From Candidatus Nomurabacteria bacterium RIFCSPLOWO2_01_FULL_42_17 (GTDB taxonomy: Bacteria; Patescibacteriota; Minisyncoccia; Phycocordibacterales; UBA9973): a DNA stretch of 33,017 nucleotides. Position numbers and translations under genes: made by a program. Shown here in pieces: positions 1 through 33,017 of the stretch. The notes beneath the pieces were generated by a model that was not told the origin of the DNA, searched no databases, and saw only the letters and a list, made by a program, of their open reading frames with translations. The DNA lies in assembly GCA_001785985.1 (NCBI GenBank), contig MFVE01000006.1, positions 1 to 33,017 of the forward strand, written 5' to 3'. How positions within the stretch are numbered: position 1 is the first letter of the stretch; each line of letters begins with the position of its first letter.

Positions 1-861
1 AAAGTCCGCATTGTCGTGCCAGGGAGTGATAGTCATTACCCCAGTTCCAAATTCCATGTCTATGGACTCGTCCTTTATCACAGTGGCTTCGATTGGTCCA
101 TTGATCCATTCCAATTTTATTTTTTGTCCTTCCGCAAAGTCCGCATAGCGTTTGTCATCTGGATGCATGACCACATATTTATCGCCAAATTTTGTTTCTG
201 GTCTGGCTGTGGCTATGGTAAACGGACCGTATTTTAAATAATACAAACTATCCGTACGCTCCTCATCTTTTATTTCTAGATCAGAGAAAGAGGTCTGATG
301 TTTCGGGCACCAGGATATGATCTTGTTGCCCCGGTAGATCAGATCGTCATCATACATCTTTTTAAAAGTCTGATGCACATTCTTGATCACATCTGGATCC
401 AGGGTAAACTTTTCACGAGACCAGTCGCATGAAGCCCCGAGCTTTTTTATTTGAGATTTTATGTTTGTTGAATTAGTTAGGGTAAAATCCAAAATTTCTT
501 GATATAACTGCTTTGGTTCTATATCAAATCTAGTCCTTCCTTCTTTCTCTAGTTTCTTTTCATAAACTACCTGCGTCTCAAAGCCTGCATGGTCCAGGCC
601 GGGAAGCCACAGGGTTTTGAATCCCTGCATTCTCTTGTAGCGGATTATAATGTCTTCGATCGTCATCACGAGCCCATGGCCAGCATGCAGAGAGCCATTT
701 GCATTAGTGGGCGGCATTATTATCGTAAAAGGTTCTTTCCTCTCACCGGGGAGATTGTCTGGGTTAAAAAAACCGCTATCTTCCCATAGCTTGTATATTC
801 TTTCTTCTGTTTCTTTGGGGTTGTAGGGCTTTAATAGCTTGGATGGCACCTTTTCGTTCAT
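1..861 (-). CDS. valS: Valyl-tRNA synthetase, N-terminal part (truncated by window edge)
   Basis: Reverse-strand translation from ATG at 861: MNEKVPSKLLKPYNPKETEERIYKLWEDSGFF...PPTNANGSLHAGHG...RYKRMQGFKTLWLPGLDHAGFETQ; class I aaRS HxGH-type motif and ValS-specific context. Confidence 0.93.
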   Translation of the reverse strand, partial: MNEKVPSKLLKPYNPKETEERIYKLWEDSGFFNPDNLPGERKEPFTIIMPPTNANGSLHAGHGLVMTIEDIIIRYKRMQGFKTLWLPGLDHAGFETQVVYEKKLEKEGRTRFDIEPKQLYQEILDFTLTNSTNIKSQIKKLGASCDWSREKFTLDPDVIKNVHQTFKKMYDDDLIYRGNKIISWCPKHQTSFSDLEIKDEERTDSLYYLKYGPFTIATARPETKFGDKYVVMHPDDKRYADFAEGQKIKLEWINGPIEATVIKDESIDMEFGTGVMTITPWHDNADF

Positions 862-883
862 GCTTAAATAATATCACAAGCGC

Positions 884-2140
884 CTAGCCTCTGCGAGGCT
901 GGCTAAGCCTTAAGTTGCCAGTTGCTTTGATATTGCCTGGTTTCAGAGTTTTCTTTTTATTCCCGCCTTTTCGGCGGGCAAGTTTTATATAATTCAAATA
1001 TCCAGCGATGCCGATCATGAGGGAATTGTCTCCCGCTAATTCCTTGACGGGAAAGTAAACCTTTATTTTTTTTCCACCCAAGGCGGATCCGCCTAGGGCG
1101 GACATTTCTTTTCTTAGGTATTTATTTGCGGCGACTCCGCCAGCCACGATCAAAGTTTTCGCGCCATATTTTTCCATCGCTTTTTTTGTTTTATAAACTA
1201 AACATTCAATTGCGGCGTTTTCGAATTCCAGAGCTATCTGCGCTTTTGTCCGAGGGGTGAGTGGACCAATTTTTTTAATCAAATACAGAACCGCTGTTTT
1301 CAATCCGGAAAAAGAAAAATCAAAATTTTTGCTATGCAACATCGGACGGGGGAGAGCCATAGAGAAAACACTTTGGCGGGGTGTCTCGCAGGCTGTCGAG
1401 CCGAGAGGCAGCGCTCCGCGAGCACGCGGAGACAGCGACCCCGCAAAAGCTGTTTTTTCTAGGGCTCTCTGTATTTCCGCCAACTTTGAAATCTGCGGCC
1501 CGCCGGGATAGGGCAGGTCGAGCATTCGGGCTACTTTATCAAAAGCTTCACCGACTGCATCGTCTAAGGTTTCGCCGATTATTTCATAATTCATCCACTT
1601 TTTTGTCAGCACCAGCTGTGTGTGTCCACCGGAAACCAAAAGAGAAAGTATAGGGGTTTTTAGTTTTGCTTGCCCGCCAGAGCCTTGGTGACGGAGGGGG
1701 ATTTTAAATTTACCTTTCTCTTTTCCAAAAACCGAAAGCACATGTCCTTCCATATGATTTGTGGGTATGATAGGTACATTCCATTCTTTCGCTAAATTTT
1801 GCGCGAAGAGGATTCCTTCCCAGAGACACATTTCTAGGCCTGGTCCATAGGTGACGGCGATGACATCTACAGGTGATTTTCCGCCTTTTCGGCGGATCGC
1901 CGGTGAGGCGATTTTCAGCTTTGCCTGCTTTAAACTAGCTTCCAATATAATTGGCAAGTTTTTTTTATGTTCTCTTTTCGCCAGTACTGGATAAACTCCG
2001 CCGTATGGTATGTGGATATTTATTTGCGAATTAGAATTATTTGCCAGCACCTTAAAAGAGGCATTTGTCATGCCTCCCTTTGCTTCCATTATACTTACGC
2101 AAGTGTCATCGCAAGATGTTTCAATTGAAAGTAATTTCAT
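884..2140 (-). CDS. tsaD: tRNA N6-adenosine threonylcarbamoyltransferase TsaD, with several in-frame palindromic insertions
   Basis: MKLLSIETSCDDTCVSI, VTYGPGLEMCLWEG, NHMEGHVLS, LLVSGGHTQL, FDKVARMLDLPYPGGP, DFSFSGLKTAV, VAGGVAANKYLR. ATG at 2140 preferred over the 2155 start. Confidence 0.95.
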   Translation of the reverse strand: MKLLSIETSCDDTCVSIMEAKGGMTNASFKVLANNSNSQINIHIPYGGVYPVLAKREHKKNLPIILEASLKQAKLKIASPAIRRKGGKSPVDVIAVTYGPGLEMCLWEGILFAQNLAKEWNVPIIPTNHMEGHVLSVFGKEKGKFKIPLRHQGSGGQAKLKTPILSLLVSGGHTQLVLTKKWMNYEIIGETLDDAVGEAFDKVARMLDLPYPGGPQISKLAEIQRALEKTAFAGSLSPRARGALPLGSTACETPRQSVFSMALPRPMLHSKNFDFSFSGLKTAVLYLIKKIGPLTPRTKAQIALEFENAAIECLVYKTKKAMEKYGAKTLIVAGGVAANKYLRKEMSALGGSALGGKKIKVYFPVKELAGDNSLMIGIAGYLNYIKLARRKGGNKKKTLKPGNIKATGNLRLSQPRRG

Positions 2141-2217
2141 AATATTTGTGGTCACAAGTATTTTTCTACTGAAAAATCTCGCGACCCCGGCTCAGCACCG
2201 CCATGCTTCCGCCTCGC

Positions 2218-2238
2218 AAAAAGTACATTGGTACTTTT
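2218..2238 (-). terminator. Hairpin plus T-run just 3' of tRNA-Val
   Basis: Minus strand AAAAGTAC-CAAT-GTACTTTTT. Confidence 0.55.
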
Positions 2239-2239
2239 G

Positions 2240-2311
2240 TGCGCGGTGAGGGGATTGAGCCCCCGGCCTACCCCACGTCAAGGGGTCGCTCTACCACTGA
2301 GCTAACCGCGC
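2240..2311 (-). tRNA. tRNA-Val (anticodon GAC)
   Basis: GCGCGGT TA GCTCAGTGGTAGAGC G ACCCC TTGACGT GGGGT AGGCC GGGGG CTCAATC CCCTC ACCGCGC A folds as a cloverleaf; anticodon loop TTGACGT. Confidence 0.9.
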
Positions 2312-2357
2312 AATGTCTATTTATAGCATTTTTTAGTCATCTTTTTCAAGTTTAATT

Positions 2358-2391
2358 TACTTCAAAATCTGCTATCGCAGACTTTGAAGTA
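2358..2391. repeat. 34-nt palindrome, left copy
   Basis: TACTTCAAAATCTGC-TATC-GCAGACTTTGAAGTA; 14/15 bp symmetric; partner at 2923-2956. Confidence 0.9.
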
Positions 2392-2398
2392 TTTATGG

Positions 2399-2404
2399 TA
2401 TAAT
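2399..2404 (+). promoter_or_regulatory. Extended -10 (TGG TATAAT) 6 nt before ATG
   Basis: TTTATGGTATAATTTTTTAATG; palindrome ends 7 nt upstream of the -10. Confidence 0.65.
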
Positions 2405-2410
2405 TTTTTA

Positions 2411-2896
2411 ATGAGTCTAATTTACGAAATTTTAAAAGAACTAAGTTCCACATCTTTGAATTATAAAGGTGTTCGTGTCAATCTTTTTGGTATCCCTAAA
2501 TTTAAGAATTATTCTAAAAATTCTTTGAGCGGAACGTTCTCTAGGCTTTATAAGGATGGTTTTATTGAAGACATTAATTTTAGAACTGAAGTAACTCCGA
2601 AAGGTAAAAAATATCTAAAAAGAAAAATTGATTCCTTAAAACAATTCTATTGTAAATTTGAAAAAGATGCGCCCAAAAATCTGATGGTGATGTTCGATAT
2701 TCCGGAGACAAAAAAAGCGGAAAGGGAATGGTTACGCTGGCATCTAAAAAAGTTCAATTATTCTATGATTCAAAAGAGTGTCTGGGTTGGTCCGTCGCCC
2801 TTACCAGAAGAATTTCTCGAATATATCGAAAAAATAAAAATAAAAGATGGTTTTAAAACTTTTAAATTAGCAAAAGAATACGATTTCAAAAAATAA
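2411..2896 (+). CDS. PaaX-like winged-helix plus Cas2-like (ferredoxin-fold) protein
   Basis: MSLIYEILKELSS...SLSGTFSRLYKDGFI...VTPKGKKYL (wHTH-like) then LMVMFDIPETKKAEREWLRWHLKKFNYSMIQKSVWVGPSPLPEEFLEY, typical of the PaaX central / Cas2-like region. ATG at 2411 preferred over the TTG at 2384. Confidence 0.75.
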   Translation: MSLIYEILKELSSTSLNYKGVRVNLFGIPKFKNYSKNSLSGTFSRLYKDGFIEDINFRTEVTPKGKKYLKRKIDSLKQFYCKFEKDAPKNLMVMFDIPETKKAEREWLRWHLKKFNYSMIQKSVWVGPSPLPEEFLEYIEKIKIKDGFKTFKLAKEYDFKK

Positions 2897-2922
2897 ATCA
2901 AATCAGTAAATAAATATAAATT

Positions 2923-2956
2923 TACTACAAACTCTGCGATAGCAGAGTTTGTAGTA
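2923..2956. repeat. 34-nt perfect palindrome, right copy
   Basis: TACTACAAACTCTGC-GATA-GCAGAGTTTGTAGTA; 15/15 bp. Confidence 0.92.
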
Positions 2957-2980
2957 TTTAGCCAGGATATTTGTGTTTAA

Positions 2981-4207
2981 TTATTTCAGTTTCTCTTGGA
3001 TTCGCTCAAGTGCTAAGATGAAAGCCCCCATGCGCAGAGATGTGTTTGATTCTTTGGATTTTTCTAGTATTTGTTTAGCTGAGTCCTCTATCATTAATTT
3101 AAGTTTTTTAAAAATTTCCTCTTCGGTCCAATGTCCTCTCTTTAAATTCTGATCCCATTCAAAATAAGATACAATAACGCCCCCGGAATTAGCCCAAATA
3201 TCTGGTAGTACGGGTATTCCTCTTTTGAATAAAATTTCATCAGCCTCTGGACTAGTGGGGCCGTTTGCTAGTTCTAAAATAACTTTTGCTTTTATTTTGT
3301 CTGCGTTTTCTTTATTTATTTCATTTTCAAACGCGCTAGGAATTAATAAGTCGCACTTTAATGCAAGAAGTTCTTGGTTAGTTATTTTTTTACTATCTGG
3401 AAAATTCGCTAGGGCACCTGTCTTTTTTTTATGTTCTAAAAGTTTTTCAATATTCAATCCATTTTCATCATAAATTCCTCCTCTAGAATCAGACACAGCT
3501 ATTACTTTATGTCCAGCTTTGTGCCATATAGATGCGGCGTGAGATCCCACATTTCCAAAACCCTGTATCACGACTGTGCATTTTTCTGGGAGATTTAATT
3601 CTTTTCTAAATGCTTCAAACCCATAAAATCCTCCTTGGGCCGTGGAAGTATTCCTACCCTCTGAACCCCCTTGATCTGTCGGCTTGCCGGTAAACGACGC
3701 TTCGGTATTGTCGCCGCTTATTTTTGCGTATTCATCTGCCATCCAAGCCATTATTTCTGGAGTGGTGTTTACATCCGGAGCTGGCACATCTTTGTGCGGA
3801 CTTAGAACGTCGGAAAGAGCTCGCACCCATCCACGTGAAAGCCTTTCCAATTCGCCTTTAGACAAATCCTTCGGCTCAACCGTTATCCCCCCCTTGCCTC
3901 CACCCATCGGTATGCCGGCAACAGCGCATTTGAGAGTCATCCAGAAGGCTAGTGCTTTCACTTCGTTTATCTCAGTCAGGGGGTGGTATCTGATTCCACC
4001 CTTGTAAGGTCCGAGCGCATTGTTGTACTGCACTCGATATCCCTCAAAGATTTTTATCGCTCCGTTGTCCATTTGGACCGGAATTGAAATTCTAATGTCT
4101 CGCTCCGGCTGCCTCAAGCGCTCCGCTAGATCATGTAATTTTTTCGTTTTATTTATTTTGACGGCTTTGTCTAGCTGCGCCATCGCATTTTGAAATGGGT
4201 TTTGCAT
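2981..4207 (-). CDS. gdhA: Glu/Leu/Phe/Val dehydrogenase (glutamate dehydrogenase family)
   Basis: YNNALGPYKGGIRYHP, MTLKCAVAGIPMGGGKGGI, APDVNTTPEIMAWM, VVIQGFGNVGSHAA. Confidence 0.93.
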   Translation of the reverse strand: MQNPFQNAMAQLDKAVKINKTKKLHDLAERLRQPERDIRISIPVQMDNGAIKIFEGYRVQYNNALGPYKGGIRYHPLTEINEVKALAFWMTLKCAVAGIPMGGGKGGITVEPKDLSKGELERLSRGWVRALSDVLSPHKDVPAPDVNTTPEIMAWMADEYAKISGDNTEASFTGKPTDQGGSEGRNTSTAQGGFYGFEAFRKELNLPEKCTVVIQGFGNVGSHAASIWHKAGHKVIAVSDSRGGIYDENGLNIEKLLEHKKKTGALANFPDSKKITNQELLALKCDLLIPSAFENEINKENADKIKAKVILELANGPTSPEADEILFKRGIPVLPDIWANSGGVIVSYFEWDQNLKRGHWTEEEIFKKLKLMIEDSAKQILEKSKESNTSLRMGAFILALERIQEKLK

Positions 4208-4215
4208 ATGTATAA

Positions 4216-4974
4216 CTATACTACTAGTTTCTCTAATATATTCAATTCTTCTTTGGTGTTGGCACCCAAGGCTTCATGAGGTTCTATTTCTATCGATTCA
4301 ATTTTAATTCCTTCTTTGGTTGCTATCTTTATTAGATCTGTCAAATAATATTCCTTTTGCGTGTTGTCAGTTTTTAAAATTCTCAGTTTTTCCCAAAGCC
4401 ATGAGGCCTCAAAACAAAAATAACATGGGTTCACTTCAGTGACTTTTTTCTCTTCCTCACTCGCGTCTTTAAATTGAACATCATTGATAATATTTCCGTT
4501 GGCATCCCGAATAATGCGGGAAAAATTTGCGTAAAAGACTTCTCGCCAGTCTTCAAAATCCGGTAACTTAACTGTCGCCATTGTTATTTTATGATTCGAA
4601 TCCAAATGCTTTTTGACTAATTTCTGAATGGTTGCAGAACTTATAAAAGGATGGTCTCCGTAAAGCACGACCACATGATCCGCCTTGTTTTCAAGCATCT
4701 CTTGCGCAGCCATGACTGCGTGTCCGGTGCCCAGCTGTTCTTCTTGAATGGCGTATCTATAATTATTTCCCATATCTCTCAGGGTCTTCATCACTAATTC
4801 TCGCTGTTGGCCGACGACTATGATAGGACTATCACAGACTCCCGATTCTTTTATTGCAGAGAGAACATGAGCAATCAAAGGTTTGCCATGGAGCGGTATG
4901 AGAACCTTGTGCAATTCTGATTGCATGCGTTTGCCGTGGCCGGCTGCTAGGATGATGATTTGTATTTTTTGCAT
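4216..4974 (-). CDS. UDP-N-acetylglucosamine pyrophosphorylase-like nucleotidyltransferase (GlmU N-terminal domain only)
   Basis: IIILAAGHGKRMQSELHKVLIPLHGKPLI, YAIQEEQLGTGHAVMAA, VVVLYGDHPFI; 252 aa, no left-handed beta-helix domain. Confidence 0.85.
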   Translation of the reverse strand: MQKIQIIILAAGHGKRMQSELHKVLIPLHGKPLIAHVLSAIKESGVCDSPIIVVGQQRELVMKTLRDMGNNYRYAIQEEQLGTGHAVMAAQEMLENKADHVVVLYGDHPFISSATIQKLVKKHLDSNHKITMATVKLPDFEDWREVFYANFSRIIRDANGNIINDVQFKDASEEEKKVTEVNPCYFCFEASWLWEKLRILKTDNTQKEYYLTDLIKIATKEGIKIESIEIEPHEALGANTKEELNILEKLVV

Positions 4975-5014
4975 AACGGGGAAGATTATAACATCTTTTT
5001 ATTTTTCACGCCTC

Positions 5015-5614
5015 TCAGCCCAAGGCTGATCCGCCTCGGGCGGGTATTTCTTTCAGGACTTTTGGAATCTTTTTAAAATCCTCTATCAGAATTTCTCGCA
5101 TCGAGCCGTTGTAAAGGGCCGCTGCCGGATGATAGAGAGGGAAGAAATATTTTGTGGACATTCCTTTGAATTTTTGTATCAATAATTTCCCATGGGCGCC
5201 GGAAATTTGCAATTCTGGGAAAAAATTATTCATGGCGTGCCGGCCGAGGAAGATTATTAATTTTGGTGAGATTATTTTTAGTTCGTCTAAGAGCCATTCT
5301 CTACAAGCCGATTTTTCTTCCGGCAGGGGATCGCGATTGTTCGGCGGACGGTATTTCACTATGTTGGTGATATATATTTCTTCTCTCTTTATATTTATAT
5401 GCGAGAGCATTTCACCCAAGAATTTCCCAGCCGCTCCCACAAACGGACGGCCTAGCTCGTCTTCCTTTTTACCTGGCGCTTCGCCAATAAAAACAATTTC
5501 AGATATAGGATTGCCATCTCCAGGCACTGCTTGTGTTGCAGTTTTCTTGAGTTCACACTCGCATTTTTCCTTCCATTTTTTATTTAAATCATCAAGTTTC
5601 TCTTTTTTATTCAT
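5015..5614 (-). CDS. udg: Family 4 uracil-DNA glycosylase
   Basis: EIVFIGEAPGKKEDELGRPFVGAAGKFLGEML, ITNIVKYRPPNNRDPLPEE, LYHPAAALYN. Confidence 0.9.
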   Translation of the reverse strand: MNKKEKLDDLNKKWKEKCECELKKTATQAVPGDGNPISEIVFIGEAPGKKEDELGRPFVGAAGKFLGEMLSHINIKREEIYITNIVKYRPPNNRDPLPEEKSACREWLLDELKIISPKLIIFLGRHAMNNFFPELQISGAHGKLLIQKFKGMSTKYFFPLYHPAAALYNGSMREILIEDFKKIPKVLKEIPARGGSALG

Positions 5615-5663
5615 AATACGATTGTATAGAATTAAAGCTTGATTATCAATCTTCTTTTCGCTA

Positions 5664-5692
5664 TTGACTTTTGTATTTCAGTATGGTAGACT
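5664..5692 (+). promoter_or_regulatory. Sigma70-type promoter TTGACT-17-TAGACT
   Basis: TTGACT 5664-5669, 17-nt spacer, TAGACT 5687-5692. Confidence 0.7.
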
Positions 5693-5712
5693 CTATTTAA
5701 GGAAAGGTTGTT

Positions 5713-5847
5713 ATGAAAAAAACACATGGTTTTCCTCTCGAGCTAAAGCGCTTATGGGAGGAAACGTCAGCGAATTGGAAATGGATTGTTGCTTTCTTCT
5801 TAGTCTGCAACATACTCCTTTTCCTTCTAAGTCGCTTCTACAAATAA
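5713..5847 (+). CDS. 44-aa single-span membrane peptide (hypothetical)
   Basis: MKKTHGFPLELKRLWEETSANWKWIVAFFLVCNILLFLLSRFYK*; upstream AAGGAAAGG, own promoter and downstream terminator; below the ORF-track length cutoff. Confidence 0.6.
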   Translation: MKKTHGFPLELKRLWEETSANWKWIVAFFLVCNILLFLLSRFYK

Positions 5848-5864
5848 ATATGGAGCGGCGGACA

Positions 5865-5893
5865 GGGGCTGCAACATTGCACGCCCCTTTTTA
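5865..5893 (+). terminator. Intrinsic terminator
   Basis: GGGGCTGCA-ACAT-TGCACGCCCC followed by TTTTT. Confidence 0.75.
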
Positions 5894-5915
5894 TTTGGTG
5901 ATATAATTTAGAGGT

Positions 5916-7373
5916 ATGCAAAAATCCATTTTGATTATTTTTGGTCTTGGAACGCTAGTGGTAACTGGAGTGTATTTAGTATTTAATTCTTCTAAACAAG
6001 ATACGACGCCCATCCCTCCACCACAAAGCGCTCCGACAGAAACAGCTTCTCCAAAAACTCCAGAGACGACAACGGAGCCGAAGAAAAATACTTCTACCAC
6101 AACACCACCGCCTACCCAAACCACGACTTCGGATATTCCTGTCGCTCCTCCTGTTTCTCCTGCTCCGCCTGTCTCTGAAGTTTCCACCGTATGCAATACA
6201 TCTCTCTTTAGTTCGGACGGTTTTGACAGCGCTCGGGTCATTTCAAGAGGAGCATGCGATTCTTTGAATAGCCTCTACGCGCAAGGCAAAATCTCCGGCA
6301 ATGCGGGGGATACATACGAGAATCGCGATGGTCTACACGTGAATTTCTGCGAAGGTTGGACGCCAAATCCGGATTGTCCTCTTGCTTATAGATTGTTCCC
6401 CCAGCATGCATGGCTCCTCTCTGGCAGTGCAGGCAAAGCGACGGGGGTGCACAGTGGAGTGACGGTGGGCCAAGCCTCTTATTCCGGAGAAACCAGCGGG
6501 GGAGTCAAACACAGCATTCCCTATGTATTTTATAAAACTCAAAGCGGAGCGGATATTTTATACAATCAGTATACTCACAACAACCTTTACATTTATCCGT
6601 CTCTCGCAGAGTCTACTGGCGACAATATCGGGAACACATCGTATGTCATAAGTTCAGAAGATATTGCGAAAGCCGGCACGGATTATTATCATGCTCACGA
6701 TTCATCCGGCAGTGATCTACCGTTTGTAAAAATAGCTCTGGCGACGCTGGCTTCGTTTCGGCCTGAAGTGAAAAGATCTCTGATTTCGGGGACGAATATA
6801 GATGGCAAGCGAGTATCATTTTTGATGCCGACTCTGCAGATGCTCATCCGGCATGCGCATCGTTCAGTAAGCACTGAGTCGGATTATTTAGGAAGTGTGG
6901 CACATGATAATACGAGCAGGGCCAACTACATGGCAGGTGGTCTTCCGCAACCTTCTTACGATTCAGCTAAACTAGTGCGTCTGGGAAGTGAACTCACTCT
7001 CAGCGAAGTTCCTCCGCTAGTGCGATTGAAAGTTCTTGCAGAAAATTTTACCGACAGCGAAAAGCTTTTTAATACTCCGGGCGCTATAGCGCGAAGTGTG
7101 TCTGTCGGCACAGCTCTGCGCAGTATCACAATTTCAGCTGAAGACAGTATTGATCTTGATGGTACTAAATCTAATCATATGTATGAATGGAGAGTTTTGC
7201 ATGGAGATGCAAATAAAATTAAAATTACAAAAGATCAAAGTGTTCCCGGAAGGGCAGTGATTGAATTTACTGGGGGAGATATTTGGAAGCGGCTAGATGT
7301 GGGAGTGTTTGTGAAAAAACAAAATGGTAAATACTATTCCGTGCCGGGGATTGTGTCGGTGTATGTGCGTTAG
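5916..7373 (+). CDS. Secreted/membrane-anchored hypothetical protein with Pro/Thr-rich linker
   Basis: N-terminal hydrophobic anchor (ILIIFGLGTLVVTGVYLVF), P/T-rich linker, Cys-containing globular region, beta-rich C-terminus; own -10 TATAAT at 5902-5907. Confidence 0.85.
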   Translation: MQKSILIIFGLGTLVVTGVYLVFNSSKQDTTPIPPPQSAPTETASPKTPETTTEPKKNTSTTTPPPTQTTTSDIPVAPPVSPAPPVSEVSTVCNTSLFSSDGFDSARVISRGACDSLNSLYAQGKISGNAGDTYENRDGLHVNFCEGWTPNPDCPLAYRLFPQHAWLLSGSAGKATGVHSGVTVGQASYSGETSGGVKHSIPYVFYKTQSGADILYNQYTHNNLYIYPSLAESTGDNIGNTSYVISSEDIAKAGTDYYHAHDSSGSDLPFVKIALATLASFRPEVKRSLISGTNIDGKRVSFLMPTLQMLIRHAHRSVSTESDYLGSVAHDNTSRANYMAGGLPQPSYDSAKLVRLGSELTLSEVPPLVRLKVLAENFTDSEKLFNTPGAIARSVSVGTALRSITISAEDSIDLDGTKSNHMYEWRVLHGDANKIKITKDQSVPGRAVIEFTGGDIWKRLDVGVFVKKQNGKYYSVPGIVSVYVR

Positions 7374-7420
7374 TAATTTTCTGAATGTGACCCTAATTAT
7401 ACGGAATTGGAACCTTGTTT

Positions 7421-8260
7421 TCAATCAAATAAAGGGTTTTTCCATTCTTTCAATCTAAAATTCACACGAGAATGGAAAGTCTCTCCTGGTTTAACTTTCT
7501 CTGGATCTACAACAAGCCCTCCCTTATTTCGCATTACAGGCTCTACGCAAACAAAATCTTTCCCAGGCATAGACCAAATCCAAATTTTCCTAAATTCTGG
7601 CGAAGCATCAATTACAAGTGTTCCAAGCCCAGGAATCACCACTTCCATTACGGCATTCGAATCTTTCACTTTGGGATTGTCTATGGATATAGCTTTCCCG
7701 TTTGCCCAGACTTCTATTTGTTCTTCTATAAATTTTCCTCCATCGAAATTAAATTTAATCTCGCTTTTTTTATCTTGTGGAACTTTGAAATATGGATGCA
7801 ATCCCATTGAAAGGGGTAGTTCTTCATTGTCTTCTAAATTTTCTACTTCTTGGTCCACCGAAAAAGAACCATTTTCCCTAAAATTTGCATCAATGGATAG
7901 ACGAAAATCAACAGGAAACATTTTTTTAGTTTCTTCGCTGGACGTTAATGTTTCCCTGAATCCTTTTTTAGATTTTTTAGTTTTCCATCTAGAAGAATCT
8001 CTAGCGAAACCATGTTGTTTTAGGTTGGGATATTGTGGACCTTCAAGAGGTCCAGCGTTAGGGAAGAGTATTGGAATACCACCCTTAACATTTACTTTAG
8101 GGTTTTGCAATGTTGCTTCATCTAAATAGAGAATTTCCTTACCCTTAAATTTTATTGAAGTAATAATTCCACCACGCTCAGGACAAAAAGAAACTTGATT
8201 ACCTTCAGGTGTTGTAATTGTTTCAATTTTAACAGCACGATTTTCTATTGGATTTTCCAT
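7421..8260 (-). CDS. Aldose 1-epimerase / hexose mutarotase family
   Basis: GGIPILFPNAGPLEGPQYPNLKQHGFARDSSW-like region, LSMGLHPYFKVP, CVEPVM; start at ATG 8260 preferred. Confidence 0.85.
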   Translation of the reverse strand: MENPIENRAVKIETITTPEGNQVSFCPERGGIITSIKFKGKEILYLDEATLQNPKVNVKGGIPILFPNAGPLEGPQYPNLKQHGFARDSSRWKTKKSKKGFRETLTSSEETKKMFPVDFRLSIDANFRENGSFSVDQEVENLEDNEELPLSMGLHPYFKVPQDKKSEIKFNFDGGKFIEEQIEVWANGKAISIDNPKVKDSNAVMEVVIPGLGTLVIDASPEFRKIWIWSMPGKDFVCVEPVMRNKGGLVVDPEKVKPGETFHSRVNFRLKEWKNPLFD

Positions 8261-8293
8261 ATAAAAATTATAACATGCCGAAGTTTCATTTTG

Positions 8294-8365
8294 TGACTCT
8301 ACCGGGAATCGCACCCGGATTTAGTGCTTGAAAAGCACTCGTCCTAACTATTAGACGATAGAGCC
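8294..8365 (-). tRNA. tRNA-Glu (anticodon TTC)
   Basis: GGCTCTATCGTCTAATAGTTAGGACGAGTGCTTTTCAAGCACTAAATCCGGGTGCGATTCCCGGTAGAGTCA; anticodon arm AGTGC-TTTTCAA-GCACT. Confidence 0.95.
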
Positions 8366-8426
8366 AGACAAGTATCATCTTATATTATTTTTGAAAAAAT
8401 CGCAAAAAGTGCTAGATTAAAATCAA

Positions 8427-8514
8427 GGAGATGTGGCAGAGCGGTTGAATGCACCGGTTTCGAAAACCGGCATACCGAAAGGTATCGTGAGTTCAAATCT
8501 CACCATCTCCGCCA
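8427..8514 (+). tRNA. tRNA-Ser (anticodon CGA), CCA encoded
   Basis: GGAGATG...CCGGT-TTCGAAA-ACCGG, long variable arm ATACCGAAAGGTAT, T-arm GTGAG-TTCAAAT-CTCAC, CATCTCCGCCA. Confidence 0.95.
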
Positions 8515-8525
8515 TGGCGTCTTAT

Positions 8526-8640
8526 TGTGCTACAATAGGAGGGTACGATAGATATGTTTTAGTCGGCGTATTTTTCGATACGATTATCATTTAATCCCGA
8601 CGCCCTTACAGGGTCGGGACCCCGACAGAATCGTCGGGGT
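8526..8640 (+). promoter_or_regulatory. Structured 5' leader of the SEC-C mini-gene (three hairpins)
   Basis: TGCTACAAT -10-like, then CGTAT..ATACG, CCCGA(CG)CCCT-TAC-AGGGTCGGG and CCCCGAC-AGAATC-GTCGGGG. Confidence 0.5.
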
Positions 8641-8653
8641 TGAGAAAAAATTT

Positions 8654-8812
8654 ATGGCTGAGCAAACAATGTATGAGAAGTTAAAAGCAAATTGTGCATG
8701 TGGTTCTGGAAAGTCTTATGTGCAATGTTGTGGTAAGGGCGAGATATGCCCTTGCGGTTCTGGTAAAAAGGCGATTGACTGTTGTTTCGTAAGTCCTGAA
8801 ACTCATCAGTAA
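8654..8812 (+). CDS. 52-aa tandem SEC-C motif protein
   Basis: MAEQTMYEKLKANCACGSGKSYVQCCGKGEICPCGSGKKAIDCCFVSPETHQ*; two CxCGSGKxxxxCC motifs; terminator follows. Confidence 0.85.
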   Translation: MAEQTMYEKLKANCACGSGKSYVQCCGKGEICPCGSGKKAIDCCFVSPETHQ

Positions 8813-8821
8813 AAATAGAAT

Positions 8822-8851
8822 AAAAAAAAGCCCTGGAAGGGGCTTTTTTTT
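8822..8851. terminator. Bidirectional intrinsic terminator
   Basis: AAAAAAAAGCCC-TGGAA-GGGGCTTTTTTTT between convergent genes. Confidence 0.85.
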
Positions 8852-9815
8852 ATTTAGTATGTATCGCTAGATAAATATCTTCGAGCGCGCGGACGGCGTC
8901 ACCGGCCGCTATATTGTTTTGGTGGTACAAAATATTCGTGCAATCTCCCGCCGCCCAGATGCCGGGAGTTTCTGTTTTTTGGTTTAAAGGATTTATTTTG
9001 ACTCGGCCGTATTCATCGAGCGGGACGACATCCTTGGCAAAGTCGGTATTTGGAATCTGGCCGATTTCCACAAAGATGCCAGAGACTTTCAATTCTGTTT
9101 CTTGGCCGGTTGTTCTGTCTTTATAAACAATGCCTTCGACAAATTTATCACCCTTCACTTCTAAAATATCCACATTTTTAATCGCTTTCATTTTTGGATT
9201 TTTCAAAACTTTTTCCACGGTGATTTCATCCGCTCGATTAAAAGATTCGCTGCGGTGTAGAAGTGTGACTGATTTGCAGTAAGCGAGCAATTGAGAAGCA
9301 GTTTCAAATCCGGCATTGCCTCCGCCAGCCACAACTACATCCATTCCCGAAAATAGAGGCCCGTCGCAAGAGGCGCAATAGGTGAGTCCCTTGTGTTCGA
9401 GTCTATCTGCATTTTTGGCTTCGAGTTTTCTGCGACCGCTACCACTCGATATCAAAACTGTTTTTGTCTCAAATTCTCCACCTGATTCAGTTTTAACTTT
9501 GAAATTATCACCATTTTTCTCAATTTTTATTACTTTCTCGCCGTCTTTTACTAAAAGGGTCGAGCCCATGTCTTCTGCCTCTTTGAGATTTTCAGTGCCG
9601 ATGGCATTTGCCATCACATGCTTTTTTAAATTTTCCGCCAGCTCATTGCCGGAGATGGAAGTAGTTCCAATCCAGTTGTAAATCTTTTCAGAGACGATAG
9701 ATTGTCCGCCCCATTCGGCAGTGATAAAAAGCGTCTCTAATCTTTTGCGAGAAGCATACACCGCCGCCGCCGCGCCCGCCGGCCCGCCCCCAATAATTAT
9801 TAAATCGTAAGTCAT
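8850..9815 (-). CDS. trxB: Thioredoxin reductase
   Basis: DLIIIGGGPAGAAAAVYASRK, YCASCDGPLF redox motif, VVVAGGGNAGFETA, GIWAAGDCTN. Confidence 0.93.
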   Translation of the reverse strand: MTYDLIIIGGGPAGAAAAVYASRKRLETLFITAEWGGQSIVSEKIYNWIGTTSISGNELAENLKKHVMANAIGTENLKEAEDMGSTLLVKDGEKVIKIEKNGDNFKVKTESGGEFETKTVLISSGSGRRKLEAKNADRLEHKGLTYCASCDGPLFSGMDVVVAGGGNAGFETASQLLAYCKSVTLLHRSESFNRADEITVEKVLKNPKMKAIKNVDILEVKGDKFVEGIVYKDRTTGQETELKVSGIFVEIGQIPNTDFAKDVVPLDEYGRVKINPLNQKTETPGIWAAGDCTNILYHQNNIAAGDAVRALEDIYLAIHTK

Positions 9816-9855
9816 AATTATATTATATATTATTATAAAACTTTTTGGAAATTTT

Positions 9856-10043
9856 AGAAGAAAAATTTAGACACCCTTTCTTGGCATACTTTTTATAAAG
9901 CAATCTATCTGGCACAGCTGTGCCAGCGAACTGCTCGTCGATCAAGAAAATAATAGAAAGAGTACTTTCTTTATTTTCTAATCTCCTGCGCAAGGCTTTC
10001 TAAAAAGTACGCCTGCGACGAGTAAGTCTAAATTTTTACTTCT
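9856..10043. repeat. Long nested inverted repeat with internal hairpins (structured RNA or MITE-like)
   Basis: Outer arms AAAAATTTAGAC 9861-9872 / GTCTAAATTTTT 10026-10037; inner arms 9884-9900 / 9996-10012 (15/17 bp); perfect palindrome 9909-9926; hairpin 9945-9979. Confidence 0.7.
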
Positions 10044-11232
10044 TTCTCCTTAGAAATGCTGGAATAGCGCTCCAGTCCTCCGTATCGTCTTCTATGATGA
10101 TATCTTTGATCGGTTCTGTCTTCTTGTTGTCCATTTTCTTTATGAAATCATTACTGCCGATGTTCCCGCTCTTGATGGTGTTGCTTATTTCCTTTTTCGC
10201 TGTATTTGCATTGTCTTCTTTTAGGAGTGTCTGGCCTGTGTTACCAGTCGCGCTAAAGAGGCTCTTCCTAGGTGTATCAGCAGGGAAGTTGGTCGCAATA
10301 ACGGTAACTTTTATTTCACCCTTTTTTAATTTTTCATCGCGAATCGTGCCGAAAATAACTTTCGCATCCTTGTCGATTGATTCTGTTATTACCTTTGCTG
10401 CTTCTTGGATTTCATGAATAGTTAGATCATCTCCGCCAGAGATGGCAAAGAGGACGCCTTTCGCGCCGTGAATTGATACCTCTAAGAGCGGAGAGTTGAT
10501 CGCCGCCAAGGCTGCTTTTTCCGCTCGTTTTTCGCCTGAAGAAGTGCCGATGCCCATGAGCGCGCTGCCAGCGTCTCTCATGACGGCTTTGATATCTGCG
10601 AAGTCGACATTGATGATGCCCGGAGTAGTGATAAGGTCGGAAATACCTTCTACCGCTTGGCGCAAGACGTTGTCCGCACTGCTAAAAGCGTCTTTAAAAT
10701 TAGTATTTTTGTCAGCTAGTTGGAGAAGTTTGTCGTTTGGAATGACGATGATTGCGTCTACTTCTTTAGACAATTCTTCGATTCCTTTTTCGGCAATTTT
10801 CATTCGGTGATTGCCTTCAAAGAAGAAAGGCTTGGTCGTCACTGCGACAGTCAGGATGCCTTGCTCTTTTGCTGCGCGTGCGACGATGGGTGCTGCGCCG
10901 GTGCCGGTGCCTCCGCCCATTCCGCAAGCGATGAAGATCATATCCGCTCCCTTGATCACGTCTTGGATTTCAGATTTTGTTTCTTCGGCCGCTTTTTTGC
11001 CAACCTCTGGATCCATTCCCGCGCCGAGACCTTTGGTCAAATTTTTCCCGATATGAATTTTCTTATCCGCTAGAGAGTGGTGCAAGTCTTGAGTATCGGT
11101 ATTCATACAGATAAAGGAGACCCCTTTGACCTTGGAATTTATCATATGGTTTATGGCATTTTTCCCTGAGCCACCTACTCCGATGACCATAATGCGAGCG
11201 AAACTCTGTATATCTTGGTTTACTTTTGGCAT
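10036..11232 (-). CDS. ftsZ: Cell division protein FtsZ
   Basis: IMVIGVGGSGKNAINHM, FIACGMGGGTGTGAAPIVA, C-terminal DDTEDWSAIPAFLRRKK; start at MPKVNQDI (11232) preferred over the longer ORF. Confidence 0.95.
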   Translation of the reverse strand: MPKVNQDIQSFARIMVIGVGGSGKNAINHMINSKVKGVSFICMNTDTQDLHHSLADKKIHIGKNLTKGLGAGMDPEVGKKAAEETKSEIQDVIKGADMIFIACGMGGGTGTGAAPIVARAAKEQGILTVAVTTKPFFFEGNHRMKIAEKGIEELSKEVDAIIVIPNDKLLQLADKNTNFKDAFSSADNVLRQAVEGISDLITTPGIINVDFADIKAVMRDAGSALMGIGTSSGEKRAEKAALAAINSPLLEVSIHGAKGVLFAISGGDDLTIHEIQEAAKVITESIDKDAKVIFGTIRDEKLKKGEIKVTVIATNFPADTPRKSLFSATGNTGQTLLKEDNANTAKKEISNTIKSGNIGSNDFIKKMDNKKTEPIKDIIIEDDTEDWSAIPAFLRRKK

Positions 11233-11319
11233 AGTTTTTCTTGCCCCGCCGTGGCGTGGGCTTGTTAATAATTTACTTGTATAAAGGCATACTAGCACTG
11301 AAGTAAAAAAAAGCAACTA

Positions 11320-11374
11320 ATTAGGTTCTAGTGATTAGGTTCTAGTTTCTAGTCGCTAGCACCTAGAACCTAAT
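11320..11374. repeat. 12-nt repeat, two direct and one inverted copy, between ftsA and ftsZ
   Basis: ATTAGGTTCTAG 11320-11331 and 11334-11345; CTAGAACCTAAT 11363-11374. Confidence 0.85.
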
Positions 11375-11377
11375 TTT

Positions 11378-12550
11378 TTACGGCATTAGCTGTTTGATGC
11401 TTGATTTTACAGTATTTTTCAGGTCTTTAAATAAATTTCGCAGTGAGCCTTCGGAGTAGCCGCTCTCGTCTCGGAGAGCGGTGACGAGTCCGAGCGCGGC
11501 AAACCAAGCCGAGTCGCGAAGTTTAGTTTTTGAATTGCCAAAAATCTCGGTCGCTCCGGCGCTGGCGGGGAGTTTCAGGATAGATTTGGAAAGTTCCAGC
11601 AGTCCCGGTAGATTGCTACCTCCGCCCACAAATACGATGCCCGCCGGCAAGAGTCCACTTCGTTTTATTTTTTTCAGTTGATTTTCTATGGATTCAAAAA
11701 TATCATAAAGGCGCGCCTCGATAAATTCGTCCAACTTTTTCTTTGAAAATTCTTCTGAAATATTTCCAAGTTTTAATTCATCCGCTTCTTCGAGCGTGAT
11801 TTTAAATCCGAGCGCGATGTCATTCGTGATATTCGCAGATCCGATGGAAAAAGTATGGATCAAAATCGGCAAGCCGTTTTCAAAAATGGCGAGCGTTGTC
11901 GTCTGATGTCCGATGGAGACCAGCGCTACTCCTACAATTTTTTGTTTTTCCGACAATGCAATTTGCGCCATAGCGATAGGGGAGGCGATGACATCGATAG
12001 TCTCCACTCCCGCCTTGGCTACGACTTCGATCAAGTCTTCCAGATGCTGCATAGAATAAGTCACAAAAAAAGCTTTTACTTCGAGCTTTGTCCCGCGCAT
12101 GCCTTCTAGCCGGCCGAGGACTTCTCTGCCGTCGAGTCTGGAAGAAATATGGAATGTTTGAATGATTTTTTTATTGCTTAAATTCAAATTATCTTCGCAA
12201 TCCGCAAGTGCTTTGGTTATGTCCAGGTTGGTAACTTCGCCGTCGGCTTTAGAAATGATGACTGAGCCAGAGCTCCATTCTCCGCGCAAGGAAACTCCGC
12301 CGACGGAGAGGAATGCGCGTTTTATTTTTATGCCGCTAGATTTCTCTGCCATTGCTACGGCATTTTTGACGGAGATCACTAGCTCCAAAGAGTCATCAGA
12401 GTCATCCACATATCCATTCTTCATGCCCCTAGTCTCGCTCTCGCCCGCGCCGATGACTCTAGGATTTTTTTCTCCTTTTAAAAATTCTCCCACCACGATC
12501 CTCGTCATGGAGGATCCCACGTCTATTCCCACTGAAATATTTCTGTTCAT
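11378..12550 (-). CDS. ftsA: Cell division protein FtsA
   Basis: ISVGIDVGSSMTRIVVGE, VDVIASPIAMAQIAL, VGVALVSIGHQTTTLAIFENG, GIVFVGGGSNLPGL. Confidence 0.93.
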   Translation of the reverse strand: MNRNISVGIDVGSSMTRIVVGEFLKGEKNPRVIGAGESETRGMKNGYVDDSDDSLELVISVKNAVAMAEKSSGIKIKRAFLSVGGVSLRGEWSSGSVIISKADGEVTNLDITKALADCEDNLNLSNKKIIQTFHISSRLDGREVLGRLEGMRGTKLEVKAFFVTYSMQHLEDLIEVVAKAGVETIDVIASPIAMAQIALSEKQKIVGVALVSIGHQTTTLAIFENGLPILIHTFSIGSANITNDIALGFKITLEEADELKLGNISEEFSKKKLDEFIEARLYDIFESIENQLKKIKRSGLLPAGIVFVGGGSNLPGLLELSKSILKLPASAGATEIFGNSKTKLRDSAWFAALGLVTALRDESGYSEGSLRNLFKDLKNTVKSSIKQLMP

Positions 12551-12857
12551 ATTTTTTCTCGGCTCTTTCCATTGTACTACTATGTTTCATTCCTTTCAAA
12601 TGAAGCATGCCGTGGATAACTAAAAACCCCAGCCATTTTCGATAAGGGCGATCCAAATTTTTTGCTTCGTGGCGGATCACGGCCGGGCACAGCACCAGCT
12701 CGCCGGAATTTTTAGAAAAAGCAAAAGAGAGGACATTGGTCGCTTTGTCCTTTTTTCTATATTTTTTATTTATTTCTCTAGATTTTTTTTCTGCTACCAG
12801 CGCAATCGAAAGTTCGTAACTTTTTCCGAGTATATCTTTTTTAATTTTCTCAAACAT
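12459..12857 (-). CDS. ybeY: Endoribonuclease YbeY
   Basis: INKKYRKKDKATNVLSFAF, VIHGMLHLKGMKH zinc motif; 3' end overlaps ftsA by 92 nt. Confidence 0.85.
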   Translation of the reverse strand: MFEKIKKDILGKSYELSIALVAEKKSREINKKYRKKDKATNVLSFAFSKNSGELVLCPAVIRHEAKNLDRPYRKWLGFLVIHGMLHLKGMKHSSTMERAEKKYEQKYFSGNRRGILHDEDRGGRIFKRRKKS

Positions 12858-12859
12858 GG

Positions 12860-13093
12860 TTACTTTGTCACCATCTTGCCGAGTTTTTTCAAATGTTCTA
12901 TCTCGATTCTGCGAGCCATCCTCTTGAGCGCGCTTTTTTTCACTTTAAGTTTGGATTCTTTGCGGACATTATAACGAGCGCCTTTAACTTTGCGGATTAT
13001 GCCAGACTCTTGAATCCTGCGCGAAAAACGGCGCAAAATGCTTGAATTGTTTTCATTTGGGTTTTTCTTCACCTCTATTACTGTGTTTGCCAT
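12860..13093 (-). CDS. rpsU: Small ribosomal subunit protein bS21
   Basis: VIEVKKNPNENNSSILRRFSRRIQESGIIRKVKGARYNVRKESKLKVKKSALKRMARR. Confidence 0.85.
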   Translation of the reverse strand: MANTVIEVKKNPNENNSSILRRFSRRIQESGIIRKVKGARYNVRKESKLKVKKSALKRMARRIEIEHLKKLGKMVTK

Positions 13094-13132
13094 AGTCCAT
13101 AGACTACCACATAAACGATTTTTAGCAAACCA

Positions 13133-13160
13133 TTGACAAAGTGGTAAAAAAGTGTATTAT
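13133..13160 (+). promoter_or_regulatory. Strong promoter TTGACA-16-TATTAT
   Basis: TTGACA 13133-13138, TATTAT 13155-13160. Confidence 0.7.
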
Positions 13161-13177
13161 ACCTTTCGGGAGGTAAT

Positions 13178-13220
13178 AGCTGGCGGGTCTGTTCTTGTGA
13201 ACAGGATAGTTCGTCCAGCT
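13178..13220 (+). promoter_or_regulatory. Structured 5' leader hairpin
   Basis: AGCTGG 13178-13183 / CCAGCT 13215-13220 enclosing CTGTTC-TTGT-GAACAG 13189-13204. Confidence 0.5.
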
Positions 13221-13251
13221 GCGTTCGAAGAAAACACAAAACACAGTACAT

Positions 13252-13461
13252 ATGGGAAAAGACAGAAAACTTTTCATTACGTTTCGTAATGAAACAACTC
13301 GCACCCCTATTTCTACAGAGGAATTCGAGGTGATTAGGAATAATGGACGGCCCGTGAGCCGCGAGGAGTTGCCGCAATTGTTGTCGGCGAAGATTGCACC
13401 GTCGAGTCGCAAGTTGTACAACGTGACCGACGATCGGAACAGTGGGTTGGGACAGTTCTAG
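13252..13461 (+). CDS. 69-aa hypothetical protein
   Basis: MGKDRKLFITFRNETTRTPISTEEFEVIRNNGRPVSREELPQLLSAKIAPSSRKLYNVTDDRNSGLGQF; own promoter and terminator. Confidence 0.6.
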   Translation: MGKDRKLFITFRNETTRTPISTEEFEVIRNNGRPVSREELPQLLSAKIAPSSRKLYNVTDDRNSGLGQF

Positions 13462-13481
13462 CGTCCCCAAATCTTCAAAAT

Positions 13482-13516
13482 CCGGTACGTTCTTAATTGG
13501 ACGTACCGGCTTTTTT
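13482..13516 (+). terminator. Intrinsic terminator
   Basis: CCGGTACGTTC..GGACGTACCGGCTTTTTT. Confidence 0.85.
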
Positions 13517-13520
13517 GTTG

Positions 13521-13565
13521 ACCCGGTAGTGAGACTTTTTCAAAGAAAAAGCTCTACTACCGGGT
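13521..13565. repeat. Large hairpin abutting the greA -35
   Basis: ACCCGGTAGT 13521-13530 / ACTACCGGGT 13556-13565; inner TTTTTC-AAA-GAAAAA. Confidence 0.75.
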
Positions 13566-13593
13566 TGACTTTTTTATAAAAAAAGAATAAATT
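13565..13593 (+). promoter_or_regulatory. greA promoter TTGACT-17-TAAATT
   Basis: TTGACT 13565-13570, TAAATT 13588-13593, ATG at 13600. Confidence 0.65.
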
Positions 13594-13599
13594 GAAAGC

Positions 13600-14067
13600 A
13601 TGAATCAATCGGCAGATTATATAACTAAAGAAAAAAGGAAAGCTTTGGAAATCGAACTCGAAGATTTGAAAGGACCGAAGAGGAAAGAAATTTTGGCGAA
13701 TTTAGAATACGCAAAATCATTAGGCGATTTGTCCGAAAATGCGGAATATCATCAGACGCGCGAAGATCAAGGCAAGCTCGAAGAGCGCATCGCTAAAATA
13801 GAACAAATTTTACAATCCTCGCAAACTATTTCCGGGGGCGGGGGAGATGTGATCGAAGTTGGATCAAAGGTTGTGGTCCAAAAAGAAGGTACCAAAGAAG
13901 ATAAGACATATATGATTGTCGGCTCAGAAGAAGCAGATATGGTAGCTGGTAAAATTTCTAACAGATCTCCTTTTGGAGAAGCGCTTTTCGGTAAAAAGAA
14001 AGGCGGCGCTGTCTCCTTCAAGACTCCGAATGGAGTAGTTAATTATAAAATTCTGAGCGTTTCTTAA
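13600..14067 (+). CDS. greA: Transcription elongation factor GreA
   Basis: LEIELEDLKGPKRKEILANLEYAKSLGDLSENAEYHQTREDQGKLEERI, SPFGEALFGKKKGGAVSFKTPNGVVNYKIL. Confidence 0.95.
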   Translation: MNQSADYITKEKRKALEIELEDLKGPKRKEILANLEYAKSLGDLSENAEYHQTREDQGKLEERIAKIEQILQSSQTISGGGGDVIEVGSKVVVQKEGTKEDKTYMIVGSEEADMVAGKISNRSPFGEALFGKKKGGAVSFKTPNGVVNYKILSVS

Positions 14068-14083
14068 ACGTATAACATATATA

Positions 14084-15562
14084 ATGTCTTCAATTGATGA
14101 AATTAGAGATGCGAGAATAAAAAAACTTGAACTTTTACGCAGCCGTGGCGTAAATCCGTATCCAGCGGAAGCAAATAGAGAAATTTCTCTAAAAGAGGCG
14201 ACAGAAAAATTTGATGATCTAGAAAAGCCTGCCCGCCGTGGAGGGAAAAAAGAAACCAAGTGGATCTCTGGCAGGATCATGTCTATTCGCGGCCAAGGCG
14301 CTATTATTTTTATAACTCTCAATGATGGTACAGGAACTTTTCAAGGTTTACTCAAAAAAGATATTTTAAGCGATGATAAATTTGATTTTTTTAATGCTGT
14401 CGTCGACATTGGGGATTTTATAGAAATTCAAGGCAGTTTTTTTACGACCAAAAGAGGGGAAAAAACACTAGAAGCAAAAGATTGGCGGATGCTCAGCAAG
14501 AGTCTGCGACCACTGCCGGAAAAGTGGCATGGCTTGCAGGATGTAGAAGAAAGATTTCGCAAACGCTACTTGGATATTTTAATGAATCCAGAACTCAAAG
14601 AACTTTTTGAAAAGAAGGCGAAGTTTTGGAGCGCTACTCGTAATTTTTTGAAAAAAGAAAATTTTCTGGAGGTGGAAACTCCGACGCTAGAGATCACGAC
14701 TGGCGGGGCGGAGGCCAGACCGTTTCAGACGCATCACAATGATTTTGACATAGATGTTTTTATGCGTATATCTGTCGGCGAGCTTTGGCAGAAGAGATTG
14801 CTGGCAGCAGGTTTTCCGCGAGTTTTTGAGATCGGCAGAGTCTACAGAAATGAAGGTTCGAGTCCGGAGCATACGCAAGAATTTACTGGTATGGAATTTT
14901 ATGCTGGTTATATGGACTACAGGGAAGGCATGGAGTTTACAGAAAAAATGATAAAAGAAGTTGCCTTGGAGACATTTGGGACATTAGAATTTGAAACACA
15001 CGGACACAAAGTTGACTTATCAAAAAAATGGGAACGCATTTCGTATGTTGAGACGATAAAGAAAATGCTCGATGTGGATGTGCTCTCTTCAACTGAGAAA
15101 GAAATGATGAAAAAATTAGATGAGGTTGGAGTGAAATACGAAGGCGCGAACAAGGAACGCTTGACCGACTCGCTCTGGAAACATTGCCGCAAGCAGATCG
15201 TGGGACCGGTGTGGCTCGTCGATGTGCCGAGGTTAGTTTCTCCGCTGTCAAAAGCCAAACCGGAAAATCCACTACTCACCGAACGTGTGCAATTGATTTT
15301 AGCTGGCGCCGAGATGACCAACGGATTTTCTGAATTAAATGATCCGATAGATCAATCTGAACGTTTTGAAGTTCAAAGAAAATTAATTGAGAAGGGAGAT
15401 GAAGAAGCGATGATGCCGGACGATGAATTTGTAGAGATGCTGGAGCATGGCATGCCTCCGGCTTTTGGTTTTGCTTATGGCGAAAGATTGTTCGCATTTC
15501 TAGTAGACAAACCACTACGCGAGACGCAACTTTTCCCATTGATGAAGCCAAAGAAAGAATAA
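14084..15562 (+). CDS. lysS: Lysyl-tRNA synthetase, class II
   Basis: RFRKRYLDILMNPE, FLEVETPTLEITTGGAEARPFQTHHNDFD, RVFEIGRVYRNEGSSPEHTQEFTGMEFY, AYGERLFAFLVD. Confidence 0.92.
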   Translation: MSSIDEIRDARIKKLELLRSRGVNPYPAEANREISLKEATEKFDDLEKPARRGGKKETKWISGRIMSIRGQGAIIFITLNDGTGTFQGLLKKDILSDDKFDFFNAVVDIGDFIEIQGSFFTTKRGEKTLEAKDWRMLSKSLRPLPEKWHGLQDVEERFRKRYLDILMNPELKELFEKKAKFWSATRNFLKKENFLEVETPTLEITTGGAEARPFQTHHNDFDIDVFMRISVGELWQKRLLAAGFPRVFEIGRVYRNEGSSPEHTQEFTGMEFYAGYMDYREGMEFTEKMIKEVALETFGTLEFETHGHKVDLSKKWERISYVETIKKMLDVDVLSSTEKEMMKKLDEVGVKYEGANKERLTDSLWKHCRKQIVGPVWLVDVPRLVSPLSKAKPENPLLTERVQLILAGAEMTNGFSELNDPIDQSERFEVQRKLIEKGDEEAMMPDDEFVEMLEHGMPPAFGFAYGERLFAFLVDKPLRETQLFPLMKPKKE

Positions 15563-15566
15563 AAAT

Positions 15567-15779
15567 ATGGAACGAAAATCATCAAAAATAGATAAGAAAG
15601 ACGTTCAACGTCCGCCAACACTTGAAGAAGCACAAAATATGCTGGCGTTTGCAGATTCACAGATCGAAAAATTAAAAGCAACCGGCAGTGAAGACAAACG
15701 TCTCCTTGAATATTTAAATCAGAAAAGAGATAAAGCAATCAAAGCAATAGCTAGGATTGAGGGGGAAAGTAAAAAATAG
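15567..15779 (+). CDS. 70-aa hypothetical protein, charged/helical
   Basis: MERKSSKIDKKDVQRPPTLEEAQNMLAFADSQIEKLKATGSEDKRLLEYLNQKRDKAIKAIARIEGESKK; 4 nt after the lysS stop; terminator follows. Confidence 0.6.
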   Translation: MERKSSKIDKKDVQRPPTLEEAQNMLAFADSQIEKLKATGSEDKRLLEYLNQKRDKAIKAIARIEGESKK

Positions 15780-15780
15780 A

Positions 15781-15808
15781 AAAAACGGAAGCAAGGCTTC
15801 CGTTTTTT
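15781..15808 (+). terminator. Intrinsic terminator
   Basis: AAAAACGGAAGC-AAG-GCTTCCGTTTTTT. Confidence 0.9.
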
Positions 15809-15889
15809 GTTTTAGGAAAATGAAAATCCCCGGAACCAGAGATTCTCGGGGAAATTTTTTGACGCTTTTTTTAAGCGTCGATAGTTTTA

Positions 15890-15961
15890 CAGTGGGACCA
15901 CCCCACCAGGAACCTGGACTTCATGCACTGAAGCCAGACTGATCTGATGGGGTGCCCACTG
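15890..15961. ncRNA. Candidate 72-nt cloverleaf RNA element upstream of mraZ
   Basis: CAGTGGG/CCCACTG and CACCCCA/TGGGGTG closing stems enclose CCAG-GAAC-CTGG, CTTCA-TGCAC-TGAAG and CAGA-CTGA-TCTG hairpins. Confidence 0.45.
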
Positions 15962-16031
15962 CTGGCGGGAGGACGCCGATGGGAACACACACAATATAAA
16001 ATACAATACAGGAAAAGTCAATAAAAGTTAT

Positions 16032-16053
16032 CCCCAGATGGGGCTTGTTTTTG
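16032..16053 (+). terminator. Possible terminator upstream of mraZ
   Basis: CCCC-AGAT-GGGG-CTTGTTTTTGTTT. Confidence 0.45.
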
Positions 16054-16093
16054 TTTGCTTTGTATTTATTGGTGGTTTACAATATATATCAGG

Positions 16094-16108
16094 TGGGAAA
16101 AAGTGGGA
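16094..16108 (+). promoter_or_regulatory. Putative MraZ operator: two TGGGA direct repeats with 10-nt period
   Basis: TGGGA(N5)TGGGA at 16094-16098 and 16104-16108, just downstream of a TACAAT -10 (16078-16083). Confidence 0.7.
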
Positions 16109-16120
16109 AATAATAATTTT

Positions 16121-16564
16121 ATGTTGATCGGCGAATACATTCACACAATAGACGAGAAAAACAGAGTTTCCATGCCGGCAAAGTTTCGCCAAGAGCTCGG
16201 CAAGAAAATTATTATTACTCCCGGACTTGGTCAATGCTTGTTCATTTTCACAATCAAAGAATGGCAAAAAGTTTCCCAAAAACTTTCCGACTCGGATTCT
16301 GATTTATCTTTTTTAAAAGCTGATCAGAGAAGTTTCAACCGATACATGTTTGGTCGCGCGGCGGAAGTAGAGATAGATTCTATCGGCAGGATCTTGATTC
16401 CGGATTTTCTCAAAGAAAGAATCGGTTTGAAGAATTCGGCGGCGGTCATCGGAGTCAAAGACAGAGTAGAAATATGGAACGAGAGCGCATGGTCGGAGCA
16501 AAAGGCAATCGTGGAAAAGCAGGCGGAGCAGTTGGCGGAAAAACTTGGGAATGAAAAATCATGA
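16121..16564 (+). CDS. mraZ: Transcriptional regulator MraZ
   Basis: MLIGEYIHTIDEKNRVSMPAKFRQELG, RYMFGRAAEVEIDSIGRILIPDFLKE. Confidence 0.93.
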   Translation: MLIGEYIHTIDEKNRVSMPAKFRQELGKKIIITPGLGQCLFIFTIKEWQKVSQKLSDSDSDLSFLKADQRSFNRYMFGRAAEVEIDSIGRILIPDFLKERIGLKNSAAVIGVKDRVEIWNESAWSEQKAIVEKQAEQLAEKLGNEKS

Positions 16565-17466
16565 GTTTACACAGGACAGTTCTTTTAAATGAAACAATAG
16601 ACGGTTTGGATTTGAAATCCGGTTCAGTAGTTCTGGACGGCACTTTTGGCGGAGGGGGGCATTCTCGGGAGATTTGTAAGAGATATCCCGGGGTCAAAAT
16701 AATTGCTCTGGATCAAGATTCAAGCACTCTAAAAAATAAAGACAGTAACTGTGAAATTATTTTTCATAACGAAAATTTCAGAAATTTAGATAGAGTTTTA
16801 TCCGCCCAAGGCGGACCCGCCTCGGGCGGGGAAAAGGTTGACGGAATTATTTTTGATCTAGGTTTGAGTTCTGACCAATTACAGAATTCTGGACGAGGAT
16901 TTTCTTTTTTGATCGATGAGTCCCTCATCATGCAAATGAAAAATTCAGGGAAAGAAAATCCTTCAGGAGAAGATATCACAGCGCAAGAAATTGTGAATAC
17001 TTGGGGAGAAGAGAGTTTGGCCGATATTATTTATGGTTACGGCGAAGAAAAACAGGCGCGCCGAATAGCGAAAGCAATAGTGGAATCTAGGAAAAAACAG
17101 GAAATAAAAACCACTTTTGATTTAGTAAAAATAATCGAACAGGCAATTCCGGCAAAGTTTCGCAAAGGTAGGATACACTGTGCCACCAAGACTTTTCAGG
17201 CAATACGCATAGCAGTAAATGACGAATTGGGAGCTCTGGCAGAAGGTTTGCAGAAAGGTTTCGAAGCATTGAGGGCAGGTGGCAGGATGTCGGTGATTTC
17301 TTTTCATAGTTTGGAAGACAGAATAGTCAAAAAGTTTTTCAGAAAACAGGCGGAAGATAAAAAAGCATTTTTAATAAATAAAAAACCGATCATTGCGTCG
17401 GGGGAAGAAGTTAAAAATAATCCCCGAGCAAGAAGCGCAAAGTTAAGGATTTTGGAAAAAATATGA
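16561..17466 (+). CDS. rsmH: 16S rRNA (cytosine1402-N4)-methyltransferase RsmH/MraW
   Basis: HRTVLLNETIDGLDLKSGSVVLDGTFGGGGHSREI, IIFDLGLSSDQLQNSGRGFSF, FQAIRIAVNDELGAL, ISFHSLEDRIVKKFF; start overlaps mraZ stop. Confidence 0.95.
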   Translation: MSLHRTVLLNETIDGLDLKSGSVVLDGTFGGGGHSREICKRYPGVKIIALDQDSSTLKNKDSNCEIIFHNENFRNLDRVLSAQGGPASGGEKVDGIIFDLGLSSDQLQNSGRGFSFLIDESLIMQMKNSGKENPSGEDITAQEIVNTWGEESLADIIYGYGEEKQARRIAKAIVESRKKQEIKTTFDLVKIIEQAIPAKFRKGRIHCATKTFQAIRIAVNDELGALAEGLQKGFEALRAGGRMSVISFHSLEDRIVKKFFRKQAEDKKAFLINKKPIIASGEEVKNNPRARSAKLRILEKI

Positions 17467-17849
17467 GACAGATAAGTGCAAAATTCAATATGTATATGGC
17501 CCGAGAAGGTGCAATCAATAACAACATTGAGAAACTTTCCTTACATTTTATCCTTTTGTCTTTTGGAGTGCTGGCGCTTTTGTATCTAATATTTTTAGGG
17601 AACATGGTCAAAAACATCGTTGAACGCCGCAGTCTAGAAGCACGGGCTGTTTCTCTCTCTAATGAAGTTCGAAATTTAGAAGTCACTTATTTATCTCTGT
17701 CCAAAGGTGTCGATCTGCCTATGTCGTATTCCATGGGGTTTAAAGAAACAAAAGCAACCTTCGTTTCTCGCAAATCTGTCAATTCCCTTGGCCTAAATTC
17801 CGGCGAGACTTTTGGCAATACAGAGATAGCCAAAAATAATGATTTATAG
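17463..17849 (+). CDS. ftsL: FtsL-like small bitopic division protein
   Basis: Single TM (HFILLSFGVLALLYLIFLG) plus short coiled coil; position between rsmH and ftsI; ATGA overlap with rsmH. Confidence 0.6.
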   Translation: MRQISAKFNMYMAREGAINNNIEKLSLHFILLSFGVLALLYLIFLGNMVKNIVERRSLEARAVSLSNEVRNLEVTYLSLSKGVDLPMSYSMGFKETKATFVSRKSVNSLGLNSGETFGNTEIAKNNDL

Positions 17850-17851
17850 TT

Positions 17852-19588
17852 ATGGCATACAGTTTTATTTTTAGATCTAGAATTATACTTTTTTGCGTTG
17901 TAGTTTTCTTTTTGGTTTTAGTGGGCAAACTTTTCTTGGTTCAGATAGTGCATCGCGATCTTTATTCAGATTCGGCGGATCGCCAATATTTCACGCCCGG
18001 GAGCAATATTTATGAACGCGGGACTATTTTTTTTCAAAGTAAAAGCAAAGACCAGGGGGGCGGACCTAAAAACGGACAGTTGATCGCGGCGGCCACTCAG
18101 GCATCCGGATTCAAAGTCGCTATCGATCCGAGTAAAATTACTGATGCCGAAAGTGTTTATCTAAAATTATCAAAAATAATAATTTTAGACCGCGATGAAT
18201 TTTTAGAGAAGGCGGGGAAGACCTCGGACTCCTATGAAGAAGTCGCGCATCGCCTTTCTAAGACATCGGCCGATGCTATTTCCTCCCTTAAAATTCCCGG
18301 TGTTAATATTTTTAAAGAAAAATGGCGATTTTACCCCGGAGGAACGCTTGCTTCGCACGCACTGGGCTTCATCGGGTACAAGGGGAATGAGCTGGGGGGT
18401 CGTTATGGTCTAGAGAGACAATATGACGAACTTTTAGCGCGTCGAAGTGACACTCCTTATGTTAATTTTTTCGCGGAAGTTTTTTCTAACATAAATAAAA
18501 CTTTATTTAAGCATGAGACAGCGCAAGGGGATGTGATCACTACGATTGAGCCGACGGTTCAAGATTTTTTAGAAAATAAATTGGGAGAGGTAAAGGAAAA
18601 ATATCAGATTGATTCTATCGGTGGAATAATCATGAATCCGATGGACGGCTCCATTTACGCCTTCGGGGTCAAGCCGGACTTTAATCCAAATGATTTTTCT
18701 AAAGAAAAAACATCCACCTTTTCTAATCCGCTGGTGGAGAGCGTTTTAGAATTCGGCTCAGTGGTGAAGCCGCTCGTCATGGCCGCCGCACTGGATGCGG
18801 GAGTGGTCACTGCTAATACTACGTACAATGATAAGGGATCAGTGATAGTTGAGAAAAAAGAGATATTCAACTTTGATAAAAAGGCTAGGGGTCCGGGTAC
18901 GAGCATGCAAGAAGTTTTGAACCAATCTCTGAATACCGGAATGGTTTTCGTAGAACAAAAATTGGGTAAAATAAAACTGCGTGATTATTTATTTTCATTT
19001 GGCATAAAAGATAAGACGGGAATTGATTTGCCAAATGAGACGAGGGGCTTGGTCTCTAATCTAAATGTTAGTCGCGAGTTTGAATATGCCAATGCTGCCT
19101 TTGGTCAGGGAATAGCTTTTACCCCTGTGGCAATGATCCGAGCTTTAGCGTCGCTAGCAAATGGAGGAAATTTAGTCGTGCCTCATGTTGTCAAAGAAAT
19201 AAAATATGAAAATGGCAGTTCGAAAGTCATGAGCTATCCCACCGTCCGCACCAAAATCACAGAGGAAACAGGCGAAGAAATAACTAGGATGCTGGTGACG
19301 GTGATGGACAAAGCGATCAAAGGAGGTCTGGCAAAATTAGATCATTTCAGCGTGGCGGTAAAAACAGGTACGGCGCAGGTTGCAGATAATATTAACGGAG
19401 GATATTATGAAGACAGGCACACGCATTCCTTTGTCGGTTATTTCCCGGCTTATGATCCGAAATTTATAGTTTTCCTTTATGCGGTAAATCCCAAAGGCGT
19501 GCCCTATGCGGCGACCACCTGGACTGACCCATTCTTGGAAATAACAAAATTTTTATTGAATTATTACGAAATTCCGCCAGACAGATAA
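17852..19588 (+). CDS. ftsI: Penicillin-binding protein / FtsI-type transpeptidase
   Basis: N-terminal TM, FGSVVKP (SxxK), SLN (SxN), VKTGTAQV (KTG). Confidence 0.9.
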   Translation: MAYSFIFRSRIILFCVVVFFLVLVGKLFLVQIVHRDLYSDSADRQYFTPGSNIYERGTIFFQSKSKDQGGGPKNGQLIAAATQASGFKVAIDPSKITDAESVYLKLSKIIILDRDEFLEKAGKTSDSYEEVAHRLSKTSADAISSLKIPGVNIFKEKWRFYPGGTLASHALGFIGYKGNELGGRYGLERQYDELLARRSDTPYVNFFAEVFSNINKTLFKHETAQGDVITTIEPTVQDFLENKLGEVKEKYQIDSIGGIIMNPMDGSIYAFGVKPDFNPNDFSKEKTSTFSNPLVESVLEFGSVVKPLVMAAALDAGVVTANTTYNDKGSVIVEKKEIFNFDKKARGPGTSMQEVLNQSLNTGMVFVEQKLGKIKLRDYLFSFGIKDKTGIDLPNETRGLVSNLNVSREFEYANAAFGQGIAFTPVAMIRALASLANGGNLVVPHVVKEIKYENGSSKVMSYPTVRTKITEETGEEITRMLVTVMDKAIKGGLAKLDHFSVAVKTGTAQVADNINGGYYEDRHTHSFVGYFPAYDPKFIVFLYAVNPKGVPYAATTWTDPFLEITKFLLNYYEIPPDR

Positions 19589-19620
19589 CCTCACCCCAGC
19601 CCTCTCCTGAAAGGAGAGGG
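19589..19620. repeat. CCTCACCCC-type hairpin between ftsI and murF
   Basis: CCTCACCCCAGCCCTCTCCT-GAA-AGGAGAGGG; 9-bp perfect stem (19600-19608/19612-19620). Confidence 0.75.
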
Positions 19621-19627
19621 AGAAATC

Positions 19628-20953
19628 ATGAAAATTACACTTAAAAAAATAATAGCTTATATCTTGCAATTGGAATCACGCCTGGTAATTTGGAGATATA
19701 AACCAAAAATAGTCGCTATTACCGGGAGCGTCGGCAAGACTTCTACCAAAGACGCCGTTTACGCGGTTTTGTCCGGAGTTTCTTATGTCCGTAAAAGTGA
19801 TAAAAGCTACAACAGCGAAATAGGATTGCCGCTTGCTATTTTAGGTGTTCCAAACGGATGGAGCAATCCTTTTGTCTGGCTCAAAAATATTTTAGAGGGC
19901 CTATGGCTCATTATAAATCCATTTTCTCAAAAATATCCGAAGTGGCTGGTGCTAGAAGTGGGCATAGGAAAGGAAGGAGACATGCGTCGTACTGCCCTGT
20001 GGCTGAAAACAGATGTGGTCATCGTCACGGCGATAGGAGAAACTCCAGTTCACATTGAATTTTTTAATTCACGCAAAAATTTGATAGAAGAGAAAAGCAA
20101 ACTCATTGATACATTGAAACACGACGGAGTTTTGATCTTGAATGCTGACGATTCCGATGTGCTAGAAATGAAAAGCAGAACAAAAAATATCACGATCACG
20201 TACGGCTTCAAGGAAGGCGCAGATATTTTAGGTTCGCAAGATGTCATTCTTTATGATGACAAAGGAGAGTCTGCGGACAATGGTCCGGGTAAACCGCAGG
20301 GAATAATTTTCAGAGTAGATGAAGCTGGGAATAGCCTGCCTGTCGCCATCGAGGGAGTGTTCGGCCGGAATCATGTCTACGCTTCTCTGGCGGCATTGGC
20401 GTTTTGTTCTGGTTTAAAATTAAATATGTTGGATGCCATAAATTCGCTGAAGCGATATGATGTCCCGCCCGGGAGGATGCGGCTACTCGACGGCATCAAT
20501 GATTCTCTCATTATTGACGATACTTATAATTCTTCTCCAGCTGCCTGCCAGTCCGCGCTTTTGACTTTAAGAGAAGTAAAGTGTTCCTGCCGCAAGATCG
20601 CTATACTCGGAGATATGCTAGAATTAGGAAAGCACACCGAAGAGGCTCATAGAAATATCGGCAAAATTGGGAGAGAGCACTGTGATGTGCTCATCGTTGT
20701 CGGGCCGAGAGCGCAAGCTATTTTAGAGGGCGCGCTGGAGGCGGGCTTGAGTAAAGAAAATATTTTTGAATTTACGGATTCTTCGGCGGCCGGCGAGTTC
20801 GTGAAAACTTTTGTAAAGAAGGGTGACCTTGTACTGATAAAAGGATCTCAGGGCATGCGCATGGAGCGGGTCGCGGAGGCAATACTCCTAGATGTGGAAA
20901 ATAAAGATAAATTATTGGTGCGCCAAGATGATGAATGGCAAAAAATAAAGTAA
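19628..20953 (+). CDS. murF: UDP-N-acetylmuramoyl-tripeptide--D-alanyl-D-alanine ligase (MurF-like)
   Basis: VAITGSVGKTSTKDAV, LEVGIGKEGDM, IDDTYNSSPAACQSAL, ILGDMLELG. Confidence 0.88.
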   Translation: MKITLKKIIAYILQLESRLVIWRYKPKIVAITGSVGKTSTKDAVYAVLSGVSYVRKSDKSYNSEIGLPLAILGVPNGWSNPFVWLKNILEGLWLIINPFSQKYPKWLVLEVGIGKEGDMRRTALWLKTDVVIVTAIGETPVHIEFFNSRKNLIEEKSKLIDTLKHDGVLILNADDSDVLEMKSRTKNITITYGFKEGADILGSQDVILYDDKGESADNGPGKPQGIIFRVDEAGNSLPVAIEGVFGRNHVYASLAALAFCSGLKLNMLDAINSLKRYDVPPGRMRLLDGINDSLIIDDTYNSSPAACQSALLTLREVKCSCRKIAILGDMLELGKHTEEAHRNIGKIGREHCDVLIVVGPRAQAILEGALEAGLSKENIFEFTDSSAAGEFVKTFVKKGDLVLIKGSQGMRMERVAEAILLDVENKDKLLVRQDDEWQKIK

Positions 20954-20965
20954 AATAAAGTAAAA

Positions 20966-21886
20966 ATGAAAAGATTAATCGATCCAAAAATATATATTCC
21001 GGCGGTGGCTGCACTCTCGGGTTGCGCGCTTGCGGCACTCCTTTATTTTGGCTTTCAAACTTTTACCAATTATAAGATGCAAAAAGAAGAGGCGATCCAA
21101 ATCCAAAAAGAAAAGGAGAGAGAGCTCGAATTGCAAAAAGAACAGGACTCTGCGGCAAGAGAGTTAAAAGAAAGGTTGCGGGATGCCGAGCTAGCAGATT
21201 TGAAGCAGCAGCTTTTAGATTTGCAAAACAAATCTTCTGAAGTTAAAACTGTGACCAATACAGTGGAAGCCAAGGACACTATCGTAGATATAGTCAAAGA
21301 ATGGGGTCCGAGAGTGGCGCATATGGAATGCAATTGGTTTTATCCAAATGGAGTTCTCTTTGCTAAATCAACGGGCTCAGCGACGATAATCAACTTTACT
21401 AATTTAGGGATTCGAGCTGTCACTAGCAAACATATTTTAGCTGAAAAAAAGAATTATGCTCCGAATGTTTGCAAGATATTGCTTGCTGATGAAACTGAAT
21501 ATTCAGTTTTAATTAATGAAAATACTGTCAGCGTTGGTCCAAATGAGGATTGGGCGTATTTGACATTGCCTAAAGACGCGCGTCTCACCAGCATTACAAA
21601 ATCAACTGTAAAATTATGCCAGAATGTGGAGATCGGAGACAAGCTCCTTGTTTTAGGGTATCCCATTATCGGTTCTAAAACTGGATTGACGGTCACAGAA
21701 GGAATTTTGTCCGGTTTTGATAGAGATTATTACATTACATCGGCCAAAATTGACAAGGGGAATTCTGGCGGAGCAGCTGTCTTGATAAAAAACGATTGCT
21801 ATCTAGGAATACCCACCGCCTCAGTAGTGGGTGTAATTGAAAGTTTGGGCAGAATTCTCAAGGGTAGTTTTGTTATATCAAACTAA
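20966..21886 (+). CDS. Membrane-anchored trypsin-like serine protease with coiled-coil stalk
   Basis: N-terminal TM, E/K/Q-rich coiled coil, TSKHIL (His), NEDWAYL (Asp), KGNSGGAAV (Ser). Confidence 0.75.
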   Translation: MKRLIDPKIYIPAVAALSGCALAALLYFGFQTFTNYKMQKEEAIQIQKEKERELELQKEQDSAARELKERLRDAELADLKQQLLDLQNKSSEVKTVTNTVEAKDTIVDIVKEWGPRVAHMECNWFYPNGVLFAKSTGSATIINFTNLGIRAVTSKHILAEKKNYAPNVCKILLADETEYSVLINENTVSVGPNEDWAYLTLPKDARLTSITKSTVKLCQNVEIGDKLLVLGYPIIGSKTGLTVTEGILSGFDRDYYITSAKIDKGNSGGAAVLIKNDCYLGIPTASVVGVIESLGRILKGSFVISN

Positions 21887-21887
21887 A

Positions 21888-22136
21888 TCACATTTCGCCG
21901 GTAAATTTTACGATCCATGCTTCGATCTTATTTATGAGTGGAGATAAATGGGGTCTTTTTTCTGTGTGTTTTTTTATCAATAGACGAACTTTTGGCACGC
22001 ATAGAGATACCAAGATAAAGCCAATGACCAGAAAGAGAATTCCTTGTAAAAAGGGTAGCACCAATCCGACCAATCCCAGTAGTATGAAAATAATTCCAAC
22101 GATCAGCACCAATATTTTTTTTATTTTTTTATGCAT
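21888..22136 (-). CDS. Small membrane protein, DUF454/PGPGW-like
   Basis: MHKKIKKILVLIVGIIFILLGLVGLVLPFLQGILFLVIGFILVSLCVPKVRLLIKK; two TM segments. Confidence 0.6.
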   Translation of the reverse strand: MHKKIKKILVLIVGIIFILLGLVGLVLPFLQGILFLVIGFILVSLCVPKVRLLIKKHTEKRPHLSPLINKIEAWIVKFTGEM

Positions 22137-22157
22137 AATTTATTGTAGCATTTTTTG

Positions 22158-22229
22158 TGACTCTACTGGGAATCGCACCCAGATTTAAAGCTTGAGAAGC
22201 TTTTGTCCTAACTATTAGACGATAGAGCC
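22158..22229 (-). tRNA. tRNA-Glu (anticodon CTC)
   Basis: GGCTCTATCGTCTAATAGTTAGGACAAAAGCTTCTCAAGCTTTAAATCTGGGTGCGATTCCCAGTAGAGTCA; anticodon arm AAAGC-TTCTCAA-GCTTT. Confidence 0.94.
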
Positions 22230-22294
22230 AATGGTAAAAATATAGCATTTTTATTAAAAAATTAAAAACTTGTCAACCTGCCACGTCGACAAGT

Positions 22295-23350
22295 TTATTC
22301 TTCAATTTTTGGTTTTTCCACTTCGAGCAATGAGAGTTCTGGAGAACTTCCAGCTATGCGCAAGACATCTTTGTCTATCTTTTTTAATTCTTTATTCGAG
22401 GCGTTGTAGTGATTTACGACGGTGCCGAGTGCGTTGCCTAATTTATTATGATACTCATCATAAGATTTTAAATGTTTGCCCAAGTCTTCCACTTTTTTGA
22501 TTATTTCTTTCGCGGATTCTTCTATTTTAAGAGCCTTCAATCCTTGTAGGACAGTTTGCAAGTAGGCCAAAAAAGAAGTGGGGGAAGTGATGATGACTTT
22601 GTATTTTCCAGCTGCGCGCTGGATCAAATTTTCAGCATTTTCTTCGAGCGAGCCAACTTTGTTTGTTAGAAGGTCATAGTAAATTGCCTCGTGAGGGATA
22701 AACATAAAAGCGAAATCAGTTGTACCCTTGGTCGGCTGGATGTATTTTGCGGTTTCGGTAATTCTATTTTTCAAATCATTCACAAAAATTATTTCTAATC
22801 TTTTTTTCTCTGTTCCATCTCTCTCTTCCACCATTTTGTTGTAATTCTCCAGTGAGAATTTTGAATCTATCGGAATAATTTTATCTTTCACGAAAACCAC
22901 GGCGTCGACGATCGTTTTATCCGGAAACTCATACTGCATTTGATAACTGCCGGGCGGCAAAACATTTTTTAGAACAGTTTCGAGGTAATATTCTCCCAAA
23001 ATGCCGCGCTGTTTAGGATTTTTTAAAATATTTTCTAAGCTCTGTAGCTGATCGGCAAAGGAAATCACTTGTTTATTCGTCTCGTCTAGCCTAGTGAGCC
23101 GTTCCGTCACATCCCTGATGATTTTATTTGATTCACTAGAATGGAATTTTAAACTCTCGTTGACTTGTTTATGAGATTCGCCTATTTTATTGTCTACCGT
23201 CCTCGAGAGTTCGTTTATTTGGGTAAGAATAAGATTCAATCCCACATCTCCATTTTGCACATTCTCTTTGTCTTTCTTGCGTCCAAAAACAAAATAAGCC
23301 AGAGCTATTCCGCCCGCTATCCCTAAAACTATCCAAACAGCATTTTCCAT
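22295..23350 (-). CDS. rmuC: DNA recombination protein RmuC
   Basis: LKNPKQRGILGEYYLETVLKNVLPPGSYQMQYEF, VDAVVFVKDKIIPIDSKFSLENY, DFAFMFIPHEAIYYDL, ITSPTSFLAYL. Confidence 0.92.
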   Translation of the reverse strand: MENAVWIVLGIAGGIALAYFVFGRKKDKENVQNGDVGLNLILTQINELSRTVDNKIGESHKQVNESLKFHSSESNKIIRDVTERLTRLDETNKQVISFADQLQSLENILKNPKQRGILGEYYLETVLKNVLPPGSYQMQYEFPDKTIVDAVVFVKDKIIPIDSKFSLENYNKMVEERDGTEKKRLEIIFVNDLKNRITETAKYIQPTKGTTDFAFMFIPHEAIYYDLLTNKVGSLEENAENLIQRAAGKYKVIITSPTSFLAYLQTVLQGLKALKIEESAKEIIKKVEDLGKHLKSYDEYHNKLGNALGTVVNHYNASNKELKKIDKDVLRIAGSSPELSLLEVEKPKIEE

Positions 23351-23374
23351 GTCTTTATTTTATCACTCCCAGGT

Positions 23375-23418
23375 AAAAATAAGAAGCCGCCTGTGGAAGC
23401 TCGGCTTTCCACGGCGGC
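23375..23418 (-). terminator. Intrinsic terminator after the 66-aa gene
   Basis: Minus strand GCCGCCGTGGAAAGCCGAGCTTCCACAGGCGGCTTCTTATTTTT. Confidence 0.8.
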
Positions 23419-23429
23419 GATGTGTTTTT

Positions 23430-23630
23430 TTATTGTCCGATTATCCTTTCTACTTGGATTGTTGATCTTTCCAGCAGATCTTGGATATCACCGTCATTTC
23501 CGTTGGTGATTTCCAAGATCATCTTTCTCGAGTCTCTTATCGTGACTCGTTTTCTGGTGTAGTGAAGAACAAACAGCACTACCGCATCCAGATTCAGCTC
23601 CTCCGGAGCGTGAACAATTTTCACGAACAT
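23430..23630 (-). CDS. 66-aa hypothetical protein
   Basis: MFVKIVHAPEELNLDAVVLFVLHYTRKRVTIRDSRKMILEITNGNDGDIQDLLERSTIQVERIIGQ; SD GAGGAGGT, upstream TTGACA, downstream terminator. Confidence 0.7.
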   Translation of the reverse strand: MFVKIVHAPEELNLDAVVLFVLHYTRKRVTIRDSRKMILEITNGNDGDIQDLLERSTIQVERIIGQ

Positions 23631-23675
23631 AATTTGTACCTCCTCATCTTAAAATTAACATACGTGGAGTCGCTG

Positions 23676-24401
23676 TCAAGCTTCCAAATAATGCCTCAAT
23701 GTATAAATCCAGTCTTCGTCGATCTGATCGCTTTTTTCTTTCTCACGCAGCAGCCACTCTAGCCAGCCGCGGTCTATTTGTAGCACCTCTTCTACTTTCT
23801 TGCCCTTGTATTTACCAAAATTTAAAGTTCTGATCAGTGACGGATGTGAAGAAATCTCTATCATTTTTTCAATCACTTTATTTTCATCCATATTTTCTTC
23901 TGCTGATTCTTTTTGCATTTTATTTTTCAATCTTTCAAAAAGCTTGGATAATACCAAAACATCTCCCATCGCATCATGCGCAGTCGCGTCTATTTCTATA
24001 TCTAATAAATAGCGTAAGTATTGCAAATTGTATTTTTCTATTTTTTCTTCTTTGTCCAGATATCTGGCGAGTCGTAGGGTGCAAATGAAATTAGCCGGCT
24101 CGATGCCTTCCTTTTTTATTATCATCAGATCAAAAGGCGCGTTGTGCGCTATCACGACAGTATCTTTATCTTCAAAAAGTTTTTTAATCTTTGGCAGATC
24201 ACCGCTTTCTTTGAAAGATTTTTTATCTTCCACCATTTTATTGGAAATATGGTGTACGGCCGAAGCTTCGGGCGGGATTTTGAACGGTGGCTTATAAAGA
24301 CCGGTGAAATTCTCATCAGTGCTTTTATAAGCGATCTGACAAAGAAAATCTTTTTGTTCATTACCGGTAGTTTCCGTATCGAAAAATATTAACTTAGACA
24401 T
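23676..24401 (-). CDS. DnaQ-like DEDDh 3'-5' exonuclease with ExoX-like C-terminal module
   Basis: LIFFDTETTGNEQKDFLCQIA, VIAHNAPFDLMI, ATAHDAMGDVLVL; C-terminal LNFGKYKGKKVEEVLQIDRGWLEWLL. Confidence 0.88.
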   Translation of the reverse strand: MSKLIFFDTETTGNEQKDFLCQIAYKSTDENFTGLYKPPFKIPPEASAVHHISNKMVEDKKSFKESGDLPKIKKLFEDKDTVVIAHNAPFDLMIIKKEGIEPANFICTLRLARYLDKEEKIEKYNLQYLRYLLDIEIDATAHDAMGDVLVLSKLFERLKNKMQKESAEENMDENKVIEKMIEISSHPSLIRTLNFGKYKGKKVEEVLQIDRGWLEWLLREKEKSDQIDEDWIYTLRHYLEA

Positions 24402-24453
24402 AGTGCTATTTTAGCACATTTCTGGTATAATTTATCCAGAAAAGTTAATTTAT

Positions 24454-24903
24454 ATGCTTCACGAACAAATAAAAAACGGAATAAAAGAGGCGATGATGGC
24501 AAAGGATGCCCTACGTTTGAAGGCTTTTCGCGCGATGTCGGCTGCTTTTACGAACGAACTTGTAGCTAAAAATAAAAAGCCACAGGAAATGCTTACTGAT
24601 GAAGAAGCGATTGCTGTCATTATAAGGCTTGCCAAACAAAGAAAAGATTCGATCGAGCAATTTAAAAAAGGCAATCGGGAAGATCTGGTAAAGGAAGAAG
24701 AAGCGGAGCTTTCAATTCTAGAGACTTATTTACCAAAAATGATGAACAAAAGCGAGGTTGAGAAGATTGCAAAAGCGAAAAAAACGGAACTGGCTATCAC
24801 GGATGCTACCAAAAAGGGGATGCTGATGTCGGCTTTGATGAAGGAATTAAAAGGCAAAGCGGACGGAGCTCTGGTCAAAGAAGTGGTAGATTCTTTATTT
24901 TAA
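24454..24903 (+). CDS. yqeY: GatB/YqeY domain protein
   Basis: IKNGIKEAMMAKDALRLKAFRAMSAAF, LAKQRKDSIEQFKKGNREDLVKEEEAELSILETYLPKMM. Confidence 0.9.
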   Translation: MLHEQIKNGIKEAMMAKDALRLKAFRAMSAAFTNELVAKNKKPQEMLTDEEAIAVIIRLAKQRKDSIEQFKKGNREDLVKEEEAELSILETYLPKMMNKSEVEKIAKAKKTELAITDATKKGMLMSALMKELKGKADGALVKEVVDSLF

Positions 24904-24904
24904 A

Positions 24905-25816
24905 ATGGTTGTTTCAAAGAAAAAATTAATAAAATTAGTAACACACGATGGGTCTTTTCACGCGGATGATATATTTGCCTGTGCGACGCTTTCTATCATG
25001 TTTGAGAAAGATAATAAGAAATTTGTAATAATTAGAACTCGAGATAAGGAAGTAATAGATAGTGCTGACTATGTATTTGATGTTGGGGGCATATATGATG
25101 AAAAATTAAATAGGTTTGATCATCATCAGACTGGTGGTGCAGGAAAAAGAAAAGAGAACATAGAATATGCTTCTTTTGGTTTGGTTTGGAAAAAATTTGG
25201 TGTAGAGCTCTGCGGATCCGCGAAGGCCAGCGAGATAATAGATAAAAAATTAGTTGCACCTATCGACGCGCATGATAATGGTTTTGATTTGGTTGAAAAT
25301 AAATATGAAATTTCACCGTATTCTATTCAGCATTTTTTTTATTCAATGAGGCCAACGTGGCGAGAAGAACATGTAACGGATGATGAAATGTTTTTAAAGT
25401 GTGTAGGAATGGCAAAAGAAATTCTATCTCGTGAAATAATTCAAGCAACAGATGGAGTTTTGGCAGAAGATTTAGTTATTTCAACTTATCAAGATACACA
25501 AGACAAGAGGATTATTGTTTTAGATAAACATTACCCTTTTGAATATATCTTAGAAAATTTTTCTGAACCTCTTTTTGTAATTTGTCCTAGTAGAGTTATA
25601 AAGAATAAATGGACAGTCAAAGCACTTCGCGAAGATCCAAAAATTTTCAAAAACAGAAAAGACTTTCCAAAATCTTGGGCAGGACTTCATAATGAAGAAT
25701 TGCAGAATGTTTCCGGAGTAAAAGATGCTGTGTTTTGCCATCGAGGACTTTTTTTAGCTGTCGCGAAATCTAAAGAAGGTGCGGTCGCGCTAGCAAAAAA
25801 AGCGCTAAGCCAGTAG
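24905..25816 (+). CDS. MYG1 family (UPF0160) metal-dependent hydrolase/exonuclease
   Basis: LVTHDGSFHADDIFACATLSI, NRFDHHQTGGAGKRKENIEYASFGLVWKKFG, DAVFCHRGLFLAVAKSKEGA. Confidence 0.88.
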   Translation: MVVSKKKLIKLVTHDGSFHADDIFACATLSIMFEKDNKKFVIIRTRDKEVIDSADYVFDVGGIYDEKLNRFDHHQTGGAGKRKENIEYASFGLVWKKFGVELCGSAKASEIIDKKLVAPIDAHDNGFDLVENKYEISPYSIQHFFYSMRPTWREEHVTDDEMFLKCVGMAKEILSREIIQATDGVLAEDLVISTYQDTQDKRIIVLDKHYPFEYILENFSEPLFVICPSRVIKNKWTVKALREDPKIFKNRKDFPKSWAGLHNEELQNVSGVKDAVFCHRGLFLAVAKSKEGAVALAKKALSQ

Positions 25817-25907
25817 AAAGTTCATAAAGTAATCAAGTTCATCAAGTGAAATTCCTTGTGGTATACTGACTTTATAAACTTTATAACTTTTAACTTTATA
25901 ACTAACA

Positions 25908-26903
25908 ATGGCATTCATTGACGAAATAAAAATATATGCAGAGGCTGGACGAGGTGGAAACGGCGTCGTGCGCTGGCATCGGCAGAAATTTGAACCGAAA
26001 GGCGGACCGGCGGGGGGAGATGCCGGACGAGGCGGGAATTTTTATGTTTCAGCTGTTCGTGATGTGCATATACTTTTAAAATATAAAGCGAAGAAAAGTT
26101 TTATTGCAGGCAGAGGAGAAGATGGTGGAAGTAAAAGCTTACATGGGGCCAACGGACAAGATTTTATTTTGGAATTACCGATAGGTTCTATTATTTCCAA
26201 TACTGAGACTGATGAAAAATGGCAATTGACCGACGAAGGGCAAAAGATTTTACTTTTGAAGGGAGGATTTGGTGGATTTGGCAATGAGCATTTTAAAAGT
26301 TCGGTCAATACGACACCAAAAGAATCCAATATAGGAGGGCCTGGTGAAAGCGGAAATTTCAAAATAGAATTAGAGCTTTTTGCCGACATTGGATTCATCG
26401 GACTGCCGAATGCGGGAAAATCTTCTCTACTAAATGCGCTCTCCAACGCAGATGCAAAAGTGGGCGATTATCCGTTCACTACCCTTGATCCAAACTTGGG
26501 AGATTTTTTTGGCTATATTATTGCTGATATTCCGGGAGTTATCGAAGGGGCCTCAGAGGGTAAGGGTCTCGGGGTCAAATTTCTACGTCACATAAAACGC
26601 ACCAAAATGCTTGCGCATTTAATATCTTTCGAAAATCCTAACATGATGAAAAGCTATAAAGAAATTCGCAAAGAATTAGCCAAATACGATAAAAATTTGG
26701 GTCTGGGTGAAGAGGGCCTATCTAGTAAAGAAGAGATCATCGTTTTGACTAAATCTGACGTAGTAGATGATCCAAAGATTGTCTCTAAAAAAGTAAAAGA
26801 CTTTCAAAAAATAGCTAAAAACGTTTTTGCAATCTCCTTGTATGATGATAAAATGGTCAAAAAGTTTAGCGATGCTCTGATAAAGATTTTGAAGAAGAAA
26901 TAG
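25908..26903 (+). CDS. obgE: Obg family GTPase
   Basis: GRGGNGVVRWHRQKFEPKGGPAGGDAGRGGNFYV, GLPNAGKSSLLNALSNADAKVGDYPFTTLDPNLG, DIPGVIEGASEGKGLGVKFLRH. Confidence 0.95.
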   Translation: MAFIDEIKIYAEAGRGGNGVVRWHRQKFEPKGGPAGGDAGRGGNFYVSAVRDVHILLKYKAKKSFIAGRGEDGGSKSLHGANGQDFILELPIGSIISNTETDEKWQLTDEGQKILLLKGGFGGFGNEHFKSSVNTTPKESNIGGPGESGNFKIELELFADIGFIGLPNAGKSSLLNALSNADAKVGDYPFTTLDPNLGDFFGYIIADIPGVIEGASEGKGLGVKFLRHIKRTKMLAHLISFENPNMMKSYKEIRKELAKYDKNLGLGEEGLSSKEEIIVLTKSDVVDDPKIVSKKVKDFQKIAKNVFAISLYDDKMVKKFSDALIKILKKK

Positions 26904-26915
26904 ATTTATGAGATT

Positions 26916-28349
26916 ATGAAAAAAAAGTATTACCCTACAATTGGATTGGAAATTCATGCTGAATTGAAAACAAACACAAAGATGTTTTGTAGCTGTAAAA
27001 ATGATCCTGATGAGGAGAAGCCAAACGTGAATATTTGTCCGGTGTGCATGGCGCATCCGGGGGCTCTGCCGGTTATAAACAAAAAGGCGATCGAGAATGT
27101 GATCAAAGTCGGTCTAGCAGTCGATGGAAAGATTGCCGACTTTACAGAATTTGACCGCAAAAATTATTTTTATCCGGATATTCCGAAAGGCTATCAAATT
27201 TCACAATATAAATACCCAATAGTTTCTGGAGGGCATCTGGCTGATTTTGATATTACTCGGGTGCATTTAGAAGAAGATACGGCAAACAATAAACACGACC
27301 GCGGGGACTTTTCCTTGATTGATTTCAATCGCGCCGGAGTGCCACTCATGGAGCTCGTAACCGAAGCGACTACTTTTCAAAATGCTGACGAAGCAGCCAA
27401 GGGAGCGACAAAATTTGCTAAAGAGTTGCAGTTGGTGCTGTGGTATCTCGGAGTTTCTGAAGCGAACATGGAAAAAGGCGAAATGCGGGTGGAAGCCAAT
27501 ATTTCTGTTTCCACCGATCCAAAAAAATTAGGAACCAAAGTCGAAGTAAAAAATCTAAATTCTTTTCGCAGTGTTGAACGCGCCATAAAATACGAACTCG
27601 ATCGAATGACACAGTTGCAAGAAGAAGATAAGGGATCGGAAATAGTGCAAGAGACGCGAGGTTGGGACGAAGGCAAGCAGAAAACTTTTTCTCAGAGAAA
27701 AAAGGAGGGTAGCGCGGATTACCGATATTTTCCAGAGCCGGATCTGCCGAAATTAAAACTCCATGCGGCTTTTGATTTAGACAAAATGAAGCATGATTTG
27801 CTTGAATTACCGATGGCAAAGCGCGCAAGGTATAAAAAAGATTTTGACATTAAAGATGAAGATGTAGAAGTTTATATAAATGATTCTGTTCTAGGTATGT
27901 GGTTCGAGGACATCGCAAAAACTTTAGATAATAAAGATAAGATTAAAATAGCTTCAAATTATATTACGACGGACTACATCGGACTCAAAAAGGCCAACTT
28001 GAACATCGGATGTCCAAGTGCGGAGAATTTTGCGGACCTTATAAATTTGATCGCTGAAAACAAGATTTCTTCGCGAGCGGCCAAAGACATTCTCGCTATG
28101 ATAGTTGTAAAAGATGAATCACCGCTTAAAATAGCTACCGAGAAAAATTTGCTACAGAGTAATGATACAGGTGCGCTCAAAGAAATAGCGCAAAAAATTA
28201 TTGATGCCAATCCGAAAGTCGTGGCGGATTATAAGGGCGGTAAAGAGGCGGCCCTGATGTCTTTGGTAGGACAAATTATGAAAGAAACAAAAGGTAGCGC
28301 CAATCCGTCAGTCACAAAACAAGTTTTAATTGATATACTAAAAGGATGA
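26916..28349 (+). CDS. gatB: Asp/Glu-tRNA amidotransferase subunit B
   Basis: YYPTIGLEIHAELKTNTKMFCSC, NICPVCMAHPGALPVIN, DFNRAGVPLMELVTE, MRVEANISVS; C-terminal YqeY-like tail. Confidence 0.95.
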   Translation: MKKKYYPTIGLEIHAELKTNTKMFCSCKNDPDEEKPNVNICPVCMAHPGALPVINKKAIENVIKVGLAVDGKIADFTEFDRKNYFYPDIPKGYQISQYKYPIVSGGHLADFDITRVHLEEDTANNKHDRGDFSLIDFNRAGVPLMELVTEATTFQNADEAAKGATKFAKELQLVLWYLGVSEANMEKGEMRVEANISVSTDPKKLGTKVEVKNLNSFRSVERAIKYELDRMTQLQEEDKGSEIVQETRGWDEGKQKTFSQRKKEGSADYRYFPEPDLPKLKLHAAFDLDKMKHDLLELPMAKRARYKKDFDIKDEDVEVYINDSVLGMWFEDIAKTLDNKDKIKIASNYITTDYIGLKKANLNIGCPSAENFADLINLIAENKISSRAAKDILAMIVVKDESPLKIATEKNLLQSNDTGALKEIAQKIIDANPKVVADYKGGKEAALMSLVGQIMKETKGSANPSVTKQVLIDILKG

Positions 28350-29383
28350 ACCAAGAAATTTTGATTAAAACAGTGCAGCGTTTAGTGGAGCCGGGGAAAG
28401 GCCTTTTGGCTATCGATGAGAGTTTCAAGACTTGCGCCGGCCGTTTTGAAAAGCTCGGCGTGCCGAATACGGAGGAAACGCGCAGAGAGTATCGAGATCT
28501 CTTGATCACTGCGCCAGAAATTGAGAAATATGTTTCTGGATATATTCTTTTCGATGAGACTATCAGACAATCTACGCTTACGGGGGAAAGTTTCGTTTCT
28601 ATTTTGCAGGGAAAGGGTATAGAGGTGGGTATAAAAGTCGACGCCGGCACGGTAGACTTTACAGGACATCCGGGAGAAAAGGTAACGGACGGTTTAGACG
28701 GATTAGAGGATCGATTGAAAGAATATAAAAAGATAGGAGCGACGTTTGCCAAATGGCGCGCAGTTTATACCATAGGAGAACATACTCCGAGTGAAGAATG
28801 CATGAAGGCAAACGCAGAAATTTTTGCAAAATATGCAACCTTGTGTCAAGAAAATGATATTGTGCCGATCGTGGAACCAGAGGTTCTAATGGATGGAGAT
28901 CATGGCATGGAGCGGTCTTATGAAGTGACTGCGCGCAATCTAGAAGTTGTTTTCGATGAACTTAAAAGAGCCCTGGTCTTTATCCCAGGCATGATTTTAA
29001 AAACGAGCATGGTCCTTCCCGGGAAGGATGGAGAGGTGGCAGTGTACAACAAGGAAATAGCTCAAAATACCGTGAAATGCCTAAAGGAGAAAGTGCCAGA
29101 AGTGATCGGCGGAATTGTCTTTCTCTCTGGTGGACAGAAAGACGAAGAAGCAACGAAGAATTTAAACGCGATGCACAATTTAGGACCACTTTCTTGGCCG
29201 TTGACATTTTCTTACGGGCGAGCGATTCAGAACCCTGCTCTTTTAGCTTGGGCAAAAAATCCAAACGACGTGATAACCGCTCAAAAACTTCTTTTGCAGG
29301 CTGCAGAAAATAATAGTCTGGCTTCGATCGGAAAGTATGAAGATTTAATAAATCGTGTCAGAACGAGCAGGCACCGTGAATAA
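28346..29383 (+). CDS. Fructose-bisphosphate aldolase class I
   Basis: GKGLLAIDESFKTCAGRFEKLGVPNTEETRREYRDLL, VPIVEPEVLMDGDH, MILKTSMVLPG, GGIVFLSGGQKDEEA, FSYGRAIQNPALLAW. Confidence 0.95.
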   Translation: MNQEILIKTVQRLVEPGKGLLAIDESFKTCAGRFEKLGVPNTEETRREYRDLLITAPEIEKYVSGYILFDETIRQSTLTGESFVSILQGKGIEVGIKVDAGTVDFTGHPGEKVTDGLDGLEDRLKEYKKIGATFAKWRAVYTIGEHTPSEECMKANAEIFAKYATLCQENDIVPIVEPEVLMDGDHGMERSYEVTARNLEVVFDELKRALVFIPGMILKTSMVLPGKDGEVAVYNKEIAQNTVKCLKEKVPEVIGGIVFLSGGQKDEEATKNLNAMHNLGPLSWPLTFSYGRAIQNPALLAWAKNPNDVITAQKLLLQAAENNSLASIGKYEDLINRVRTSRHRE

Positions 29384-29413
29384 AAATAGCAGAAAAAATG
29401 CTATAATATTGGT

Positions 29414-31093
29414 GTGAAAGACGCAATTAAAATCTTTTTCAAAGGAGATGTGGAGGATAGTGAGGAAATCCTCTCAAAATATTCGCACGATGCGAGTCTG
29501 CTCGAAGTGCGGCCGAAGGTTGTCGCCTTTCCAAAAGATTCGGAGGATGTGAAAAATCTAGTGAGATGGGTGGGAGAAAATAAAAATAAATACGCAGATC
29601 CGGAAATGAACAAAGATTGGAAAGATCTCTCGATTACGGCGAGGTGCGCGGGCACAGATATGTCCGGCGGAGCGATCGGGGAATCAATAATTTTAGATTT
29701 TACGAGATACATGAATAGATTGATCTCTTTTTCTTTCGCGCCGCCTAGTATCACTGTAGAACCGGGTATGTTTTATCGGGATTTCGAGAAATTAACTTTA
29801 GAAAAAGGGCTCATTTTGCCTTGTTATACGGCTTCAAAATCCATCAATGCTGTGGGCGGAATGTTTGGCAACAATTCTGCCGGCGAAAGAACTTTGAAAT
29901 ACGGCAAGACGGAGGATTATATCTTGCAGACTAAAATGGTTTTTGCCGACGGGGCAGAAAAAATCGTAAAGCCCATTCCTCTGAATGAAATTGTTAAAAA
30001 CGGAGAAATATATAAAAAAATTTACGATTTAATTAAGAATAATGAAAAAGAGATAGGTCTAGCCAAGCCCAATGTGCACAAAAATTCCGCCGGCTACTAT
30101 ATTTGGAATGTTGTTCAAAAAAACGTTTTCGATTTGAATAAACTTCTAGTCGGCTCGCAGGGGACTCTGGGTATCGCTACCGAAATTACTTTCAGATTAG
30201 TGCCGGAGAAAAAATATTCCAAACTGGTGGTTATTTTTATGAAAGATTTACAGCCGCTTGGCCGCTTGGTGGATGAAATTTTGACGCTTAATCCGGAAAC
30301 ATTGGAGACGTACGATGACAAGACGATGAAGTTAGCCGTCAAATTTTTCCCTGATTTCCTAAAACATAAAGGATTTTTCGGGATGATAAAATTTATGTGG
30401 GGCTTTTTGCCGGAATTTTTTATGCTAATCACTTCTGGTTTTCCAAAATTAATTATTTTAGCTGAATTTGCCGGCAGTAGTGAAGACGAAGTGCATGATA
30501 AATGCGTAAAACTTGTAGAAAAAATAGAAAATTTTAGGCTTAAAGTCCATATCACCAAAGACAAAATGGAAGCGAATAAATATTGGGATATTCGGCGAGA
30601 AAGTTTTGCCCTGCTTCGGAAACATGTAAAAGGCAAGCGTACCGCGCCATTTATCGACGACATCATCGTCCGTCCGGAATTCTTGCCGAAATTTCTTCCG
30701 GAGCTCGATCTTATTTTAAAAAAATATAATCTGATTTATACCCTGGCCGGTCACGCGGGAGACGGGAATTTCCATGTTATTCCGCTGATGGATTTCAAGC
30801 GTCCTGACACAGCGAGTATCATCACCGAGCTTTCGGAAAAAGTGTATGATTTGGTCATAAAATATCGCGGATCAATCACCGCCGAGCATAACGATGGCAT
30901 CATCCGCACTCCGTATTTAGAAAAAATGTATGGAGGAAATATCACGAAAATTTTCAGAGAGATAAAGGAAATTTTCGATCCGAAAAATATTTTTAATCCC
31001 GGCAAAAAAGTCGTGACGGATCATATGGGTGGCACAAAAGAATATATTGCTTCGCACATTGCAATGGAACACGATGCTACCCATCGGGTTTAA
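29414..31093 (+). CDS. FAD-linked oxidase, GlcD / D-lactate dehydrogenase-like
   Basis: GTG start; RCAGTDMSGGAIGESIILDFTRYMNR, NAVGGMFGNNSAGERTLKYGKTEDYIL, LLVGSQGTLGIATEITF, HAGDGNFHVIPL, AEHNDGIIRTPYLEKMYG. Confidence 0.9.
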   Translation: MKDAIKIFFKGDVEDSEEILSKYSHDASLLEVRPKVVAFPKDSEDVKNLVRWVGENKNKYADPEMNKDWKDLSITARCAGTDMSGGAIGESIILDFTRYMNRLISFSFAPPSITVEPGMFYRDFEKLTLEKGLILPCYTASKSINAVGGMFGNNSAGERTLKYGKTEDYILQTKMVFADGAEKIVKPIPLNEIVKNGEIYKKIYDLIKNNEKEIGLAKPNVHKNSAGYYIWNVVQKNVFDLNKLLVGSQGTLGIATEITFRLVPEKKYSKLVVIFMKDLQPLGRLVDEILTLNPETLETYDDKTMKLAVKFFPDFLKHKGFFGMIKFMWGFLPEFFMLITSGFPKLIILAEFAGSSEDEVHDKCVKLVEKIENFRLKVHITKDKMEANKYWDIRRESFALLRKHVKGKRTAPFIDDIIVRPEFLPKFLPELDLILKKYNLIYTLAGHAGDGNFHVIPLMDFKRPDTASIITELSEKVYDLVIKYRGSITAEHNDGIIRTPYLEKMYGGNITKIFREIKEIFDPKNIFNPGKKVVTDHMGGTKEYIASHIAMEHDATHRV

Positions 31094-31099
31094 TCTGTT

Positions 31100-31128
31100 T
31101 TGACTTTTCATGTGTGTTCGGGTATACT
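31100..31128 (+). promoter_or_regulatory. rplY promoter TTGACT-17-TATACT
   Basis: TTGACT 31100-31105, TATACT 31123-31128, ATG 31136. Confidence 0.75.
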
Positions 31129-31135
31129 CGTCTTT

Positions 31136-31816
31136 ATGTTTGTAATTAAAGCTGATAAAAGAGATTCGGGCGCGAAGTTGGGTGTTTTGAGAAAATCTGG
31201 GAAAATCCCGGCTGTTTTTTACGGCGCAGGGGAGAAAACAACTTCCGTCACACTTTCAAATACTGAATTTAAAAAGATCTGGAGAGACGCGGGGGAGTCT
31301 TCGGCTATTAAGATTTCTACCGGTAGTGGCGATGTCAATGCGCTGATTCATGAAGTGCAGGTAGATCCGGTGACCGATGAGCCGATCCATGTAGACTTCC
31401 TAGTCATCGACATGAAAAAGAAAATAAAAGTTAAAGTTCCTCTTGTTTTCGAAGGAATTTCAAATGCAGTGAAGAGTGGAATCGGAAATTTGGTCAAAGT
31501 GCTTCACGAAATCGAAGTCGAGGCTCTGCCTTCCGACTTGCCGCACAGTCTATTTGTGGATATATCAAAACTCGAAACACTAGACAATAACATTCTTGTT
31601 TCCGATATAAAATTACCAGCGGGAGTCGTGGCGATTACGAATGGGGGTGACGTCGTGGCTTCTGTCGTGGCTCAAGTAGAAGAAAAAGAAGAAGTTGCCG
31701 CGCCAGTTGATTTATCTGCTATTGAAGTCGAAAAGAAGGGCAAGAAAGAGGAAGAGGGAGCTCCTGTCGAAGCCGCTGCGCCAGTCAAAGAGGAAAAAAC
31801 AGAGAAGAAATCTTAG
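31136..31816 (+). CDS. rplY: Large ribosomal subunit protein bL25 (long, CTC form)
   Basis: MFVIKADKRDSGAKLGVLRKSGKIPAVFYGAGEKTTSVTLSNTEFKKIW, DPVTDEPIHVDFLVID; ATG at 31136 preferred. Confidence 0.9.
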   Translation: MFVIKADKRDSGAKLGVLRKSGKIPAVFYGAGEKTTSVTLSNTEFKKIWRDAGESSAIKISTGSGDVNALIHEVQVDPVTDEPIHVDFLVIDMKKKIKVKVPLVFEGISNAVKSGIGNLVKVLHEIEVEALPSDLPHSLFVDISKLETLDNNILVSDIKLPAGVVAITNGGDVVASVVAQVEEKEEVAAPVDLSAIEVEKKGKKEEEGAPVEAAAPVKEEKTEKKS

Positions 31817-31863
31817 GATTAAAGATTTTAAATTTCAATTCAATTTATGGTATAATAAAGACT

Positions 31864-33017
31864 ATGGTGAAAAAAACCATAGTTTTTGTTTTATTAGCTA
31901 GTTTTATTCTAAATTTCTCGGTACCACAAGTATACGCCGCTTTTGATTGTCTGACTTTGACGACAACTTCGCGCCAGTCGGAAAAAGATTATTGCAAGAA
32001 CGAACTTGCGCAGATAGAAGCCCAACTGGCTAGTTTGTTGGCTCAGCAAAAAGAACAACAAAAGCAGACTGGCACCATCAAAGGCGATGTGGATTATTTG
32101 ACGAGTCAAATCAATGCTCTGAAGGCAAAAATAAAAGCTAGGGGCCTGGTCATCGCTCAGTTGAAGGTCAATATCGCCGAAAAAGTCAGCACCATTAATT
32201 CACTTTCCGAAAAAATAGCTCGCGAGCATGAGTCCTTGGCGCAACTTTTGCGCAATACAAATGAATTTGACGAGGAAACTCTGGTTCATCTGATGCTTTC
32301 GGATAATACTATTTCAGATTTTTATAGCGATTTAGAATCATATACTTCGATCAAAGAAGCTGTGAAAGCATCTATCGATGTCATCAATGGTGTCAAGGCA
32401 GAAACTGAAGTTGCGAAAAATGATCTAGAGAAAAAGCAAGACGCGGAAACGGACGCAAAAGCAGAATTGGAAAGCGCGCAAAAAAAAGTCGCGCAGTCTG
32501 AAGCGGACAAGAAATTGCTCTTAGCTATTTCCAAAAACAAAGAAGCCGAGTATCAAAAACTTGCCACGCAGAAAAAAATTCAAGCCGATAGGATCCGGGC
32601 AGCGCTGTTTCCTTTAGCCGGCATTTCCACAAAGATCGAGTTTGGCACAGCCTTGGCATATGCTGACGAAGCGCAGAAGGTCACCGGTGTAGATCCGGCA
32701 TTTCTGTTAGCGGTGTTAACACAGGAATCCAATCTTGGTTCAAATGTCGGTCAATGTTATCTGACGAATCCAAATACGGGCGCGGGGGTTGGAAAAAACA
32801 CGGGCACTGTGTTCCCAAATGTAATGAAGCCGATGGGTCTGCCCGGCAGAAAGGGAGATGTCGATGATTTTATAAAAATCACTAGTGGACTTGGCCTAAA
32901 CGCATTTCAGACTGCTGTTTCTTGCCCCATTCCTTCGGCAGGTGGCTACGGCGGCGCGATGGGACCGGCTCAATTTATTCCCTCGACTTGGGCAGGATAT
33001 GTCAGCCGTTTAAAAAA
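31864..33017 (+). CDS. Secreted coiled-coil plus lytic transglycosylase-like protein (3' truncated by window)
   Basis: Signal peptide MVKKTIVFVLLASFILNFSVPQVYA; EnvC-like coiled coil; DPAFLLAVLTQESNLGSNVGQCYL...GGYGGAMGPAQFIPSTWAGYV (SLT-like). Open to window end; not in the ORF track. Confidence 0.8.
   Translation, partial: MVKKTIVFVLLASFILNFSVPQVYAAFDCLTLTTTSRQSEKDYCKNELAQIEAQLASLLAQQKEQQKQTGTIKGDVDYLTSQINALKAKIKARGLVIAQLKVNIAEKVSTINSLSEKIAREHESLAQLLRNTNEFDEETLVHLMLSDNTISDFYSDLESYTSIKEAVKASIDVINGVKAETEVAKNDLEKKQDAETDAKAELESAQKKVAQSEADKKLLLAISKNKEAEYQKLATQKKIQADRIRAALFPLAGISTKIEFGTALAYADEAQKVTGVDPAFLLAVLTQESNLGSNVGQCYLTNPNTGAGVGKNTGTVFPNVMKPMGLPGRKGDVDDFIKITSGLGLNAFQTAVSCPIPSAGGYGGAMGPAQFIPSTWAGYVSRLK

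Follow-up and report, generated by a model that had tools for sequence, protein, structure and literature searches.

The PaaX repressor of E. coli recognizes as its operator two inverted 6-bp blocks that flank a spacer (TGATTC-N27-GAATCA), and it keeps its own promoter repressed through steric hindrance (PMC9493321). Full-length PaaX has about 300 aa, in which a winged helix is followed by a Cas2-like domain and a C-terminal effector domain. Another association of a small protein with palindromic DNA is found in the RAYT/REP/REPIN systems, where palindromes bracket the gene and the protein is inherited mostly vertically and diverges between copies (PMC3116915). A single small gene between two end palindromes is also the layout of IS200/IS605 elements, and a ferredoxin-like domain with an invariant Asp after its first strand is characteristic of CRISPR Cas2 and VapD. 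The short PaaX-type gene described here shares features with each of these systems, and in the 33,017-nt stretch of DNA that was analyzed (the window) it stands between two long palindromes.

The gene (2411-2896, plus strand) encodes a protein of 161 aa with a winged helix and a Cas2-like domain, which is the likely binder of both palindromes. The left palindrome L (2358-2391) and the right palindrome R (2923-2956), neither assigned to a strand, are 34 nt long with 15-bp arms; L is operator-like, with one mismatch in the arms and the loop TATC, and R has perfect arms and the loop GATA. When the block layout is taken from 122 copies of the element, L consists of outer blocks TACTTC/GAAGTA (2358-2363 and 2386-2391) and inner blocks TCTGC/GCAGA (2368-2372 and 2377-2381), and R contains outer blocks TACTAC/GTAGTA and the same inner blocks within 2923-2956. 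L is adjoined by tRNA-Val (2239-2311, minus strand; identified by ARAGORN and synteny). R starts 26 nt past the stop codon of the 161-aa gene, and 24 bp separate it from the stop of the convergent right-hand neighbour gdhA (2981-4207, minus strand). A scan of the 33-kb window for palindromes of this quality (arm of at least 14, at most one mismatch, loop of at most 4) returned three, namely L, R and a terminator-like one at 15778-15810, while 20 dinucleotide shuffles of the window gave 0-1 each, with a mean of 0.15. An earlier sequence-only reading of this DNA had described two 34-nt palindromes around a single gene for a winged-helix and Cas2-like protein, and both parts of this description hold; no Cas1, CRISPR array or cas-like neighbour was recognized around the gene among the ORFs of the window, which were read by eye. 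The search of the remaining genome that this reading had suggested found the exact core TCTGCNATNGCAGA at L and R only in the whole 670 kb. Its remark that the loops are reverse complements is true for L and R and is not general, as centres that are equal, self-complementary or unrelated occur in further copies. An Rfam search matched the tRNA alone, with the remaining matches far under the cut-off.

By sequence and fold, the protein is a member of the PaaX superfamily without being PaaX proper. Pfam matches it to PaaX_M (PF20803, E=3.6e-14) and Cas2 (PF09827, E=3e-5). An AlphaFold2 run with 66 relatives (pLDDT 79, pTM 0.54) predicts a winged helix followed by a domain of beta-alpha-beta-beta-alpha-beta topology, i.e., the domain order of PaaX. 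In the PDB, the closest matches in fold, both with weak E-values near 0.01, are Cas2 (8ia4) and the PaaX of E. coli (8a39). However, the assignment as PaaX proper failed because the C-terminal effector domain is missing and the NCBIfam PaaX equivalog model scores 14.9 against a cut-off of 264.55. The score for TIGR01573 is 24.4, just under the cut-off of 24.5. The invariant Asp of Cas2 and VapD is present as D96, but here the ferredoxin-like domain is fused to a winged helix. No known transposase domain and no catalytic domain beyond the Cas2 fold were found in the protein; Pfam gave no match to Y1_Tnp (HUH), the predicted fold being winged helix plus Cas2, and a PHROGs search returned nothing meaningful. 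Short PaaX-type genes match Cas2 models and may be mistaken for stray Cas2 in Patescibacteria.

In the GTDB family of the window, 146 of the 148 genomes have matches to the protein (1-19 in each, in genomes of 0.4-1.0 Mb), and, going by named GTDB contigs, the close family belongs to Nomurabacteria and relatives. In a phylum-wide sample of 191 Patescibacteria genomes, 64 contain PaaX_M proteins. Palindromes bracket most of those that are short (about 160-225 aa), with centres such as CGATCG, CGGCCG, CTATAG and CCATGG, whereas no bracketing palindromes were found around eight full-length PaaX relatives (236-258 aa). Strict palindromes occur on the left of 58%, on the right of 48% and on both sides of 38% of the 122 copies, compared with 0.8, 2.1 and 0% in shuffles, and these percentages are lower bounds because degraded palindromes are common; a sizeable minority of copies has one palindrome alone, or degraded ones. 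At a palindrome score of at least 10, 58% of the copies have a palindrome upstream and 50% downstream, compared with 10 and 19% of 241 ordinary genes from the same loci. Both palindromes are recognizable in most gdhA-linked orthologs, and the paired palindromes that the sequence-only reading expected in the flanks of orthologs were found there and around distant paralogs, each with its own sequence. Further relatives in the window's own genome include one that is bracketed by two quite different palindromes (L008) and a shorter one without the winged helix that has a palindrome pair too (L006). The observation of a palindromic bracket is correct and general. We found no relatives in viral contigs or in phage and plasmid collections, and no prior account of palindromes around PaaX/Cas2-like genes of Patescibacteria in the open-licence PMC literature, a scope that leaves out preprints. 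At one locus (L271), two convergent PaaX-like genes have a middle palindrome in common, and at another (L275) the palindromes of the pair are near-identical.

A profile of the 122 copies aligned at their dyads shows a conserved inner zone (0-6 bp), a weak middle zone (7-10 bp) and a strong outer block (11-16 bp). Inner and outer zones are common to L and R within one copy. The outer block is 91-100% paired and 80-98% identical between the two, it fades past 17 bp, and its sequence varies from copy to copy. In a set of 84 copies, outer-block similarity follows the identity of the winged helix when the Cas2-like domain is controlled for (partial rho 0.136, 0/500 permutations; 0.003 against the Cas2-like domain), while similarity of the centre follows the Cas2-like domain when the winged helix is controlled for (0.248, 0/500 permutations; 0.047 against the winged helix); these partial correlations are modest and the Mantel-type permutations remove shared ancestry incompletely. 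The middle zone tracks neither domain. The Nomurabacteria-type subset gives the same pattern, with 0.236 for outer block and winged helix and 0.302 for centre and Cas2-like domain, and the pattern persists when close pairs are left out. Two blocks that behave oppositely towards two domains would be hard to derive from ancestry alone. The PaaX operator has a counterpart in the window as a sequence pattern, TACTTC-N22-GAAGTA, and together with this precedent the coevolution of blocks and domains suggests that the palindromes are very probably binding sites of the protein dimer that they bracket. Compared with PaaX, the spacer is N22 instead of N27, the palindromic centre is conserved, sites lie on both sides of the gene, each genome can hold many divergent paralogs with a site of their own, and the genes lie outside a paa operon.

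The middle and the outermost arm positions are self-complementary even though L and R differ there (65 differences that are paired in both) and do not follow the protein. This is what would be expected if replication template switching kept and extended hairpin arms around a short functional core. As a full explanation, symmetry made by mutation is very improbable, as it leaves the association with one gene family, the bracketing and the coevolution of blocks and domains unexplained; template switching is probably a contributor. A simple code in which the protein reads the blocks fails to explain one subfamily, which is still bracketed, by shorter palindromes. The proteins of this subfamily b (L006, L073 at 11030-11398 on the minus strand, and L079 at 10973-11344) have about 122-124 aa and have lost the winged helix, while a YKGxxVNxFGxP motif and the Cas2-like domain are kept.

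The sequence-only reading placed the left copy at the gene's own promoter, and this position recurs in relatives. The -10 box TATAAT (2399-2404, plus strand) is preceded by TG (extended -10, TG-G-TATAAT, 2396-2404) and ends just 6 nt ahead of the ATG; therefore, a leaderless transcript is expected. A TATAAT-like box lies between left palindrome and ATG in 51 of 71 cases, compared with 42% expected from base shuffling. With automatically assigned start codons, the commonest distance from the -10 box to the ATG is 6-7 nt, and the left dyad has preferred distances to the ATG, mostly 35-36 or 44-49 nt. The preferred distances and the -10 boxes together mark the left palindrome as a putative operator over a leaderless promoter, which makes autorepression of the short PaaX-type gene likely, and autorepression is also a feature of PaaX (PMC9493321). 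The right dyad is loosely placed, 4-74 nt past the stop codon, and the right palindrome would suit either a second operator or the far end of a compact cassette. The distance from L to R shows no periodicity that would indicate helical phasing, and DNA looping is therefore not specially supported. Thus, the proposal of an autoregulated repressor with two operators is favoured by the left copy on the promoter and by the coevolution of the blocks, but not in its optional loop.

The palindromes could also act as intrinsic terminators that work in both directions, for the small gene and for the genes next to it. R, just past the gdhA stop, scores weakly terminator-like on the minus strand in a loose scan, which it passes as the only one of the window's pair. 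However, a T-run of at least 4 within 9 nt follows only 19% of the palindromes on the right and 14% of those on the left, the left palindrome lies upstream of the promoter, the palindrome is absent from empty gdhA loci, and the sequence blocks track protein domains. Ordinary terminators were rejected as the identity of the palindromes, and we consider this explanation the most improbable of those discussed here.

The presence of the unit varies between related genomes. In a search for gdhA in 80 genomes of the genus, the spacer between gdhA and tRNA-Val is 0-77 bp in many species, where tRNA-Val directly follows gdhA, and 624-770 bp when filled, as in the window and in seven or more others; the empty sites that the sequence-only reading had looked for thus exist. 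In one genome (G125), a copy lies within the 5' end of uvrC (gene named by eye) with the uvrC start on both sides, while the site is uninterrupted in G124 and G126, and judged from these relatives the insertion is derived. The insert of about 1.3 kb exceeds the gene plus palindromes, and the duplication is long and irregular. In two comparisons (L202/G125 and L193/L195), the right palindrome borders a segment that differs in gene content. Target-site duplications of a regular length were not observed, none of the junctions at the gdhA/tRNA-Val and uvrC sites is exact to the base, and no near-identical full elements were found at different sites, as close copies share flanks. The gdhA-linked locus is under purifying selection (dN/dS 0.06-0.18, with dS near saturation). 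Given this selection and no near-identical full elements, transposition would be rare or indirect, and recent movement is not visible because one genome per species was compared. The single small gene between two end palindromes resembles IS200/IS605, but neither an HUH transposase nor TnpB is present here, and no defined target tetranucleotide or exact excision was seen. On balance, the unit appears mostly resident and would disperse occasionally.

Two paralogs about 11 kb apart on one contig (L066, G126:C2, 273-728 and 11225-11680) are 96.6% identical over 237 bp of the Cas2-domain region and differ in the winged helix, which points to either gene conversion or domain swapping. Upstream of tRNA-Val at another locus (L167), the interval from the element to the intact tRNA-Val contains a truncated tRNA-Val-like fragment (GCGCGGTTAG...).

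The survey for orphan palindromes covered seven genomes and used one core pattern. About a dozen were found in one of them (G049), and most match types of that genome's own elements in the inner, middle and outer zones, with outermost arms that differ yet stay self-complementary; because of these matches, they are REP-like rather than terminator-like. For one type (GTGACAC), the incomplete assembly contains no cognate gene. The same genome contains a 109-bp palindrome-bounded unit with one palindrome of each of two types and about 30 bp between them. This unit occurs at two loci that differ in their flanks, and its two copies are 94% identical; palindromes like these are absent from the smpB-ftsH locus of the relatives examined. 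Palindromes spread genome-wide without the gene, which the sequence-only reading held to speak against its proposal, do not occur in the window's genome, and those in G049 mostly keep to resident element types. Short-core sites of another genome (G088) are without long arms and were dropped as orphan palindromes. Three of the G049 orphans (L156, L159 and L160) lie near type IV pilin-like genes with GFTLIELLVVI... motifs or similar.

Palindromes that bracket a gene and a mostly vertical protein that diverges between copies (PMC3116915) are features shared with RAYT and REPIN, and the orphans and the short palindrome-bounded unit of G049 would be a further likeness. Unlike in these systems, the protein has no Y1 (HUH) domain, the palindromes are long, near-perfect and dyad-symmetric, and the orphans are few and so far seen in one genome. 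By behaviour, the unit would thus resemble a RAYT/REPIN pair without being one. The palindromes could alternatively be REPs that a RAYT (Y1 transposase) mobilizes in trans, with the PaaX-like gene as a passenger or as a regulator that adopted them. A Y1_Tnp/RAYT gene directly upstream of one family member in the window's own genome (L007 435-1740) and a RAYT-like start near one orphan palindrome (L157) agree with this, but these are the only two such places among the loci examined, a GTAG-type tag was not noticed by eye, and the blocks of the palindromes vary along with domains of the PaaX-like protein itself. Movement by a RAYT is therefore improbable. The first of these loci also has a repeated peptide (DGPSQ/DGPSF) from short palindromic GAAGGACNGTCCTTC-type repeats, which run into both the RAYT and the PaaX-like gene.

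The compact mobile or REP-like element, the other option of the sequence-only reading, is favoured by the empty sites, the uvrC insertion and the G049 orphans, and disfavoured by the lack of near-identical copies and exact junctions. This element and the two-operator autorepressor are each independently supported, and both may hold. A purely regulatory account would instead make the gene an ordinary host gene for a two-operator autorepressor, with the second site acting by titration, looping or as a roadblock, and would explain presence and absence by loss and gene transfer, the palindromes themselves never moving. The left palindrome on the promoter, the coevolution of blocks and domains, purifying selection at fixed loci, both palindromes at most gdhA-linked orthologs, and orthologs with common flanks would fit such an account. 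It is nevertheless unlikely, as it does not agree with the L-R distance free of helical phasing, orphans that share arms including the non-recognized middle, the 109-bp unit at two loci, 1-19 copies in genomes of 0.4-1.0 Mb, and the derived uvrC insertion.

We favour, with a probability of roughly 60%, a one-gene cassette that recognizes itself, represses itself and occasionally disperses. The truncated PaaX-type protein would bind both bracketing palindromes as a dimer, with the winged helices reading the outer 6-bp blocks and the Cas2-like dimer sitting on the centre. Binding to the left palindrome would cover the -35 region of the leaderless promoter and repress the gene, and the right palindrome would be a second site for the same protein. 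The pair would also mark the ends of a compact, mostly vertical unit that is now and then gained and dispersed, with orphan palindromes and the short palindrome-bounded unit as by-products of dispersal in a RAYT/REPIN-like manner. Short PaaX-type genes would then form a coherent phylum-wide system, as our results suggest, with a protein-DNA code readable from sequence alone. More tentatively, at somewhat less than even odds, the cassette could represent a class of minimal mobile DNA that is new and widespread in Patescibacteria. Such a unit would span about 0.6 kb and end in palindromes, and its sole protein, a Cas2-fold/winged-helix dimer unrelated to known transposases, would recognize these ends through a two-part code, repress itself, and disperse the unit and bare ends alone or with host replication. 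If mobility is true, a Cas2-fold protein would be the basis of a REP/REPIN-like system, with a bearing on how Cas2 joined the integrase complex as a partner and on how very small genomes hold up to 19 copies of one gene type.

Other palindromic sequences were noted as well. Two contig starts (L035, and L154 at 1-100) are fold-back palindromes with 50-57-bp arms and central element-type cores, which represent either an assembly artefact or a real inverted duplication. Additionally, other hairpin-forming repeats of about 40-95 nt (L196 at 892-990, 4474-4520, 4935-5031 and 5364-5416) are present in many copies in G124-G126 and are a separate REP-like load.
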